NCBI RefSeq assembly: GCF_023115355.1
Contig: NZ_CP096019.1
Location: forward strand, 1,860,001 to 1,924,000
DNA length: 64,000 nucleotides
Source: Halocatena salina
GTDB taxonomy: Archaea; Halobacteriota; Halobacteria; Halobacteriales; Haloarculaceae
Reading direction: 5' to 3'
Part shown: positions 1-64,000 of the stretch, one piece after another
How the letters are laid out: each line of letters begins with the position of its first letter
Position numbering within the stretch: position 1 is the stretch's first letter
Translations under genes and position numbers: made by a program
The notes under the pieces: model-generated
What the model was told of the DNA's origin: nothing
The model's database searches: none
Seen by the model: only the letters and a program-made list of their open reading frames with translations

Positions 1-630
1 AAAATGCAGCGGCTGCGCAAGTGGAACGAGCGGTTCCGGACACGGGACTCCAAAGAGCGCAACCTGAAACAGGCATTGGGTGAGATTGACCGCATGAGTT
101 CGGCTCTCGGTCTGCCCGAAACCGTCCGCGAGACCGCGTCAGTGATCTACCGGCGCGCGCTGGATGAGAACCTTCTGCCGGGGCGCTCGATCGAGGGCGT
201 CGCTACGTCCGCGGTGTACGCCGCTGCACGGCAGGCAGGGGTTCCCCGGAGTCTTGATGAGATATCCGACGTATCCCGGGTCGAGAAGAGTGAGATCGCG
301 CGCACCTACCGGTACGTCGTCCGGGAGCTCGGTCTCGAAGTCAAACCTGCCGATCCGGAAAGTTACGTGCCACGTTTTGCATCGTCGCTCGGTCTCTCTG
401 ATGAGGCCGAAAATCGGGCGCGCCAACTCCTTCGTAGCGCCAAAGAACAGGGCGTTCATTCGGGGAAAAGCCCGGTCGGATTGGCTGCCGCTGCGGTGTA
501 TGCTGCTGCCCTCCTCACGAACGAGAAGACGACACAGGCGGCTGTCAGCGAAGTCGCTGATATCTCCGAAGTCACGATCCGTAATCGGTATCACGAACTA
601 CTTGAAGCTGAGCAGGATCTACCGGCGTAA
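1..630 (+). CDS. tfb: Transcription initiation factor IIB (TFB), 5' truncated by window edge
   Basis: TFB bridges TBP on the TATA box/BRE and RNA polymerase. The visible part reads open from base 1 (a Lys codon precedes the first Met), so the gene begins upstream and its N-terminal zinc ribbon and most of the B-reader are outside the window. What is present is the linker (RLRKWNERFRTRD) and the two cyclin-like repeats: roughly residues 25-115 (ALGLPETVRETASVIYRRA, GRSIEGVATSAVYAAAR) and 118-205 (SLGLSDEAENRARQLL, GKSPVGLAAAAVYAAALL). The C-terminal HTH of repeat 2 (AVSEVADISEVTIRNRYHEL), which reads the BRE, is intact. Haloarchaea carry several TFB paralogues; which one this is cannot be told without the N-terminus. 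Followed by an AT-rich gap. Confidence 0.95.
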   Translation, partial: KMQRLRKWNERFRTRDSKERNLKQALGEIDRMSSALGLPETVRETASVIYRRALDENLLPGRSIEGVATSAVYAAARQAGVPRSLDEISDVSRVEKSEIARTYRYVVRELGLEVKPADPESYVPRFASSLGLSDEAENRARQLLRSAKEQGVHSGKSPVGLAAAAVYAAALLTNEKTTQAAVSEVADISEVTIRNRYHELLEAEQDLPA

Positions 631-928
631 TACTTCCATCGTCGGGACTTCTTTCAGCCATCCCTCGATAGCTGTTGCGACTTCGAAATAATATCATCTT
701 CAATATGGTCAATACAGAAAAGTAATTGATAAGTATGTGTAATAATGGCCAGAAACGGATTTTACCATCCTATATCGAACAGATATTTATCATAAAACGT
801 CGGTGGTGACTCTTTTTTGAAGATATAGTTCTCTATTTGATGATTAATGTTTTCGCATACCATGCGTTATACTACGGGTAGAGGCGCTTAGACGGCTGTT
901 TATCTGACTCCGTTTTGCATACCAATTT

Positions 929-944
929 CATATAATTGTATATG
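929..944. repeat. 6-bp inverted repeat upstream of Tat-exported protein
   Basis: CATATA and TATATG are exact reverse complements separated by ATTG. The site is about 95 bases before the start codon at 1038 and resembles a dimeric operator; no cognate regulator is evident. Confidence 0.45.
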
Positions 945-984
945 GACGTAAAATAATCCGTCCGGGTAATACATCATAACAAAA

Positions 985-998
985 AGGGTTTTTACCCT
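985..998. repeat. Short hairpin/operator-like repeat AGGGT-TTTT-ACCCT
   Basis: A perfect 5-bp inverted repeat around TTTT, 40 bases before the start codon at 1038. Its position near where transcription would begin suits an operator or leader hairpin rather than a terminator. Confidence 0.4.
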
Positions 999-1037
999 AT
1001 CGAAATACCATACTGATGGGTGTAACAGCTAACGATA

Positions 1038-1616
1038 ATGGTTGGAAACGAACAATCAAACGATAACACACGACGAACGTTCTTACAACTACTCGGAGTG
1101 ACAGGAGCTGCCACTGCCGGGATCGGTACGTTTAGTACCAGTGCGGCTGCGGAATCCTCATCCACGACTGCGAAGATGCCACTCGACCTCACCGCTGATG
1201 ACCTCGTACCGGCCAACAAATTTCTCTCGCTCTCGTTCACGGAGCTTGCTACCGACGAGATCGAGACGTTGACCGTCCTGGTCGATGGGACACCGACCTC
1301 GAACGTCCAGATGTACCAGGCCAACGACGACGCTGCTGGTGCCCTCGTCAGTGTGTTCGACATGATAACGAACCACGATCTGAAACCGGGCCAAACCATG
1401 TCCGTCGAAGTGAAAGGCGAGACAGTGTCCGGAAAATCGTTCACCGGAACCGATACTATCAACATCATGGATCCGACCAACGTCCTCGATAGCGCACGCG
1501 CCAATAGCGATGCGTCCGACGTCGAGGATACGGCGAGTAAGATAACGGATACTGTCGATTCGTCCGGCATTCTCGGCAAACCATCGGATGGGACGTATCG
1601 ACAGCAGATGTACTAA
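1038..1616 (+). CDS. Tat-exported protein of unknown function
   Basis: A 192-residue protein with a clear twin-arginine signal: TRRTFLQLLG at residues 11-20 followed by an Ala/Gly-rich h-region and a likely AXA-type cleavage around residue 38 (STSAAAE). There is no lipobox Cys, so the mature protein is probably released or bound by other means. The remaining 150 residues are acidic and Thr/Ser-rich, with beta-type segments (ETLTVLVDGTPTSNVQMYQ, GQTMSVEVKGETVSGKSF) and no cysteines or catalytic motif that I recognise. It stands alone behind an AT-rich promoter region with two inverted repeats and is followed by the convergent L15e gene. Function unknown; the Tat signal is the only firm inference. 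Confidence 0.8.
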   Translation: MVGNEQSNDNTRRTFLQLLGVTGAATAGIGTFSTSAAAESSSTTAKMPLDLTADDLVPANKFLSLSFTELATDEIETLTVLVDGTPTSNVQMYQANDDAAGALVSVFDMITNHDLKPGQTMSVEVKGETVSGKSFTGTDTINIMDPTNVLDSARANSDASDVEDTASKITDTVDSSGILGKPSDGTYRQQMY

Positions 1617-1755
1617 CAGGTGAATTTGCAACACTACTACCCAGTGTTCGACATTTTCTGACGGCCAGTATTTATTGAAACCGTTGCCGTAAGCCGGTGC
1701 TGTCGGATTAGATGTAAAACAATTATTAAAAACAATATCGATAGCGTTGGGTGTC

Positions 1756-2346
1756 TTACTTGCCTCTTCCGTCGTCGCTCCGGATACTCGGACGGGTGTG
1801 TTCGGACCCTTTGCCGCGTTGTCCGAGTCCGCGCCCGCGCTGGCCTGCGCTGGTCGTTCCGTGGAACGCGCGGCTCTTCTGTGTATCGTCACAGATCCAA
1901 CTGAGATCGTCGTCGGATTGGATCGCGCCGTGTTCCGGATCGAGCAGGATTACCTCGAACCATTTCTGTGAACCGTCTTCACCCACCCAGTAAGAGTTGA
2001 GCGTTCGTAGGTTCCGATGTTTGCGTTGTGCACGCTCTTCTGCGATGCGCTGGAGGTTCTTCCTGCGCGTGATCGGGTTGACACCCTGTCGTTTCGAGCG
2101 CCGACCAGCGGTAAACCGTTGTTTGCGAGCGCCTCCTTTGCGGACGCTCACCCGCACAACGACGACGCCCTGTTTTGCTTTGTAGCCAAGCGAACGAGCC
2201 TTATCGAGTCGAGTCGGGCGTTCGATTCGCTCGATCGCGCCCTGTTCGCGCCATTCTTGCTGGCGTTGCCACTGTAGCTCCGCCAGCTTCCCATCATCAG
2301 GGGATTGCCATGCCTCACGGATGTGTGAGTAGAAACTCCGTGCCAT
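1756..2346 (-). CDS. rpl15e: 50S ribosomal protein L15e
   Basis: Archaeal/eukaryotic large-subunit ribosomal protein L15e, an rRNA-binding protein. The start chosen is the ATG giving MARSFYSHIREAW, the conserved N-terminus (three codons inside the longest open frame), for 196 residues, the usual haloarchaeal length. Recognisable blocks are KARSLGYKAKQG, RVSVRKGGARKQ, GRRSKRQGVNPI, RKNLQRIAEERA, LNSYWVGEDGSQKWFEV and the C-terminal RGLGQRGKGSEHTRPS. It is the most basic protein in this part of the window, as expected for an rRNA binder. It is monocistronic, divergent from the zinc-ribbon regulator; a 16-bp palindrome lies 54 bases upstream. Confidence 0.97.
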   Translation of the reverse strand: MARSFYSHIREAWQSPDDGKLAELQWQRQQEWREQGAIERIERPTRLDKARSLGYKAKQGVVVVRVSVRKGGARKQRFTAGRRSKRQGVNPITRRKNLQRIAEERAQRKHRNLRTLNSYWVGEDGSQKWFEVILLDPEHGAIQSDDDLSWICDDTQKSRAFHGTTSAGQRGRGLGQRGKGSEHTRPSIRSDDGRGK

Positions 2347-2399
2347 TTCGATCACCGACGGGCGTCGTATGGTTCAACCGCCACCGCGGTCACATCCCG

Positions 2400-2415
2400 A
2401 CCTGTTCGAACAGGT
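2400..2415. promoter_or_regulatory. 16-bp perfect palindrome between L15e and ArsR-type regulator
   Basis: ACCTGTTCGAACAGGT equals its own reverse complement across all 16 bases. It lies in the divergent control region, 54 bases before L15e and 155 before the regulator. Such a site suits a homodimeric winged-helix protein. A short direct repeat GGTGCCC follows at 2413 and 2423. Confidence 0.5.
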
Positions 2416-2569
2416 GCCCACTGGTGCCCGTCACAGCCAGCGAGATACCGATGTTTCGCTCGGTTCGCACTTAGCAGCTTCGAACCACTGCTACTGTCGT
2501 ATTGCAATCCTAGTTACAGAAATCTGCTTGAGAGAACATTTTAGCAAGTAGAACAATAATACTGGTATC

Positions 2570-3445
2570 ATGAGCAGAGCAGACATTCAGGTAAGCGAGG
2601 ATCGGCTTGCACCGGCAGAGGCGTTTTCGATCGTGGGTAACGAGACGCGGCTTTCGATTCTCAAAGCGCTGTGGGCCGCCGACGATCGGCCGGTACGGTT
2701 CTCTCGGCTCCGCAAGCAGGTCGGAATGCGTGACAGCGCACAGTTCAACTATCACCTCGATAAACTCACGGGACAGTTCGTTGCTCGAACTGATCGGGGG
2801 TATGATCTCCGGAGCGCTGGCGAGCGCGTCGTTCAGGCGGTGCTTTCGGGATCGTTCAACGAGCATCCCCACGTCGAACCGTTCATCGTCGATGCGCCGT
2901 GTACCCGGTGTGGGTCGTCATTGCGAGCGCGGTATGAGGACGAACAGCTCTCGATCGGCTGCCCGGAGTGTGGACGGGGCCACGGCACGTACCCGTTTCC
3001 GCCGGGTGGACTCAACGATCGGTCCCGGGACGAACTACTCGTCGCCTTCGACCAGCGCGTTCGTCACGTCTACTGTTTGGCTGCTGATGGGGTCTGTCCG
3101 GCGTGCGCTGGCCGGATGGAGACGACGATCGTTCGAGAGGGTTCGTGTTGTTTAGGTGTCGGTCTGCGCGCCGAACACGTCTGTGCGCAGTGCAATCACG
3201 ACCTCTGTTCCGCGATCGGATTAAGTCTACTTGATCAGTCCGACGTCGTCGCGTTCCACAAAGACCACGGTATCGATCTTTCCAGTACTCCGTACTGGCG
3301 GTTCGAATGGTGTGTCAGCGACGATCGAACGACCGTACTCGCAGAGGATCCATGGCAGTTGCGTGTCACGATCCCTCTCGACGACGAAACGCTCTCGATC
3401 GATCTCGATGCGGATCTAACAGTCTGCCGCGTCGATCGGTCGTGA
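2570..3445 (+). CDS. ArsR-type winged-helix regulator with C-terminal zinc ribbons
   Basis: A 291-residue DNA-binding protein. Residues 14-95 form an ArsR-like winged helix (AFSIVGNETRLSILKAL, then FSRLRKQVG and FNYHLDKLTG as recognition helices, and wing YDLRSAGERVV). The rest carries paired CxxC knuckles: C111/C114 with C131/C134 as one zinc ribbon, and C176/C179 with C205/C208 (extra Cys at 169, 193, 194, 213) as a probable second. This architecture is common in haloarchaea as a family of uncharacterised regulators. The gene is monocistronic, divergent from L15e, and runs up to the 3' end of the convergent histidine kinase. The ligand is unknown; zinc may be structural or sensed. A palindrome upstream is a candidate autoregulatory site. 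Confidence 0.85.
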   Translation: MSRADIQVSEDRLAPAEAFSIVGNETRLSILKALWAADDRPVRFSRLRKQVGMRDSAQFNYHLDKLTGQFVARTDRGYDLRSAGERVVQAVLSGSFNEHPHVEPFIVDAPCTRCGSSLRARYEDEQLSIGCPECGRGHGTYPFPPGGLNDRSRDELLVAFDQRVRHVYCLAADGVCPACAGRMETTIVREGSCCLGVGLRAEHVCAQCNHDLCSAIGLSLLDQSDVVAFHKDHGIDLSSTPYWRFEWCVSDDRTTVLAEDPWQLRVTIPLDDETLSIDLDADLTVCRVDRS

Positions 3446-3453
3446 TCGTACGC

Positions 3454-5664
3454 TCACTGAAGCGGTGAGCGTTCTTCGATTTCAAAGCGTGCGCCACCGG
3501 TCCGACCTTCTGTGACGCTGATCGACCAGCCGTGTGCTTCGACGATCGTTTGAACGATGACGAGACCGAGTCCGGTACCGTTCTCGGCGGTCGAGTAGCC
3601 CCGATCGAACACCCGCTCCTGTTTTGTGGGAGGGATCCCCGGCCCGTCGTCTTCGACGTAGAATCCGGTAGTTCCGAGCATACCGACGGTGACGACGACG
3701 TCCGGTCGACAGTGCTCGATCGCGTTCCGGAATAGGTTTTCGAACAACTCCTGTAGGCGCTGGCTGTCGGCGTCGATTTCCGCGAGTGGTCCCTCGATGA
3801 CGAGATCTCCCTGTTCGCTGCCCGCGATCTCCCACGCCTTTCGTACGACAGTAGAGAGGTCGGTCGGCGTCGGCGTGCTGACGATCTTTCCCTGCCGTGC
3901 GAGTGTCAACACGTTTTCAATGAGCGATTCCATCCGTTGTAGTGCGTCACCAATGTCGTCCAAATGACGTGAATCGTGGCGTTCTTGAACGATGCTGAGC
4001 TTCCCCGATGCGATACCGAGGGGTTGCCTGAGATCGTGGGACACTACGCTGGCGAACTCTTCGAGCTGCTTGTTCTGCCGTTCGAGTTCGTTTTGGCGGC
4101 GTTTCCGTTCTGTAACGTCCTGATAGATCGCATACCCCCGAATCGGATCGACATCGACGGACATCTGGGCGGTCGAGAGCCGGAACGTCCGAAGATCGTC
4201 TTTCGTCTTTCGAGTCACCTCCACTTCGATCTGCTTGCCCCGGCTGACGTGCTTGTTGAGCGCGTTCGCTTGGGTTTCTTGGCCGTTCGGGAGAATGACG
4301 TCATCGATCGATCGACCGACGATCTCCTCTTGAGAGTAGCCAAACACGTTCTCGAACGCCGTGTTGACCGCCTCGACGTGCGGCGTACTGTTTTTCATGA
4401 CGTATTGAACGGTCGGCTCTGTGATGTTCTCGAACAGCGCAGCGAACTGATCGCGCTCGTGTCGCAGATCCGCCTTGAGCTCCTGTTGTTTGGAAACGTC
4501 TCTAACGACACCGACAGTTCCGTTGAACGTTCCGTTGTGGGTGAGGATCGTGATGTTCGTTTCACACGGTATGGTCGCCCCGTCGGCTGTCGTCAGAGCG
4601 ATCTCGTAGGATTTACTCATTCGGGTTTTGGCGTCGTTTTCGAGCAGCTCTTGGATGTGAGCTTTACCGTCGGCGATCGCCTGATCGTCGAGTACTAACG
4701 AGGCGTGTTGACCGATGATCTCCTCACGGGAATAGCCCGTCAGATGGAGTCCCATGTCGTTGACGAACGTGAACCGTCCGTTGGCGTCCAACGCGTACAC
4801 GATGTCACCGGCAGTGTTCACGAGCGATCGATACCGTTTCAGCTCCTTTTCCCGGCGTTTGCGGGGGGTAACGTCAGTGAGGAGACCGAGTACTGCGGAG
4901 GTGTCCGTCGTGTTGATCCGGTCGCTGCGAACCTCGACGTGGATCAGCGTTCCGTCCTTTCGGACCCCACGAAACGTGTGCAGCGGATCGTCGATGAGGT
5001 TCCACTCCCGTCGTTGGAGGTGTTCGATGAAGTGGGGACGATCGTCCTCATACACGAGATCCTGAACCGACAGCTTGGTCACCAGTTCCGTTCTCGAATA
5101 TCCGAATATCTCCGCCAGCTCTTCGTTGACGTACTCGAATTCGAAATCGCAGGTGAGAAACACCCCGATCAAATTCGATTCGGCGAGTCGACGGAGGTTG
5201 ATGTCGTCCATCGGGGAGAGCTGTCCGCTCGTCCTCGAAGCTTCCCGGTGTTGCTGTCGATCGGGTGGATCGTGACGGTTCGGTACTGCCCTTCGAATCT
5301 GCTCAGCAAGTTCCCTATAACAGTCGTTCTCCGGTGTGTGTTTCACGTACTCGGTGACACCAGCAGTGATCGCCCGACGGAGCAGCTCGGTCGATTCGAT
5401 CTCGGTGAACAGAACGAATGGAACATCGAGGGACCCATGATCGCGTCGTATCCGTTCGAGAACCGTGATAGCGTCGATGCCCGATCGGTCGTGTGCACAG
5501 ACGAGGCAATCGATCCGGCTCGCGGCGATGGTTTCTGGAAGTCGCCCAGTTGCTGTCGCCGTGGTTGTGCTGATCCCCTCGTCGATGCGTTCGAGTGAGA
5601 GCGCTGTCGCGTTTGCCGCTACGGGATCGTCGTCGACGATGAGAACGCCTATCGACTTACCCAT
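3454..5664 (-). CDS. Receiver-PAS-PAS-PAS hybrid sensor histidine kinase with degenerate receiver
   Basis: A soluble 736-residue sensor kinase with no membrane segment. Order: receiver-like domain (1-125), PAS at about 155-270, 278-395 and 405-520 (each with the N-FGYS/TGYS signature), HisKA at 535-595 with H543 in VSHDLRQPL, and HATPase at 625-732 with N-box around N643/N647, G1 DDGPGIP (672-678) and G2 GTGLGL (696-701). The transmitter is complete and should be active. The receiver keeps the acidic pocket (D11-D13) but the position of the phospho-acceptor Asp is Ala57 (CLVCAHDRSG), and the conserved Lys is displaced (YVKH). It may therefore act as a scaffold or non-phosphorylated input. No partner response regulator is adjacent. 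A 51-codon open frame overlaps its start. Confidence 0.92.
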   Translation of the reverse strand: MGKSIGVLIVDDDPVAANATALSLERIDEGISTTTATATGRLPETIAASRIDCLVCAHDRSGIDAITVLERIRRDHGSLDVPFVLFTEIESTELLRRAITAGVTEYVKHTPENDCYRELAEQIRRAVPNRHDPPDRQQHREASRTSGQLSPMDDINLRRLAESNLIGVFLTCDFEFEYVNEELAEIFGYSRTELVTKLSVQDLVYEDDRPHFIEHLQRREWNLIDDPLHTFRGVRKDGTLIHVEVRSDRINTTDTSAVLGLLTDVTPRKRREKELKRYRSLVNTAGDIVYALDANGRFTFVNDMGLHLTGYSREEIIGQHASLVLDDQAIADGKAHIQELLENDAKTRMSKSYEIALTTADGATIPCETNITILTHNGTFNGTVGVVRDVSKQQELKADLRHERDQFAALFENITEPTVQYVMKNSTPHVEAVNTAFENVFGYSQEEIVGRSIDDVILPNGQETQANALNKHVSRGKQIEVEVTRKTKDDLRTFRLSTAQMSVDVDPIRGYAIYQDVTERKRRQNELERQNKQLEEFASVVSHDLRQPLGIASGKLSIVQERHDSRHLDDIGDALQRMESLIENVLTLARQGKIVSTPTPTDLSTVVRKAWEIAGSEQGDLVIEGPLAEIDADSQRLQELFENLFRNAIEHCRPDVVVTVGMLGTTGFYVEDDGPGIPPTKQERVFDRGYSTAENGTGLGLVIVQTIVEAHGWSISVTEGRTGGARFEIEERSPLQ

Positions 5665-5804
5665 CGTTGATATCCCTCACCCCTAACGGGATGGGACTCC
5701 CGGACGCCGAGATCGGGTTTGTGGTCGGTAACCTGTTCTCGCAGAGCGAACGCGATCTCGCTGGGATCGAAGAGGCAGCTTGCGGGCTGTGTTGCCAGAC
5801 CCAC
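5649..5804 (-). CDS. Possible 51-residue upstream ORF overlapping the histidine kinase start
   Basis: A GTG-initiated frame (MGLATQPASCLFDPSEIAFA..., ending QRWVSR) whose stop lies 14 bases inside the kinase gene, so the two frames overlap as in translationally coupled pairs. Residue composition (DPSEIAFALREQ, VTDHKPDLGVRES) looks more like coding than the other frames here, but no family is recognised. It could equally be the tail of a decayed gene in this degraded-looking stretch. Confidence 0.3.
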   Translation of the reverse strand: MGLATQPASCLFDPSEIAFALREQVTDHKPDLGVRESHPVRGEGYQRWVSR

Positions 5805-5897
5805 GGCGTTTGGCTACTCCCCAGAACGCAAGCGTCCTGACGATGCCGACCAGCCGGTATCTCCATGGTCGAAGACCGGTGTCGAGAGTAGCGATCG

Positions 5898-6162
5898 TCA
5901 AACACGTTCGATATCCATGCGACCGGTGTTTGCGGTCTGGCCACATTCGGAACAACGACGCGAACTGTTGTGAACTCGCTGAGTCTCGACCGATCCGCAG
6001 ACCGCACACGTCGCTGCGTCGTTTCGTTCTGCGTCGACATCGAGGGTACTGCTACCGTCGCCGTAGTATTCGAACGAACTCGTGCGGTTCCAGACTGCCT
6101 ACCTGTGGCGACAGTTCCCGTGTCCGTCGTCCGTTCGACGATGAGAGCAGAGCCGGCTTCAT
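5898..6162 (-). pseudogene. Frameshifted small zinc-ribbon protein
   Basis: Two frames join to a plausible small protein. The first opens at the ATG at 6162 (MKPALLSSSNGRRTREL, then SLEPHEF) and soon stops. About 30 codons in, the next frame, which has no start codon of its own, continues FEYYGDGSSTLDVDAE, then a four-Cys ribbon CAVCG...CSECGQTANTG and ends MDIERV at 5898. A one-base change near GAGTTCGTTCGAA (about 6076) would fuse them into a protein of about 85 residues with a CxxC-x(n)-CxxC ribbon. It is either a recent frameshift mutation or a sequence error. The ribbon half is convincing, the N-terminal half less so. Confidence 0.5.
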
Positions 6163-6521
6163 TTGAACGTGCTACCAGGGGACAATAGCGTTCGGGAGGG
6201 ATCCGAGCCCTCAGATCCATCCGACGGCTAACGCCGAGGACGCTTTCTCCAGTCCTCGTGTAAATAGACGGTTCGACGGGTGAAATACGGCAGCGAGTCC
6301 CACTCACACGACGTTTCGATTCCAAGCCGGACGTAAAATCACTTACGGCATTACGGCGAAAGTATCACCATTCGTTATTTTCTTCTTATTATAAAATTAA
6401 GTAAGAAATCGCCGTATCGGTCAGTGTTACTGACGATCCCCGTTCGTTTCGGGATCGTTCTCGTAGGTATGTCGATATCTCTATCGGAATCGGTACGGCA
6501 GTCGGGTTCGTGACCGTATGT
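6163..6521. other. Intergenic region with two adjacent hairpins
   Basis: About 360 bases between the frameshifted zinc-ribbon gene and the beta-propeller gene. No gene seen. An AT-rich core (6380-6410) is followed by two back-to-back inverted repeats (6420-6434 and 6433-6458) and then the short leader of the propeller gene. Confidence 0.5.
6420..6458. repeat. Two abutting inverted repeats upstream of beta-propeller gene
   Basis: GTCAGT-GTT-ACTGAC at 6420-6434 directly abuts ACGATCCC-(10 bases)-GGGATCGT at 6433-6458; the two share two bases, so only one can fold fully at a time. They end 63 bases before the start codon at 6522. They may be regulator sites or alternative leader hairpins. Confidence 0.4.
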
Positions 6522-7370
6522 ATGAGTAGTATCGAAGAAAAGCGAGTGTACGATGCATCGACTGGTAAGACCGATGCGTTCGTCGCCACGGGGATCGGTA
6601 TCGCTCACGTCGAGTGTTCCGGTGGTCTCGTTGGCGGGTTCGAGTTGGTTCATCGGTGTACCGGTGGCGACATCGCGACCTCAGGGGGACAGATAGCGGT
6701 AGGGACTGATGCGGATGTGCTCATCTGGCGGGATGAGGAGTTCGTCTCGACAGGATTCGGTTCAAAGACGGGAAACACCGCTCAGCAAGCACCTAGACAG
6801 TGCCCACCGACCGCGGTCGGTTTTCACGATGGACTCGTCGCTGCCAGTTCGGCTCGGATTGCGCGGTACACCGAGGGAACGTGGCATGATCTCCGGGTAA
6901 GAGGAACCGAACACGACGTTCCTGCGGTCAGTGCGTTCGCCGATCAGTTGGTCGCGACCGATGTAGGGGTGTACCGTATCGAGGGCAAAACGCTCTCACC
7001 AGCCGGTCTAGAAACCGTTCGGGACGTTTCCGTGACAGGGACACCGCTCGCTGGGACGACGACCGGGCTGTACCGGCTCGAAAACGGATGGAAACTCGTA
7101 TTCGAAAAGCCAGTGCACTGCGTCGCAAGCGACGGTGTCCGCATTCACGTCGGGACTGACGACGGGTTGTTCGTCCGTTCGAGACGGACGGGATCGAACG
7201 AACAGTGGGAGCGGGCGGCGATTCCGACCACCGAACGGATCGCAGACATCGCTTACGGCGAATCGACGTACGCGGTGACAGTCGATGGGACGTTTCTCGT
7301 CGAATCCGAAGGGGAATGGCGTGCGCGATCGATCGGCCTCCCGGACGTCTGTGGACTCGTAGTGCCGTGA
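6522..7370 (+). CDS. HVO_0234-like beta-propeller protein
   Basis: A 282-residue haloarchaeal protein made of repeated beta-blade motifs: GGDIATSGGQIAVGTDADVLIW, FHDGLVAASSARIARY, FADQLVATDVGVYRI, GTPLAGTTTGLYRL, SDGVRIHVGTDDGLFV, AYGESTYAVTVDGTFL, each of the form (x)GxxxAGTxxGLYR, i.e. about six to seven blades. I match it to the HVO_0234 family, whose function is not known. The ATG at 6522 is preferred over an upstream GTG because it begins the conserved MSSIEEKRVYDAS. It lies 39 bases before prs on the same strand; prs has its own TATA-like box, so the pair may be only partly co-transcribed. Confidence 0.8.
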   Translation: MSSIEEKRVYDASTGKTDAFVATGIGIAHVECSGGLVGGFELVHRCTGGDIATSGGQIAVGTDADVLIWRDEEFVSTGFGSKTGNTAQQAPRQCPPTAVGFHDGLVAASSARIARYTEGTWHDLRVRGTEHDVPAVSAFADQLVATDVGVYRIEGKTLSPAGLETVRDVSVTGTPLAGTTTGLYRLENGWKLVFEKPVHCVASDGVRIHVGTDDGLFVRSRRTGSNEQWERAAIPTTERIADIAYGESTYAVTVDGTFLVESEGEWRARSIGLPDVCGLVVP

Positions 7371-7378
7371 ACGAAAAC

Positions 7379-7386
7379 CGGTTTAA
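7379..7386 (+). promoter_or_regulatory. TATA-like box of prs
   Basis: GGTTTAAC lies about 25-30 bases before the prs ATG at 7410, the spacing expected for a leaderless haloarchaeal transcript. Confidence 0.5.
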
Positions 7387-7409
7387 CTGCCGCTCTGTAC
7401 TCCACAAAC

Positions 7410-8255
7410 ATGATACTCCCCGGATCGACAGCACAGTCCCTTGCAGCTGCACTCGCAGCCCAGACGAACGACTCGCTCGCTGTTCCTCAGACGACCCGTT
7501 TTGCTGATGGGGAGTTCAAGGTTCGTGTCGAGTCGAAAGACGACCGAGCCGTCATCGTCTGCTCGACTGTCTGTAGCGAGGCCCACATCGAACTCCTGCA
7601 ACTACAGGAGATCGCTAGCCGATTCGCAGAGGACGTCATCACCGTGCTCCCTTACATGGGCTACGCCCGGCAAGACGAGGCGTTTGTGGAGGGAGAGCCC
7701 GTTTCTGCGCGGGCCGTCGCACGAGCCATCTCGACGGGCACGGATCGGGTGATCACCGTCACCCCCCATGAACCCCACGTTCGGGACTTTTTCGACGTCC
7801 CGTGTGACGTCGTTGACGGCGCACACATGCTCGCCGACCCGCTCCCCGACGATCTCACGGAGCCACTGTTTCTTGCCCCCGACGAGGGAGCGACCGATCT
7901 CGCTGGCACCGTTCGGGACGCCTACGGCATTGGGACCACCGACTACTTCGAGAAGAGCCGCGATCGTGACACCGGCTCGGTCGAACTCCATCCGAGTGAA
8001 ACCGATGTGACTGATCGGGACGTGATCGTCACCGACGACATCATCGCCACCGGATCCACGATGAGCAAGGCGATCGATCACCTGCGAGCAGACGACGTAG
8101 CCCGCGTGTTTGCGGCCTGTGTCCATCCGATGCTCGCCGACAACGCTCGGACCAAACTCGCCGACGCTGGTGTCGAAGCCGTCTTCGGTACCGATACCAT
8201 CGAACGGAGTGCCACTACTGTCAGCGTCGCCCCGGCGATCGCTGATGTGCTGTGA
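7410..8255 (+). CDS. prs: Ribose-phosphate diphosphokinase (PRPP synthetase)
   Basis: Makes 5-phosphoribosyl 1-diphosphate from ribose 5-phosphate and ATP, feeding purine, pyrimidine, His and Trp synthesis and base salvage. At 281 residues it has the short archaeal form. Visible motifs: flexible loop/ATP region VLPYMGYARQDEAF (about residues 76-90), SARAVAR, the ribose-5-phosphate/PRPP loop DVIVTDDIIATGSTM (about 205-220) and the N-terminal PGSTAQSLAAALA. It is consistent with a class III-like archaeal enzyme. The PRPP product is used by upp, also in this window. A TATA-like box 25-30 bases upstream suggests its own leaderless transcript. Confidence 0.95.
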   Translation: MILPGSTAQSLAAALAAQTNDSLAVPQTTRFADGEFKVRVESKDDRAVIVCSTVCSEAHIELLQLQEIASRFAEDVITVLPYMGYARQDEAFVEGEPVSARAVARAISTGTDRVITVTPHEPHVRDFFDVPCDVVDGAHMLADPLPDDLTEPLFLAPDEGATDLAGTVRDAYGIGTTDYFEKSRDRDTGSVELHPSETDVTDRDVIVTDDIIATGSTMSKAIDHLRADDVARVFAACVHPMLADNARTKLADAGVEAVFGTDTIERSATTVSVAPAIADVL

Positions 8256-8461
8256 GACGTCCTTTAGCCTGCGAAACGATCCGTGCTCTCGTCGGTACAC
8301 CGTGCTACCGGCTACTCGCTAACACCGTGGACACGAACACCCCGAGTGGTATTTGCTACCGTGTGTCGAACAGCTTGATTCCGATCCCTGAATCGTTCCA
8401 CCGCATGCATCACATTTCGCTGCCATGCATTTCTATTCTATATCCATTGCAGTTTAATATT

Positions 8462-8481
8462 TTCTATTCTTTATAATAGAA
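8462..8481. terminator. Hairpin between convergent prs and arginase-family genes
   Basis: TTCTATT-CTTTAT-AATAGAA: a perfect 7-bp AT-rich stem in the 266-base convergent gap, flanked by T- and A-rich tracts on both sides. Placement between two 3' ends suggests a bidirectional terminator, although the stem is weak in G+C. Confidence 0.4.
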
Positions 8482-8521
8482 TGTAAAATTAAAACTATAA
8501 GTTTTGTAGTGGGGACGGTTC

Positions 8522-9421
8522 TCAAAGGATGGTTTTACCGAGTGCGCTGGTGACGAGTTCGACGGCAAGCTCGGCCGTTTGGTTGTGGTCATCGAGAATG
8601 GGATTTACTTCGACGAGTTCGATCGAGCGGAGGTTCGTCTCTTCGATCGTTTCCATCGCGGCGTGGGCTTCCCGATAGGTAACACCGCCACGAACGGGCG
8701 TTCCAACGCCGGGGGCTTCCCGGGGATCGAGCCAATCCAGATCGAGACTGACGTGGATGCCATCGGGTGCGTCGGCGATAGAAAGCGCCTCTTCAGTAAC
8801 GGCCGTCGCGCCGCGTTCGTCGATGTCGCTCATGGTGAATATCGTCACGCCGCTGTCCCGGAGGGCTTTGCGTTCGTCGTCATCGAGGTTCCGGATCCCG
8901 ACGAGTGCGACGTTTTCGGGATCGATGGACGCAGGTGCCCAGTCGAGGGTTGCGAAGCTGCCGTGTCCCAGCACGGCGGCCAGCGGCATGCCATGGACGT
9001 TACCGCTCGGGGTGGTTTCGGGAGTGTTGAAATCGCCGTGGGCATCGAACCACACCATGCCGATATCGCCGGTGCGTGCGCTTCCGCGAACGGAGCCAAT
9101 GGCGATCGAGTGATCCCCGCCGAGTACGAGCGGCACCGCGCCCTCGGCGATCGTTTCGGCAACCGTCGCTTCGAGATCGACACACAGTTCCCGGATCTCA
9201 GCGAGATATTTCGCCCGCCCGGTCGACGGTTCGACGCTGTCAGGATTTCCCAACTCGGGGTGTGTTACGTCGAGATCACCGGTATCTGTGTAGGAATAGT
9301 CGAGATCAGTGAGCGCATCGGCCAGTCCGGCGTACCGAAGCGCCGACGGGCCCATGTCGACACCCCGCCGGTCCGCTCCGAGGTCCATCGGGACACCAAT
9401 GGCACGAATCGGTCGTGGCAT
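8522..9421 (-). CDS. rocF: Arginase/agmatinase family enzyme
   Basis: Ureohydrolase-fold binuclear manganese enzyme, 299 residues, the size of arginases. Metal ligands are all visible: H104 in GGDHSIA, D126/H128/D130 in DAHGDFN and D227/D229 in SLDLDWLDP. The segment SGNVHGMPLA (139-148) matches the substrate loop of arginases more than that of agmatinases, so hydrolysis of arginine to ornithine and urea is the best guess; formiminoglutamase and guanidino-acid hydrolases share the fold. Cytosolic. It precedes an unrelated epimerase gene on the same strand by 64 bases and is convergent to prs. Confidence 0.88.
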   Translation of the reverse strand: MPRPIRAIGVPMDLGADRRGVDMGPSALRYAGLADALTDLDYSYTDTGDLDVTHPELGNPDSVEPSTGRAKYLAEIRELCVDLEATVAETIAEGAVPLVLGGDHSIAIGSVRGSARTGDIGMVWFDAHGDFNTPETTPSGNVHGMPLAAVLGHGSFATLDWAPASIDPENVALVGIRNLDDDERKALRDSGVTIFTMSDIDERGATAVTEEALSIADAPDGIHVSLDLDWLDPREAPGVGTPVRGGVTYREAHAAMETIEETNLRSIELVEVNPILDDHNQTAELAVELVTSALGKTIL

Positions 9422-9485
9422 GTGTTGCGCTATTCGTGTACGTGATAAATGAGTCTCGATCGATCAGTGCTGGTGTATCGCCCAC

Positions 9486-10397
9486 TCACGTGTACGGCTC
9501 ACAGACGCGTTCGATCCCCTCTTCGAAACTGATCTGTGGTTCCCAGTCGGTCGCCTCGGACATCTTCGTGCTGTCGGCGAGCGTATCGTGAACGTAGTCA
9601 TCGAACGGCGTTTCGACGTAGACTGGATCGATGTCGGTTCCGAGCGCCTCATTGAGTAGTTCGATCACGGTGTTGAAATCGTAGCTCTCGCCGGTTCCGA
9701 GGTTGTAGATCCCATCGAGTCGGTGCTCGGCGGCGAGTTCGATTCCGCGGACGATGTCTTCGACGTGGGTGAAATCCCGGGTCTGTGAGCCGTCGCCGTA
9801 CAACTCTGGGGCGCGTCCGTTCGCCAGATCGTCCGCGAACTGCGCGACAGTGTTGGCGTATTCGCCTTTGTGTTTCTCTGCGCCCCCGTATCCTTGATAA
9901 ACCGAAAAGAACCGAAGCCCCGCCATCGACATTCCGTACTGGTTCGAGTAGTATTCGGCGTACCGCTCGCGGGCGAGCTTGGACGCTTCGTAGCCGGTCT
10001 GGGCCTCGACGGCCATTTCCTCACACGATGGCTCTGTTTGACTCCCATAGATCGACGATGTCGACGCGTACACCACCGTATCACACCCGTGTTCTCGGAC
10101 CTGTTCGACTGTATTCACGAAGCCCTCGACGTTGACACGGACGCCGCGTCGGGGTTGGTCTTCGTGCATGTTCCGCGAAGAAAGCGCCGCGAGGTGAAAC
10201 AACACGTCGACATCGGCAGGCAGATCCTCGTCGAGCACGCTCGCCTCGTGGAATTCGATCGATGGATCGAGATTTTCGGGGGTTCCGAGATACAGGTCGT
10301 CGACTACGATAACGTCGTTCGAGTCGACAAGCTGATTGGCGAGATTTGAACCGATAAATCCTGCACCACCCGTAATGAGAACGCGGTGTCCTTCCAT
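9486..10397 (-). CDS. NAD-dependent sugar-nucleotide epimerase/dehydratase
   Basis: Extended short-chain dehydrogenase, 303 residues. The Rossmann motif GGAGFIGSN is at residues 10-18, the NAD ribose acidic pair VVDDLYLG at 31-38, and the catalytic YxxxK is Y136/K140 (GYEASKLARERY) with the upstream Ser-rich ASTSSIYG. C-terminal substrate segments (RFFSVYQGYGG, LYGDGSQTRDFTHVEDIV, YNLGTGESYDFNTVIE) are typical of UDP-glucose 4-epimerase-like enzymes. The precise sugar cannot be assigned. No other surface-glycan genes are adjacent. Divergent from the HTH gene at 10574. Confidence 0.9.
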   Translation of the reverse strand: MEGHRVLITGGAGFIGSNLANQLVDSNDVIVVDDLYLGTPENLDPSIEFHEASVLDEDLPADVDVLFHLAALSSRNMHEDQPRRGVRVNVEGFVNTVEQVREHGCDTVVYASTSSIYGSQTEPSCEEMAVEAQTGYEASKLARERYAEYYSNQYGMSMAGLRFFSVYQGYGGAEKHKGEYANTVAQFADDLANGRAPELYGDGSQTRDFTHVEDIVRGIELAAEHRLDGIYNLGTGESYDFNTVIELLNEALGTDIDPVYVETPFDDYVHDTLADSTKMSEATDWEPQISFEEGIERVCEPYT

Positions 10398-10539
10398 GGT
10401 TCAATGCTGTCGTATCGTGCCAAAGGGGCATCGGTATGGTTTCGATCACGAGAACAATGATCATAACAGGTGGTGGATGAGCATCACCGAGCGGGTGTGG
10501 AACGAAACAGTGCGCGGAACGACGGTGTTAGATCACCGC

Positions 10540-10549
10540 GAGACTTATC
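10540..10549 (+). promoter_or_regulatory. TATA-like box of HTH gene
   Basis: GAGACTTATC (core ACTTATC) lies about 27-33 bases before the ATG at 10574, consistent with a leaderless transcript for the regulator. Confidence 0.4.
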
Positions 10550-10573
10550 AAAGGCGGTATCAAATTGTCCAGC

Positions 10574-11104
10574 ATGTCGTCAATCGAGCTCACGACCAGC
10601 CAAAAAGACATCCTTCGGGAGTTGATCAACCTGTATGGACAGAGCGAGCGGGCCGTCAAAGGCGAGGACATCGCCGATGGGGTCAATCGAAACCCCGGAA
10701 CCATTCGTAATCAGATGCAGAGTCTCAAGGCGCTCCAGCTCGTCGAGGGTGTTCCTGGACCGAAAGGGGGGTACAAGCCGACAGCCAACGCCTACGAAGC
10801 CCTCGGTGTACAGGATCTTGACGAGCCAGCGAACGTACCGCTGTTTCACAACGGCGAGCACGTCGACGCGAACGTTCAGGAGATCGATCTAACGAGCGTT
10901 CATCATCCCGACCTTTGTCGAGCGGAGATCCGTCTTCACGGTTCCATCAAACAGTTCCACGACGGTGACGACGTGGTTATCGGGCCAACCCCCCGATCGA
11001 AGCTCCAGATCGAAGGCACAGTTGACGGCAAAGACGAGACCAACAACGTTCTGATCGTCTCGACATCGATGATGGAGGCCCCAGCGAGCGAGCCGGAACA
11101 CTGA
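10574..11104 (+). CDS. HTH transcriptional regulator, Rrf2/TrmB-like
   Basis: A 176-residue protein with an N-terminal winged helix (residues 3-75: TTSQKDILRELINLYGQ, VKGEDIADGVNRNPGTIRNQ, LKALQLVEGVPGPKGGYKPT) and a C-terminal beta-rich domain ending in IGPTPRSKLQIEGTVDG, which resembles small ligand-binding or oligomerisation domains in haloarchaeal regulators. The ATG at 10574 is preferred over the TTG three codons earlier. No cysteines suitable for an Fe-S cluster are clustered, so it is not a typical Rrf2 iron-sulfur sensor. Divergent from the epimerase, with NADH dehydrogenase downstream after 180 bases; either could be a target. Confidence 0.8.
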   Translation: MSSIELTTSQKDILRELINLYGQSERAVKGEDIADGVNRNPGTIRNQMQSLKALQLVEGVPGPKGGYKPTANAYEALGVQDLDEPANVPLFHNGEHVDANVQEIDLTSVHHPDLCRAEIRLHGSIKQFHDGDDVVIGPTPRSKLQIEGTVDGKDETNNVLIVSTSMMEAPASEPEH

Positions 11105-11284
11105 TTCGGACTCAGACTCAGACTCGGTGACAGTCCCCGCTACTATCGTCCGAGATGGTACGACAGTGAGCGACGGCTTCGTCCGTCTATCGACGATATC
11201 GACTGTATCGTGAGAACCATACACGGGTCGAATTCACAAATGCGTTTCAAAGCCTTTGTATCTCAGGAAAGCAGACCTTGTCAC

Positions 11285-12448
11285 ATGACGGAAGACGTTG
11301 TCGTCCTCGGTTCTGGGTATGCCGGTGCGGGCGCGATCAAGAGTTTAGAACAGGAGGTCAGCAATCGGGCAGATATCACGTGGATATCGGATGTCGATCA
11401 CCATCTCGTTCTCCACGAAGTACACCGCTGTATCCGCGATCCGGAGCTTCAACGAAAGGTCTCGATCCCGATCAACGAGATCAAAAGCAGTGATACGGAG
11501 TTCATTCAGGGGACGGTAACGACGCTCGACACGGACGAGCGCACGGTCCATCTCGATGACGGCTCGACAGTCGAGTACGACTACTGTGTGGTCGGTATCG
11601 GTTCTCGAACCGCGTTTTTCGGCATCGATGGATTGGAACGACACTCCCACACGTTGAAAAGCCTCCGTGATGCGCTGTCGATCCATGACGACATCAAGTC
11701 GGCTGCCAAGGAGGCCTCTAGAACTGATCCTGCGTCGGTCGTGGTTGGTGGAGCCGGGTTGTCCGGCATCCAGAGCGCGGGTGAGATCGCGATGTTCCGC
11801 GATCAGTACCGGGCACCCTTGGACATTTACCTTGTCGAGGGATTAGACAGCGTTTACCCACCGGGCGATCCCGAGGTACAGGGCAAGCTCACGAAGATGC
11901 TTTCCGACCGGGGAATTGACATCAAGACCGGCGAATTCATCACCGAGGTTGATGAGGACACGGTGTACATCGGCGAGGAGACGGAACTTGACTACGATGT
12001 GTTGCTCTGGACCGGCGGCATCACTGGTCAGGACTGCACCGAAGAGATCGATCTAGAGAAAGACGACCGCAGCCACCGGCTGCACGCGTCCTCGACGTTT
12101 CAGACGAGCGACGACCGCGTGTTCGCCATCGGCGACACCGCTCTCGTCGATCAAGTCGACGGCGACGCGGCTCCACCCACTGCACAGGCGGCGTGGCAGG
12201 CGGCGGAGGTCGTCGGAGAGAACGTCCGGAAAACGATGCGCGATCAACCGCTCACAACGTGGACCTACGAAGACAAAGGGACCGTCATCTCCGTGGGTGA
12301 CGCGGCAGTCGCAAATAACGTGATTGGTTCGCCGATCGATACGTTCGGCGGTGTCGCCGCTGAAACCCTGAAGAAAGCGATCGCTACGCGCTGGATCAAC
12401 AAGATCACCAGCGTCAAACGCGCCGCGAAAGCGTGGCCGGACATGTGA
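11285..12448 (+). CDS. ndh: Type II NADH dehydrogenase (FAD-dependent pyridine nucleotide oxidoreductase)
   Basis: A 387-residue two-dinucleotide-fold flavoprotein. The FAD-binding GxGxxG is VVLGSGYAGAG near the N-terminus, the NAD-binding GxGxxG is VVVGGAGLSGIQSAGE around residues 154-169, and the FAD-capping motif is VFAIGDTALVDQ near residue 280. Peripheral-membrane enzymes of this kind pass electrons from NADH to menaquinone without proton pumping; the C-terminal Lys/Arg-rich amphipathic stretch (LKKAIATRWINKITSVKRAAKAW) suits membrane binding. Start chosen at the ATG of MTEDVVVLG; the longer frame upstream has no coding character. Sulfide:quinone reductase is unlikely because the paired catalytic cysteines are absent. 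Confidence 0.88.
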   Translation: MTEDVVVLGSGYAGAGAIKSLEQEVSNRADITWISDVDHHLVLHEVHRCIRDPELQRKVSIPINEIKSSDTEFIQGTVTTLDTDERTVHLDDGSTVEYDYCVVGIGSRTAFFGIDGLERHSHTLKSLRDALSIHDDIKSAAKEASRTDPASVVVGGAGLSGIQSAGEIAMFRDQYRAPLDIYLVEGLDSVYPPGDPEVQGKLTKMLSDRGIDIKTGEFITEVDEDTVYIGEETELDYDVLLWTGGITGQDCTEEIDLEKDDRSHRLHASSTFQTSDDRVFAIGDTALVDQVDGDAAPPTAQAAWQAAEVVGENVRKTMRDQPLTTWTYEDKGTVISVGDAAVANNVIGSPIDTFGGVAAETLKKAIATRWINKITSVKRAAKAWPDM

Positions 12449-12583
12449 ACACTCCCGGGAGATCTCCATCTACGGTCTGTTCACTCGATATCTGTCGTGT
12501 ACGAGCGGTCGGATTCCGAGGACGGCAGCTCGGTACTACAGGACGGTAACGGGTTTTCGGTTCTCCGTCCCGTATTGTGTGCC

Positions 12584-13192
12584 ATGGCTCACGGTTCGGA
12601 AGACACGCCTGCCGATAGGACGCTTACCGAGCGGCTATTGTACCGGGTGTTCGGGCAACCGAGGGGACTGTTGGGACGGCTCGGTGGGTGGATGATGGCT
12701 GGCCGAAAGGACGTGACGATCGAGTGGGTAGTAGAGCAGCTCTCGATCCGTCCGACCGACCGGGTGCTCGAAATCGGGTTCGGACCGGGGGATGGGATCC
12801 AGATGGCCACACGAGCCGCTCCCGAGGGATACGTCGCCGGCGTCGATCACTCGGCGTTGATGGTTCGGATGGCTCGTGAACGGAACGCCACAGCCGTCGC
12901 GGCGGGCAGCGTCGATCTCCGACACGGCCGAGCGTCCGAGCTACCGTTCGAGACCGACAGCTTCGAAACGGCGTTTTCGATCAACTCGATGCAGCTGTGG
13001 CCCGACGTGCACGCCGGACTCGATGAGCTACAGCGCGTTCTGATCCCTGATGGAAGGGCCGCTTTCGGGTTCACCCACCACGCGAAACAGCCCCCGGATG
13101 AGCTCGTGGATACCCTTCTGTCGGCCGGATTCGAGTCGGTCGAACTCCACGAGCGCGACCGGGCGATCTGTGCGGTCGTGACTAATGGGTGA
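12584..13192 (+). CDS. Class I SAM-dependent methyltransferase
   Basis: A 202-residue methyltransferase with motif I LEIGFGPGDGIQMA (about residues 61-75), motif II VAGVDHSALMVRMA, post-motif acidic VDLRHGRASELPFE and motif IV FETAFSINSMQLW. Start ATG at 12584 (MAHGSEDTPADRT) is preferred to an upstream frame without coding character. The N-terminal 45 residues (RLLYRVFGQPRGLLGRLGGWMMAGRK) are typical of methyltransferases acting on small molecules or lipids. Substrate unknown. A second, unrelated methyltransferase follows after 84 bases on the same strand. Confidence 0.85.
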   Translation: MAHGSEDTPADRTLTERLLYRVFGQPRGLLGRLGGWMMAGRKDVTIEWVVEQLSIRPTDRVLEIGFGPGDGIQMATRAAPEGYVAGVDHSALMVRMARERNATAVAAGSVDLRHGRASELPFETDSFETAFSINSMQLWPDVHAGLDELQRVLIPDGRAAFGFTHHAKQPPDELVDTLLSAGFESVELHERDRAICAVVTNG

Positions 13193-13276
13193 GTACGGAT
13201 CTGTCTCGGTGTTTTGATCAGACAGGTGTCTGTGTCAGATCGCAGTTGTATATCCGCCGTGGAACGAATCTACGGT

Positions 13277-14029
13277 ATGGCCCAGTCTGTGTGGCACGAG
13301 GACGAGGCGTTTTGGGATACGTTCGAAGGCTACGTGTTCGCTCCCGAGGTGATCGAGAAAGCACCAGCTCAGATCGATCACCTGCTCTCTCTGCTCGACC
13401 TTCCCGACGATGGCGTGGTTGGAGACGTTCCGTGTGGCGTCGGACGACACGCCGTCGAACTCGCCGATCGTGGATTTCGCGTCACCGGCGTCGATGCGAC
13501 CGCTTCCTACCTGTCGCGGGCGAGCGAACGAGCGCGAGAGCGGGGCGTGTCGGAGCGCACTGAGTTCATCCACGAGGACATGCGGGACGTTTCCCGACCG
13601 AACGAGTTCGATGCGATCATCAACCTGTACACCTCCTTTGGCTATTTCGAAGATCGGGCCGACGACGAGCGCACCGCACGGAACTTTTATGACTCGCTTC
13701 GACCGGGTGGGACACTCTTCATGAGCCTAACGAGCAAGGAAACGCTCGCAGGGAAATTCGAGCAACGAACGTGGGATGAACGAGATGGCACCTACTTCCT
13801 CGAAGAACACGAGATCACTGACAACTGGAGTTGGATGGAAAACCGATGGATCGTCGTGACAGACGAGGCGGTACAGGAGTTCACCGTTTCTCACCGGCTG
13901 TACTCGGCGTACGAACTGACCACCCTGCTACAGCGGGTGGGGTTTGAGGACGTATCGGTGTACGGAAATCTGGATGGGGATCCCTACGACGAGAACGCCG
14001 CTCACCTCGTGATCGTCGCCACCAAGTAG
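13277..14029 (+). CDS. Class I SAM-dependent methyltransferase
   Basis: A 250-residue methyltransferase. Motif I is GVVGDVPCGVGRHAVELA (about residues 45-62), followed by VTGVDATASYLSRA (acidic SAM-ribose residue), FIHEDMRDV (motif III-like) and FDAIINLYTSFGYF (motif IV). The C-terminal region has long beta-strands (YELTTLLQRVGFEDVSVYG, DENAAHLVIVATK) typical of small-molecule methyltransferases. Start ATG at 13277 begins MAQSVWHEDEAFW; the upstream TTG extension lacks coding character. Convergent with the udp gene, whose stop is only 3 bases away. Substrate unknown. Confidence 0.85.
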   Translation: MAQSVWHEDEAFWDTFEGYVFAPEVIEKAPAQIDHLLSLLDLPDDGVVGDVPCGVGRHAVELADRGFRVTGVDATASYLSRASERARERGVSERTEFIHEDMRDVSRPNEFDAIINLYTSFGYFEDRADDERTARNFYDSLRPGGTLFMSLTSKETLAGKFEQRTWDERDGTYFLEEHEITDNWSWMENRWIVVTDEAVQEFTVSHRLYSAYELTTLLQRVGFEDVSVYGNLDGDPYDENAAHLVIVATK

Positions 14030-14032
14030 CGA

Positions 14033-14848
14033 TCAGTCGAGATCGAGACTCAGCCCGGCGTGCCACCGATCGGCTCCGACCGCCCGCTTTGTCTCGTCCA
14101 TCTTCGCCAGGAGTGCGGTTGCGAGCGTGGCGGTTTTGGCGGCCCGTGATTGGCCCTCGACACGGAACTCCTCGTTCGTCCGATCGGCGTAGACGGTACA
14201 GACCGCTCCTGCACGAAGTCCGTAGATTGATGCGAGCGTACAGATCGCGCTGGCTTCCATCTCGAAGTTCAATACGTTCACGTCCCGTAGTTCCTCGTAC
14301 AGCGCCCGTCCTTCGGGTGATTGGAACCCGTCGAACCCCTCGCGTCCCTGACCCGCATAGAAGCTATCGGTGCTGGCGGTCACGCCCACGTGGTAATCGT
14401 ACCCCAGCCGTTCGGCGGCGGCCACGAGCGCAGTCACGACCTCGTGGTCGGCCACGGCGGGGTAAGTTTCCCGGACGTATTCGGTACTGGTTCCTTCTCG
14501 TCGCACCACGCCGTTCGTGATGATGAGATCGCCGATCTCCACGTCGGGTTGAATCGTTCCACACGATCCCACCCGGATGAACGTCTCGACACCGACCGCG
14601 GCGAGTTCCTCGACAGCGATGGCTGCGGACGGACTCCCGATCCCGGTCGACGTGACGGAGATCGGCGTTCCGTCGTACGTCCCGGTGACGGTGCGATACT
14701 CGCGGTGGTTCGCTCTCTCTTCTGCATCATCCCACTCGGCAGAGATTCGGTCGACGCGCTCGGTATCTCCCGGCAGGAGAACGGTTTCGGCAACGTCGTT
14801 CGGTCCGACTTCGAGATGATACTGGACGGCGTCTGTCTCGTCTGCCAT
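14033..14848 (-). CDS. udp: Nucleoside phosphorylase (uridine phosphorylase-like)
   Basis: A 271-residue member of the PNP/UDP family (trimeric-hexameric NP-I fold), which splits nucleosides with phosphate into base and ribose 1-phosphate. Motifs: phosphate-binding LLPGDTERVDRIS, VTSTGIGSPSAAIAVEEL, RVGSCGTIQ (central glycine-rich strand) and FEMEASAICTLASIYGLRAGAVCTV, where the EMEA segment binds ribose. Uridine phosphorylase is favoured by context: it is the last gene of a nucleoside uptake operon directly after cytidine deaminase, which would deliver uridine. Some members of this family act on AMP or on purine nucleosides, so substrate is inferred. Confidence 0.88.
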   Translation of the reverse strand: MADETDAVQYHLEVGPNDVAETVLLPGDTERVDRISAEWDDAEERANHREYRTVTGTYDGTPISVTSTGIGSPSAAIAVEELAAVGVETFIRVGSCGTIQPDVEIGDLIITNGVVRREGTSTEYVRETYPAVADHEVVTALVAAAERLGYDYHVGVTASTDSFYAGQGREGFDGFQSPEGRALYEELRDVNVLNFEMEASAICTLASIYGLRAGAVCTVYADRTNEEFRVEGQSRAAKTATLATALLAKMDETKRAVGADRWHAGLSLDLD

Positions 14849-14894
14849 ACCACCCGTGGGGGCCCGTTCCTGTCAACCGTTTCGGTCCCTCTAG

Positions 14895-15293
14895 TCACGC
14901 GTTTTCGAGCGTATCCCGAGAAATCGCTGCTGGTAGCAGCGTACCCAGCGTGTACTCCTCGATGTCCTCTTCGACGGCACAGAGGATCCGTAGCTCCTCG
15001 TTGCAGAACTCGGCCAACGTCTGACGACACATCCCACAGGGCGTCACGCCGTCGCGCGCACTGGAGACGACGGCGAGCCGTGTGAACGCTCGGTGTCCCG
15101 CAGCAACGGCGGTGCCTACCGCGATCTCTTCGGCGTGCAACGAGTTCGAGTAGTTGGCGGTCTCGATGTTACATCCCGTGAACACGGTTCCGTCATCGGT
15201 TTCGATCGCCGCGCCGACGCGGTATTCGGAGTAGGGAACGTACGCCGACGCGAGCGCCGTTTCGGCCTGCTCGATCAGATCGGAATCGTTCAT
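14895..15293 (-). CDS. cdd: Cytidine deaminase
   Basis: Zinc-dependent deamination of cytidine and deoxycytidine to uridine. The protein has 132 residues, the size of the homotetrameric small type. The catalytic HAE is in LHAEEIAVGTAV (about residues 54-65), and the other two zinc cysteines are in PCGMCRQTLAEF (about 88-99). Substrate-binding VGAAIETDDGTVFTGCNIE with NYSNSLHAE is intact. It lies between the ABC permease genes and the phosphorylase gene, so imported cytidine can be converted to uridine and then to uracil, which Upp (42.8-43.5 kb) would recapture. Confidence 0.95.
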   Translation of the reverse strand: MNDSDLIEQAETALASAYVPYSEYRVGAAIETDDGTVFTGCNIETANYSNSLHAEEIAVGTAVAAGHRAFTRLAVVSSARDGVTPCGMCRQTLAEFCNEELRILCAVEEDIEEYTLGTLLPAAISRDTLENA

Positions 15294-15329
15294 ACCGAGA
15301 CGGACGCGGGGAGGAGTGAAGTGGTTGTC

Positions 15330-16325
15330 CTACTCCTCGCCCGATTCGTAGTGATCGCCCGCGGCGTCGGGGGTGCGCGTTCGGCCCACGACTGCGAGCA
15401 CGACGATGACGGTGAGATAAGGGATCGTTTGGACCAACGAACTCGGGAGATATCCCGATTGGAGTTGGATCTGGACCGTCTGCAACCCAGCGAACAGGGT
15501 TGTCGAGAGGAAAGCTCCGATCGGGTTGTAGTTGCCCAACAGATACACGACGATGGCGATGAACCCCCGGCCGTCGACCATCGTTTGACCGTTGCCGCTG
15601 AATTCCCCCAGACTGAGCGAGAGACTCGCGCCGCCGATGCCAGCCAACACTCCCGACAGGAGCACACTCACGTACCGAACCCGCCTGACGCTCACGCCAG
15701 CCGTGTCCAGCGCTTGGGGGTTCTCTCCACTCGCGTGTACCCACCGTCCGAACGCGGTACGGTTGAGAACGTACCACGATCCGCCGACCGCGAGGAACAT
15801 CAGATACACCGGCGGCGCGGCATCGAACAGCGCACCAACCCCGGGAAGCTTCGACAGTCCTGGGATCGTGATCGGAGCGAAGCTCGCGCTGTCGGCGTTC
15901 ACGCTGCCGTAGATCACCGTGGACAGAAACGGCGCGAGACCGAGCGCCACGAACCACACCGCAAGCCCTGCGATGATCTGATCCGCACGAAATTCGAGAC
16001 AGACGACCGCAAACACCGCAGCGAGCAGTGTACTCGCAAGTACGCCAGACACGAACCCGATCCAGACGTTGCCGGTGAGATCCGTCGCATAGATCCCCAC
16101 GAACGCGGAAATAATGAGATGACCCTCCAATCCGATGTTGATGACGCCGCTTTTTTCGGCGAAGATCCCGCCGAGCGCAGCGAACGCGATCGGCACGGAT
16201 AGCCGGAGCGTCGAACTCACCGTGCCTTTGTTCACGAACCCGGATAGGGAGACCCCAACGAGGGCGAGCACCACGATCCACACGAGCGTCCCGCGTCGTC
16301 TCCCGATCGACACCAGTTCACGCAT
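15330..16325 (-). CDS. Nucleoside ABC transporter permease (second subunit)
   Basis: An integral membrane subunit of the branched-chain/ribose type permease superfamily, 331 residues with about nine hydrophobic helices. The EAA-like cytoplasmic loop is around ASGENPQALDTAGVSVRRV. IFAEKSGVINIGLEGHLI near residue 50 is the signature of BmpA-linked nucleoside permeases (NupQ/YufQ type). The ATG at 16325 overlaps the end of the first permease gene by 8 bases, showing translational coupling; a GTG three codons earlier is an alternative. It pairs with the 16318-17592 protein to form the membrane channel. Confidence 0.92.
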   Translation of the reverse strand: MRELVSIGRRRGTLVWIVVLALVGVSLSGFVNKGTVSSTLRLSVPIAFAALGGIFAEKSGVINIGLEGHLIISAFVGIYATDLTGNVWIGFVSGVLASTLLAAVFAVVCLEFRADQIIAGLAVWFVALGLAPFLSTVIYGSVNADSASFAPITIPGLSKLPGVGALFDAAPPVYLMFLAVGGSWYVLNRTAFGRWVHASGENPQALDTAGVSVRRVRYVSVLLSGVLAGIGGASLSLSLGEFSGNGQTMVDGRGFIAIVVYLLGNYNPIGAFLSTTLFAGLQTVQIQLQSGYLPSSLVQTIPYLTVIVVLAVVGRTRTPDAAGDHYESGEE

Positions 16326-17592
16326 CCTCCTCACCTCCGTCCGGGTTCGGTTTCTCTGCGATCGTCCGCCGACCGATCATCCGGAAGAACTCCGGCATCG
16401 CAACGAACAGAACGATCAGCCCACGCAACACGTCCACGAGCTGTGGTGGCATCGATGTGGAGGTGTCGATGACGATCGCTCCGCTTTTGATGATTCCAAA
16501 CAACGGCGCTGCGAACAAGACGCCCAACGGGTTGTTGCCGGCGAGGATGGCGACCGTGATGCCGTCGAACCCGTAGGACGGCACGCCGGTCTGGAAATTA
16601 CCGAGAATCATCATGACGTACATCGCGCCGCCGAGACCGCCCAGCGCCCCCGAGAGCGTTAGGCTCGCAACGATGGTCCGTTTGGTTTTGACGCCGCCGT
16701 ACTCGGCTCCGGTGGGTTGGAGTCCACTCGTGCGGAGATCGTACCCCAGCGTAGTGTATCTCAACAGATAGTAGATCACACCGCCGAACCCGATCGCAAT
16801 GGCGAGCGCAAACAGGGAGAATTTCATTCGGGGGTCGAACACGACTGACGGGATCGTCGCGCCGTCGGGAAGCGGAACCGTCTCGACCACCTGACTGTCG
16901 GGCCGTTGGAAATGGTTCGAGACGAGATACAGGGCGAACTGCGCAGCGACGAAGTTGAGCATGATGGTTGTGATCACCTCGTTGGCGTCGGCGTATGCTT
17001 TGAGAACGCCGGGGATGGCTCCGTACAGCCCACCAGCGACCGCGCCGATGCCCAGTCCGGTGGGAACGAGCAGGACCGTCCCCATCACGCCACCGGGAAC
17101 GAGTGGCGCCAACACGAGCAGTCCCAGCGCGCTTGCGAGTGCGCCAGCGACGAGTTGTCCCTGTGTTCCGATGTTGAACACGCCCGACCGGAACGCAAGC
17201 GCCACCGACAACCCGGTCAACACGAGTACAGTCGTTTCCCGCAGCGTCACCGCCATCGCCGCGTTAAACGGACTCCACCCCTTCCGGAACGGCGGGGCGA
17301 ATTCGCCCTGAAACGGCCGAAACAGCGGGTTCATCGGATCGCCTAACGCCCCGAAGAACAACCGGTCGAACACCGTGACCGGATCGTAACAGAATCCGAC
17401 ACCGAAATACGTCGCTGCTGCGGTCGTACACGTCGTCATCCGTCCTGAAACGAGAATGAGCACCGCACCGACGAGCACCGCGAGAACGAGCGCTGCCGTG
17501 CTGATCAAGATCCGCTCGACCGCCGACAGCCGAGCAGATCGTTCGAGGACAGCTCGTAGCCGTTCTTTCGCTCGTGAGAGCACATCACTCAT
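16318..17592 (-). CDS. Nucleoside ABC transporter permease (first subunit)
   Basis: The larger permease subunit, 424 residues with about ten hydrophobic segments. ETTVLVLTGLSVALAFRSGVFNIGTQGQL is the family's conserved N-terminal block (NupP/YufP type) and DLRTSGLQPTGAEYGGVK is the cytoplasmic coupling loop. The first 40 residues are an extra amphipathic/hydrophobic segment (SAVERILISTAALVLAVLVGAV). The ATG at 17592 overlaps the ATPase gene by 8 bases; GTG-type starts upstream are less likely. Together with the ATPase and BMP lipoprotein it should import nucleosides. Confidence 0.92.
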   Translation of the reverse strand: MSDVLSRAKERLRAVLERSARLSAVERILISTAALVLAVLVGAVLILVSGRMTTCTTAAATYFGVGFCYDPVTVFDRLFFGALGDPMNPLFRPFQGEFAPPFRKGWSPFNAAMAVTLRETTVLVLTGLSVALAFRSGVFNIGTQGQLVAGALASALGLLVLAPLVPGGVMGTVLLVPTGLGIGAVAGGLYGAIPGVLKAYADANEVITTIMLNFVAAQFALYLVSNHFQRPDSQVVETVPLPDGATIPSVVFDPRMKFSLFALAIAIGFGGVIYYLLRYTTLGYDLRTSGLQPTGAEYGGVKTKRTIVASLTLSGALGGLGGAMYVMMILGNFQTGVPSYGFDGITVAILAGNNPLGVLFAAPLFGIIKSGAIVIDTSTSMPPQLVDVLRGLIVLFVAMPEFFRMIGRRTIAEKPNPDGGEEDA

Positions 17593-19123
17593 CGGCGTGC
17601 ACCTCACGTTCCGGCTGTTCGCCAGCCATCAACAGTCCGAGTTCCTCTTCGGTGACGGCTCCGGGATCGACGGTGTCCACGAACTCGCCCTCGTACATCA
17701 CCGCCAACCGGTCGGACAGCCCCCGAACTTCCTCTAGCTTCGAGGAGACGAGCAACACCCCAACGCCCGCGTTGCGGAGTTCCAACAGCCGCTCGTGGAT
17801 GAATTCCGTCGATCCGATGTCCACGCCACGAGTGGGGTGAGCAGCAACGACGAGCCGCGGATCACGAGCGAACTCTCGACCGACGATGAACTTCTGCTGA
17901 TTGCCACCGGAAAGCGACGACACTGTAGCGTCCGGATCGGGCGGTTGCACGTCGTACTCCTCGATGATCGTTTCCGTATGCTCGCGGGTGTGTGACCAAT
18001 CGATCCGTCCGTTGTTCGCAAACACTTCGCCGTGTTGGCTCCCTAACAACCCGTTCTCGACCAGATCGAACTCCATCACTACTCCTCGTTCATGTCTATC
18101 AGCAGGAATGTACGCCATGCCCTGATCGATGCGCTCTCGGCGGGAGTCGTCGGTGATCTCTCGGCCGTTGAACCCGATCGTCCCGGCTTGGGGATACCGC
18201 AAGCCGGTGATGGCTTCGATCAGCTCGCTCTGTCCATTGCCGTCCACGCCAGCGATTCCGAACACCTCACCCCGCCGGACGGCAAAAGACACATCGGAAA
18301 CTACATCGATCTCTTGTTCGTTCACAACCGTGAGATCGTCGACCGACAGGGCCACTTCTCCCGGGTCGGGGGGTGACGTTTCGATTTCCAACAACACCTC
18401 TCGACCGACCATCAACTCCGCCAGCTCCTCGCGTGTGGTTTCCTCGGCGTCGACCGTGCCGACGTTTCGACCGTCGCGGAGCACGGTGATCTCGTCGGCG
18501 GCCCGCATCGCCTCACCGAGCTTGTGCGTGATGAAAATAATCGTTTTGTCCTGCTCGGTCAGCAGTTCGAACACCGAGAGGAGTTCTTCGACCTCTTGAG
18601 GTGTCAACACTGCCGTCGGCTCGTCCAGAATGAGAACGTCGGTTCCCCGGTACAGCGCCTTCAGGATCTCGGTACGCTGTTGGACTCCGACGCTCAACTC
18701 CGAGATCCGGGCCTCGGGATCGACATCGAGCCCGAATCGATCACAGAGATGGGCAACGTCCTGACGGGCTTGGTCGCGGTCGATCGCCATTCCGCCCCAT
18801 TTCCGGGGCTCTGCCCCGAGTGTCACGTTTTCAGCGACAGTCATCGAATCGACGAGCATGAAATGCTGGTGGATCATTCCGATCCCCGCATCGATCGCGT
18901 CCTGTGGCGTCTGGAACGATCGCTCGGTGCCGTCTACGACGATCTGTCCCGCGGTCGGCTCGTACAGCCCATACAGAACGTTCATCAGCGTCGTCTTTCC
19001 GGCACCGTTCTCACCGAGGAGCGCGTGAACCGTCCCACGTTCGACGGTGAGATCGACGTCGTCGTTAGCGAGAACACCCGGGAAACGTTTCGTGATTCCA
19101 TCGAGGGAAACGGCCGGCGTCAT
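17585..19123 (-). CDS. Nucleoside ABC transporter ATP-binding protein (two nucleotide-binding domains)
   Basis: A 512-residue duplicated ATPase (NupO/YufO type, related to RbsA/MglA). The first domain (1-235) has Walker A GENGAGKTT, signature LSVGVQQR and Walker B LILDEPTAVL. The second (255-505) has an atypical Walker A GVDGNGQSELIEA, signature LSGGNQQK and a Walker B-like LVVAAHPTRGVDIGS. Replacement of the Walker A Lys by Gln and of the Walker B Asp-Glu by Ala-His in the second half is the pattern in sugar/nucleoside ABC importers, where only the first site hydrolyses well. It lies between the BMP lipoprotein gene and the permeases. Confidence 0.95.
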   Translation of the reverse strand: MTPAVSLDGITKRFPGVLANDDVDLTVERGTVHALLGENGAGKTTLMNVLYGLYEPTAGQIVVDGTERSFQTPQDAIDAGIGMIHQHFMLVDSMTVAENVTLGAEPRKWGGMAIDRDQARQDVAHLCDRFGLDVDPEARISELSVGVQQRTEILKALYRGTDVLILDEPTAVLTPQEVEELLSVFELLTEQDKTIIFITHKLGEAMRAADEITVLRDGRNVGTVDAEETTREELAELMVGREVLLEIETSPPDPGEVALSVDDLTVVNEQEIDVVSDVSFAVRRGEVFGIAGVDGNGQSELIEAITGLRYPQAGTIGFNGREITDDSRRERIDQGMAYIPADRHERGVVMEFDLVENGLLGSQHGEVFANNGRIDWSHTREHTETIIEEYDVQPPDPDATVSSLSGGNQQKFIVGREFARDPRLVVAAHPTRGVDIGSTEFIHERLLELRNAGVGVLLVSSKLEEVRGLSDRLAVMYEGEFVDTVDPGAVTEEELGLLMAGEQPEREVHADE

Positions 19124-19178
19124 CTATCTATCTGGTGGTGTACCGCTCGTCCAGAGACACGAACCATCATCTGAATTA

Positions 19179-20255
19179 TTAGACGTTAGATGGATCCGTC
19201 GGGATGGAAATCTCACCCGACACGATCTGTTCTTTCGAGGTTTCGAGTTTCGATTTGATTTCGTCTGGGATCTCCGAGCCGATCGCCTCGCCGTACACCG
19301 TCTTCACCCCTTCTTGTTCTAACCCCAGCTCGGTCGCCGTTCCGCCTTCGAAGGACTCTTCGACCACACCCTCGATGGCGTCGAACATGGCGATGTTGAC
19401 GTATTTGACCATACTGGCGAGGATGTGATCGGCGTATTTGGATTCAGTCTTCGACTGGTCGCTGTCGACTCCGATCGCATACCGGCCTGCCTCCTGTGCG
19501 GCCTGGAAGACGCCGGTTCCGGTGTTGCCCGAGGCGTGATAAATGATGTCGACACCGTTGTTGTACTGAGTCAACGCTGCCTCTTTTCCACGAGTAACGT
19601 CATTGAATGAGCCGATGTAATTACTCGTGATGTCGATGGAGTCATCGGTGTAGGCGACGCCAGCTTTGAAACCCGCTTCGAACTTCTTTATGAGCGGGTT
19701 TTCCTTCCCGCCGATGAAACCGACGCTCGTCGCGTCGGTCGTTGACGCCGCGCCCGTCGACAGTCCATCGGTCGTGAGTAGCCCGGCAAGGTGGCCCACC
19801 TGAAAAGAGCCTTCTTCTTCGCGGAACTGGTAGCTCTCGACGTTCGGCTCGTCGACGTTCGCATCGACAAGCATGAACTGCTGGTCTGGAAATTGCGGTG
19901 CGGTGTCCGACAGCGGGTCTCCCTGCAGCGAACCGATGCAGCAGACGAGATCGTAATCTGGAGATGTCGATTGGGCGTACTGGCTCTGGAACCGCGAGAA
20001 TTCGGACGTATCCGACGGCTGGGAGTGTTCGGTCTGGATCGAAAGCTCCTCTTTAGCACGTTCGAGACCAGTCTGTGCCTGGTCGTTGAACGAGCCATCA
20101 CCGAGACCGCCGGTGGCGTACACCACTGCGACGGAAGCCGATCCTCCGTCGGTGTTCTCCGTATCCCCATCGTTTTCCGTCGGACCCCCGGTACAGCCCG
20201 CAAGCCCCGCGATACTTGTCACTCCGAGTGTCTTCACAAAGGTACGTCTGTCCAT
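19179..20255 (-). CDS. BMP-family nucleoside-binding lipoprotein
   Basis: Substrate-binding component of the transporter, 358 residues. It is a Tat lipoprotein: RR at residues 3-4 (MDRRTFVKTLG) followed by a lipobox GLAGC with C21, so it is anchored outside the membrane. After an acidic linker (NDGDTENTDGG) the type I periplasmic fold begins VAVVYATGGLGDGSFNDQAQ, the hallmark of BmpA/PnrA proteins. Later motifs are GFIGGKENPLIKKFEAGFKAG, IIYHASGNTGTGVFQAA and AIGVDSDQ. The family binds purine and pyrimidine nucleosides. It is the first gene of a six-gene operon ending in udp. Confidence 0.95.
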   Translation of the reverse strand: MDRRTFVKTLGVTSIAGLAGCTGGPTENDGDTENTDGGSASVAVVYATGGLGDGSFNDQAQTGLERAKEELSIQTEHSQPSDTSEFSRFQSQYAQSTSPDYDLVCCIGSLQGDPLSDTAPQFPDQQFMLVDANVDEPNVESYQFREEEGSFQVGHLAGLLTTDGLSTGAASTTDATSVGFIGGKENPLIKKFEAGFKAGVAYTDDSIDITSNYIGSFNDVTRGKEAALTQYNNGVDIIYHASGNTGTGVFQAAQEAGRYAIGVDSDQSKTESKYADHILASMVKYVNIAMFDAIEGVVEESFEGGTATELGLEQEGVKTVYGEAIGSEIPDEIKSKLETSKEQIVSGEISIPTDPSNV

Positions 20256-20322
20256 GACTATAGAACACTACAGATCATTCACAACTTTACCGGGTTAAAA
20301 ACGTCGCTTCCTTTCTGAGCTC

Positions 20323-21762
20323 TCAATCACGAGCATCGTTCACCGCCCGGTCGACCACGCTAGTAACGGTGTCGACCAACTCGTCGACCCCTGTGCTCTC
20401 GGCGTACACCCGGATGTACGGCTCCGTGCCGCTCGGTCGGACGAGTGTCCATGCTCCGTCGTCGAACGCCAAGCGGACGCCGTGTTCTTCGTTTATCGTT
20501 GCCGCGGGGAACTGCTCAGAAAGCCGCTGTGGGACTCGTTCCATCGCCTGACTCTTGTATCCGTCAGGACAGGTGACGTTCTCCTTCCGGTATGGGCGCT
20601 CGGTGATGGGATCTCGCAACACAGCCAGTCCGTTCTGTCCCCCTTCGACTTGGGGATCGTCCGGATCCTCAGCAGCGGTGGCGACGAGCACTGATACGAC
20701 GGCGGCGCTGGTCACGCCGTCGATCCACGATCCAAACCCGGGATGAATGTGTTTCCACGGCTCGCCGGCGAAGACGACAGAGCCACTTTCCTCGTGGACG
20801 GTGGCGATGCCGTCGTGGAGATATCCGAGCCGGACCCGCTCGGTCCGTCCACCGACCGCCTCGACGCGCTCGTCGATCCGATCGGAGGCGTTGGGCGTCG
20901 TCACGACGACCGGATCGCTGGCATCGCTCGCGCGGACGTAGTGCTCGGCGAGGATGGCAAGCACCGTGTCCTCGTGGACGACTGCCCCGGTGCCGTCGAC
21001 GATGACGATCCGATCGGCATCGCCATCGTGACCGATTCCCACGACCGGATCCTCGTACCCTTCGACGAACTCCCGAAGATCGGACAACGTGACCGGTGTC
21101 GGTTTACTCGGTCGGCCGGGGAAATGCCCATCGACGTTTGCGTTCAACGCCACGACGTGCGCCCCCAGCTCGCGGAGCACCTGTGGCGTCGCAAGCGAGG
21201 CCATCCCGTTGGCGCAGTCGACGACGACCGTTAGTCCGTTCAGGTTGATCTCCGTCGATCCGGTCGCACGCTCAGCGTAGGAACGCGCGTCGATTCCAAC
21301 GGCTCGTGCGTACTCGACCACCGCTTGCCGATAGGTTGACAGCGCTTCCAAGCGTTCGGTCGCCCCCCATTCGTCCCACTCGACCGGTGTGGGCCCGTCG
21401 TCGACGTGTTCTTCGATCCGTGCTTCCCGCTCGGCGTCGAACTCCTCGCCATCGACAAAGAGCTTGATCCCATTGTCGGGCGGAGGGTTGTGGCTCGCAG
21501 TGAGCATCACCCCGTGCCGGCCACGGGAAGCGTACGCCAGTGCGGGCGTCGGGAGCTGTCCAGCGCGCAACGCCCGCGCGCCCCCACTCGTTACCCCCGA
21601 CTCGACTGCCCCAGCCAGTGCTGTCCCGGTCTCACGACCATCTCGAGCGATGACAACTTCCGTTGCTTTCTGTCCGACAGCTTGTCCGACTGCGAGCGCC
21701 AGCGACGGCGTGACACTCTCCCGAGCGTCACCCCGGATTCCAGCGGTTCCGAACAGACCCAT
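20323..21762 (-). CDS. glmM: Phosphoglucomutase/phosphomannomutase family protein
   Basis: Alpha-D-phosphohexomutase of 479 residues with four domains. Active-site phosphoserine loop MLTASHNPPPDNGIKLF at about residues 88-104, metal-binding GHDGDADRIVIVD at about 243-255, sugar-binding loop GEPWKHIHPGF (about 332-342) in place of the usual GEESGH, and phosphate-binding RPSGTEPYIRV near 445. The first residues (MGLFGTAGIRGDA) fit the phosphoglucosamine mutase type. The altered domain-3 loop makes the substrate uncertain; glucosamine 1-/6-phosphate, glucose or mannose phosphates are possible. Stands alone between the BMP operon and DUF5793. Confidence 0.9.
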   Translation of the reverse strand: MGLFGTAGIRGDARESVTPSLALAVGQAVGQKATEVVIARDGRETGTALAGAVESGVTSGGARALRAGQLPTPALAYASRGRHGVMLTASHNPPPDNGIKLFVDGEEFDAEREARIEEHVDDGPTPVEWDEWGATERLEALSTYRQAVVEYARAVGIDARSYAERATGSTEINLNGLTVVVDCANGMASLATPQVLRELGAHVVALNANVDGHFPGRPSKPTPVTLSDLREFVEGYEDPVVGIGHDGDADRIVIVDGTGAVVHEDTVLAILAEHYVRASDASDPVVVTTPNASDRIDERVEAVGGRTERVRLGYLHDGIATVHEESGSVVFAGEPWKHIHPGFGSWIDGVTSAAVVSVLVATAAEDPDDPQVEGGQNGLAVLRDPITERPYRKENVTCPDGYKSQAMERVPQRLSEQFPAATINEEHGVRLAFDDGAWTLVRPSGTEPYIRVYAESTGVDELVDTVTSVVDRAVNDARD

Positions 21763-21919
21763 ACCGGCTATCAGCGTGGCCGATACTTACGAATGACGTT
21801 GCCCAACGATGCCGATATCGGGATATAACAACTCATAGTTGAATATGTAAAAGAACGGTTGTCGGCTCGACTGCCCGAGCATTCCGGATCTGGTTGGTTG
21901 CAAGCGCTCGCTACTTAGT

Positions 21920-22369
21920 TCACAGCTCCACACCGCTGGGGATGAGACTGTGTTGACGGAGGAGTTCGCCGTCGGTGCTGTAGACGAGAAAGAGATCCCG
22001 ATCACAAGAAAGCACCTCGCGGTCGTTGATCGTGAGTGTGAACTGATACTGGCCGTCTGTCGTCGAATCGTCGTGTTCCCGTGCGGCGGTGACGAGACGG
22101 TCGATCGTTCCGGCATCGGCGTTGCATTCGAGGATGAAATCGCCTGTGATGCGGTCGGTCACAGCGAACACTCCCGACGTCCCCGGAGCCATCGAACCGT
22201 CGCGCATTCGGTATGATACCTCAAGGCGGTCGGAGTCGAGTGACGGAGTCGTCCCGGTGTCCGCACCCAACTGTTCCATGAACTGCTCGGATGGCCCATC
22301 GAAGCTGACGGTGATCTGGGGTTTCGATCTGTCCCCGGTGGTGACATCGAGAGCGAAATAATCTCGCAT
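21920..22369 (-). CDS. DUF5793 family protein
   Basis: A 149-residue haloarchaeal protein that I match to DUF5793 from its N-terminus (MRDYFALDV), middle (GVFAVTDRITGDFILECNAD) and C-terminus (FLVYSTDGELLRQHSLIPSGVEL). The function is not known. It is soluble and acidic, without cysteine clusters or catalytic motifs; alternating beta-strands (QITVSFDGPSEQF, LEVSYRMRDG, YQFTLTINDREVL) suggest a small beta-sandwich. The ATG beginning MRDYF is chosen over the Met one and four codons upstream. It lies between glmM and gyrA, all on the minus strand, with a 195-base AT-rich gap before gyrA. Confidence 0.8.
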   Translation of the reverse strand: MRDYFALDVTTGDRSKPQITVSFDGPSEQFMEQLGADTGTTPSLDSDRLEVSYRMRDGSMAPGTSGVFAVTDRITGDFILECNADAGTIDRLVTAAREHDDSTTDGQYQFTLTINDREVLSCDRDLFLVYSTDGELLRQHSLIPSGVEL

Positions 22370-22564
22370 CATCCGTATCAAGCTATGACATCAGGTACCA
22401 TGAACGTAACGCCCATGGCAGAAACTTGACATTTATATTTGCGATATCGGATACATCTCTATGTTCCTTCACCATCTGTATTTAAGATTTCGACACCTGA
22501 TAAAGTTTTTTCACTTCTGAGTTCGGCAATTACTCGGTTGGGGATTAATATTTCCCACCGTCAC

Positions 22565-25000
22565 TCACAGGGGGACGACGTCGACGGTCGCAACTCGGTC
22601 TTGGTCGTCGGGAGACATCACCTGCACGCCCATCGTGTTCCGTCCCTGCCTGGACACTTCATCCGCGTGTGTCCGCATGATCTGTCCCTGGTCGCTCATG
22701 AGGACGAGATCTTCATCGTCACTGACGGTTTCGAGTGCAACGACGACTCCGTTTCGGTCGGTGGTTTTGATGTCGACGAGGCCTTTACCGTAGCGTGATT
22801 GGGCTCGGTACTCTTCGATCGGCGTGCGCTTTCCGTAGCCGTGCTCTGTGACCGTCAGCAAGGTGGCGTCTTCGTCACGGATGGCCACAAGCCCGGCGAC
22901 CCTATCGTCGCCGACGAGTTCGATCCCGTTGACACCCCGTGCGGCCCGTCCCATCGGCCGCACGTCTTCCTCGCTGAATCGAATCGATCGGCCCTGCTCG
23001 GTGCCGATGAGCACGTCTGTCGTGCCGTTCGTCACCACGACGTCGACGAGTTCGTCGTCGGATTCGAGGGATACGGCACGGATTCCTGTCGAGAGAATAT
23101 TGTTGAACTCGGTCGTGGGTGTGCGTTTGATGTAGCCGTTTTTCGTGACCATCGTGAGCGAGCGATCGCCGTTGAACTCCTCGGTGTTGACGATGGCCGT
23201 CACGTCTTCGTCGGGATCGAGATCGAGCACGTTCACCGCCGATTTCCCGCGGGCCGTCCGGCTCATCTCGGGAAGCTCGTACGTTTTCAGCTGGTACACC
23301 TGTCCATTGGTGGTGAAACACAGCAAATAATCGTGGGTGTTGGCGTGGAACACCGCACTTACCCGGTCTCCGTCTTTGAGTTTCGTTCCGATGATGCCCT
23401 TTCCACCCCGGTGTTGGGCGTCGAACGTCGACAGCGCCATTCGTTTCACGTAGTTCGATTCGGTCAACACTACGATCGATTCCTCTTGGGGGATTAGATC
23501 CTCGTGACTCACCGTGCCGGCGTCCTCGATGATGGTCGTGCGCCGATCGTCGTCGTACTTCGCTTTGAGATCGTGGAGTTCGGATTTGATAACCCCCAGC
23601 AGCTCGCTCTCCTCCGAAAGGATGGTCTCGAAGCGCTCGATCTGTTCGGTGAGCGAGTCGTATTCCGATTCGATCTCTTCGGTTTCCAAAGAGGTGAGGC
23701 TGCCCAGCTGCATCCGGACGATGTGATCGGCCTGTCGCTCCGTGAAATCGAACGTCGTTTGCAACGTCGCTTTCGCTTCCGATCGGTCCGACGCGCTGTG
23801 AATCACTTCGACCACCTTCTCGGCGTTGTCGAGCGCTAACAGTCGGCCTTCGAGTACGTGCGCGCGTTCCGTGGCGTTGTCCAACTTGTGTTGGGTCCGA
23901 CGGCGCACCACTTCGCGGCGATGTTCTAAGAACGCATCGAGCATCGCCGGTAGGTCCAAAATCCTCGGCTGGCCGTCGACCAGCGCGAGCATGATGATAC
24001 TAAACGTCTGTTCGAGGTGGTGTTTCACCAGCTGATTTCTGACCACGTCCGGGTTTGCACCACGCTTGAGTTCGATGACGATGCGCACACCGTCCCGATC
24101 GGATTCGTCGCGGATGTCCCTGATTCCCTCGATCGTTCCGTCGTTGACGTCGTCGGCAATGCGTTTTATGCGCCGGGCTTTGTTCTCTTGGTACGGAAGC
24201 TCGGTTACGACGATCTGTCCCCGTTCTTCGTCGATCTCCATGGCGGCGCGCAGCCGAATTTTTCCTCGCCCCGTCGTGTAGGCGTCGTAGATTCCCGATC
24301 GGCCGACGATGTTCGCTCCCGTCGGGAAATCCGGGCCCTTGACGTACTCTATCAGTTCGGAGATCGTGCTGTCTGGATTGTCGATGCGGTGGATGAGACC
24401 GTCGACGATCTCCCCGAGGTTGTGGGGTGGAATGTTCGTGCTCATTCCGACGGCGATTCCCGATGAACCGTTCAACAACAGGTTCGGCAGCGCAGAGGGG
24501 AGCACGATCGGCTCTTCGAGCCGATCGTCGTAGTTCGGTTGGAAATCGACGGTGTCCGAATCGATGTCAGCGAGCATCTCCTCTCCGATCGGACTCATCC
24601 GAGCCTCGGTGTACCGCATCGCGGCCGGTGGATCGCCGTCAACAGAACCGAAGTTTCCTTGGCCATCGACCAGCGGATAGCGTAGCGAGAACTCTTGGGC
24701 CATCCGGGCCAGTGCGTCGTAGATCGAACTGTCCCCATGGGGGTGGTATTTCCCCATCGTATCTCCGACGATGTTCGAACATTTTCGGTGGCCAGCGTTC
24801 GACGTTATTCCGGATTCCTCCATCGCGTACAGGATCCGCTTTTGGACGGGTTTGAGACCGTCGCGCACGTCTGGCAGCGCACGCCCTGCGATGACGCTCA
24901 TCGCATAATCGATGTAACTCTGTTCCATCTCCTCTTCGATTCGGACCGTCTGTAACTGGTCGTGATCGGTGATCGGGTCTTCGGGCAGATCAGAACTCAT
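22565..25000 (-). CDS. gyrA: DNA gyrase subunit A
   Basis: Breakage-reunion subunit of the type IIA topoisomerase that introduces negative supercoils; 811 residues. The catalytic tyrosine is Y130 in [10 protein letters not shown]. The quinolone-determining segment [10 protein letters not shown] (87-95) keeps Ser91 and Asp95 like sensitive enzymes. The GyrA box needed for DNA wrapping, QHRGGKG, is present at the start of the C-terminal beta-pinwheel (about residue 525), followed by repeated blade motifs ending GYGKRTP and [10 protein letters not shown]. It acts with GyrB, whose gene is 93 bases upstream. A 26-codon frame overlaps its start. Confidence 0.98.
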
Positions 25001-25070
25001 TGTTTACTTTCCGTTCGTACTCCGCGTAGTCGACTATCGGTGCGATCGCGTGTGTCGTGGCGTTCGTCAT
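24990..25070 (-). CDS. Possible 26-residue ORF between gyrB and gyrA
   Basis: ATG-initiated frame [20 protein letters not shown]... whose stop codon lies inside gyrA, so it overlaps the gyrA ATG by 11 bases. It fills most of the 93-base gyrB-gyrA gap. No family recognised. It could be a coupling leader peptide or chance. Confidence 0.25.
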
Positions 25071-25093
25071 TGTGTAACTCTCCGATTGACCGA

Positions 25094-27013
<1,920 letters not shown>

Positions 27014-27042
27014 CTACTTACTCCAGCTAACACCGTTTTGCC

Positions 27043-27050
27043 TATAAAAC
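27043..27050 (-). promoter_or_regulatory. TATA-like box of gyrB
   Basis: Read on the minus strand, GTTTTATA lies 33-40 bases before the gyrB ATG at 27010, leaving a short leader that contains GGAG. A GC-rich inverted repeat (27051-27068) abuts its upstream side where BRE would be. Confidence 0.5.
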
Positions 27051-27068
27051 CCTCGCACGCGCGCGAGG
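27051..27068. repeat. GC-rich inverted repeat next to gyrB TATA box
   Basis: CCTCGC-ACGCGC-GCGAGG. The centre is an alternating purine-pyrimidine CG tract (CGCACGCGCGCG), a sequence type prone to Z-form under negative supercoiling. It directly abuts the gyrB TATA-like box. Confidence 0.5.
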
Positions 27069-27088
27069 ACTACCGAATACTGATAAAT

Positions 27089-27115
27089 CGAATCAGACAT
27101 TCTGATTCGGTTTTT
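27089..27115. promoter_or_regulatory. 9-bp inverted repeat with T-tract in gyrB/top6B control region
   Basis: CGAATCAGA-CAT-TCTGATTCG, exact over 9 bp each side, followed by GTTTTT on the plus strand. In form it resembles an intrinsic terminator, but it lies in the middle of a divergent promoter region, so an operator is more likely. Confidence 0.5.
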
Positions 27116-27208
27116 CTCTAACTACCTATCTTCACGCTCTGTGGTGCGTGACCGGATAGCAAGCTGTCTCTCCCTGCCATTTTCACTTTCACTCTGGTGT
27201 CGCGGCTG

Positions 27209-27214
27209 TTTTAA
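27209..27214 (+). promoter_or_regulatory. TATA-like box of top6B
   Basis: TTTTAA, 27-32 bases before the top6B ATG, the spacing of a leaderless haloarchaeal promoter. Confidence 0.5.
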
Positions 27215-27240
27215 CCCCTGATGCAGTACGCCCGGCTAGC

Positions 27241-29613
27241 ATGACATCGTATCAATCGGAGCTCGGGGGGCGCACTAACGTCGCCGAGGAGTTGGCGGAG
27301 AGCCAGCGCTCCATCTCGATCGCCGAGTTCTTCGAGAAGAATAAGCATATGCTCGGATTCGACAGCGGGGCCAGAGGATTGGTCACGGCTGTCAAGGAGG
27401 CAGTAGATAACGCGCTCGATGCAACCGAAGAGGCAGGAATTCTCCCCGATATCTACGTGGGAATCAGGGAGGAAGGTGATTACTATCGGGTCATCGTTGA
27501 GGACAACGGTCCGGGAATCACGAAAGAACAGCTTCCGAAAGTGTTCGGGAAACTGCTGTACGGATCGCGGTTTCACGTTCGGGAACAGAAGCGAGGACAG
27601 CAGGGAATCGGGATCTCCGCAGCTGTGTTGTACTCCCAGCTCACGAGCGGCAAACCGGCGATGGTCACCTCCCGAACGGAAGGGGATTCGGCGGCTCAGT
27701 ATTTCGAGTTGATCATCGATACGGACACGAACGAGCCGGAGATCTCCGTCGATACGACGACGACGTGGGATCGACCCCATGGGACGCGCATTGAACTGGA
27801 GATGGAAGCCAACATGCGCGCCCGCCAGCAGCTCCACGATTACATCAAACACACGGCAGTGGTCAATCCCCACGCTCGCATCGAGTTCGAGGAGCCACGC
27901 GAGCGGCTGAAGTTCGAACGTGTGACCGACCAGCTGCCCGCAGAAACCGAGGAGATCCGTCCCCACCCCCACGGTATCGAACTTGGTTCGCTCATCAAAC
28001 TACTGGACGAGACAGATTCGTACTCTATCTCCGGATTTTTGCAAGACGAGTTCACTCGTGTGGGACAGAAGACCGCAGACTCGATCATCACCGCGTTCGT
28101 CGATCGTCATTTCGGACGAGAGCTGTCGTGGCGATCACCGGAGCGGTCGGCGATCGAGACGGCAGTCACCGACGCGGTGACGAACAAAAGCGACGAAGCG
28201 ACAGCCGCGTTCGCCCAGCGCGTCGGAACGGCGATCACTGAACGCGACCGGATTGCACATCACGAACTCGTCGACATCGTGGCGAACGCAGCCGAACACG
28301 TCAAATCCGAATCCGGTGCGACGTTCGGCACGGCTGCACGGAAAACCACCGTTGGGGCAGTGTGGTCCGTGTTGACCGACGATATCGAATCGGATCTCTA
28401 CCGGATCGTGGACGAAACGACCACGAGCCGAAAAGACACGGAGACGATAGAAGGGATGGCCCGGCGCATCGCCGTGAAGTTCGAGGATGTAGAGCGCCAC
28501 CGACTACGAAAAGAGACGGTGGCGTCGTTCGTCGCTCGTGCAGCAGAACAGACCGAAACCCACGACGGAACGGCGTTCGGCGAGACTGCACAGGAGAACG
28601 TGGTTTCCGGTATCTGGTCGGTTTGTCGGAGCATCCCCGACGATCCCCCCGAAGTGCGGGCAGTCGCAAGCGACCGCGACACCGCGAGTTCACTGCTCGA
28701 AGCGATGCGCGAAACCGATATTCTCGCCCCGCCGACGGACTGTCTCGCTCCGATCACCGAGACGCTGGTTGAGGAAGGACTCCGAAAGGAGTTCAACGCG
28801 GATTTCTACGCCTCGACGACGCGCGACGCGGAAGTCCACGGTGGAGATCCGTTCATCGTGGAAGCTGGAATCGCGTACGGCGGCGAGATCAAAAGCGAGG
28901 GCCGAATCGATGTACTCCGGTTCGCCAATCGGGTTCCGCTCGTCTACCAACGGGGCGCGTGTGCCACCTCGGATGTGATTCAGGACATCAACTGGCGCAA
29001 CTACGAGTTGGACCAGCCCGGCGGTAGCGGAACACCGAACGGCCCGGCTGTGGTGATGATACACGTCGCTTCCACGAACGTCCCGTTTACCAGCGAATCC
29101 AAAGACGCCATCGCGAACGTTCCAGAGATCGAACGCGAGATCGAACTGGCGCTCCGATCGGCGGCACGGGAACTCAAGCGGTATCTCAAAAAGCGCCGAA
29201 CGCTCGAACAGCGCCAGCGCAAACGGAACGTGATCGCCGACATCTTGCCGACGATGGCCGACAAACTCGCTGATATGACCGAACGCGAATCACTCGCCAT
29301 TGAGGATTCACTCGCCCGCATCATGAACAACGTCCTCGTCGAGCGGACGGTCGAAAACGACGGCGTTCGACTCGTCGTCACGAACCACTCCGATAGCGTC
29401 GCTGAATTGGCGTTGACGGACATCGTGAGCGTCGATCCCGGCGATATCGAGAACGCGACAGTCGTCGAGATGGATGGCGAGTGGTTCGTCAAATGGGATC
29501 CCAGCGTCCGAAGTGGTGAACAAGCCGCCATCGAGTACGACGTGAACGGAAACGCATCGTTCGACATCTCTGTCGAAGGAATCGAACCTGAAAAGCTCTC
29601 CATCAACGCCTAA
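27241..29613 (+). CDS. top6B: DNA topoisomerase VI subunit B
   Basis: ATP-binding subunit of the type IIB topoisomerase, which relaxes and decatenates DNA; 790 residues, longer than the roughly 530-residue Sulfolobus form as usual in haloarchaea. GHKL motifs: [16 protein letters not shown] (about 49-64), [27 protein letters not shown] (82-108, G1 and lid) and [16 protein letters not shown] (119-134). The H2TH region and an acidic insertion with repeated helical units (about 290-460) follow, then the transducer domain with the switch Lys segment and [18 protein letters not shown] coil. The gene is divergent from gyrB and 5 bases ahead of top6A. Confidence 0.97.
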
Positions 29614-29618
29614 CGACT

Positions 29619-30716
29619 ATGAGCACCAACACCGAAATAGATGCCGACGCCCGCGATCGCCTTCTCGATCTCGCGGCGGAGTTTTACGATCAGTTTGCCG
29701 GGGGAGAGGTCCCCTCGATGCAGATTCCAACCCGTACGAAATCGAACATCGAGTACGATGACGACAAGGACGTGTGGGTGTACGGTGACCGACATTCCAC
29801 GCGTTCGGCCAACACGGTTACGGGCGCGAAAAAGCTCCTCAAAGCGATCTACGTCATCGATTTCCTCGCCCAACAGCTGGACGAGGACCGATCGTCGACC
29901 CTTCGTGAGTTGTACTACCTAAGCGAGTCCTGGGACCACGAGACGGCACAGTTTTCCAGTCAAGACGAGTCCAATCAGCTCATCGAGGATCTCGAGATCG
30001 TCTCTGATGTCACTCGAGAGGATTTCCACATGCGCCCGGAGGAGTCGGGCGCGACGCTGATGGGACCGCTTCATCTCCGCGAGCAGACCCGCCGCGGTGA
30101 GCGCGACATCCACTGTCAGGAGGACGTCGGCGAAGGCGGATATCAGATCCCCAACAATCCTGACACGATCGAGTTTCTCGACAACGACGCGGATTTCATC
30201 CTCTGCGTCGAGACTGGTGGGATGCGCGATCGACTCGTCGAAAACGGGTTCGACGAGGAGCACAACACGATCATCGTTCATCTCAAGGGTCAGCCAGCCC
30301 GGGCAACGCGCCGAATCACCCGTCGCCTCCACGACGAGTTGGATCTCCCGGTGGTGGTGTTCACTGACGGCGACCCGTGGTCGTATCGCATCTTTGCCTC
30401 CGTCGCGTACGGGAGTATCAAAAGCGCCCATCTCTCAGAGTATCTGGCGACCCCCAACGCGCGGTTCATCGGCATTCAACCCACCGACATCGTCGAGTAC
30501 GATCTTCCGACGGATCCGCTGTCGGATTCGGACGTGAACGCGCTGGAAAACGAACTCGAAGATCCACGCTTCCAATCCGAGTACTGGGTCGAGCAGATCG
30601 AGCGCCAACTCGACATCAACAAGAAGGCCGAACAGCAGGCATTGGCCTCTCGCGGACTCGATTTCGTTACTGAAACCTACCTTCCGACGCGACTCGGAGA
30701 GATGGACGTATTGTAA
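29619..30716 (+). CDS. top6A: DNA topoisomerase VI subunit A
   Basis: DNA-cleaving subunit, homologous to eukaryotic Spo11; 365 residues. The winged-helix catalytic tyrosine lies in [12 protein letters not shown] (Y99 or Y100). The TOPRIM fold shows its Glu in [10 protein letters not shown] and the DxD metal site in [13 protein letters not shown] near residue 250. [14 protein letters not shown] near the C-terminus is typical of the family. Five bases separate it from top6B, so the two subunits are made from one message. Its stop is one base from the stop of the convergent AIR-synthase-like gene. Confidence 0.97.
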
Positions 30717-30717
30717 C

Positions 30718-31698
30718 TCACTCCCAGAGTTCGTACAGATCGTCTTCAACGGGCGTGGCGATCGGTTCGCCGTCGAGGACGACCCCCGGCTCCTCCGGGG
30801 CGTCGACGCGACCGATGACGGCGCCTGTAACGTCGCTCGCTTCCAGTGCTTCGAGCGCTGCGTCCCGTTCTGAACCGGGAACCGTCGCCAACAGCGCCCC
30901 CGAGCCGAAGATACGGAGCGGATCGACGCCTAACGCGTCACAGAGCGCTTCGGTCTCCGAGCGAACGGGGATCGTCGATCGCTCGACCGCGAACGTGGCC
31001 GATGAGGAGGTAGCCATCTCGATGAGTCCGGTGAGCACGCCACCTTCGGTCGGGTCGTGCATGGCCGTCGCGTAGGAAGCCAGTGCCGATGCGCTCTCTA
31101 AAACGGACAGCTCGTCGTAGTACGCCGTCGCAGCGGTGAGCACGTCGTTCTCGACCTGCCCATCGAGTTCCTCGCGGAAATCCGAGGCGAGGATGGCAGT
31201 GCCCTCGATGCCAGCGCTCCCGGCCATGAGGATCACGTCCCCAGCACTGGCTCCCGAGGAGGAGACGTAGCGATCCGTCGTCCCGAGACACGTCATCGAC
31301 AGTAATGGCCGGGACAGCTCCGTGGAGTACTCCGCATGGCCACCGATCACCTGTACACCCATCGTCGCCGCGGCGTCGTCGATCTGGCGGGTGATCCGAT
31401 CCAGCTCCCGGTCGCCGTCGTCGGGAAGAATACACACGTTCGTCAGCCACCGCGGTGTCCCTCCCGAAGCAGCGATGTCGTTGCACGCGACCGTCACCCC
31501 AAGGGTTCCGACGCGATCGATGGCCAGCGAGATCGGATCCGAGTTGACGACCAGCAGCTCCTCATCTCCCGCCTTATCCACGCGAAGCGCCGCGGTGTCC
31601 TCACCGTACGCTGGCCCCTGCACCACCGCCGGATCCGAGCCTCCGAGCCGCGTGAACACCAACTGTTCTAACGTCTCGGGTGGAACTTTCCCGACCAT
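30718..31698 (-). CDS. AIR synthase-related protein (PurM/HypE/ThiL fold)
   Basis: A 326-residue ATP-grasp-like PurM-superfamily protein. Features are the ATP-binding N-terminal half with AYGEDTAALRV and VNSDPISLAIDRVGTLGVTVACNDIAASG, the conserved GGHAEYSTEL segment, and the C-terminal MHDPTEGGVLTGLIEMA and ALLATVP motifs. The DPTEGG block and overall layout are closest to HypE, the carbamoyl dehydratase of hydrogenase maturation, but the C-terminal PRICxx-Cys tail that carries the thiocyanate is absent, and no hydrogenase genes are nearby. It is thus one of the uncharacterised archaeal AIR-synthase-like enzymes rather than true HypE or PurM. Confidence 0.8.
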   Translation of the reverse strand: MVGKVPPETLEQLVFTRLGGSDPAVVQGPAYGEDTAALRVDKAGDEELLVVNSDPISLAIDRVGTLGVTVACNDIAASGGTPRWLTNVCILPDDGDRELDRITRQIDDAAATMGVQVIGGHAEYSTELSRPLLSMTCLGTTDRYVSSSGASAGDVILMAGSAGIEGTAILASDFREELDGQVENDVLTAATAYYDELSVLESASALASYATAMHDPTEGGVLTGLIEMATSSSATFAVERSTIPVRSETEALCDALGVDPLRIFGSGALLATVPGSERDAALEALEASDVTGAVIGRVDAPEEPGVVLDGEPIATPVEDDLYELWE

Positions 31699-31826
31699 GT
31701 CCGATCACTGGCGATGGTCCGACCAAAAGCTGTTGTCTGAGCGGATGGGAAAAGAGAGATGAGCAACAGCAATTCATTCGGTGCGACCAGCATCGCCCAC
31801 CAGTCCATTCGGATCGAAACGCGTCT

Positions 31827-32228
31827 TCAGTCGTCGCCTACTGCTGTTCGCTGAGTTTCGATGTGATCGACGATCTCCGTCGTTTCGTCGACGAATTCCT
31901 CGTAGTCGACTTCCGCCCCGTGGAGTATCGACGAGAAATACTGTACGTTGGCAGCGACGTTCGTCGCTTCTCTTAGCTCTTCTTCTGTGACGTCTTCCAT
32001 CTTCGCTCCTTCTGTATGGAAGTGGATGCAGTACGGGCAGTTCATCGCGGTCGCTGCTCCGAGTCCGACGAGTTCTTTCTCGCGCTGGGTGAGCTCCGTA
32101 TCTCCAAACTCCAGATCACGAACGACACCCCAACTGTGATCGCTAGCGGGCTCTGCGAGCGCCCTCATCCAGCTCGGTACCTGACCGAGGTACTGCTCGA
32201 TTTCGTTCCGGGTATTGTCTGAAACCAT
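31827..32228 (-). CDS. Carboxymuconolactone decarboxylase/AhpD-like protein
   Basis: A 133-residue all-helical protein with the redox motif CPYCIHFHTEGA (CxxC plus downstream His), typical of AhpD-type peroxidase partners rather than of true decarboxylases. The preceding acidic helix (TELTQREKELVGLGAATAMN) and following helices (EEELREATNVAANVQYFSSIL) fit. Start chosen at the ATG giving MVSDNTRNEIEQYLG; the frame extends upstream but reads through AT-rich DNA with an unhalophilic composition. Likely a thiol-dependent peroxidase or reductase function; the partner is not adjacent. Confidence 0.83.
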   Translation of the reverse strand: MVSDNTRNEIEQYLGQVPSWMRALAEPASDHSWGVVRDLEFGDTELTQREKELVGLGAATAMNCPYCIHFHTEGAKMEDVTEEELREATNVAANVQYFSSILHGAEVDYEEFVDETTEIVDHIETQRTAVGDD

Positions 32229-32395
32229 CAGTGTCCCTCTCGCGCTCACCTGGAACATCTCGTCTCTCCCATCCTTCGTCAGCGGAGTGAGCGCAGTTAA
32301 AACTGCGTCGTGTCGTACAATATCATTTATCACATTATACATACGCATACAGGGGATTATCCGTCACATCGCTGTTTCGTCTGTCACCTCGCTGG

Positions 32396-32821
32396 TTACG
32401 TTCGGTCTGCGATGGTATCCGCGATCGTTTCGAGTTCGTCGTCACTCAGGTTCGGTGGCGAGCCGGCGACCGCGTGAATCGGCCCTCCGTCATCCGATTC
32501 GAAGCGAGGGATGATGTGACCGTGGACGTGTGGTACCTCCTGGCCCGCGGCCGATCCGTTGTTGAACGCGACGGTCGTCCCATCCGCCTCGACCGCCGTT
32601 TCGACCGGCGACACCAGCTGATACAGCGTTTCGAGTACTGTACTTGCCAGTTCCTCGGGGAGTTCGTCCAACCGCTCGTGGTGTGCTTTGGGAATCACGA
32701 GCACGTGACCGGGAGCCAGCGGGTTCGCATCTAGGAACGCGAGCGTTTCTTCGGTCTCGTACACGGTGTGGCTGGGAAGTTCACCGGCTACAATGGAACA
32801 AAAGATACAGTCATCGCTCAT
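32396..32821 (-). CDS. HIT family nucleotide hydrolase/transferase
   Basis: A 141-residue histidine-triad protein of the HINT/Fhit-like branch. The triad is H98/H100/H102 in PHVHGHIIPRF; the N-terminal zinc-type CIFC (C5/C8) and the AHHERLDELPEEL segment are also present. Family members hydrolyse AMP-lysine, adenosine phosphoramidates or diadenosine polyphosphates; the substrate here is not deducible. Start at MSDDCIFCSIVAGE is the conserved one. Divergent from the Usp gene with separate TATA-like boxes. Confidence 0.9.
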   Translation of the reverse strand: MSDDCIFCSIVAGELPSHTVYETEETLAFLDANPLAPGHVLVIPKAHHERLDELPEELASTVLETLYQLVSPVETAVEADGTTVAFNNGSAAGQEVPHVHGHIIPRFESDDGGPIHAVAGSPPNLSDDELETIADTIADRT

Positions 32822-32914
32822 AGCTGTCCATCTCCTGCCCACCTCAAGTATGTTTCCCGCAACCAGCTTCCGCCGGTCCTCACCTTAATGAGCGCGCGTA
32901 CCCCGAGAGTACGT

Positions 32915-33310
32915 ATGTACGAATATTTACTCACAGTCGATGGGAACGAATCGCGCGCACGAACTCAGGCAGAGACCGTCGTCGACCAACCGACGAACGC
33001 CACGGACATCCACGCAACGCTCCTCCACGTAACCACCGACGAGGACCCGACGCCGCTCGAAGAGATGTCTGCCATCACGCTGGCCCAAAACATCCTTGAG
33101 GACGCCGGCATCGAGACCGATCTCACGCGCATCGAGGGAGACCCGACGACGGTGATCCTCGAAACGGCAGAGGAAATCGACGCAAAGCGAATCTGTATCG
33201 CGGGACGGAAACGAACACCCACCGGAAAAGCAGTCTTCGGCAGCGTCACACAAGGGGTTATTCTCAGTACCACCCGCCCGGTACTGGTCTGTCACACGGA
33301 ACAACAGTAG
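32915..33310 (+). CDS. Universal stress protein (UspA family)
   Basis: A 131-residue single-domain Usp. It begins MYEYLLTVDGNESRARTQAE and ends ...GSVTQGVILSTTRPVLVCHTE. The expected ATP-binding signature G-2x-G-9x-G-S/T is only partly met: AGRKRTPTGKAVFGSVTQ has Gly at the right spacing, so nucleotide binding is plausible. A TATA-like CTTAATG lies about 28 bases before the start. Role is inferred only from family; haloarchaeal genomes carry many such genes. Confidence 0.88.
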   Translation: MYEYLLTVDGNESRARTQAETVVDQPTNATDIHATLLHVTTDEDPTPLEEMSAITLAQNILEDAGIETDLTRIEGDPTTVILETAEEIDAKRICIAGRKRTPTGKAVFGSVTQGVILSTTRPVLVCHTEQQ

Positions 33311-33345
33311 CCGTTCAGGGGTTCGATTCCCGATTCCACGATCGT

Positions 33346-33678
33346 TCACCACGGTAACAGACACGTGGTATCGACGCCGAGCGCGGTCAAAAACGTTGGA
33401 ACACAGAGCGGGAGGACCGCAGCGACGAGCGAATACAACCCTCCCCGTATCTGTCGGTTGACCGCTCGAACGACAGCTTTCAACAGGAAGTACGCCGAGA
33501 TCATGCCCAACCCGAGCACCACGAGCGAGCCGATGTTGAACCCACTCGAACACAACAGCTGTTCCGCTTTTGAGATCCCAATCGGAGGATCTATTCGATC
33601 GATCAAAGCCGGAACGACCCCTAGCAGAATCACGGATGCTGTCGTTTGAGTGTCGGATGGCGTTCGGGACCGAACCAT
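33346..33678 (-). CDS. Small membrane protein of unknown function
   Basis: A 110-residue protein starting MVRSRTPSDTQTT. It has three likely hydrophobic helices: about residues 12-30 (ASVILLGVVPALID), 47-72 (GFNIGSLVVLGLGMISAYFLL) and 82-106 (GGLYSLVAAVLPLCVPTFLTAL), with a positive loop (VRAVNRQIRG) between the last two. Start selected because the longer frame upstream reads through an AT-rich stretch with no coding character. Two cysteines (in LLCSSG and PLCVP) and one near the end. No family recognised. Divergent from the SDR gene. Confidence 0.65.
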   Translation of the reverse strand: MVRSRTPSDTQTTASVILLGVVPALIDRIDPPIGISKAEQLLCSSGFNIGSLVVLGLGMISAYFLLKAVVRAVNRQIRGGLYSLVAAVLPLCVPTFLTALGVDTTCLLPW

Positions 33679-33850
33679 GTGTTTATATCTCCCGAAACCA
33701 TTAAAAATTCTTCTAATTACTGTATAATATATGGTGCGAGAGTGATCTTCGATGCTGCTCGTTTCGACCGGAGTGAAATACCCTCGAAAGATGGGAATCC
33801 GCTGAATCCTACCCGAATAATCAGTATCCTTCTCCACGATAGACAGTCGT

Positions 33851-34594
33851 ATGCACGCCGCAGCCGGGACCACATTGACGAATGAACGTGTCGTTGTCAT
33901 CGATGGCTACTCGAGCGTCGGTCTCGCAACGGCGCGAGCCATCGCTGATCAGGGGGGTGAGGCGCTCATTACGGGCCGTCCAGACGACCCACTCAGGGGG
34001 ACGTCCTCACAGGAGGCAGACACCGAACCGGAATCGGCTCCACTGGACCGCGCACGGATCGACGAACGAGAACTCGAAAGCACGAACGAGGCGGCGGTCG
34101 AAACGTTTCTCGGTACAACCCAATTCGATCACCTCGTGTGTGCTGGTAGCGTCAGACCCACAGGCGGTGTCACGGAGACCGACACCGAAACGTTCCGTGC
34201 GATGCTCGACTCGGTGTTTTGGCGGTCGTACTACGCCGCCAAACACGGGGTAGAACAGCTCGGCGATGACGGCTCCGTGACGTTCGTCACCGGGACCACG
34301 GCACAACGACCGGCAGTACAGTTTTCCGCCGCCGGCATCGCGAACGCGGCGCTCGAAACGCTGATGAAGTATCTCGCCGTCGAAACCGGTCCAGTCCGTG
34401 TCAACGCTGTTAGCCCCGGTCGGGTCGATACGATCGGTCTCGCCGACGATACTCGCCAAACCGTGGCCCGCGCGCTTCCTGCCCATCGAATCGGAGAACC
34501 CGAAGACGTCGCCGACGCGGTCCTGTTCGCTGTACTGAATCCTCACACGACGGGCACCGTGATCCGCGTCGATGGAGGTGATCTCCTCGTCTGA
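33851..34594 (+). CDS. Atypical short-chain dehydrogenase/reductase lacking catalytic Tyr and Lys
   Basis: A 247-residue SDR-fold protein. N-terminal Rossmann segment VVVIDGYSSVGLATARA is missing one glycine of the usual GxxxGxG. The catalytic YxxxK position reads FSAAG (F158, G162), so both Tyr and Lys are absent, and the active-site Ser strand reads VTFVTGTTA. The typical C-terminal VRVNAVSPGRVDT and GTVIRVDGGDLLV remain. A branch of SDRs with the same loss of Tyr/Lys is known from bacteria, so the protein is probably functional but may not reduce carbonyls in the classical way. NAD(P) binding is uncertain. Monocistronic. Confidence 0.8.
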   Translation: MHAAAGTTLTNERVVVIDGYSSVGLATARAIADQGGEALITGRPDDPLRGTSSQEADTEPESAPLDRARIDERELESTNEAAVETFLGTTQFDHLVCAGSVRPTGGVTETDTETFRAMLDSVFWRSYYAAKHGVEQLGDDGSVTFVTGTTAQRPAVQFSAAGIANAALETLMKYLAVETGPVRVNAVSPGRVDTIGLADDTRQTVARALPAHRIGEPEDVADAVLFAVLNPHTTGTVIRVDGGDLLV

Positions 34595-34603
34595 TCGTTC
34601 GGT

Positions 34604-35233
34604 TCACCGTTCTGTGATCGATTCGATCGCCTCCCGAACGGCGTCGAGATACGACTCGTGGGTGTATCCGAGCCGCGAGAGCCACACGGACTGATAAGAC
34701 GGATGGAGTAGCGGGAGCACAGGCCGACCCAGTGTCGGACAGCCGATCGGTTCGAGAACCGAGTCGAGAAAGCCATCGATCGTTCGTCCTTCCACGGCAA
34801 GCAACGACTGTGTCGCGTGTTTTCCGGTTGCAATGACACAGCTTGGGGCGATCTGTTCGATCTCTTGGCGGAGATACGGCCGACAGTTCGCGCGTTCCTC
34901 GGCGGTCGGTTCGCGGTTCGATCCCGCCCCGTCGCTTGGAAAACATTTGACGGCGTTCGTATAATACGCGTCAGCATAGCCGATTGCGGTCATCATCTCG
35001 CGGATCTTTCGCCCGGAATGGCGGGCTGTGTACGCCATTCCAGTCCAATTACCGCCTTTCCAGCGGTCGGCCTCCGGTGTTCCTGCGCCCGGTGCTTCGC
35101 CGATCACCACGAGATCAGCGTCTCGTGGACCGACGCCCCACGAGATACGTTCGCGCGATGCGGTCAGCGCCGAGCACCGCGTACACGTCTCTGCGAGCCG
35201 GTTCTGCTGGTCGGAGTCGGGAAACTCGGCCAT
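34604..35233 (-). CDS. udg: Uracil-DNA glycosylase, Fe-S family (family 4-like)
   Basis: Removes uracil arising from cytosine deamination; 209 residues. The 4Fe-4S ligands are C17/C20 (CTRC), C97 (VKCFPSDG) and C117 (ANCRPYL). Active-site motif GEAPGAGTPEADRWKG (45-60) and the C-terminal LLHPSYQ (176-181) match family 4 enzymes. The loop after GEAPG is longer and richer in charged residues than the usual GEEDRQGRPF. Start at MAEFPDSDQQ. The gene is convergent to the SDR and divergent from the methyltransferase at 35338. Confidence 0.9.
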   Translation of the reverse strand: MAEFPDSDQQNRLAETCTRCSALTASRERISWGVGPRDADLVVIGEAPGAGTPEADRWKGGNWTGMAYTARHSGRKIREMMTAIGYADAYYTNAVKCFPSDGAGSNREPTAEERANCRPYLRQEIEQIAPSCVIATGKHATQSLLAVEGRTIDGFLDSVLEPIGCPTLGRPVLPLLHPSYQSVWLSRLGYTHESYLDAVREAIESITER

Positions 35234-35296
35234 GAGTGGACTACCGGCGGTGCCAGCGTGAGCCTGTCGGGTTCCCACGATCACACCAGCCCCAGT

Positions 35297-35311
35297 AAAG
35301 CCGTGGGCTTT
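35297..35311. repeat. Short inverted repeat in udg/methyltransferase control region
   Basis: AAAGCC-GTG-GGCTTT, exact over 6 bp each side. The right arm (GGCTTTTGCC) falls 27-33 bases before the methyltransferase ATG at 35338 and may overlap its TATA-like box. Confidence 0.35.
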
Positions 35312-35337
35312 TGCCTCGAAATTCCGTACCTGCGTGC

Positions 35338-35979
35338 ATGAGCCGTCGGGAGGTACGCCGAACGTACGACCGTATTGCGGAGCATTTCGCCCAGACCCGT
35401 GCCCACGCGTGGTCCGACGTCGAGCGGTTCATCGAGACGGAGACCGAGAGATCCGCTGGCTCGCTCGCGCTCGATCTCGGTTGTGGCAACGGCCGACACG
35501 CCGAGCTACTGGTCCCACATGTCGATACCGTTGTCTGTGCTGATCTGAGTCGATCGATCCTCGAGACGGCTCGAAACCGAACTGGTGACCGAACCATCGA
35601 GCTGATACAAACCGACGCTGCCGACCTTCCGCTTCGTTCGGGGAGCGTCGATCTCGCGGTGTACATCGCGGCGCTCCACCACCTTCCGACGCGCACCCTG
35701 CGGCTCCGGAGCCTCGACGAACTCGCCCGCGTGCTCACGCCGTCGGGACGAGCGCTGGTGAGCGTCTGGAGCACCACCCATCCCACGTTCGAGGCGACCA
35801 TGGGCTTCGATACGACGGTCGATTGGACGCTCCCCAACGGTGAGACTGTCGATCGGTTCTACCACATCTACGACCCAGAGGAGTTCGAACGAGACGTCCG
35901 TGACAGCGCTGGCAACGTACAGGAACTGTTCACCAGCAACGGAAACTGCTATGCGGTCCTCGGTGCTGCCGAAGACTGA
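35338..35979 (+). CDS. Class I SAM-dependent methyltransferase, Trm9/ABH8-like
   Basis: A 213-residue methyltransferase. The N-terminus MSRREVRRTYDRIAEHFAQTR is characteristic of Trm9/ALKBH8-type wobble-uridine methyltransferases, which finish 5-methoxycarbonylmethyl groups on tRNA; motif I LDLGCGNGRHAELL (about 42-55), motif II VVCADLSRSILETA, motif III QTDAADLPLRSGSVDLAVYIAALHHL with downstream RSLDELARVLTPSGRALVSVW follow. Whether the substrate is tRNA is inference from the similarity. Other class I methyltransferases of this type act on small molecules. Confidence 0.85.
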   Translation: MSRREVRRTYDRIAEHFAQTRAHAWSDVERFIETETERSAGSLALDLGCGNGRHAELLVPHVDTVVCADLSRSILETARNRTGDRTIELIQTDAADLPLRSGSVDLAVYIAALHHLPTRTLRLRSLDELARVLTPSGRALVSVWSTTHPTFEATMGFDTTVDWTLPNGETVDRFYHIYDPEEFERDVRDSAGNVQELFTSNGNCYAVLGAAED

Positions 35980-36069
35980 ACGTGTGACGATACCGCCCGT
36001 CGTCGTGGATGGGCATATTTATCAGTGACCGTGCCCTCACCCATAGATGTCCTCAGTGACGACCGCTAT

Positions 36070-36140
36070 GCGCCGGTAGTCTAGTGGTAGGACATGGGCC
36101 TTCCAAGCCCATAGCCCGGGTTCAAATCCCGGTCGGCGCA
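36070..36140 (+). tRNA. tRNA-Gly (anticodon TCC)
   Basis: A 71-base cloverleaf without an encoded CCA. The acceptor stem pairs GCGCCGG with TCGGCGC (one G-U), and the discriminator base is A at 36140. The D-arm begins TAGTCTAGTGGTAGGAC. The anticodon arm TGGGC-CTTCCAA-GCCCA shows the TCC anticodon, and the T-arm is CCGGG-TTCAAAT-CCCGG. No intron. A TATA-like CATATTTATC lies about 50 bases upstream, and a five-T run (36143-36147) follows. Confidence 0.97.
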
Positions 36141-36141
36141 T

Positions 36142-36148
36142 CTTTTTC
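36142..36148 (+). terminator. T-run terminator after tRNA-Gly
   Basis: CTTTTTC directly after the tRNA acceptor end, a typical archaeal T-tract terminator. It sits between the tRNA and the 3' end of the convergent zinc-ribbon gene, 11 bases away. Confidence 0.5.
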
Positions 36149-36150
36149 GT

Positions 36151-36618
36151 TCATTGATCCTGTGAAATCGGTCGGGTCAGTGTGCGCAACGCCCGCCGCC
36201 GCCGGTAGAAGTAGAACATCCCGACGATGAGTGCGACGAACGGGAGACATCCCCCAACGGTCCACCCGATGCTCGGGTCCCACCGGCTGTTTGCTCGCAC
36301 GTACATAGCGTCGACGAACAGCCCGATCGGCGGAAGCACCCACCCCGCAAAGACAGCTGTTTCCCCGAACAGCACGTTCGCGTCGTACATCCCTGTGTAC
36401 GCCTGAAGCGCCATTCCAACGACGATCACGCACCACCAGTTTCCCGAGATGATCGTGTCGTGCTGTTCGGGATCGTGTGCTCTTATCTCTCTAGTTTCTG
36501 ATGGCATCCACGCCGCGTTCCGGACACCACAGTGGTGGCATATCTCAGTAGTCCGTTCGATAGGCTCTCCACACGAGCGACAGAACACTTCATCGCTCGC
36601 TTTGGATCGTGGGCTCAT
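36151..36618 (-). CDS. Zinc-ribbon membrane protein (downstream member of tandem pair)
   Basis: A 155-residue protein. A double CxxC zinc ribbon near the N-terminus (FCRSCGEPI and ICHHCGVRN) is followed by a hydrophilic linker (SETREIRAHDPEQHD) and three probable membrane helices (WWCVIVVGMALQAYTG, ETAVFAGWVLPPIGLFVDAMY and IGWTVGGCLPFVALIVGMFYFY), ending in a basic tail (RRRRALRTLT). The ribbon is predicted cytoplasmic. Start at the ATG of MSPRSKASDEVFC. The gene is 4 bases after the similarly built 36623-37078 gene and forms an operon with it. Function unknown. Confidence 0.75.
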   Translation of the reverse strand: MSPRSKASDEVFCRSCGEPIERTTEICHHCGVRNAAWMPSETREIRAHDPEQHDTIISGNWWCVIVVGMALQAYTGMYDANVLFGETAVFAGWVLPPIGLFVDAMYVRANSRWDPSIGWTVGGCLPFVALIVGMFYFYRRRRALRTLTRPISQDQ

Positions 36619-36622
36619 CGCT

Positions 36623-37078
36623 TCAGTAGCTTCCAATGCCAGCAATCCGAAGTTCGCCTTTGGCGTCCGAAATGATCCTCAAAATGTGCAAGGGAACGAG
36701 TATGAATCCCAACAGAAAGTAGTTGAGGGTGAGGAAGTTGACGAGTGCCCATCCCCACTTACCGACGTACACGTACCCCACTGGGGGGGCAAGCAGACCG
36801 AGGAGCGCTCCCAAGAGCGTACTCTTACCGGCGATGCTTTCGAGTTCGTACTGCCGCCGAGCGGTCATGGTACTGTCGCTGTCAGCGCGATCACCGGTCT
36901 CGAGTTTGTTCTGTTTGATACCGCAGTGTGGGCATATTTCGGCCGCTTCTTTGATTGTCTGCCCACAGTCCATACAGTACACCTCGTTTGGACCTGCTAT
37001 CGCTTTCTCGTCATCAGTTGCTACGTCCGTCTCTAACTCGTCCGTAGTGGCTATCTCCGTTCGATCGTCGTTTACCAT
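36623..37078 (-). CDS. Zinc-ribbon membrane protein (upstream member of tandem pair)
   Basis: A 151-residue protein of similar layout: acidic start (MVNDDRTEIATTDELETD), zinc ribbon YCMDCGQTIKEAAEICPHCGIKQN at about 33-55, acidic linker with Ser/Thr, then two hydrophobic helices (STLLGALLGLLAPPVGYVYVG and WALVNFLTLNYFLLGFILVPLHIL) and a short tail. The helical part resembles TM2-type domains (GLLAPPVGYVYVGKWGWA). Start at MVNDDRTE, since the upstream extension reads through AT-rich DNA. It precedes the other zinc-ribbon protein by 4 bases. Roles may include sensing or assembly of a membrane complex; not known. Confidence 0.75.
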   Translation of the reverse strand: MVNDDRTEIATTDELETDVATDDEKAIAGPNEVYCMDCGQTIKEAAEICPHCGIKQNKLETGDRADSDSTMTARRQYELESIAGKSTLLGALLGLLAPPVGYVYVGKWGWALVNFLTLNYFLLGFILVPLHILRIISDAKGELRIAGIGSY

Positions 37079-37469
37079 TTTGCTACTAGAAATACATGGG
37101 TGGTTGTACTTTATCTGAGTGTTCATACGCAATGGAATTCGTTACCCATTCTACTATATATTTGATATATTTTTCATCGTTAAGTCATGAGGAAGTCATC
37201 ATCTTCTCTTGACATGACACGAAGTGTTATTACTATCCACGGAAGAACAACATTTCGATCCTATTCAGTAGAGCAGATGCTCATCAGATACGAAATAACG
37301 ATTAGAAGGTAGCCAGCCGAACCTGCTAAGTCGGGGCACGACAGGTGACTGGCTACCTGGCCTGGTTATCGCTCCTATCAATAGTATTTTCGGCCAGTAC
37401 AACATGCTCCTGTTCCAGAGGGGTCATTTGTCGTTCCGAACCGTTTCATCTGAGGAATCAAACGGTCAG
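37079..37469. other. Intergenic region with a strong nested hairpin
   Basis: About 390 bases between the 5' end of the zinc-ribbon pair and the 3' end of ftsY (both on the minus strand). The part nearest the zinc-ribbon gene is AT-rich (37140-37180, e.g. CTACTATATATTTGATATA on the plus strand) and should contain its promoter. No gene seen. The notable element is the hairpin at 37307-37358. Confidence 0.6.
37307..37358. ncRNA. Candidate structured RNA or long terminator: 10-bp stem with nested stems
   Basis: AGGTAGCCAG (37307-37316) and CTGGCTACCT (37349-37358) are exact reverse complements over 10 bases. Inside, ACCT (37321-37324) pairs with AGGT (37343-37346), and GTCG (37330-37333) pairs with CGAC (37339-37342) around the loop GGGCA, giving a three-tier hairpin. 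The fold is equally good on both strands. On the minus strand it lies 112 bases after the ftsY stop. It might be an ncRNA, a processed 3' structure of the ftsY operon, or the remnant of a mobile-element end. Confidence 0.4.
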
Positions 37470-38582
37470 TCAGCGGTCTTCGACGTCGCCTTCGAGGAGG
37501 CGATCGGTGATCTGTTCGGGATCGAACCGTTCGAGATCGTCGTACTCCTGTCCAACGCCGAGAAAGAGGATCGGCTTTCCGGTGACGTGAGCGATGGAGA
37601 TCGCCGCACCGCCTTGTGGATCGGCGTCCGCTTTGGTGAGGATCGCGCCGTCGATCTCGGCCGCGTCGTTGAATTCGGATGCGCGTTGGACGGCGTCCTG
37701 TCCGGCGACGGCCTCGTCTACGAACAGAGTCATGTCTGGATCGACGACACGATCGATCTTTTCGAGTTGGGCCATCAGATCGTTGCTGGTGTGGAGCCGT
37801 CCGGCGGTGTCCCCGAGGACGATATCCACGTCGTTTGCGCGTGCGTATTCGACCGCGTCGTAGAGGACGGCCGTCGGATCGCCGCCCTGTTCGTGGGCGA
37901 TGAACTTCTTATCGAGCGCGTCGGCGTGCTCACGGAGCTGTTCGTTCGCCCCCGCCCGATAGGTGTCGCCGTTTGCGAGCACCGCCGAATATCCGTGTCG
38001 TTCGAAATAGCGCGCGAGCTTCGCAATGGTCGTCGTCTTTCCGACGCCGTTGACCCCAGTGAACACCATGACGAGCGGCTTGTCGGTCTCGGCGACGTGC
38101 TGATCGAAGTCGAACTGGCCGACACTGATCACGTCGAACAGAGCCTCTTTGAGGGCCGATTCGAGGACCATATCCGTCGACTGTACCTGTGCCCTGACTG
38201 TGCCTTCGAGGTTCTCACGGATCCCTGCGAGGATCTCCTCGGCAACACCCATCTCCACGTCACTGGAAAGCAACGATAGTTCGAGGGTCTCAAGCGGTTC
38301 GTCGAGATGTTCGGGCTGGATGATGACTCCTCCCGTTGCGAACGCCTTGGCTCGCTTGCCGAAGCCGACGGAAACCTCACGGTCGTCTTCCTCGACCGTT
38401 TCGGGGTCCTCAGACGGGTCTCGATCCGGGGGCGCTGGATCTTCTCGTTTTTGGTCTTGGTCCCGTTTTTCCTCTACCGTATCGACATCGGTGTCAGCTT
38501 CGGTCTCCGCGTCGACGCTTTCGGCTTGTTCTTCCACATCGTCTTTGAACCGATCGAGTGTTTCCTTGAGTCCCTCGAACAT
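37470..38582 (-). CDS. ftsY: Signal recognition particle receptor FtsY
   Basis: SRP receptor GTPase that docks SRP-ribosome complexes at the membrane; 370 residues. The A-domain (1-75) is extremely acidic (VDAETEADTDVDTVEE), then the N domain helix bundle and the G domain: G1 GVNGVGKTT at 176-184, DTYRAGANEQL insertion-box segment, G3 DTAGRLHT, G4 TKADADPQGG and the closing GxGQEYDDLERFDPEQ. It is the last gene of the L39e-L31e-aIF6-LX-prefoldin operon, 10 bases after pfdA. The SRP54 gene, often next to ftsY in archaea, is not adjacent here. Confidence 0.97.
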   Translation of the reverse strand: MFEGLKETLDRFKDDVEEQAESVDAETEADTDVDTVEEKRDQDQKREDPAPPDRDPSEDPETVEEDDREVSVGFGKRAKAFATGGVIIQPEHLDEPLETLELSLLSSDVEMGVAEEILAGIRENLEGTVRAQVQSTDMVLESALKEALFDVISVGQFDFDQHVAETDKPLVMVFTGVNGVGKTTTIAKLARYFERHGYSAVLANGDTYRAGANEQLREHADALDKKFIAHEQGGDPTAVLYDAVEYARANDVDIVLGDTAGRLHTSNDLMAQLEKIDRVVDPDMTLFVDEAVAGQDAVQRASEFNDAAEIDGAILTKADADPQGGAAISIAHVTGKPILFLGVGQEYDDLERFDPEQITDRLLEGDVEDR

Positions 38583-38592
38583 ACATCATCGC

Positions 38593-39039
38593 CTATTCGT
38601 CTGATTGTTGGAACTGCTGTTGCATCTGTTGGAGCTGTTGCTGTTGCATCTGCTGGGCCTGCTGTTCGAGTTCGTCGCTTTCCGACTCAAGCTCGCTGAT
38701 CTCCGACTGAATCGAGCTGATGCGATCGTCGAGAGCGTTCTTTTTGTGTTCGAGGCTCTCGACTGCCCCCTCGCGGTCGCGTTCGGCGGCGTATCCTCCC
38801 CCAAGCGACACGACGATCTCGTCGACATTCTGTATCTCCGCGCGGACGTACGCGTCACCACCGAGTGGTACCTGCACGATGTCGTCGGTTTCGAGTCGGT
38901 CGAGCGCGTCGATCGCTTCGTTCGCCTCGGCTTTCTCGGTTTGTAGCTCCTCGATATCCTCTTTGAGGGCTGCAACCTCCTCGTCGATGGCCTGAAGCTG
39001 TTCTTGGAGCTGTCGCAGTCCTCCACCGCCAGCACTCAT
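38593..39039 (-). CDS. pfdA: Prefoldin subunit alpha
   Basis: Coiled-coil chaperone subunit forming the alpha2-beta4 jellyfish that passes unfolded proteins to the thermosome; 148 residues. N-terminal coil (LRQLQEQLQAIDEEVAALKEDIEELQTEKAEAN), central beta-hairpins (DIVQVPLGGDAYVRAEIQNVDEIVVSLGGGYAAERD) and C-terminal coil (KKNALDDRISSIQSEISELES) are all present. The tail is a Gln/Met-rich low-complexity stretch (QQAQQMQQQQLQQMQQQF). Its ATG overlaps the LX stop (ATGA), showing translational coupling. Confidence 0.96.
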   Translation of the reverse strand: MSAGGGGLRQLQEQLQAIDEEVAALKEDIEELQTEKAEANEAIDALDRLETDDIVQVPLGGDAYVRAEIQNVDEIVVSLGGGYAAERDREGAVESLEHKKNALDDRISSIQSEISELESESDELEQQAQQMQQQQLQQMQQQFQQSDE

Positions 39040-39209
39040 TGGGTAACCCCCTCGATGTCGACTTGGGTGCGTTTCAATCCGTGCTCGGAGCCGAAATCGG
39101 CGTAGGTGTGTTCGATCGCAACGTCTTCGTTTTCGGCGGTGACCGTTCGTTCGAACTGTTGGTATCCTCCTCGTGTTTGGAAGCGCCCACTAACGGTGAA
39201 CTCACTCAT
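39036..39209 (-). CDS. rplX: 50S ribosomal protein L18Ae/LX
   Basis: A 57-residue ribosomal protein LX (L18Ae/L20a). It reads MSEFTVSGRFQTRGG, YQQFERTVTAENEDVAIEH, then TYADFGSEHGLKRTQV and DIEGVTQ. The gene lies between aIF6 and prefoldin alpha as in other haloarchaea, with the stop overlapping the pfdA start by 3 bases (ATGA). The spacing to aIF6 is 35 bases. Confidence 0.95.
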   Translation of the reverse strand: MSEFTVSGRFQTRGGYQQFERTVTAENEDVAIEHTYADFGSEHGLKRTQVDIEGVTQ

Positions 39210-39244
39210 ATACACTCGTGTGGCTGCAAGGGGGAAGAATGTTG

Positions 39245-39910
39245 CTAGTCGATATAGCCAAGTGCGTCCTCGATTCGGCCGAGTTCCGGACCGGTCGAAT
39301 CCTGCCCAGCGACGTAACCGTTGGTGTTGGCTATCAACCCCGAACCGACTAATGGCGCACCGTAATTGATCGTCCCGATGTCGGCCCGCACGCCGAGTAG
39401 ATCCTCAAGGAAGTCGAGTTCACCGTCGGTTACCTTGGGGTGACAGAGTACGCCCACGTTCGTTACGACGGCGGCGGTTCCAACGGTCCGAACCCCCGCA
39501 AGCTCACCACGCTCGACAGGCACGGCGAGGGCATCAGAGACGGTGTCAACCGCCGCATCGGAGAGATCGGGATGGACGTACGCACCGTTGTCGTTTGCGA
39601 GCACGACGTTTCCTGCCGCGTTGATGGTTCCGGGTAGCTCCGTCACAGGGCGGTCCACGACCGAACGGATGCGTTGGAGTTCGGTTTCACGGATGCGGTT
39701 GCTCACGAGGAGTCCGTTTTCGTTGCCGGTTAGGAGCGCGCCGACGGTTCCCGAACCCCCGATAGTGGTCTCGACGGCTGGAACGCCAAGCTCCTCGGCA
39801 AACGCTGTTCGGAGATCGTCCTCGACGTTGGGCCGAATGAAAAGACAGTCGTCGGTGGCGACAGCAAACACCCCGACGTACGAAGAGCCCGCAAGGGTCG
39901 CGCGAAGCAC
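39245..39910 (-). CDS. eif6: Translation initiation factor 6 (aIF6)
   Basis: Anti-association factor that binds the 50S subunit next to L14 and keeps it from joining 30S; 221 residues, the usual length. The five-fold alpha-beta propeller is visible as repeats beginning [78 protein letters not shown] and [24 protein letters not shown]. It begins [13 protein letters not shown], 3 bases after the L31e stop. Confidence 0.97.
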
Positions 39911-39913
39911 AGC

Positions 39914-40189
39914 TTAAGCGGTTTCGGCCTCGACGATCTGTTCGCCTTCCTCGTCGAATCGTGCCGCACGAACCCGGAGCTTCCGCGGCGGATTCTTGCG
40001 CCCACGAGACCACACCGTCTCGTTGATCGACGGATCAAGCCGAATGGCGCTTTCGTCGACGGCGAACTGTTTGGCGAGGTGGGCGCGGATGAGGCTCATC
40101 GCCTTATCGGCCCGTTTGTGCTTTGCTTCCGCGAGCACATCGCGCAGCGGTACTGTGACAACCCGCTCTTCGAAATCGTTCGCACTCAT
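39914..40189 (-). CDS. rpl31e: 50S ribosomal protein L31e
   Basis: A 91-residue archaeal/eukaryotic L31, located at the peptide exit tunnel. It begins MSANDFEERVVTVPLRDVL and continues RADKAMSLIRAHLAKQF, then VDESAIRLDPSINETVWSRG, typical of the family. It is 3 bases after L39e and 3 bases before aIF6 in the same operon. Confidence 0.97.
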   Translation of the reverse strand: MSANDFEERVVTVPLRDVLAEAKHKRADKAMSLIRAHLAKQFAVDESAIRLDPSINETVWSRGRKNPPRKLRVRAARFDEEGEQIVEAETA

Positions 40190-40192
40190 GGG

Positions 40193-40345
40193 TTACTCGT
40201 CGGTGTTCCCTCGCCGCCAACTGCGACGTTTCGGGTTCTGCATGACGTCGCGGTCCGTTTTCATCATCACCCACGCGGGAACGCGGGTGTTTTGGCGCTC
40301 TAGCTTCGCTAGCCGCTTTTTCTTGGCCTTCGATTTCTTGCCCAT
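40193..40345 (-). CDS. rpl39e: 50S ribosomal protein L39e
   Basis: A 50-residue, highly basic ribosomal protein that lines the exit tunnel: [50 protein letters not shown]. It opens the operon (L39e-L31e-aIF6-LX-PfdA-FtsY). A TATA-like box about 25-32 bases before the ATG suggests a leaderless message. Confidence 0.97.
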
Positions 40346-40369
40346 ATTATCGGTATTTCCGCGGCGGTA

Positions 40370-40377
40370 GTTAAATG
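40370..40377 (-). promoter_or_regulatory. TATA-like box of the L39e-FtsY operon
   Basis: On the minus strand, CATTTAAC lies 25-32 bases before the L39e ATG at 40345: a leaderless promoter for the six-gene translation/targeting operon. Confidence 0.5.
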
Positions 40378-40392
40378 GTTGTTCCTTTGGCT

Positions 40393-40941
40393 CTACAGCC
40401 CGACGGTGTGTACGGTTCGGTACTGGGGTCCCGAAGGTGTCCGTCTGCTTTCTATGAGTTCAACGGCCGACACGTGTGTCGATCCAACGTCCGGATCCCG
40501 CTCTTTAAGCACGGTTTGGACGCGTGTTTTCTCCGCGGCGTGATCCATGCGCGCGATCGTCGCGTGTGGCGTAAACGAGTGATCGGCTGGTTCGACGCCG
40601 AGATCGACCGTCCGCTGTTCGATCGCGTCGTGAAGGTGGTGGAACTGGCGGTTCCCGTCTCGGACGCCGACCCATATGACGTTGATGTAGTCGTGACTCG
40701 GAAACGCCCCATACCCCCCAACTGCCACATCGAACGGCTGGACTCCTGCGTCAGCGATTGCCTCCGAGAGCGCCGTTTGCAGGTCCGGGAGCCGCTGTTC
40801 ATCCATCTCACCGATGAACTTGAGGGTGAAATGGACCTGCTCGGGATCGACGGTACGGATCCCACTGAGAGCCTCGAACGGGGCTTGTGCCGCTTGGAGT
40901 TCGTCGACCGTGTCGAGGTCGATGCTGATGAACAGGCGCAT
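40393..40941 (-). CDS. thpR: RNA 2',3'-cyclic phosphodiesterase (2H family, ThpR)
   Basis: A 182-residue 2H phosphoesterase, once called 2'-5' RNA ligase, which opens 2',3'-cyclic phosphate ends. Both HxTx motifs are intact: H37/T39 (VHFTLKF) and H126/T128 (PHATIAR). MRLFISIDL at the N-terminus and the strand [18 protein letters not shown] are family features. The gene shares a 51-base divergent spacer with the TPR gene, with TTAA exactly midway. Confidence 0.94.
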
Positions 40942-40964
40942 ACTCGGTTTTCGTGGCGCAGCGC

Positions 40965-40968
40965 TTAA
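40965..40968. promoter_or_regulatory. Shared TTAA box in symmetric bidirectional promoter
   Basis: The 51-base spacer between thpR (ATG at 40941) and the TPR gene (ATG at 40993) holds GCGCTTAACC with TTAA 24 bases from one start and 25 from the other. The palindromic core fits the leaderless TATA spacing for both genes. Confidence 0.5.
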
Positions 40969-40992
40969 CCGTGCTTGTTACCTACCACGAGC

Positions 40993-41721
40993 ATGGCTGA
41001 CGACGGTGATCCGTCCCACCGATTCTCCGAAGGTGAGGGGTTTGACGATCCCTACGAGGGGTTCGATCTCGAACCCGAGTTCGACATCGATCCGAGTCAG
41101 GTCGATCCCGTGGATTCACGGGTGCTCACAGACAATCTCGACGTGGGCCAGCTACCACAGGACGACATCGACGTGGAACGGCTCATCGAGATCGGCATCG
41201 AATACACGCAGATCAATCGGTACGAGCAGGCGACCGAGACGTTCGAGCGCGTCGCCCGTCTGACCGATGATGATCGCCTCAAACAGGAGGCACGAGTGAA
41301 CAAGGGGGCTGCCCACGCGCAACTGGAGGAGTACGACGCGGCGATCGGCGCGTATCAGGAAGCGCTCCGGATCGACGAGGAGAGCGAACACGCTGCGACT
41401 GCGGAAACCAATCTCGCCTACGCGCTCTGGGAATCTGGCCGGTCCGAGCAGGCACTTTCCCACTCAGAACGCGCGGTCGAACTCGATCCCCGGTTCGGCC
41501 AAGCGTGGTACAACCGTGGCTTTTTCCTCGCGGAACGTGGTCTCGCCGAGGACGCCGTCGACTGTTTCAACAACGCACTTCGTCTCGGATTCAGAAACGC
41601 CGACATCCTCGAAGAGAAGGCCACGGCGCTTGAAGAGCTTGGAAAGGACGAGGAGGCCGAAGAAGTCGCCGCTCAAGCCGAAGAGATACGCCAACAAGCA
41701 GAGAGTCGGATGATGGAGTGA
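40993..41721 (+). CDS. Tetratricopeptide repeat protein
   Basis: A 242-residue protein. The first 60 residues are acidic and probably disordered (DDGDPSHRFSEGEGFDDPYEGFD). From about residue 65 there are at least four TPR units: IEYTQINRYEQATETFERVARL, AHAQLEEYDAAIGAYQEALRI, AYALWESGRSEQALSHSERAVEL, and GFFLAERGLAEDAVDCFNNALRL, followed by a capping helix rich in Glu/Ala. A protein-protein scaffold; the partner is unknown. The next gene (DUF424) starts 2 bases after its stop, then the IMPACT gene, so the three form an operon. Confidence 0.9.
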   Translation: MADDGDPSHRFSEGEGFDDPYEGFDLEPEFDIDPSQVDPVDSRVLTDNLDVGQLPQDDIDVERLIEIGIEYTQINRYEQATETFERVARLTDDDRLKQEARVNKGAAHAQLEEYDAAIGAYQEALRIDEESEHAATAETNLAYALWESGRSEQALSHSERAVELDPRFGQAWYNRGFFLAERGLAEDAVDCFNNALRLGFRNADILEEKATALEELGKDEEAEEVAAQAEEIRQQAESRMME

Positions 41722-41723
41722 GG

Positions 41724-42020
41724 ATGTTACTCACACAGCACGAAACGGATCGGGGATTGCTCGTTGCGGTGTGTGACACCGACGTCGTCGGAGACACGTT
41801 TGAAAACGAGCAAGCGACGCTCACGGTCGACGCGGAGTTTTACGCCGATGATGCCCGAACCGCTGACGAAGACGCCGTGATCGAGGCGCTCTCGCGGGCG
41901 ACGATCGCCAATATCGTCGGCACCCGTGCCGTGACGATCGCCATCGAACACGGGATCATCGACGAAGCGTCAGTGCTCGATTTCGATGGCACGCGACACG
42001 CACAGCTGTTGCGACTGTAA
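41724..42020 (+). CDS. DUF424 family protein
   Basis: A 98-residue archaeal protein. MLLTQHETDRGLLVAVCDTDVVGDTFE, the central ATIANIVGTRAVTIAIEHGIIDEASVL and the closing RHAQLLRL match the DUF424 family found across archaea, often near translation genes; function not established. An alternative GTG start two codons upstream (41718) would overlap the TPR stop. Four bases separate its end from the IMPACT gene. Confidence 0.85.
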   Translation: MLLTQHETDRGLLVAVCDTDVVGDTFENEQATLTVDAEFYADDARTADEDAVIEALSRATIANIVGTRAVTIAIEHGIIDEASVLDFDGTRHAQLLRL

Positions 42021-42024
42021 CAGC

Positions 42025-42639
42025 ATGGACACCACCAAAGCGTATCGCACGTTGGCCGGACGGGGAACAGCCGTCGTTTCTATTCAAGGCTCGGAGTTTA
42101 TCGGCCACGCATCGCCTGTAACGGGGCAGGTCGCCGCCGAAACGTTCGTCGAAACCATCCGAGAGAATCATTCCGACGCCACCCACAACGTCCCGGCCTA
42201 CCGCGTCCACACGGGGACGGAACGCCGATTGCTTAGGGAGTATTCGAGCGACGACGGGGAGCCGTCTGGATCGGCTGGAAAGCCGGTGTTGAATGTGCTA
42301 CAGGGCCAAGAGCTAGAAAATGCGGCCGTGGTCGTAACGCGACATTTCGGCGGTACTGAGCTTGGCGTCGGTGGACTTGTCCGTGCGTATTCCCGGGTAA
42401 CCACCCAAGCGATCGACGCGGCAGGCACCATCGACACCGTCCCTCACGAGGAACTCCTCGTCACCGTCGACTACGACGATTCGGGAACGGTACGCGGAAC
42501 GCTCGAAAGCGCCGGCGTCGAGTTTGAGGCCACCTACGAGGAGCAGGTTGCGTTCGACGTGCGGGTGCCAGTCGCCGACAGCGACGACTTGTGCGATCGG
42601 CTCCAAAGCGCAACGAGCGGCCGTGCGAAGATCGACTGA
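42025..42639 (+). CDS. IMPACT/YigZ family protein (UPF0029)
   Basis: A 204-residue protein, exactly the usual YigZ length. The N-terminal domain includes SEFIGHASPVTGQVAAETFVETIRENHSDATHNVPAYRV and the signature DDGEPSGSAGKPVLNVLQG, followed by VVVTRHFGGTELGVGGLVRAY; the C-terminal ~75 residues form a ferredoxin-like fold (VDYDDSGTVRGTLESAGVEF). Bacterial YigZ and eukaryotic IMPACT are linked to translation control through Gcn1; the archaeal role is unknown. Start at the ATG of MDTTKAYRTL. Confidence 0.9.
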   Translation: MDTTKAYRTLAGRGTAVVSIQGSEFIGHASPVTGQVAAETFVETIRENHSDATHNVPAYRVHTGTERRLLREYSSDDGEPSGSAGKPVLNVLQGQELENAAVVVTRHFGGTELGVGGLVRAYSRVTTQAIDAAGTIDTVPHEELLVTVDYDDSGTVRGTLESAGVEFEATYEEQVAFDVRVPVADSDDLCDRLQSATSGRAKID

Positions 42640-42791
42640 TCGAGAACCGAGACGAATAAGGAGGTGGCTCCATTTTCGGAAACTCCCGACGGTCGTACGG
42701 GCTGCTCTGTTTTCTATCCAAAAATCATATGCTGATCATTGAGGTTCCTTTTCCACCCGAAACGAAGGGGTAACCGGTCGTATTGACAGCG

Positions 42792-43469
42792 TCAATCGGT
42801 TCCGAACGCCCGGTCACCGGCGTCACCGAGACCGGGGACGATGTAGCCGTCTTCGTCGAGGTGGTCGTCTAGAGCGACGGTGAGAAGCGTTGCCGTGGGA
42901 ACAGCCTCGTCGACGCGCAACACGCCATCGGGCGCGCTCACAGCCGAGAGCACGAACAGGTTTTCGGGATCGGGTTGGTTGTCAAGCACCTCTTCGAGAA
43001 CGGCACACATCGTACTGCCCGTTGCGAGCATCGGGTCCGCGACGATCACGGTGTCCTCGGGATTGATGTCCGGTAGCTTCACGTAATCGATGGAGATGGG
43101 AAACGTGCCATCCTCGTCCATCCCAGCTTGCTCGTCGCGCCCGGCGCTGATGATCCCCTGTCGCGCGCTCGGAAACGCCTTCAACAGTCCTTCGACGAAC
43201 GGCGTTGCCGCGCGAAGCACGTTGATGATCACCACGTCGTCGAGTCCAGTGAGTCGCTCACCGGTGATCTCCGTGAGCGGCGTCGTCACCGGAACGTACT
43301 CCGTCTCCATCGCACCGTCGATGATCTCGTATCCACAGACGCGCCCGAGTTTGACGAGTCCCTTCCGGAACGACACTTGCGCCGTGCTCGTGTCACGAAG
43401 CGTCGACAGCGTGTCCCGCGCCAGCGCGTGTGTGATGACGTGGACGTTATCTCGGTCTTCGATGGCCAT
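42792..43469 (-). CDS. upp: Uracil phosphoribosyltransferase
   Basis: Converts uracil plus PRPP to UMP; 225 residues. PRPP-binding loop [19 protein letters not shown] near residues 140-158, plus [22 protein letters not shown] and [19 protein letters not shown] which bind uracil and phosphate. The C-terminus [18 protein letters not shown] is the conserved uracil-binding end. Start at [11 protein letters not shown], not the longer frame. It completes salvage with the udp/cdd operon at 14-15.3 kb and prs. A TTTATCA box lies about 30 bases upstream. Divergent from the small gene at 43650. Confidence 0.95.
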
Positions 43470-43649
43470 ATCTCTATTCCGGATAGCGACAGTGATAAAG
43501 AGGGTGAATCCGATCCGTCTACAGCGGCGACAACCGCAGTGAGGGCGCTTGCTATCCTCCGCCGGCGAAAGATATACAAAATAGAACATGCATGGTTCCG
43601 CCTTCCCACGCCGACATGCTTTTCCCGTCCGGTCGGCGACCGTGAGCAC

Positions 43650-43946
43650 ATGACACTCGCGGATCGAATCGAGCGATACTATCAGCACCTCGTGGAGTGG
43701 GCACACGGATTGTACCACGGGATGATCGAGCATCCGGCGTACGAGCTGATCGAAAAGGAGGCGGAAGACGTCGAGGACACGTTTTTGCTCGCGTGTTTTC
43801 CGGACGCCTTCGGAATCCCGAGTCCGATCGCTTACTACACCGCAGAACTCCTGCCGTATCTGGCCGGGGAGTTCGAGGGATGGGAGCGGCGGTTGTGGGA
43901 TCGTGAGTCGCTGCTCGAACGAAAGGGCCAACAGTACCACTTCTGA
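43650..43946 (+). CDS. Small protein coupled to Get3/ArsA-like ATPase
   Basis: A 98-residue protein starting [20 protein letters not shown]. It is rich in aromatic residues (Tyr, Trp, Phe) and acidic, predicted helical: [24 protein letters not shown], then [36 protein letters not shown]. There is a single Cys and no transmembrane segment. Its TGA overlaps the ATG of the ATPase gene (TGATGG), indicating translation coupling and a likely shared function. No family recognised. It may be a partner or adaptor for Get3-like targeting; this is inference from gene order. Confidence 0.75.
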
Positions 43947-44893
43947 TGGGATCGTTCGTTTTCTTCGGGGGAAAAGGCGGGGTTGGCAAGACGACGGTTG
44001 CCTCGGCGTACGCCCTACAGTGTAGTCAGGCGGGCGTTAGAACGCTGGTAGTGTCGACGGATCCGGCACACAGCACGAGCGACGTGTTCGAACAGGAGTT
44101 CGGTGACGAGCCCACTCCTGTCGAGGGGTACGAGGATCTCTCTGCGATGGAGATCGATCCCACAGCGGAGATCGATGAGCATCTACAGGAAACCAAACGG
44201 GCGTTGGACGACCACGTGAGCGCCTCGATGGTCAACGCGATCGATCGACAGATCGAACTCGCCCACCGAACACCCGGTGCCTACGAGGCCGCACTGTTCG
44301 ACCGGTTCATCGACGTGATGGCCGACGCCGAGGCGTACGACCGCATCGTCTTCGACACCGCCCCGACGGGAGGGACCCTCCGGCTGCTGTCGCTTCCCGA
44401 CGCCCTCGATGGGTGGATCGAGCGGCTCATCGAGAAGCGAACCCGGAGCATCGATCTGTTCGAGAAGGCGGCGATCGGCGACCGAGAAGCGAGGCGGAAA
44501 GCCGAAACCGACCCCATCATCGCCAGGCTTCGAGAGCGAAAGGATCGATTCGAGTTCGCCGGGCGGATGCTCCGGGATTCGGCGACGTTCTATCTCGTAC
44601 TCACCCCCGACGAACTCTCCATTCGCGAAACACGGCGTACGATCGAAGATCTCACCGATCACGATCTCCCCGTTTCGGGTCTGATCGTCAATCGTCTCAC
44701 ACCCCAACCCGACGATGACGAACAGGGACAAGGTGGACAGTTCCTCCGTCAACGCTGTGCCACCGAACGCGAACGTCTCGACACCATCCGGACGTTGGCA
44801 CCGCCCGTCGTCGCTACCATCCAAACACGAGCCGGTGAGATCAAGGGCGACCTGCTCGATGACGTTGCGAGTGGCCTGTCGGTTGAACGGTAG
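43946..44893 (+). CDS. ArsA/Get3-family ATPase
   Basis: A 315-residue single-domain SIMIBI ATPase. The deviant Walker [10 protein letters not shown] is at residues 9-17, switch [12 protein letters not shown] and switch [20 protein letters not shown] follow. This is the Get3/TRC40 layout; there is one ArsA unit rather than two. A central loop (YDRIVFD, then [34 protein letters not shown]) differs from the eukaryotic hydrophobic client-binding groove. The CxxC zinc pair of Get3 is not obvious. Archaeal homologues are proposed to target tail-anchored proteins. Translation is coupled to the preceding small gene. Confidence 0.9.
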
Positions 44894-45029
44894 AAAACGT
44901 CGCGTAGTTCCCGTCTAGATAACTAACTGTCCGAGTGCGGGCCATCCTCTTAGTTCTGTCGGCAGAAGTGAAAACACAAAACATTCATCATTATCTCTCA
45001 GAAGAAGTGCTATAGAAATACAGTGAAAT

Positions 45030-46808
45030 ATGAACTTACTACATAGATTCATCTCTACTGGTCGTAGAGTAGGTGATCGTAGCGATGTGTGGTACGTTTT
45101 CCTGATCGTCATCGGCTGGGGTTTTGCTTATTTTCACAGACTCGACAGGCCAGTTTCCTTGTGGGATGAGACGGCGTACATGACAGCCGCCCGTTTCGCC
45201 GTCGAGCGAGGCTATTGGGTAGTACCGCACGTTCCCTACAACGGTTGGTCGGGATCTGAGATCGTTGGTGTGCAGCCGTTTTTACTCAAGCCACCGTTTG
45301 CGATCTGGCTACAGGCTGTTTCGATGGAACTGTTCGGTGTCTCGCCCACGGCTGGACGGCTGCCAGCCGTCGTTTGTACCTTACTGCTTGCTGTGCTCAC
45401 CTACCGGATCGGGCGGACGATCTACTCACGCAACGCCGGCTTCGTCGCTGCTGTGGTGGTGCTCTCGGCTACGATGGTGTTCGACAACTACCATGGCGGT
45501 CGGAGTGCAGCCATGGACGTTCCCATGCTCCTTTTTGGGACGCTCGCTGTGTATGCGCTGTTTCTAGGGGTTCGACGCGACGGCTCCCGAACGCGTCTTT
45601 TCTCCGTGGCCGGACTGGCCGTCGGCGTTGCCGTTCTCACCAAGGGATTTAACGCTGGGATATTCGCGTTCATCGTGCTTCCGCTGGTCTTCGTCCACTG
45701 GCGGGCGTTTCTCTCTCGTGGGGCGCTTTTCGGTGTCACTCTGGCAGTCCTTGTTCCGTTCTCGTGGTTTGCAGTCGTCGAGTTGCTCCACGATGGAATG
45801 TTGGTGTCGATGTTTTATGAGCAAGTTTTCAATCGTGTGGCTGGCGAGAAGGTCACCCATACCGGCACGTTCGGCTTCATGAACTTCCCATACTTCCGTA
45901 CTGCACCTGTCCTTTTTGCGCCGTGGTGGTTTCTGTTTTTGCCCGCGCTCGTGACCGTCCCGCTCGGTGTGATGCTTCGCCGTGGCCGTTCCCGTCAAAC
46001 GACGGAAACGGTGTTCATCTGCTGGTGGGCGCTCGTTGTCTTCGCCTTTTTCCTTCCGACCGGCAATCACAGATGGTATCTCATGCCGATGGTCGTCCCG
46101 ATGGGACTGCTCTGTGGCCGTCTCGTCGATCGTGGGCTTCGATCCGGACCGGAGGCAGCCGGGCTTGCAGTCGGTGGATGGATGACTGTAATGCGAACGG
46201 AGTTAGTCGGTGAGACGCTCGCTATGACACCGGTAATACCGACGATTCCCGAGTCAGCTGCTCGGGCGAGTGTAGCGATCGGTGTTCTCGGTGTTCACAT
46301 CGCCGTCGTCTATCGCAACCAGTGGGTCGGAGCGGTCTCCCTGTCGGGCTGGATCGATGCCCGGTATCTCACTGTTGGCAAGCGCGTATTCATTGCATCG
46401 TTGATCGTAGTTGTCCTCGTTCAAGTTCCGTTTGATGACACCGGTTGGCGCGCCTCCGAACAACAGGAACGACTCGCAAACGGACTGCATTCGATGACAC
46501 CGCCCGATACGCCGGTGTACGTTCATTCCAGTGCCGACATCTCGATCTATGCGTTCGTGTTCCACGCCGAGCGACCGTTGCGCTCGGCCACGATCGACGG
46601 GATCAACACAGACCCGACTATCGAGTACGTGCTCATCAACGAATCCGAGACAGCACGGATCGACCGGATGCACAGCCGTGTCGGGTCGATGTCCTCGGAA
46701 TATTTCGGACCGTACGTGCTCGTCAGGCTGAATCGAACCAGTGCTACCTCTCACGCACAGCCGTCGTTCCGCCCACTAGAACCCGGTCGGGGTGCTACGA
46801 TATCGTGA
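45030..46808 (+). CDS. GT39-type membrane glycosyltransferase (ArnT/PMT-like)
   Basis: A 592-residue protein with about ten to twelve hydrophobic segments. The N-terminal extracytoplasmic loop has the catalytic acid motif LDRPVSLWDETAYMTAARFA (D46/E47), typical of ArnT and PMT family enzymes that use polyprenyl-phosphate-linked sugars. A conserved KPPFAIWLQAVSM segment follows, and there is a C-terminal soluble domain (about 480-592). The acceptor is unknown; lipid or S-layer/pilin glycoproteins are options. It is coupled by a 4-base overlap to a GtrA-type gene. Preceded by a 136-base AT-rich gap with a TATA-like CTATAG near the start. Confidence 0.85.
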   Translation: MNLLHRFISTGRRVGDRSDVWYVFLIVIGWGFAYFHRLDRPVSLWDETAYMTAARFAVERGYWVVPHVPYNGWSGSEIVGVQPFLLKPPFAIWLQAVSMELFGVSPTAGRLPAVVCTLLLAVLTYRIGRTIYSRNAGFVAAVVVLSATMVFDNYHGGRSAAMDVPMLLFGTLAVYALFLGVRRDGSRTRLFSVAGLAVGVAVLTKGFNAGIFAFIVLPLVFVHWRAFLSRGALFGVTLAVLVPFSWFAVVELLHDGMLVSMFYEQVFNRVAGEKVTHTGTFGFMNFPYFRTAPVLFAPWWFLFLPALVTVPLGVMLRRGRSRQTTETVFICWWALVVFAFFLPTGNHRWYLMPMVVPMGLLCGRLVDRGLRSGPEAAGLAVGGWMTVMRTELVGETLAMTPVIPTIPESAARASVAIGVLGVHIAVVYRNQWVGAVSLSGWIDARYLTVGKRVFIASLIVVVLVQVPFDDTGWRASEQQERLANGLHSMTPPDTPVYVHSSADISIYAFVFHAERPLRSATIDGINTDPTIEYVLINESETARIDRMHSRVGSMSSEYFGPYVLVRLNRTSATSHAQPSFRPLEPGRGATIS

Positions 46809-47254
46809 CCAACAGCCGCCTCGGAGCACTTCTACTAGAGATGGGAACGTCGGTGTGGCTAAGCGGTCGTTTCGGCCAGTTCCTCCTTGTTGGTCTGCTC
46901 GGCATGTTCATCGATAACGCTGTTCTTGCCGTACTGATGGAAGTCTGGCAGCCGCCGCTCGTGCTCGCTGCGCTCGGAGGAAAGGAAGCCTCGATCACGG
47001 CAATGTTCGTTCTTAACGAGTTTTGGACCTTCGCGGAAACTCCTACCTCCCAGAACCGTTGGATCGGCACTCGTTTGGCCCGTTCCCATCTCGTCCGACT
47101 CGTCGGCACTGGCGTCGGTGTATCCGTACTGATGATTCTCAACCAGATGTTTGATGTTTGGTATCTATTAGCCAATATCATCGGTATCGGTACCGGATTC
47201 ATACTTAATTACACACTAGAATCGACTATCACGTGGCAGGTTCACCGAACCTGA
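46805..47254 (+). CDS. GtrA family membrane protein
   Basis: A 149-residue protein with four hydrophobic helices: FGQFLLVGLLGMFIDNAVLAVLM, then EASITAMFVLNEFWTF, LVRLVGTGVGVSVLMILNQM and YLLANIIGIGTGFILNYTLES. The motif FxxVGxxGxxxD near the start is the GtrA signature; such proteins are thought to flip polyprenyl-linked sugars. GTG at 46805 overlaps the previous gene by 4 bases (GTGA), so it is preferred to the ATG at 46841, though the shorter start is possible. With the GT39 gene it forms a glycosylation pair: flipping the lipid-linked sugar and transferring it. Confidence 0.85.
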   Translation: MTNSRLGALLLEMGTSVWLSGRFGQFLLVGLLGMFIDNAVLAVLMEVWQPPLVLAALGGKEASITAMFVLNEFWTFAETPTSQNRWIGTRLARSHLVRLVGTGVGVSVLMILNQMFDVWYLLANIIGIGTGFILNYTLESTITWQVHRT

Positions 47255-47357
47255 TGTTTCGATTGCGGACTGACGTTTCGGGCAGAGTCGTCGTGGCACC
47301 CTCATACTCCGACTGGATGTATGAGAGATGATACGATCATGAGGTTCGACAAGAACG

Positions 47358-47365
47358 TTTATATT
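47358..47365 (+). promoter_or_regulatory. TATA-like box of cstA
   Basis: TTTATATT lies 29-36 bases before the cstA ATG at 47394, a leaderless promoter. The upstream 139 bases hold no gene. Confidence 0.5.
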
Positions 47366-47393
47366 GACTAGATCGCCATAGATATGCAGACCC

Positions 47394-49250
47394 ATGGTAC
47401 AAGTACTCTGGCTTATCGTCACGGTGTTGGTGCTGTACAGCGTTGGATACCTCAGCTATTCGAAGTACCTCGCGGGATTCGTAGAGTTGGACGACGAAGA
47501 GGAGACACCGGCACACAAACACGACGACGGACAGGAATACGTTCCGGCGAAAAAATCGGTGTTACTCGGACACCACTACTCCAGCATCGCGGGGGGTGCG
47601 CCGATCATCGGACCGATCACTGCGGGAGCGGCGTTCGGATGGTTGCCCGCAGTGTTGTGGGTCGCCATCGGCAATCCGTTGTTCGGTGCTGTACACGATT
47701 TCATGTCGTTGAGCGCGAGCTTGCGCCACGATGGCCGTTCGATCGGCTACATCATCGGTGAGTACGTCGGCGAGCGCAGCAAGAACATGTTGTTGTGGTT
47801 CGCATTTTTGACTCTTATTCTCGTGCTCGCGGTGTTTGCGTACGTGGTCGCCACTATCTTCGACGAGTATCCGAGCGCGGCGACCGCCAGCGTGTTGTAC
47901 ATCGGACTCGCGCTAGTGTTCGGCGTCTATCTCTACCAGCTCGATTTACCGTTCATCCCGGGAACGGTCGCATTCGTGTCGGCCGTGTTCGTGAGCGTCT
48001 GGATCGGGATTCAGTACCCGATCGCGCTGTTCGCCACGGGAGATCTCGCCCCGGAGGTGATCGTCCTGTTCGGTGAGGGCGGGTCGTGGTTGCCCCTAGC
48101 GTCGTCACTCGGAGAGAACGCAGCAGCATGGGCACCGGTGATCATCATTTACGCCGCCATTGCGGCCGTACTCCCGGTGTGGATGTTGCTCCAACCCCGC
48201 GATTATCTCTCGTCGTTTCTGCTGTACACCGGCGTTGGCGGGATGGTGCTCGCCGCGATCGCCGGAACGCTGTTGGGGCTGTTCGAACCGGTTTCCTATG
48301 AGGGAGCTACGTACACTCTCGACTCCCAGCTCCCGGCGTTCCTCGGCTTTTACAGCCCGGCTATCGGTCCGATCTTCCCGTTCCTATTCGTCGTGATCGC
48401 GTGTGGAACGGTCAGCGGCTTTCACTCGCTGGTCTCTTCCGGGACGACCGCAAAGCAGCTCAACAAGGAGAGTGACGCTCGGTCGATCGGGTATGGAGCG
48501 ATGCTCGGCGAAGGAGTGCTCGCCACCACGGCGATCGCCGCGTTGATGATCGTCGGCGCGACGGAATTCGACGCCGGACTCGCCGGTGCGATGGCGAACT
48601 TCCCGCTTGGCGGGGCAGTGATGCTGCACAGCTTCGGGATCCCGTTGGAGTACGGAACGACGTTCATCGGGCTGGTGTTCGTGAGTTTTCTGTTGACGAG
48701 CACCGACACCGCGATCCGACTTGGACGGTACATGATGGAGGAGATCGTCGGAACGTCCGACACGTCGGGCGAAAGCAAGCTGACGAGCCGTCTTGAGCGG
48801 CTCGCGGTGAATCGGTACACTAACGCTTTCTTCGTCCAGGGCGTGCTGGCCTACGTGCTTATCGCGAGTGGGACGTGGAGTAGCCTCTGGCCGCTGTTCG
48901 GTGGGGCAAACCAGACGCTCGCGGCTCTCGCGTTACTGGCGGCAACCGTGTGGCTCGTCAACTGGGACGACAGCAAACAACTCCTCAGCACGGGTGTCCC
49001 GATGGCCATCATGCTGGTCATCACGATCGTGGCCCTGCTGTGGATCGCCTTCATCAAAAACCCCCAAACCATCCTCGAAACCGGGGCGACCGGTCTCGAA
49101 TTGGCGTCGCTGGTGTTCCAGAGTATCCTCGCGCTGGTGCTCGTCGCACTCGCCATCTCGGTGATGAAAATGGGATACGACAACGTCCTGAGCGCCAGAG
49201 GTCTGGATTCACTGACTGGACGGGAAACCCAAGAGCCTGCCGACGACTGA
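47394..49250 (+). CDS. cstA: CstA family carbon-starvation transporter
   Basis: A 618-residue polytopic membrane protein with about 16 to 18 hydrophobic segments. Family signatures: LLGHHYSSIAGGAPIIGPITAGAAFGWLP near residues 57-85, GNPLFGAVHDFMSLSASLRHDGRSIG, and HSLVSSGTTAKQLNKESDARSIGYGAMLGEG. Bacterial relatives (CstA, BtsT) import peptides or pyruvate, probably with protons or sodium. No CstX-type small partner is found; a doubtful 34-codon frame lies downstream on the opposite strand. Confidence 0.93.
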   Translation: MVQVLWLIVTVLVLYSVGYLSYSKYLAGFVELDDEEETPAHKHDDGQEYVPAKKSVLLGHHYSSIAGGAPIIGPITAGAAFGWLPAVLWVAIGNPLFGAVHDFMSLSASLRHDGRSIGYIIGEYVGERSKNMLLWFAFLTLILVLAVFAYVVATIFDEYPSAATASVLYIGLALVFGVYLYQLDLPFIPGTVAFVSAVFVSVWIGIQYPIALFATGDLAPEVIVLFGEGGSWLPLASSLGENAAAWAPVIIIYAAIAAVLPVWMLLQPRDYLSSFLLYTGVGGMVLAAIAGTLLGLFEPVSYEGATYTLDSQLPAFLGFYSPAIGPIFPFLFVVIACGTVSGFHSLVSSGTTAKQLNKESDARSIGYGAMLGEGVLATTAIAALMIVGATEFDAGLAGAMANFPLGGAVMLHSFGIPLEYGTTFIGLVFVSFLLTSTDTAIRLGRYMMEEIVGTSDTSGESKLTSRLERLAVNRYTNAFFVQGVLAYVLIASGTWSSLWPLFGGANQTLAALALLAATVWLVNWDDSKQLLSTGVPMAIMLVITIVALLWIAFIKNPQTILETGATGLELASLVFQSILALVLVALAISVMKMGYDNVLSARGLDSLTGRETQEPADD

Positions 49251-49269
49251 TCGAGCGGCTCCTCTCGAT

Positions 49270-49374
49270 TTAAGGGAGATATGTGATCAGACGGAGCAGC
49301 CTGTCTAGCCGCTCGTTCACTTCACCGTCGTCCTCGTTCGGTTCATCCGATGATGATCGTTCGTGTGTACCCAT
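49270..49374 (-). CDS. Possible 34-residue acidic ORF downstream of 49427-50041 gene
   Basis: ATG-initiated frame MGTHERSSSDEPNEDDGEV, ending NERLDRLLRLITYLP. The first half is acidic and the end amphipathic. It lies 53 bases after the preceding gene on the same strand and is convergent to cstA. No family recognised. Typical of haloarchaeal composition but short enough to be chance. Confidence 0.3.
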   Translation of the reverse strand: MGTHERSSSDEPNEDDGEVNERLDRLLRLITYLP

Positions 49375-49426
49375 ATGTCCCGTAACACGACCAGTTCTTA
49401 TATCGTTTCTCTCTGTTTGGGGACGA

Positions 49427-50041
49427 TCACGACCGGAGTCGACCGACCAACCGGTCGAACCACCCTCCCGGTTCTGGGTTGGGTTCTTGCCTGTCCCAGG
49501 GTGCGAACGCCGCTTCGATCTCCGCGTTCGTGCTCGCCACGAACTCCTGTCGTTCGGGGGCGACGACCACGAGGTTTACCTCGTAATGCCCGTAAAATCC
49601 GAGTTTGAGCAGCGTTCGATCCCGGAAGCCGTCGACGAACGCGCGGACAGCATCAGTGATCTCGGGTGCGATGAGCACGAACGTGAACTCCGTGCTGTAA
49701 TGGGTTTCGTCCGGATCGATCCACTCTTCAGCAAGCGTATGTCCCAATTCGACGAGTCGATCGAGATCGGCGCGTTTCACTGGCGACGTTCGCCGGACGA
49801 ACAGGTGTTCGTGGGAACCGTGATCGGCGTAGGTGATCGAGGGATGGAGAAACTGTTTTCGGTGCTCGATCCGCAAGCGGCCGTACAGCTCGAACGATTC
49901 GCCGTGAACGTGACGCTCCCAGTCGAGATCGTAGCTGTGTTCCAAGCGGTCGGCTACCCGATTTAGGTACGCAGCGTTGTCCTCCGACGCGTCTGCGTCG
50001 CCGGTGGACTCGGACGACCGACGCACGGAGTCGCGTGTCAT
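49427..50041 (-). CDS. Conserved haloarchaeal protein of unknown function
   Basis: A 204-residue soluble protein starting MTRDSVRRSSESTGDADASED, with an acidic N-terminus, then RVADRLEHSYDLDWERHVHGESFELYGRL and strand-rich segments (YSTEFTFVLIAPEITDAVRAFV, GFYGHYEVNLVVVAPERQEFVAST). One His-containing stretch (HGSHEHLFVRR) and no cysteines after the first residues. No catalytic motif recognised. The gene sits between the ABC exporter pair and cstA. A 46-base gap separates it from the permease gene. Confidence 0.7.
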   Translation of the reverse strand: MTRDSVRRSSESTGDADASEDNAAYLNRVADRLEHSYDLDWERHVHGESFELYGRLRIEHRKQFLHPSITYADHGSHEHLFVRRTSPVKRADLDRLVELGHTLAEEWIDPDETHYSTEFTFVLIAPEITDAVRAFVDGFRDRTLLKLGFYGHYEVNLVVVAPERQEFVASTNAEIEAAFAPWDRQEPNPEPGGWFDRLVGRLRS

Positions 50042-50086
50042 ACACGAACATTGCTGCCAGTACACAAAATATCACGGAAAATGGAA

Positions 50087-51694
50087 TTACTTATAGTAAT
50101 AGTCCTCGAATGCCGTCGTGGCCCGAGAGAAGGCGACAGCCCCTGTGACGCCACCAAACACGACAGTAAGACCGATGCCGCCAGCGAGTAGAACGGGTTC
50201 GCTGGTGCCACTGAGGACGTGGCGTGTTGTGGGGGTGAGGACCAACAATGCGGGGAGGCTGACGAGTCCGAACACCAGTGAGAAGAACGTGAACGCAAAG
50301 AGGCTCGGAACGACAGCCTCTCGTGAACGGGTTATCATAGCGGGTTCGAGGCGGGGGAAGGCGGTGCCAGCGCCGACGGCGATCGTGGTCGCGGTAAGGG
50401 GGAGCACGACCGCCGTGACCACAACACCAACGAATTCGACGGGCGAAAGCGGTGGTGATGCGATCATCCCGGTGAGGACGACGGCGAGAACGGTCGCCGG
50501 CAGCCCGATCAACAGTCCAGCGAGACAGAGCGCACCGATGAACGAGCGCCCACGGACGGGCGTCGTAAGCGTGATCGGTAACACCGCTTCCTCATCCCCG
50601 ATCGGATTCAACGTGAACGTCGCGCCTGTCGCCCACGCGCCGTAGAAGGCGATCACCCCCGGAAGTGAGGCGGGAACGCTCAGCTGTGTGATGTCTTCGA
50701 GGGCAGGAACCAACAAAAACAACGGGTACCCGGCGTACGCCAGCCGAAGCGGTGCCCGGCGTGCTCTGAGCCACGTTTTATGAATCACATGACGCATCGG
50801 AACGGAGAGAGAAACGCCGGCGATCGGGACGGTGCCCATCTTCGTGGAGCCACTCGCCGCGTTCGGTGTCACCGAACGGCGATACCAGAGCTGTCCCGCG
50901 AGCAGCCCACAAACCGCACCGCTTCCAGGAATCCCGACGAGCGTGACACCGATCGCGCCGATGGAACGGACGCTATTCGTCTCTTGGACCGCGAGCAGCG
51001 CGAGATCGCCGTACCAACCGACTGGCGACGCCCCGACCACGGCTAAGAACGGCTCGAACACCGATTCGGTCGATCCGGTGAACAGCACCCAAAAGTAAGC
51101 GATCATGAGGGCGATGCCGATCGCTCCTCGCAAGCGAGCCACCACGGGCGAGCGCGCGATGAGTACCCGCACACCGGTTCCGAGACCGGTCCCACAGAGG
51201 ACGCCGAGCACGCTGACCGACAACAGGGAAACTGCTACGAGAACGACGCTTACAGCCGATCCTGCGCCGATCCCGAAGGAGATCGCGCCGACGATCACGA
51301 ACGGCGCAGGAACGCCCAACAGCACGGTGATCTCCGCGAGAAGATATCCGGCGACGGCCTCGCGGTGGGGGACGGTCGTCAACAACCCGTCTGCTTCGGA
51401 GGGCAGTCCCAACCCTTGTGCTACGCGCACGGTAGCCATCACAGCCGTCATTCCGAACACGCCCGCTCCCACACTGCGCGCAGGACCCAACATGGCTGTA
51501 TCACCCATGGCTCTGCCAGCCACGAACAGACCGATGATGGCCATGAACCCCACCAATACACCAAACAGTCCCGCGATCCCGAGGGCGATGACCTGATTCG
51601 ATCCTTCGATCGATCGCTTTCGATTGCAGAGATCGGTCCGAGCGATCCGGTACACTCGCCGTACAGGGCGAATCGCCGGCGCGGATCGGATCAT
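50087..51694 (-). CDS. ABC exporter permease
   Basis: A 535-residue integral membrane protein with about twelve hydrophobic helices, e.g. VIALGIAGLFGVLVGFMAIIGLFVAG and AVVLPLTATTIAVGAGTAFP. Unlike typical ABC-2 permeases of about 250 residues it is double length, a form found in archaeal and actinobacterial multidrug or sodium exporters. The cytoplasmic coupling helix is not clearly recognisable. Its start overlaps the ATPase stop by 4 bases, so the two are one exporter. Substrate unknown. Confidence 0.87.
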   Translation of the reverse strand: MIRSAPAIRPVRRVYRIARTDLCNRKRSIEGSNQVIALGIAGLFGVLVGFMAIIGLFVAGRAMGDTAMLGPARSVGAGVFGMTAVMATVRVAQGLGLPSEADGLLTTVPHREAVAGYLLAEITVLLGVPAPFVIVGAISFGIGAGSAVSVVLVAVSLLSVSVLGVLCGTGLGTGVRVLIARSPVVARLRGAIGIALMIAYFWVLFTGSTESVFEPFLAVVGASPVGWYGDLALLAVQETNSVRSIGAIGVTLVGIPGSGAVCGLLAGQLWYRRSVTPNAASGSTKMGTVPIAGVSLSVPMRHVIHKTWLRARRAPLRLAYAGYPLFLLVPALEDITQLSVPASLPGVIAFYGAWATGATFTLNPIGDEEAVLPITLTTPVRGRSFIGALCLAGLLIGLPATVLAVVLTGMIASPPLSPVEFVGVVVTAVVLPLTATTIAVGAGTAFPRLEPAMITRSREAVVPSLFAFTFFSLVFGLVSLPALLVLTPTTRHVLSGTSEPVLLAGGIGLTVVFGGVTGAVAFSRATTAFEDYYYK

Positions 51695-52443
51695 CGCCCC
51701 CCGACGAGGTCATCCCCGTCAGTCACGGCGAGAAACGCGTCTTCGAGCGATCCACCCGATCCGACCCGCTGTTTGAGATTCTCGGGTGGTCCCTCGGCTA
51801 CCAGGTCACCATCGTACAGCACCCCCACCGTGTCGGCGATCTCATCGACCACAGGCAGGATGTGCGTCGAGAGGAACACTGTCGTCTCTCCGGCCGCGAG
51901 ATCAGCGATCGTGTCCCGAACCGTGCGCGCCGCACGGGGATCGAGACCGCTGGTCGGCTCGTCGAGAAACACGACCGGCGGATCGTGCAAAATGGCCTGA
52001 ATGATCCCCGTCTTCTGTTTCATCCCTTTCGAGTAGGTGTTGATGCGTTTGTTCGCGTCGCTCGTGAGCGAAAACAGCTCCAACAGCTCGTCGATGCGCT
52101 CTGTGGCGTGGTCGTCGGACATGTCTCGCAGTCCTGCGATGTACTCCAACTGCTCGCGGCCCGTCAGCTCCTCGTACAACGGCGGTGACTCGGGCAGATA
52201 TCCCAGTCGTGATACTACTCGATCGCGGTCGGTGATGGGCTGTCCGTCGATGGCGGCCGTTCCACCGGTTGGCTGGAGCAGCGTCACCAACATCCGAATC
52301 GTTGTCGTTTTTCCGGCTCCATTCGGTCCCAGAAATCCGTACACCGTTCCCGGTGGAATCGAAAGGTCGAGAGCGTCAACGGCCCGCGTCGAACCGTACT
52401 GTTTCGTGAGGGCCTCTGCGTCGATCGCGTTCGGAGACGACAT
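51691..52443 (-). CDS. ABC exporter ATP-binding protein
   Basis: A 250-residue ATPase: Walker A GPNGAGKTTTI, Q-loop RLGYLPESPPLYEELTGREQL, signature YSKGMKQK, Walker B VVFLDEPTSGLDP and H-loop LSTHILPV. The YSKGM signature and CcmA/NatA-like sequence place it in the drug or sodium export ATPases. C-terminal EGPPENLKQRVG and FLAVTDGDDLV are typical. The ATG at 52443 (MSSPNAIDAEALTKQYG) is preferred to the longer frame. Operon with the following permease gene. Confidence 0.93.
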   Translation of the reverse strand: MSSPNAIDAEALTKQYGSTRAVDALDLSIPPGTVYGFLGPNGAGKTTTIRMLVTLLQPTGGTAAIDGQPITDRDRVVSRLGYLPESPPLYEELTGREQLEYIAGLRDMSDDHATERIDELLELFSLTSDANKRINTYSKGMKQKTGIIQAILHDPPVVFLDEPTSGLDPRAARTVRDTIADLAAGETTVFLSTHILPVVDEIADTVGVLYDGDLVAEGPPENLKQRVGSGGSLEDAFLAVTDGDDLVGGR

Positions 52444-52594
52444 AACCTCGGATATGTTCCAGTCACTAATAAAAACACTCAGACGATGAGAATGATCTGC
52501 GACGACAGGCATCCTGCTTCGAAGCGCTTCCGGTCAACACTCATGACACGTCTGAGATGTACGACACGACCAGCGAGTTTGTTAACGTTCACGA

Positions 52595-52602
52595 AATTAT
52601 AT
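52595..52602 (+). promoter_or_regulatory. TATA-like box of first aldehyde dehydrogenase gene
   Basis: AATTATAT, placing transcription start near 52624. It decides against the ATGs at 52604 and 52616, since they would lie upstream of the message. Confidence 0.45.
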
Positions 52603-52636
52603 GTGGGTAACGATCATGGGTGTGGCAAGCAGTCGG

Positions 52637-54205
52637 ATGGGTGATCACACCATGCAACGGGACAATTTCGACAGTGAGCGTGGAACCGTATCCGAGGACG
52701 TTCGAGAGCGCCATCTGGAGATCGCGGACACCGTTTTGTCCGACGAGCCGTACGGGCAGTTGATCGGTGGGGAGTGGGTCGAAAGCGAGGACGGGGAGGA
52801 GTGTGCGGCGATCGATGCGACGACCGGCGAGACGCTAGCAACGTACTGGCGTGGCACCGCTCAGGACGTCGACCGGGCGGTCACAGCCGCTCAAGAAGCG
52901 TTCAACGAGACGTGGGGGAGCTACAATCCCATGCAGCGCGCCGACGCCTTGGACGACATTGCCGACGCGCTGGAGAAACGCAAACAGGAGATCGCACGGA
53001 TCGACTCCTTAGAGATGGGTAAGGCCAATCAACATTCCTTGTTCGTCGATGCGACGATCATGATCTCGCAGTTTCGCTATTTCGCGGGCCTTGCCCGAAC
53101 GGCCGACGAGGGTCGTCGACCATCGAGCGCATCCAACAAGCTCGCGTACACCAGCCGTGAGCCGTACGGTGTGGTCGGACAGATCAGCGCGTGGAACTTC
53201 CCCTCGATGTTCGTCGCCTGGAAGATGGGTCCGGCGCTCGCGGCGGGCAACACCATCGTGTTCAAACCGTCACCGCGAGCGGTGCTCTCGACGCTCGAAG
53301 TGGCGGGCGTGATGAACGACCACCTTCCGGACGGCACGGTAAACGTCGTGCCCGGAACCGGTCCCGACGTGGGTGCGCGGATCACGAACCATCCGGAGAT
53401 TCGGAAGCTGTCGATGACCGGCTCGACGGCAGCAGGCAAGAGCGTGATGGAAGGTGCAACGTCGAACCTCAAGGCGGTCTCGCTCGAACTCGGGGGAAAC
53501 AACCCGAACATCGTCTTTCCCGACGCCAATCTCGACGACGCAGTCGAGGGTGCGCTCATCGGTTCGTTTTTCAATCAGGGCGAGCAGTGTACCGCAGGCT
53601 CGCGGCTGTTCGTTCATACTGACGTTCACGAGGAGTTCCTCGAACGATTCACCGAGGAAATGGAGCGGCTCACCGTCGGTGATCCGCTGGCCCCCATGAC
53701 GGATATCGGTCCGTTGGTCGACCACGCCCACCTCGACCGCGTGCAAAACTACGTCGACACCGCTGTCGAAGAAGGAGCCACCGTCGCTGTGGGTGGTGGC
53801 ACACCAGAGGCCCCCGATCTCGCGGGCGCCCCCGTTTTCGAACCGACGGTGCTCACTGACGTGGAAAACGACGACACTGTCGCGTGCGATGAGGTGTTCG
53901 GTCCCGTGGTGAGCGTGATCGAATGGACCGACCGCGAAGAGATGATCGAGCTGGCGAACGACACCGAATACGGACTCGCCTCGGCCGTTTGGACGACGGA
54001 TCTCGACACGGCCCACGAAACCGCCGATGCGCTCGAAGCCGGTACCGTGTGGATCAACACGTACAACGACCTGTTCGACAACGTACCCCACGGCGGCTAC
54101 AAACAGTCCGGTCTCGGGCGCGAACTCGACAAAGAGGCGTTCGAAAGCTACCGACAGACGAAAACCGTGGTGCTCAACCACGGGAAGCTCCCACGGCTCG
54201 GCTGA
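52637..54205 (+). CDS. NAD(P)-dependent aldehyde dehydrogenase
   Basis: A 522-residue ALDH. Active-site Glu is in SLELGGNNP and catalytic Cys in NQGEQCTAGSRLF; NAD-binding ISAWNFPSMFVAWKMGPALAAGNTIVFKP and MTGSTAAGKSVM are intact. The C-terminal LFDNVPHGGYKQSGLGRE matches betaine-aldehyde/phenylacetaldehyde type enzymes, but substrate cannot be stated. Start at 52637 (MGDHTMQRDN) or 52652 (MQRDNFDSERG) fits the promoter better than 52616. A paralogue follows after 68 bases with its own TATA-like box; residues differ widely enough that the pair is an old duplication. Confidence 0.93.
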   Translation: MGDHTMQRDNFDSERGTVSEDVRERHLEIADTVLSDEPYGQLIGGEWVESEDGEECAAIDATTGETLATYWRGTAQDVDRAVTAAQEAFNETWGSYNPMQRADALDDIADALEKRKQEIARIDSLEMGKANQHSLFVDATIMISQFRYFAGLARTADEGRRPSSASNKLAYTSREPYGVVGQISAWNFPSMFVAWKMGPALAAGNTIVFKPSPRAVLSTLEVAGVMNDHLPDGTVNVVPGTGPDVGARITNHPEIRKLSMTGSTAAGKSVMEGATSNLKAVSLELGGNNPNIVFPDANLDDAVEGALIGSFFNQGEQCTAGSRLFVHTDVHEEFLERFTEEMERLTVGDPLAPMTDIGPLVDHAHLDRVQNYVDTAVEEGATVAVGGGTPEAPDLAGAPVFEPTVLTDVENDDTVACDEVFGPVVSVIEWTDREEMIELANDTEYGLASAVWTTDLDTAHETADALEAGTVWINTYNDLFDNVPHGGYKQSGLGRELDKEAFESYRQTKTVVLNHGKLPRLG

Positions 54206-54273
54206 GCGATATACAATCAGAATACTGTTAATATACACGCACGTTTATGGTGTGGCGTTCGTAGCGTTGGGGT

Positions 54274-55797
54274 ATGGCATCCGAATCCGAACCGGAATCT
54301 GGTTCTCAAAACGAGCAGCGTGCCATCCACGAGCGACACGCCGAGGCGGCCCAAGAGGTCATCCCGGACCAACTCGGACTGTACATTGGTGGTGAATGGG
54401 TCGAGAGCGCCTCTGGGGCAACGCTCGAAACGCACGATCCGACCACGGGCGAGCTGCTCGCCGAGGTTTCGGCGGGGAACGCGGCGGACGTCGACCGGGC
54501 GGTGAGTGCGGCCCAAGAAGCGTTCGAGGAGTGGGAAAGCGTGTCGCCAGCAAAACGCCAGCGGCTACTCGAAACGATCGCCGACCGGATCGAAAGCGAA
54601 CTGGACGCGTTCGCGCGCCTTGATGTGCTCGACAACGGGAAGCCGATCACGGAGGCCCGTGGTGATGCGTATCTGGCGGCTGAACATTTCCGGTATTTCG
54701 CGGGGATCGCACGCGATTCGGAGGGAGAAACTGTTCCGACCGATGGCTCCCGGCGGGTGACGACGGTGAAAGAGCCGTACGGAGTGGTCGGTGCGATCAT
54801 TCCGTGGAACTTTCCGCTGTTGATGGCGGCGTGGAAACTCGCCCCCGCATTGGCAGCCGGTAACACGGTGGTGTTGAAACCGGCCGAACAGACGCCCCTC
54901 TCGGCGTTGAAGCTGATGGCAGAGATCGACGACGCGCTTCCGGCGGGCGTCGTGAACGTCGTTCCCGGCTACGGTTCCGACGCCGGTGAACCACTCACGA
55001 GTCACTCGGGCGTCCGAAAGCTCGCGTTCACCGGCTCGACGGCGGTGGGCAAGCAGGTGATGAAAAACGCTGCCGAAACGGTGACCGACGTGACGCTCGA
55101 ACTCGGTGGCAAGAGTCCCATCATCGTGTACCCGGACGCAGATCTGGAAACGGCCGTTCAATCGACTGTGCTGGCCATCTTCTACAACACGGGAGAATGT
55201 TGTACCGCAGGCTCGCGGCTGTTCATCCACGAAGAGATCGAATCCGAGTTCATGGATCGGCTGGTCGCAGCCGCAGAGGATCTCACCGTCGGTGATCCGT
55301 TGCTCGATTCGACCCGACTCGGACCGAAAGTCTCTGCAGAACAGCGCGATCGAACGTTGTCGTACGTCGAGAAAGCCCGCGAGGATGGTGCCTCGATCCT
55401 GACCGGCGGCGGCGTGCCCGAGGCGGACGCGCTGTCCGAGGGCTGTTTCGTCGAACCGACGCTCATCGCCGACATCGACCACGACCACGAGGCCGTCCAA
55501 GAGGAGATCTTCGGTCCCGTGCTTGAAGTGTTCTCGTGGGAGAGCTACGAGGAGATGATCGAGCTGGCAAACGACGTGGAGTACGGACTCGCCTCGGGTG
55601 TCATCACCAGCGACATCGAACAGGCAAACCACACGGCTCGGGATCTCGAAGCCGGCACGGTGTGGGTCAACCAGTACAACGACTTCCCGACCGGCATGCC
55701 GTTTGGCGGCTACAAACAGTCGGGGATCGGCCGAGAGCGCGGTCGGGAAACGCTCGAACAGTACACCCAAACCAAAAGCATCGATATCTCGTTGTGA
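54274..55797 (+). CDS. NAD(P)-dependent aldehyde dehydrogenase (second of tandem pair)
   Basis: A 507-residue ALDH. Active-site Glu in TLELGGKSP and catalytic Cys in TGECCTAGSRLF (second Cys after Glu-Cys), cofactor loop PWNFPLLMAAWKLAPALAAGNTVVLKP and FTGSTAVGKQVM. The C-terminal end QYNDFPTGMPFGGYKQSGIGRERG is typical of betaine-aldehyde and similar dehydrogenases. An acidic N-terminal extension (ASESEPESGSQNEQRAIHERHAE) precedes the fold. TTTATGG about 25-30 bases upstream suggests a separate leaderless transcript. Substrate unknown. Confidence 0.93.
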   Translation: MASESEPESGSQNEQRAIHERHAEAAQEVIPDQLGLYIGGEWVESASGATLETHDPTTGELLAEVSAGNAADVDRAVSAAQEAFEEWESVSPAKRQRLLETIADRIESELDAFARLDVLDNGKPITEARGDAYLAAEHFRYFAGIARDSEGETVPTDGSRRVTTVKEPYGVVGAIIPWNFPLLMAAWKLAPALAAGNTVVLKPAEQTPLSALKLMAEIDDALPAGVVNVVPGYGSDAGEPLTSHSGVRKLAFTGSTAVGKQVMKNAAETVTDVTLELGGKSPIIVYPDADLETAVQSTVLAIFYNTGECCTAGSRLFIHEEIESEFMDRLVAAAEDLTVGDPLLDSTRLGPKVSAEQRDRTLSYVEKAREDGASILTGGGVPEADALSEGCFVEPTLIADIDHDHEAVQEEIFGPVLEVFSWESYEEMIELANDVEYGLASGVITSDIEQANHTARDLEAGTVWVNQYNDFPTGMPFGGYKQSGIGRERGRETLEQYTQTKSIDISL

Positions 55798-56280
55798 GAT
55801 GAACCAAGCATAGAACGCGCCGGTATCGACGAATAACGCCGTCGGAGCCGCTCTATCACGGCTCGTTTCCTCTATTCACAGTATAAATACTTGTCTACGT
55901 TTACAGCTACGTCGGTCGGTTCGCTTACGAACATGACAGCATGATTTCAGAATTTGTCGTCCGGATCGCCACCAGAAATATCGGGGGATGACTCATCGTC
56001 GTGCTTTTTGACTTCCACCAGACAACCGCGCGGCTGCCGATTTTCGATTTTCGAATGATCCAATATCGGCTAATCGTTGTAATCGCCGGTGGGCCTGTGA
56101 GCGGTCCAGCCCCAATTCAGGGATGTCTGTTGCCGTTTGGAACGGTCGATCAGCAGTAGCGAACGAAGCGAGGATTTCTTCGTCGGTCACTGTGGGTGTG
56201 TTTCACGCCGTTGTGACTGCGTGAAACATGCACAGAGACGATCTCCCGGATCGATAGCTCCATCCGTTCCGGTGGCGTAG
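55798..56280. other. Intergenic region holding a decayed HTH gene
   Basis: About 480 bases between the second aldehyde dehydrogenase and the thioesterase gene. No intact gene is seen. The minus strand carries the broken HTH gene at 55925-56190. Bases 55870-55910 are AT-rich. Confidence 0.6.
55925..56190 (-). pseudogene. Frameshifted small HTH regulator
   Basis: An ATG at 56190 opens MTDEEILASFATADRPFQT, then ATDIPELGLDRSQAHRRLQR and LADIGSFENRK, a good match in form to small haloarchaeal winged-helix proteins. The frame then leaves the pattern (SAAARLSGGSQKARR, stop near 55993). The next frame supplies the expected RKIGSRAVVWW end, and the third frame gives an acidic tail (VEVKKHDDESSPDISGGDPD). 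A 7-base tandem duplication (CGAAAAT twice, near 56039-56052) sits at the break. At least one frameshift has therefore destroyed the wing; a sequence error is possible. Confidence 0.6.
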
Positions 56281-56697
56281 ATGGCGGTGATGAGTCAGAC
56301 GGAGCCGTTCACGACAGAAATCGCCGTGCGGTATCGGGATCTCGATCCGGAAAACCACGTCAACAACGCCGTGTATGGCACGTACATCGAACAGGCCCGG
56401 TTAACGTATCTCGACCACGTCCTTGAGAAGGCAGCTGACGACAGTCGTGTCGTCATCGCTCATCTCTCGATCGACTACCAGCGACCGGTGACGCTGTCTG
56501 ATGAGTCGGTCGCGGTCACGGTGCGGACGACGGAACTGAACGACTCGAGCATCCCGATGGAGTTCGAACTCCGGACGAGCGACGGCATCGCGGCTACCGG
56601 AGAGTCGGTGATGGTAACTGTCGACGAGGACGGCGACCCCCGGCCGATCCCATCGGCGTGGCGCGATCGGATCACATCCTTCGAACCCGCTCTGTGA
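56281..56697 (+). CDS. Acyl-CoA thioesterase (hotdog fold)
   Basis: A 138-residue single-hotdog protein. The 4-hydroxybenzoyl-CoA thioesterase-like active-site block VRYRDLDPENHVNNAVYGTYIEQAR includes the catalytic Asp (D in RDLDP) near residue 20 and the following His-Val-Asn. Later strands SIDYQRPVTLSDESVAV and TGESVMVTVDED complete the fold. It should hydrolyse an acyl-CoA; chain length is unknown. A start three codons later (MSQTEPF) is also possible; GGTGG precedes the first ATG. It ends 1 base before the convergent helicase gene. Confidence 0.9.
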   Translation: MAVMSQTEPFTTEIAVRYRDLDPENHVNNAVYGTYIEQARLTYLDHVLEKAADDSRVVIAHLSIDYQRPVTLSDESVAVTVRTTELNDSSIPMEFELRTSDGIAATGESVMVTVDEDGDPRPIPSAWRDRITSFEPAL

Positions 56698-56698
56698 G

Positions 56699-59275
56699 CT
56701 ATCGGCCCCAGAACTGATCGAGCGCGAACTCGAGCATATCGGGGCTGACGGTGGAAAATTCGGTGCGATCGGCCGATAAGAGTGTGGAAACCGAACGTGG
56801 TGCGTCGGGACGATAGCGCCGATCGAGGAGCAGTCGCGTTCCCACCTCGTCGTGGCCCCGCAGCACACGTCCGATCGCTTGGCGTGCTTTCCGCACAGCA
56901 GGGATTTGGACCGCGTACTCGAACCCCTCGGCGTCGAACTCCTGATCGTAGGCGTTCATCACGGCTTTCATGCGCGGGGTTGCGGTGTTGGCGTACGGCA
57001 CCCCGACGACGGCAGCCGTATGGAGCCGGTGGCCCTTGTAGTCGACGCCCTCGGTGACCGTTCCGCGTGCGCTCGTGACGAGCACTCGATCGGTCTCGTC
57101 GTCCCGGAAAAACCGATCGAGCATCGCGTCGGTCACGTCGCTCTCGGTCGATCGATCGCGTAACACGGGCTTTGAAACGGTGTCCGTGAGGTATTCGACT
57201 GCCCACTCCGCTTCGGCATACGAGGGAAGACAGAGTAACACGTTGCCCGGACTGCGGGCGATCGTCACGATGGCACCGGCGTGTGCTCGCCGAGCATCGG
57301 TCATCTCCTCGTAGTCTGTTACTGGATCTCCCCGGTTCCGGTAGGTGAACGGCGGCAGATCCACGATCCAACTCGCTCGATTCTCGGGGGGAAACGACAG
57401 GCCGTAGCTCGCCGTCGCCACCCGGCATGTATCCTCGGTCTCTTCTGTCCCGTCTGGCACGTCGGACAGTCGGTCGAGACCACTCACACGCTTGTACACG
57501 TCGAACGGTTCGAGCGTTGCGGACATGAGCACACCACCAGCGAGATCGCCGAACACGTCCGCGAGCGGTTCGTGTGGAATGCAGTTGTACAGCGACAGCG
57601 CACTGTTGTACGCGGTCGCCCAGTCGGGCAACGTCGTATCTTCGGTCGGTTTCGGTGCGTATTCGAGTTCGATCTCCCGGAAGTACGTTCCGTCATTAGC
57701 AGTTCCCCACTGTTCGAGAAACCGTCCCGCTCCATCGGCGACCGGCGTGCGATCCGTCTGGCTGTCGTTGTCGTGTACGGCGGCCACGGCAGCGCCGATG
57801 GACTTCATTTCTCGCCAGACAGTGCCGTCGAACGCGTTGCTGGCTGCGTCGGTGAGCCGATCGGATTCGACGACGTGGGGATCACGCAGCGGGATCTCGT
57901 GATCGATCTCCGGAAGTGATCCCTCCCGAAACTGGCGCTGCCAATCGGTGTACTCCTCGCGTAGCAGCGCGGTCACCTCATCGTCCATCGCACTGAGAAG
58001 CCATTCGATGAACTCCTGTCCCACTCGAAGCGACGTCTGATCGATCCCATTGAACTCCGAAAGCACGGACTGGGCCTCGCGTCGGTGCGCGCTCGGATCG
58101 GCTCCCGGCTCGCCCCCCGTCCCCGAGAGATACTCACGGGCCAATGCGATGTCCTTGTGGGCCGTTCGGAGCGAATGCACTCCGAGCGTCTCCGACAGGA
58201 GGTCCCGCACTCGCTCTTCGAGCATGTGCGCCTCGTCGACGACGAGCATCGTTCCTGAGTCGAGGACACCGGCTTTCTCGTCGGTGAGCTGGCGGGTCAC
58301 GGGATCGAACGCGTGGTTGTAGTTTCCGACCAGCACGTCCGCGACTTCCATCAGCGAAGCCATCGCCTCGTGCGGGCACATCCCCCGCGAAACTGCGGCC
58401 CGAACGATGGTGTCGCTGGTGAGCACGTTCGTTTTGCTTTCGCCGAAACCGAACGGTACCCACTCTTCGTTCGCGAAAAAGCGCGCATAAAACGGATCGA
58501 AGTGACCAGCGTCAGCTCCGGTGGTCTCGGGATCGACGAGGACATCACGCGTATGGGGAGGGGATTCCGGATAGGGGGCGCTCACGCCAGCGGTTTCCAG
58601 ACGCGGGCCGTCCATCGACGAGGCGAGGTGACAGAGCGCTGCTGCACGAACCGGATCGTACCACGAAGTGTCCTCCTCGCGGTCGTTCCGATGGTCAGGA
58701 CACTCCTCGGATGCGTACGAGAGCCGATCACAGTCCGGAACCGAACAGACATCGAGCCGTCCGTCTAGGTCTCCCTGCTGAACGGCAAGCTCGTGGGTTG
58801 CATCACGGCGGATGAGTGCCGCCGTCGTCTCGCGGAGCTCACTCGATACCGCCTGAACGCTGCCGTCTCCGGGAAGCGTTCCGACACGGGCGTAGGGAAG
58901 CATGTCGCGTTTGCCCACCATCACCAAGCCGGCGATGGGGTCGCGCTCGGTGCGATGCTCATTGATGGCTTCCAGATCGGTGACAAACTGTTTCAGTTGC
59001 TGTTTGACCGGTGTTACCGCCATCACGCGGTCAACCCGCTCCTCTTCGAGCAGTTGCGTCCCGGCGACAAGCGCGATGAGGGTTTTACCCGTTCCACACG
59101 CTCCTTCGAGGAGTAGATACCCACCGTCCCGACACACCGACAACACGTGCTCTACGCCGTCCGTCTGTTGGGGGTACGGATCGAAGGGAAACAGATCGGC
59201 CCACGCGGCATCGATGGATCGTCGGGAAACCGTCCGCTCGCCAGTGTCGCTCACTACATGTGGTTCCTGCGTCAC
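56699..59275 (-). CDS. DinG/XPD-type superfamily 2 DNA helicase with Fe-S cluster
   Basis: An 858-residue helicase. Motif I GACGTGKT (58-65), four Fe-S cysteines C177, C182, C192 and C215 in the inserted domain, motif II DEAH (VVDEAHML), motif V/VI end including GYEFEVQ-like AEGFEYAVQIPAVRKARQAIGR and RLLLDRRY. The cysteine spacing and the QTDGVEHVLSVCRDGGYLLLEGACGTGKT N-terminus fit the XPD/Rad3/DinG group. Archaeal members unwind DNA 5'-3' and are linked to repair. It is longer than archaeal XPD (about 600 residues), with an insertion around 350-500. It ends next to the thioesterase gene, 73 bases from the membrane gene. Confidence 0.92.
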   Translation of the reverse strand: MTQEPHVVSDTGERTVSRRSIDAAWADLFPFDPYPQQTDGVEHVLSVCRDGGYLLLEGACGTGKTLIALVAGTQLLEEERVDRVMAVTPVKQQLKQFVTDLEAINEHRTERDPIAGLVMVGKRDMLPYARVGTLPGDGSVQAVSSELRETTAALIRRDATHELAVQQGDLDGRLDVCSVPDCDRLSYASEECPDHRNDREEDTSWYDPVRAAALCHLASSMDGPRLETAGVSAPYPESPPHTRDVLVDPETTGADAGHFDPFYARFFANEEWVPFGFGESKTNVLTSDTIVRAAVSRGMCPHEAMASLMEVADVLVGNYNHAFDPVTRQLTDEKAGVLDSGTMLVVDEAHMLEERVRDLLSETLGVHSLRTAHKDIALAREYLSGTGGEPGADPSAHRREAQSVLSEFNGIDQTSLRVGQEFIEWLLSAMDDEVTALLREEYTDWQRQFREGSLPEIDHEIPLRDPHVVESDRLTDAASNAFDGTVWREMKSIGAAVAAVHDNDSQTDRTPVADGAGRFLEQWGTANDGTYFREIELEYAPKPTEDTTLPDWATAYNSALSLYNCIPHEPLADVFGDLAGGVLMSATLEPFDVYKRVSGLDRLSDVPDGTEETEDTCRVATASYGLSFPPENRASWIVDLPPFTYRNRGDPVTDYEEMTDARRAHAGAIVTIARSPGNVLLCLPSYAEAEWAVEYLTDTVSKPVLRDRSTESDVTDAMLDRFFRDDETDRVLVTSARGTVTEGVDYKGHRLHTAAVVGVPYANTATPRMKAVMNAYDQEFDAEGFEYAVQIPAVRKARQAIGRVLRGHDEVGTRLLLDRRYRPDAPRSVSTLLSADRTEFSTVSPDMLEFALDQFWGR

Positions 59276-59348
59276 CGACTATAAACTGCTGGCTCTGGAA
59301 CGCGCGCACAATCGGGAGTTTCACACGGTCGGAGGATGTATCCTCAGT

Positions 59349-59672
59349 ATGGACGGGTCCAGCGAGCAGACGAACGCCAATACGAACGAACGGCGAGATT
59401 CCGGTTCCAGTTCCGGTTCTGGCTCCGGTTCCGGCTCCGGTTCTGACTCCGTGCTCACTTCCGACACGGAGCGCGATCTCCCGCGGATGGTCCTGATCAC
59501 GGGGGCCATCGCTGTGATCGGTATCGTCGTAACTGGCGTGATGGTGTACGCTCTTGACCGGGTCGGCCCAGCCGGTTCCGCTGACGTCATGTGGATCATG
59601 GGGTATGGTCTTACGATCTTCGTACTGTGGTATCTGTTGGTGCGACCGATCGATTTCTCCAAACGGTACTGA
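59349..59672 (+). CDS. Small membrane protein with Ser-Gly repeat
   Basis: A 107-residue protein. Hydrophilic N-terminus (residues 1-45) ends in a Ser/Gly repeat (DSGSSSGSGSGSGSGSDS) coded by a 6-base repeat (GGTTCC/GGCTCC, 59401-59450). Two membrane helices follow: ILITGAIAVIGIVVTGVMVYAL type near residues 48-70 and WIMGYGLTIFVLWYLLVRP near 82-100. The start ATG at 59349 lies 73 bases after the divergent helicase gene. Function unknown; the repeat suggests a flexible tether. Confidence 0.75.
   Translation: MDGSSEQTNANTNERRDSGSSSGSGSGSGSGSDSVLTSDTERDLPRMVLITGAIAVIGIVVTGVMVYALDRVGPAGSADVMWIMGYGLTIFVLWYLLVRPIDFSKRY
59401..59450 (+). repeat. Hexanucleotide repeat coding Ser-Gly tract
   Basis: Eight imperfect units of GGTTCC/GGCTCC/GGTTCT. 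It codes the Ser-Gly linker of the small membrane protein and is a candidate for length variation between strains. Confidence 0.6.
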
Positions 59673-59738
59673 TGGATGGCGTCCAAGCAACGAGTAACGG
59701 AAGCTTGAAATCCGCACCCTCGTGAATGAAGGATAAGG

Positions 59739-59999
59739 ATGTTCGCGCTCCCACTACAGGCAATCGACAATTTCCTGCTCCAGTACAACATCGGCCACGT
59801 ACTCGTGCTCGTGTTCGTGCTCGGACTGCTCGGAACCCTGCCGCTCCGGAGCAAGACCATTACGGGACTGCATCTCGGTGCGTTCGGTCTCCTGTTTTTG
59901 ATCACGCCGCTCAGCTTGCTCGGCGGTCAGGTCGTTTTGAAACTCGTCGGTATCGGACTGGTCTTCCTCGGACCAATGGTAATCGTCACCGGAAAATGA
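59739..59999 (+). CDS. Small hydrophobic membrane protein
   Basis: An 86-residue protein with at most three membrane helices: GHVLVLVFVLGLLGTLPL, LGAFGLLFLITPLSLLGG and VVLKLVGIGLVFLGPMVIV. N-terminus MFALPLQAIDNFLLQYNI. No catalytic motif. Related proteins occur widely in haloarchaea as I recall, but no function is known. Start at the ATG after AGGATAAGG (GGATAAGG acts as a possible ribosome site). It is 66 bases after the Ser-Gly membrane protein gene. Confidence 0.75.
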   Translation: MFALPLQAIDNFLLQYNIGHVLVLVFVLGLLGTLPLRSKTITGLHLGAFGLLFLITPLSLLGGQVVLKLVGIGLVFLGPMVIVTGK

Positions 60000-60038
60000 A
60001 TCCGTTTCGTCATTTCGTCCGGTATTGCTGTCGTGGTG

Positions 60039-61073
60039 TCAGTCTCTGAGAAGGGACTCGTAGCGCGCACCGGTTTGTTTCAACGTTTCAGTCGAATAGA
60101 GCCGTTCGTGTTCGACTGGAAGATGTTCATTCGCCAATTCGTCGATACGTTCTTCGACGGCAGCAGCGTCCCGGCCGTGGATCATCGTAAACAGGGTGTA
60201 CGGCCAGTTCAGTTCGGGACGGCGCGGTCGGTGATAACAGAGCGTCACGTAGGGGAGCGCACCGACCCGCTCGCCGTAGGTGTCGAGTGACTCGGCGGGA
60301 ACGTCCCAAACAACCATACAGTTGTTGTCGAAGCCGGTTACGACGTGATTCACGACACACCCGATCCGTTTGATACAGCCGTTTTCGAGCAGGCGGTCGA
60401 TGCTCGCAACGACCGTCTCCGTGCTGGCGTTGATCGTCTCCGCAACATCGCTGTACGGCGTTCTCGTGAGTGGAAGTCCGTCTTGAATCGCTACGAGGAG
60501 CCGCCGGTCGAGCGTTGAAAGGTCGGCGGTGGCGTTCTCACTGACCTGTGTCGCAGTCACAGTTGTCTGGCCAAGACTCTCCCGAGCGAAACGATCGGCG
60601 TTCACGACAGGAAATTCGAGATCGATGTAGTAATCGGTCACCAGCGGTAGCACGAGCACGTCACCGGTCTCCGCGGCGATCTCCTCGATGATCCGATCGC
60701 GCCGTTCCTGAGTTGCAGCAGTGATAACGAACCACATGTTCCATTCGTGATCCCGGCGATAGTTGTGGTTCACCTGCTGGTACTGGTTGATCATCGTGGC
60801 GATCTCACCGAACCGGTCTTCAGGTGCCTGCACCGCTGCGAGCGTCGAACTCCCGATCACTGGCGGATTCAACACCGCCCCGAACCGACGGAACACGCCC
60901 GCTTCCCGGAGGTGTTGGACCCGAGACAACGCCTCTGTCTCGCTGATACCGAGCGTGTCGCCGATCGAACGGAACGGCCGGCGTTCGACAGGAACACCAC
61001 TCTGGTACCCGTCGATGAGTTCCGCGTCGACGGCATCGAGAGATGCCCGCCAGTCGTTCTCCAACGCGCTCAT
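60039..61073 (-). CDS. ahbAB: Fused AhbA/AhbB-type siroheme decarboxylase (Lrp/AsnC fold)
   Basis: A 344-residue protein of two similar halves, each a winged-helix plus ferredoxin-like (RAM-like) domain: residues 1-165 (AELIDGYQSGVPVERRPF, LREAGVFRRFGAVLNPPVIG, VNHNYRRDHEWNMWFVI) and 180-344 (LSTLDRRLLVAIQDGLPL, LLENGCIKRIGCVVNHVVTG, LCYHRPRRPELNWPYTLFTMIH). The HNYxR/CYHRPR and NW(P/M)xxxF motifs match AhbA/AhbB, which decarboxylate siroheme to didecarboxysiroheme in the alternative heme pathway. A fusion of both subunits fits haloarchaeal practice. Some relatives (NirDLGH) serve heme d1. No other heme genes are adjacent. Confidence 0.87.
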   Translation of the reverse strand: MSALENDWRASLDAVDAELIDGYQSGVPVERRPFRSIGDTLGISETEALSRVQHLREAGVFRRFGAVLNPPVIGSSTLAAVQAPEDRFGEIATMINQYQQVNHNYRRDHEWNMWFVITAATQERRDRIIEEIAAETGDVLVLPLVTDYYIDLEFPVVNADRFARESLGQTTVTATQVSENATADLSTLDRRLLVAIQDGLPLTRTPYSDVAETINASTETVVASIDRLLENGCIKRIGCVVNHVVTGFDNNCMVVWDVPAESLDTYGERVGALPYVTLCYHRPRRPELNWPYTLFTMIHGRDAAAVEERIDELANEHLPVEHERLYSTETLKQTGARYESLLRD

Positions 61074-61171
61074 TAACCCGAATAAGCACGTCATCGTTTA
61101 CCGTTTATCGGTTCCGACCGACGCACCTTACATCATCTGTATTAGATATGGTCGGTATAGATATATCTCTG

Positions 61172-61197
61172 GAATCGTTACTCGGAGAATCGTTACT
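61172..61197. repeat. Tandem 11-bp direct repeat in ahbAB/PH-domain control region
   Basis: GAATCGTTACT occurs at 61172-61182 and again at 61187-61197, a period of 15 bases. The region is the AT-rich divergent gap (61074-61335). Palindromes AGATATATCT (61160) and GTACTAGTAC (61326-61335, ending at the PH-domain start codon) are also present. Confidence 0.45.
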
Positions 61198-61335
61198 GTC
61201 ATTTAGATCATTTAAGCTGTTTTCTGTGCATTCATTCCCGATCGGCGGACGGATATCAACTATCTCTATTCGAACTAGCTATTCTCATCCAGATAAGGGA
61301 TACTGACAAGTTGTTCCAAAACATAGTACTAGTAC

Positions 61336-61854
61336 ATGCAGGGAAACTCAGACGCACCGTCGTGGGTCACCCTCACCGAGGGTGAACAGCTCGTGTGGAG
61401 TGGGCATCCGAGTTTGCGGTCGGTCGGTGGTACGTTCGTCGTTGGGCTCATCCTCATCGCCGTCGGTATCGGGGTTGGGATCCTCTTCGAGGGAGTAATA
61501 CAGCTTCTCTCGCTTGTCCCTATCGGTCTGGGTCTTTTCACCGCTGGAGTGACGTATGTGAACTACCGGAGCGTTCAGTACGTTCTGACGGCCGAGGAGG
61601 TGTATAAGAAAACGGGAATCATCTCTCGCAACGTCGTGAACATTCGTCTCGACCGTATTCAGAACACGTCCTACACGCAATCGCTCCCCGAGCGATTTCT
61701 GGGCTACGGGCATATCCAGATCGATACGGCTGGGACCGGCGGATCGGATCTCGTCCTCACAAACGTTCCGAACCCGGAATATGTAAATGGATTGATCACC
61801 GAGTATCTCGACAACGTTCGACCACAGCCTGACGATCAGCGCCAGACGGCGTGA
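61336..61854 (+). CDS. Bacterial PH (YdbS-like) domain membrane protein
   Basis: A 172-residue protein. The N-terminus LTEGEQLVWSGHPSLRSVGG leads into two membrane helices (GTFVVGLILIAVGIGVGILFE and LLSLVPIGLGLFTAGVTYV), followed by the bPH2 domain: YRSVQYVLTAEEVYKKTGIISRNVVNIRLDRIQNTSY, GYGHIQIDTAGTGGSDLVL, NVPNPEYVNGLI. Role of the family is unclear; in bacteria related genes sit in envelope or bacteriocin-resistance operons. The stop overlaps a GTG possible start of the TrpD-like gene (GTGA), but the better start is 83 bases further on. Confidence 0.85.
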   Translation: MQGNSDAPSWVTLTEGEQLVWSGHPSLRSVGGTFVVGLILIAVGIGVGILFEGVIQLLSLVPIGLGLFTAGVTYVNYRSVQYVLTAEEVYKKTGIISRNVVNIRLDRIQNTSYTQSLPERFLGYGHIQIDTAGTGGSDLVLTNVPNPEYVNGLITEYLDNVRPQPDDQRQTA

Positions 61855-61937
61855 TTCGATCCGCGACGGCGGCCGATATCATCGGGAATCGATCGGTCGA
61901 ACGAGATGTTTTTGCACAGGGGGTACGAAGCCAGATC

Positions 61938-62996
61938 ATGGTTGAATCAACACGCGGAGAGTGGCCGCTCAAACGACTCATGACGGAAATAATCGGATCG
62001 GGTCCCAAGTCGACGGAGGATATGACCAGAGAACAGGCCATGGAGGCGTTCCGTCGCATCCTCAATGGCACCCCGGATCCGACGACGTTGGGCGCGTTCT
62101 GGTTGGCCAACCGATGGAAACGGAACACGCCCAAAGAGCTTGCGGCCTACATCGACGTGATGGCTGAGGAATCGGTCTCGTTCGGAGTCCCTTCTTGTGA
62201 CCCACTCGACTGTGGCGCGAACTACGACGGGAAAAACACCTCGGCGCTGCTCGGCGTCGGCGCGGGTGTCGTCGCTGGCGCGGCGGGGACGCCAGTCGTC
62301 GTCCACAGCGGAGAGCGCGTCCCGACACAGAAGGCGTGTGCCTACAAGCACGTGCTCGAAGAACTCGGCGTACGAACGGCGTTCTGCCCCGAAGAGAGCG
62401 CCGCGATGACCGACGACATCGGCTTTGGATTCTACTATCAGCCCCACGCCAACCCCGCCGTGCACGCCCTTGGCGATCGGCGCGAGCAGATGGGCGTTCG
62501 AACGTTCGTCAACACGATCGAAACGCTCGCCAACCCCGCGCGCGCGAACGCCCATCTCGGGAGTTTCTACCATCTTCCCTACGCCAAACGCATCATCGAC
62601 ACGTTCGCCGCCAGCGAACAGTACGACGTCGATCGGATCGTCATGTTCCAAGGGATGGAGGGGTACGACGATATTCGGCCCGGTTCGACCAAAGTGGCCG
62701 TCTCGACCGACGGCGAACTCGAAGATTTCGAGATCGAAACCGCTGAGTACGGGATGGACATGACCAGCGACGATCTCGCCGTTCCGGATGTCGCTGCCGA
62801 CTCCGCCCGGATCACCGAAGCAGTGTTGACCGGCGATCGCACCGACGAGTTCGCCGATGCGATCGCGCTCAACGCCGCGCTCAGGATCTACGCCCGCGAT
62901 GACGCTGACACCATCGATGAAGGACTCGTCATGGCCCGTGAGGCGATCGACGACGGACGTGCCGCGGAGACCCTGGAGATGCTCAAAGCGTTCTGA
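61938..62996 (+). CDS. Anthranilate phosphoribosyltransferase-like protein (TrpD2-like)
   Basis: A 352-residue protein with the TrpD fold: N-terminal helical domain (PLKRLMTEIIGSGPKSTEDM, TPDPTTLGAFWLANRWKRNTPKELAAYIDVMAEES) and C-terminal Rossmann-like domain. The PRPP-binding glycine-rich loop, GTGGDxxxTFN in true TrpD, reads here DCGANYDGKNTSA (91-103), and the second block is VVHSGERVPTQK. It is thus a haloarchaeal divergent TrpD homologue; true TrpD genes of Trp operons keep GTGGD. It may bind nucleic acid or another phosphoribosyl compound, as bacterial YbiB/TrpD2 does. Start at MVESTRGEWPLKR. Not linked to trp genes. Confidence 0.82.
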   Translation: MVESTRGEWPLKRLMTEIIGSGPKSTEDMTREQAMEAFRRILNGTPDPTTLGAFWLANRWKRNTPKELAAYIDVMAEESVSFGVPSCDPLDCGANYDGKNTSALLGVGAGVVAGAAGTPVVVHSGERVPTQKACAYKHVLEELGVRTAFCPEESAAMTDDIGFGFYYQPHANPAVHALGDRREQMGVRTFVNTIETLANPARANAHLGSFYHLPYAKRIIDTFAASEQYDVDRIVMFQGMEGYDDIRPGSTKVAVSTDGELEDFEIETAEYGMDMTSDDLAVPDVAADSARITEAVLTGDRTDEFADAIALNAALRIYARDDADTIDEGLVMAREAIDDGRAAETLEMLKAF

Positions 62997-63062
62997 GTCG
63001 ACACCGGTTGTCAACTCACCGACCGGGAGTCTTTTCCCCGTGCCGGGCAACGACCGATACGC

Positions 63063-63581
63063 ATGAGTGACAATCCGCACGCCCGACTGCACACGAACCA
63101 CGGAACCATCGAGATCGAGTTGTTCGAAGAACGCGCCCCGCGCACCGTGGAGAACTTCGTTGGGCTTGCTACCGGCGAGAAAGAATGGACCGATCCCGAG
63201 ACCGGCGAGACGAAACAGGGTGAGCCGTTGTACGATGACGTGCTCTTTCACCGCATCATCGAGGGCTTCATGATTCAGGGCGGGGATCCGACCGGCACGG
63301 GTCGAGGGGGGCCCGGCTACCAGTTTGACGATGAGTTCCACGAGGAACTGTCCCACGACGGGCCGGGCACCGTGTCGATGGCCAACTCCGGGCCGAACAC
63401 CAACGGCTCGCAGTTTTTCATCACGCTCGACGCCCAACCCCATCTCGACGACAAACACTCCGTGTTCGGTTCAGTGACCGACGGGCTGGACGTTGTCAAC
63501 GAAATCGGCTCAGTCGAGACCGACAGCCAGGACCGACCGGTTGAGGACGTGGTGCTCGAATCCGTCACGATTCACCGGTAA
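63063..63581 (+). CDS. Peptidyl-prolyl cis-trans isomerase (cyclophilin)
   Basis: A 172-residue cyclophilin of the bacterial/archaeal cytoplasmic type. Catalytic block FHRIIEGFMIQGGDPTGTGRGGPG, then MANSGPNTNGSQFFITL, and VFGSVTDGLDVVNEI. Arg in HRII and Phe/Met in FMIQ form the active pocket. It has a charged loop ATGEKEWTDPETGETKQG near residues 38-56. Protein-folding helper in the cytoplasm, as there is no signal peptide. Confidence 0.95.
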   Translation: MSDNPHARLHTNHGTIEIELFEERAPRTVENFVGLATGEKEWTDPETGETKQGEPLYDDVLFHRIIEGFMIQGGDPTGTGRGGPGYQFDDEFHEELSHDGPGTVSMANSGPNTNGSQFFITLDAQPHLDDKHSVFGSVTDGLDVVNEIGSVETDSQDRPVEDVVLESVTIHR

Positions 63582-63697
63582 GAACGGCCGTCTCGGTGAT
63601 TGAATCGGGTCATCAGAGCTCACCGTTTCGACCGGTGCGGATCGGGACGTCTCGTTTCTCGCCCAACGGTTTTGCGGTTCTCCGTCCAATTGACGCC

Positions 63698-64000
63698 ATG
63701 GGCAATAAATTCGGCCTCAGCGAGACGGTCTCGATGATGGTCGGAGGGGTCGTCGGCGGTGGGATCTACGCCGCCCTCGGCGTCGTCGTGTCGATCGCCG
63801 GGCCGGCAGCGTGGACTGCCTACCTCTTCGCCGGTCTCATCGCCCTCTGTGCGGGATACTCCTACATCCATCTGAACCGGAATCTGGACGATGACGGCGC
63901 TTCGGTCACCTTCATCGAATCCTACTGGGGGAACGCCACCGTGGCCGGAATGGTCGGCTGGACTCTCCTCATCGGATACATCGGCACGATGGCGATGTAC
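63698..64000 (+). CDS. APC family amino-acid permease (3' end outside window)
   Basis: First 101 residues of a membrane transporter, open to the window edge. MGNKFGLSETVSMMVGGVVGGGIYAALGVVVSIAGPAAW is the conserved first helix of the amino-acid/polyamine/organocation superfamily, including the unwound GxGGGI substrate loop. Further hydrophobic segments (YLFAGLIALCAGYSYIHL and VAGMVGWTLLIGYIG) follow. Substrate unknown. It lies 116 bases after the cyclophilin gene. Confidence 0.85.
   Translation, partial: MGNKFGLSETVSMMVGGVVGGGIYAALGVVVSIAGPAAWTAYLFAGLIALCAGYSYIHLNRNLDDDGASVTFIESYWGNATVAGMVGWTLLIGYIGTMAMY

Follow-up and report, generated by a model that had tools for sequence, protein, structure and literature searches.

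The Halocatena salina DNA analyzed here (64,000 nucleotides, referred to as the window) carries on its minus strand an ftsY gene followed by a zinc-ribbon gene, and between these two genes lies a region in which a first-pass annotation had described a hairpin. By our reading of the sequence the ATG of the zinc-ribbon gene is at 37078, and the gap between ftsY and this codon measures 391 bases, close to the gene-free interval of about 390 bases given in that annotation; 111 bases, rather than 112, separate ftsY from the hairpin. Lying in this gap, the hairpin is intergenic, as is expected of a haloarchaeal small RNA (sRNA). Two mechanically called plus-strand ORFs reach into the gap (37345-37590, 81 aa, and 37404-38279, 291 aa, the latter antisense to ftsY), and neither of them spans the hairpin. 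The ftsY gene itself has a match in 36 of 39 genomes, that of H. salina included. The features of the locus, together with one ORF at a related locus, are collected in Table 1.

Table 1. Features of the hairpin locus in the window and a small ORF at a related locus (L062)
Feature	Position	Strand	Remarks
ftsY	37470-38582	-	ORF of 370 aa; upstream neighbor on the same strand; gene name from the first-pass annotation
Conserved block (island)	37293-37418	-	79% of columns identical in three Halocatena species
BRE/TATA-like promoter element, GAAAATACTATTG	37379-37391	-	fixed offset from the stem base at 5/5 loci
Predicted transcription start, A at the hairpin foot	37358	-	inferred from the general BRE spacing; A invariant in the alignment
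Predicted hairpin RNA, 52 nt	37307-37358	-	12-bp outer stem, inner stem and C-rich apical loop GUGCCCC; basis of models R1 and R3
Possible tail and 3' end region	37286-37306	-	sequence only
Zinc-finger-like ORF, 38 codons, MAERNYCPEC...	L062 1390-1506	-	directly behind the second H. pleomorpha hairpin

Fold of the hairpin and conservation of the surrounding block

The hairpin had been described as a pair of 10-base arms enclosing nested ACCT/AGGT and GTCG/CGAC pairs around a GGGCA loop, and all of these elements are present. The arm AGGTAGCCAG occupies 37307-37316, its complement occupies 37349-37358, and the nested pairs appear in the minimum-energy fold of the plus strand; in the minus-strand fold the inner helix is ACCUGU/GCAGGU instead. 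Both strands fold better than shuffled sequences, most clearly the minus strand. The plus-strand fold has an energy of -26.5 kcal/mol (z -2.16; 4 of 200 shuffles equally good), that of a 66-nt minus-strand piece -30.2 kcal/mol (z -4.57), and that of a 73-nt minus-strand piece beginning at the predicted 5' end -29.7 kcal/mol (z -5.29), with none of 200 shuffles as good in either minus-strand case. The fold alone is an insufficient case, because 10-base inverted repeats are not rare in the window, which contains 10 perfect ones with a spacer of up to 60 bases against a mean of 6.1 in 60 shuffles (sd 2.1, largest 11). Conservation, rather than the inverted repeat as such, distinguishes the hairpin at 37307-37358. 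Two near-matches of the hairpin arm, with one mismatch each, are located 66 bases apart on the plus strand of the window at 31008-31017 and 31074-31083.

The region downstream of ftsY was compared among three species of the same genus: the window, Halocatena pleomorpha SPP-AMP-1 (G004) and Halobacteriales archaeon YIM A00010 (G005). A block that includes the hairpin is identical in all three at 100 of 126 columns, and within the hairpin at 44 of 52. Identity falls to 17/65 columns (26%) in the spacer between the ftsY stop and the block, and to 16/92 columns (17%) on the far side of the block, which corresponds to 83 bases of the window; pairwise homology with both H. pleomorpha and YIM A00010 ends near 37293-37296. 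The third codon positions of ftsY are identical in the three species at 187 of 333 (56%). The block therefore has clear-cut edges and a lower rate of change than third codon positions. A peptide-coding reading of the block was considered and rejected: a frame can be traced, but third positions are not enriched among the changes between the window and another Halocatena species, G002, and the length difference between these two is not a multiple of three. Runs of T occur in the tail region of the H. pleomorpha and YIM A00010 copies and are weaker in that of the window, and a terminator scan of the window returned none on the minus strand. A paper on hyphae and spores (PMC10067837) lists YIM A00010 among haloarchaeal strains reported to differentiate morphologically; that this strain carries the hairpin does not imply a link to morphological differentiation.

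Further copies in the genus Halocatena

Two covariance models were used to search for additional copies. The first, R1, was built from the three hairpins with the promoter left out, and the second, R3, included the G002 copy and the promoter. Searched against 146 genomes of the family, R1 returned the three known copies and five weak matches with E values of 0.03-0.06; an E of 0.03 per genome is not significant by itself over 146 genomes. One of these matches is the copy in G002 (23.8 bits, E 0.034). The same match is given by G006, whose sequence equals that of G002 at the three locus pairs compared, and the two were counted once. G002 and G006 also share coordinates at the compared loci, G006 being larger and bearing 9% contamination, and G006 may be the organism of G002 plus other DNA. 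The weak R1 matches in G064, G138 and G147 were taken as chance, because E values of 0.03-0.06 are expected several times in 146 genomes and R3 misses these matches at E 0.1; that in G147 sits inside long ORFs, and that in G064 (L052) is similar to the outer stem and the stretch preceding it.

In the seven genomes of the genus, R3 yielded a single additional match up to E 10. It scored 28.1 bits with an E of 0.033, which is not decisive over 146 genomes, and represents a second H. pleomorpha copy. Copies are thus present in five of the seven genus genomes (four of six without the duplicate), in the same five of 146 family genomes, and in four of 392 order genomes, a set that overlaps the family set. 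R3 gave no match up to E 0.1 in family genomes outside the genus, and it found nothing in other genera among the 146 family and 392 order genomes, in searches whose stricter filters may have let distant copies escape. G001 and G003, two of the six distinct Halocatena genomes, showed no copy even with filters off over 46,203 bases around ftsY and tRNA-Gly(GCC). A pattern built from the copies matched only those copies in the 146 family genomes, and a reversed control pattern gave two matches. The genome of the window holds one copy. Phage and plasmid records contained no BLAST match to the block; in viral contigs a first pattern gave no match and a second gave two, neither of which was matched by R3 and which were taken as chance.

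A promoter-like element at a fixed distance from the stem

At all five loci a G[AT]AA[AG]T element begins exactly 37 bases before the stem base AGYCAG, and the sequence TATTG is invariant. The first H. pleomorpha copy reads GTAAGT where the other copies read GAAAAT or GAAAGT, and in the G002 copy TTCGAAAATTATATTG keeps this exact distance from the stem, even though this region was absent from the R1 model that found it. In Archaea, the BRE sits about 33 bases upstream of the transcription start. The hairpin thereby appears to possess a basal promoter of its own, with a predicted BRE and TATA box at the right distance from its foot. The published haloarchaeal consensus has CGAAA as BRE and TTWT as TATA box (PMC4983044). 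Over the 45 nt upstream of the stem, G002 agrees with the group consensus at 24 of 45 positions (p 4e-5 against shuffled letters) and the second H. pleomorpha copy at 22 of 45 (p 6.4e-4), and these two diverged loci agree with each other at 22 of 45 (p 0.008); the comparison is not fully independent, because about 20 of the 45 G002 bases were already in R1 and all 45 of the second H. pleomorpha copy in R3.

The element bears on the suggestion of the first-pass annotation that the hairpin is a processed 3' end. An ftsY mRNA 3'-end element, acting as a terminator, processing site or stability hairpin, would account for the position of the hairpin a short distance past the ftsY stop, on the same strand, in three species. 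The conserved promoter-like element, however, separates ftsY from the hairpin, and ftsY is not a neighbor of two of the five copies; for these two reasons a processed 3' end is disfavored. Additionally, the spacer to ftsY is unconserved, and no such hairpin was found downstream of ftsY in G001, G002 or G003. We consider a 3'-end role highly improbable.

Structure conservation across the copies

The annotation had proposed that relatives would be informative if they carried the same stem with compensatory changes. The stem is largely kept, through G-U pairs and a few two-sided changes, but the covariation does not exceed its control. A MAFFT alignment of four copies has 94.4% of its cells paired, with two-sided changes at two pairs and one-sided changes at four, and shuffles reach the observed values in 51/500 cases for cells paired, 164/500 for two-sided pairs and 123/500 for the covariation score. 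A structure-guided alignment of all five copies, made by hand, pairs in 84 of 85 cells with five positions changing on both sides; this alignment was fitted to the structure, and G002 was left out of the inner stem, where three of the five two-sided changes fall and where the result depends most on how the copies are aligned. The outer stem is maintained through changes of U-A to C-G, C-G to U-G and U-A to U-G, and the loop GUGCYCC is kept in the five copies. In the second H. pleomorpha copy the outer stem has 13 bp, and an apical GUCGG/CCGAC helix is present that the model left as an insert. For G002 the most stable fold is different in the inner part, and none of the five copies has the evaluated shared core as its lowest-energy fold.

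An inverted repeat with such conserved arms could instead act as DNA, as the binding site of a dimeric protein, and the single-stranded DNA of the hairpin likewise folds well (z -4.38). Some copies, however, have G-U pairs at outer-stem positions 2, 5 and 9, which keep RNA pairing and break a DNA palindrome, and for a DNA site the exact spacing to the promoter has no obvious reason. There is, in our judgment, only a very slight chance that the hairpin functions as a DNA site.

Genomic surroundings of the copies

The copies of the window, YIM A00010 and the first H. pleomorpha locus sit between ftsY and tRNA-Gly(TCC), with a varying interval between hairpin and tRNA. Two further loci lie away from ftsY. 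The G002 copy is beside tRNA-Gly(GCC), with a convergent DUF4349 gene on its other side. The gap that contains it is about 770 bases long; its counterpart spans only some 150 bases or fewer in G000 and G004, and in G001, G003 and G005 it is taken up by other sequence. The tRNA-Gly(GCC) of G002 (L063 8902-8972) differs at one T-arm base (CCCGG for CCCAG) from that of five other genomes compared; this tRNA adjoins the extra stretch, a pattern that an integrated element could leave. The second H. pleomorpha copy precedes a 38-codon ORF and has no tRNA within 1.5 kb. Among Halocatena species the sequence 3' of tRNA-Gly(TCC) and tRNA-Gly(GCC) is highly variable (window 36142-37293; L066, L067, L074, L075). 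G001 and G003 contain tRNA 3'-end fragments after ftsY, in the tRNA-Gly flanks, and, judged by eye, toxin-antitoxin-like small gene pairs adjoining tRNA-Gly(GCC).

The hairpin could also belong to a mobile or integrating element with insertion sites next to tRNA-Gly genes, as a terminal repeat, an attachment region or a cargo RNA; the position of the three ftsY copies, the lengthened gap and altered T-arm base of G002, and the tRNA fragments in G001 and G003 are all consistent with this. The second H. pleomorpha copy, however, lacks a tRNA in its vicinity, the window and G002 copies are oriented differently relative to the tRNA, and the phage and plasmid records lack a match. No integrase, transposase or phage family was recognized among the neighboring proteins scanned (10 by Pfam and 9 by PHROGs, part of the neighbors), and no mobile-element gene was found around the second H. 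pleomorpha copy among 7 of the 15 non-overlapping ORFs of at least 110 aa in L084 and the two nearest. We regard a mobile-element part as very unlikely. The end of a lost mobile element, which the first-pass annotation had offered as one explanation, fares differently in its two forms: a terminal repeat of the IS or MITE type is disfavored because the genome of the window shows a single copy, and no transposase was recognized among the neighbors scanned, whereas an element may have carried the hairpin, given that copies lie near tRNA-Gly, one of them in a lengthened gap. A mobile origin could explain how the hairpin moved, but would leave its continued association with the promoter unexplained.

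The small ORFs behind some of the copies raise the alternative of a cis-acting leader, in which the hairpin forms the 5' end of small zinc-finger or zinc-ribbon mRNAs and controls their translation, the downstream gene having been lost or lying farther away elsewhere. The case is clearest at the second H. pleomorpha locus, where the 38-codon ORF, with two Cys pairs, begins 18 nt past the stem with a GGTGA motif between them; zinc-ribbon matches in a Pfam scan of this ORF were all below cut-off, and comparison with plasmid records gave no match. In G002 a 36-codon frame opens 6 nt past the outer stem and is not zinc-finger-like; the next recognized protein gene there is the convergent DUF4349 gene. 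A zinc-ribbon gene follows on the same strand in the window and, judged by eye, at the first H. pleomorpha copy, but in the window its ATG comes about 230 nt after the hairpin, and the A+T-rich stretch in front of it could, by eye, be a promoter of its own. The next gene in YIM A00010 is an alpha/beta hydrolase gene on the other strand, with zinc-ribbon homology about 3 kb away. By eye, no zinc-finger ORF is directly behind the hairpin in the window, at the first H. pleomorpha copy or in YIM A00010, such that an arrangement expected at most loci is clear at one of five. The sequence past the hairpin block is, moreover, not conserved. The leader reading accounts well for one locus and perhaps for a second, but poorly for the remaining three. 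We hold it to be unlikely in general; the second H. pleomorpha hairpin may be such a leader.

Discussion

The hairpin was compared with known RNAs. Rfam families comprise structured RNAs, including archaeal ones, and in this respect resemble the hairpin; at the hairpin, a search of the window with Rfam release 15 found no family at cut-off. When the threshold was relaxed to E 10 within the gap, six matches appeared, all far below cut-off, and the two over the hairpin are human lncRNA families. Elsewhere in the window (2366-2414, minus strand) the eL15-Euryarchaeota ribosomal protein leader was matched with 46.3 bits against a cut-off of 33.7. Box C/D guide RNAs carry UGAUGA and CUGA motifs, and H/ACA guide RNAs a pseudouridylation pocket with ACA. 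Inspection by eye found neither UGAUGA nor CUGA in the 52 nt and no two-sided pocket between the stems, and no Rfam guide family reached cut-off; a guide RNA of either type was rejected on these grounds.

Among archaeal sRNAs, those of Haloferax volcanii are among the closest comparisons. CPXCG zinc-finger micro-protein mRNAs are reported to be negatively regulated by sRNA132 (PMC6560208), and a single short region of s479 is predicted to pair with its targets (PMC8155600). The candidate resembles these intergenic sRNAs (itsRNAs) in being intergenic, short and haloarchaeal. It differs in consisting almost wholly of one hairpin with a C-rich loop and in that its models have no match in other genera among the genomes searched. 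The Methanosarcina sRNA154 is described in a review as a structured, intergenic, genus-conserved sRNA whose loops are held to contact targets (PMC5867862); it belongs to a different lineage, and the resemblance is only one of kind. In the literature on Halocatena, haloarchaeal promoters and haloarchaeal sRNAs, no listed title or abstract opening describes the hairpin RNA, and a search joining haloarchaea, sRNA and ftsY found nothing. The hairpin looks like a previously undescribed small RNA gene.

An ncRNA was also among the explanations offered by the first-pass annotation, and it is the one supported by the conserved island, the promoter-like element at fixed spacing, the two further loci and the largely kept stem. 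The reading we favor, with a confidence somewhat above even, is that the hairpin represents a stand-alone, genus-specific small ncRNA gene on the minus strand, of about 52-75 nt, which might act by way of its C-rich loop. RNA polymerase would start at about 37358 and make an RNA of 52-75 nt, mostly a single rigid hairpin whose outer stem would protect the RNA and display the loop. The loop might then pair with G-rich stretches of target mRNAs and alter their translation or stability, in the manner of trans-acting intergenic sRNAs. This action on targets is a guess from the exposed and conserved loop, and a protein-binding role of the hairpin fits equally well.

A broader version of the stand-alone sRNA proposal would join it to the leader and the mobile element. 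Promoter and hairpin could form a genus-specific cassette that spreads between tRNA-Gly flanks and micro-protein genes, producing a free sRNA at most loci and serving as the leader of a zinc-finger mRNA at another, with both RNAs competing for one partner. We consider this decidedly unlikely.

Most known archaeal small RNAs were discovered by RNA-seq of a small number of model species, and few by structure comparison. The candidate described here may regulate other genes in Halocatena, and because its promoter and 5' end can be predicted and five copies are available for comparison, it can be targeted directly in expression and deletion tests.
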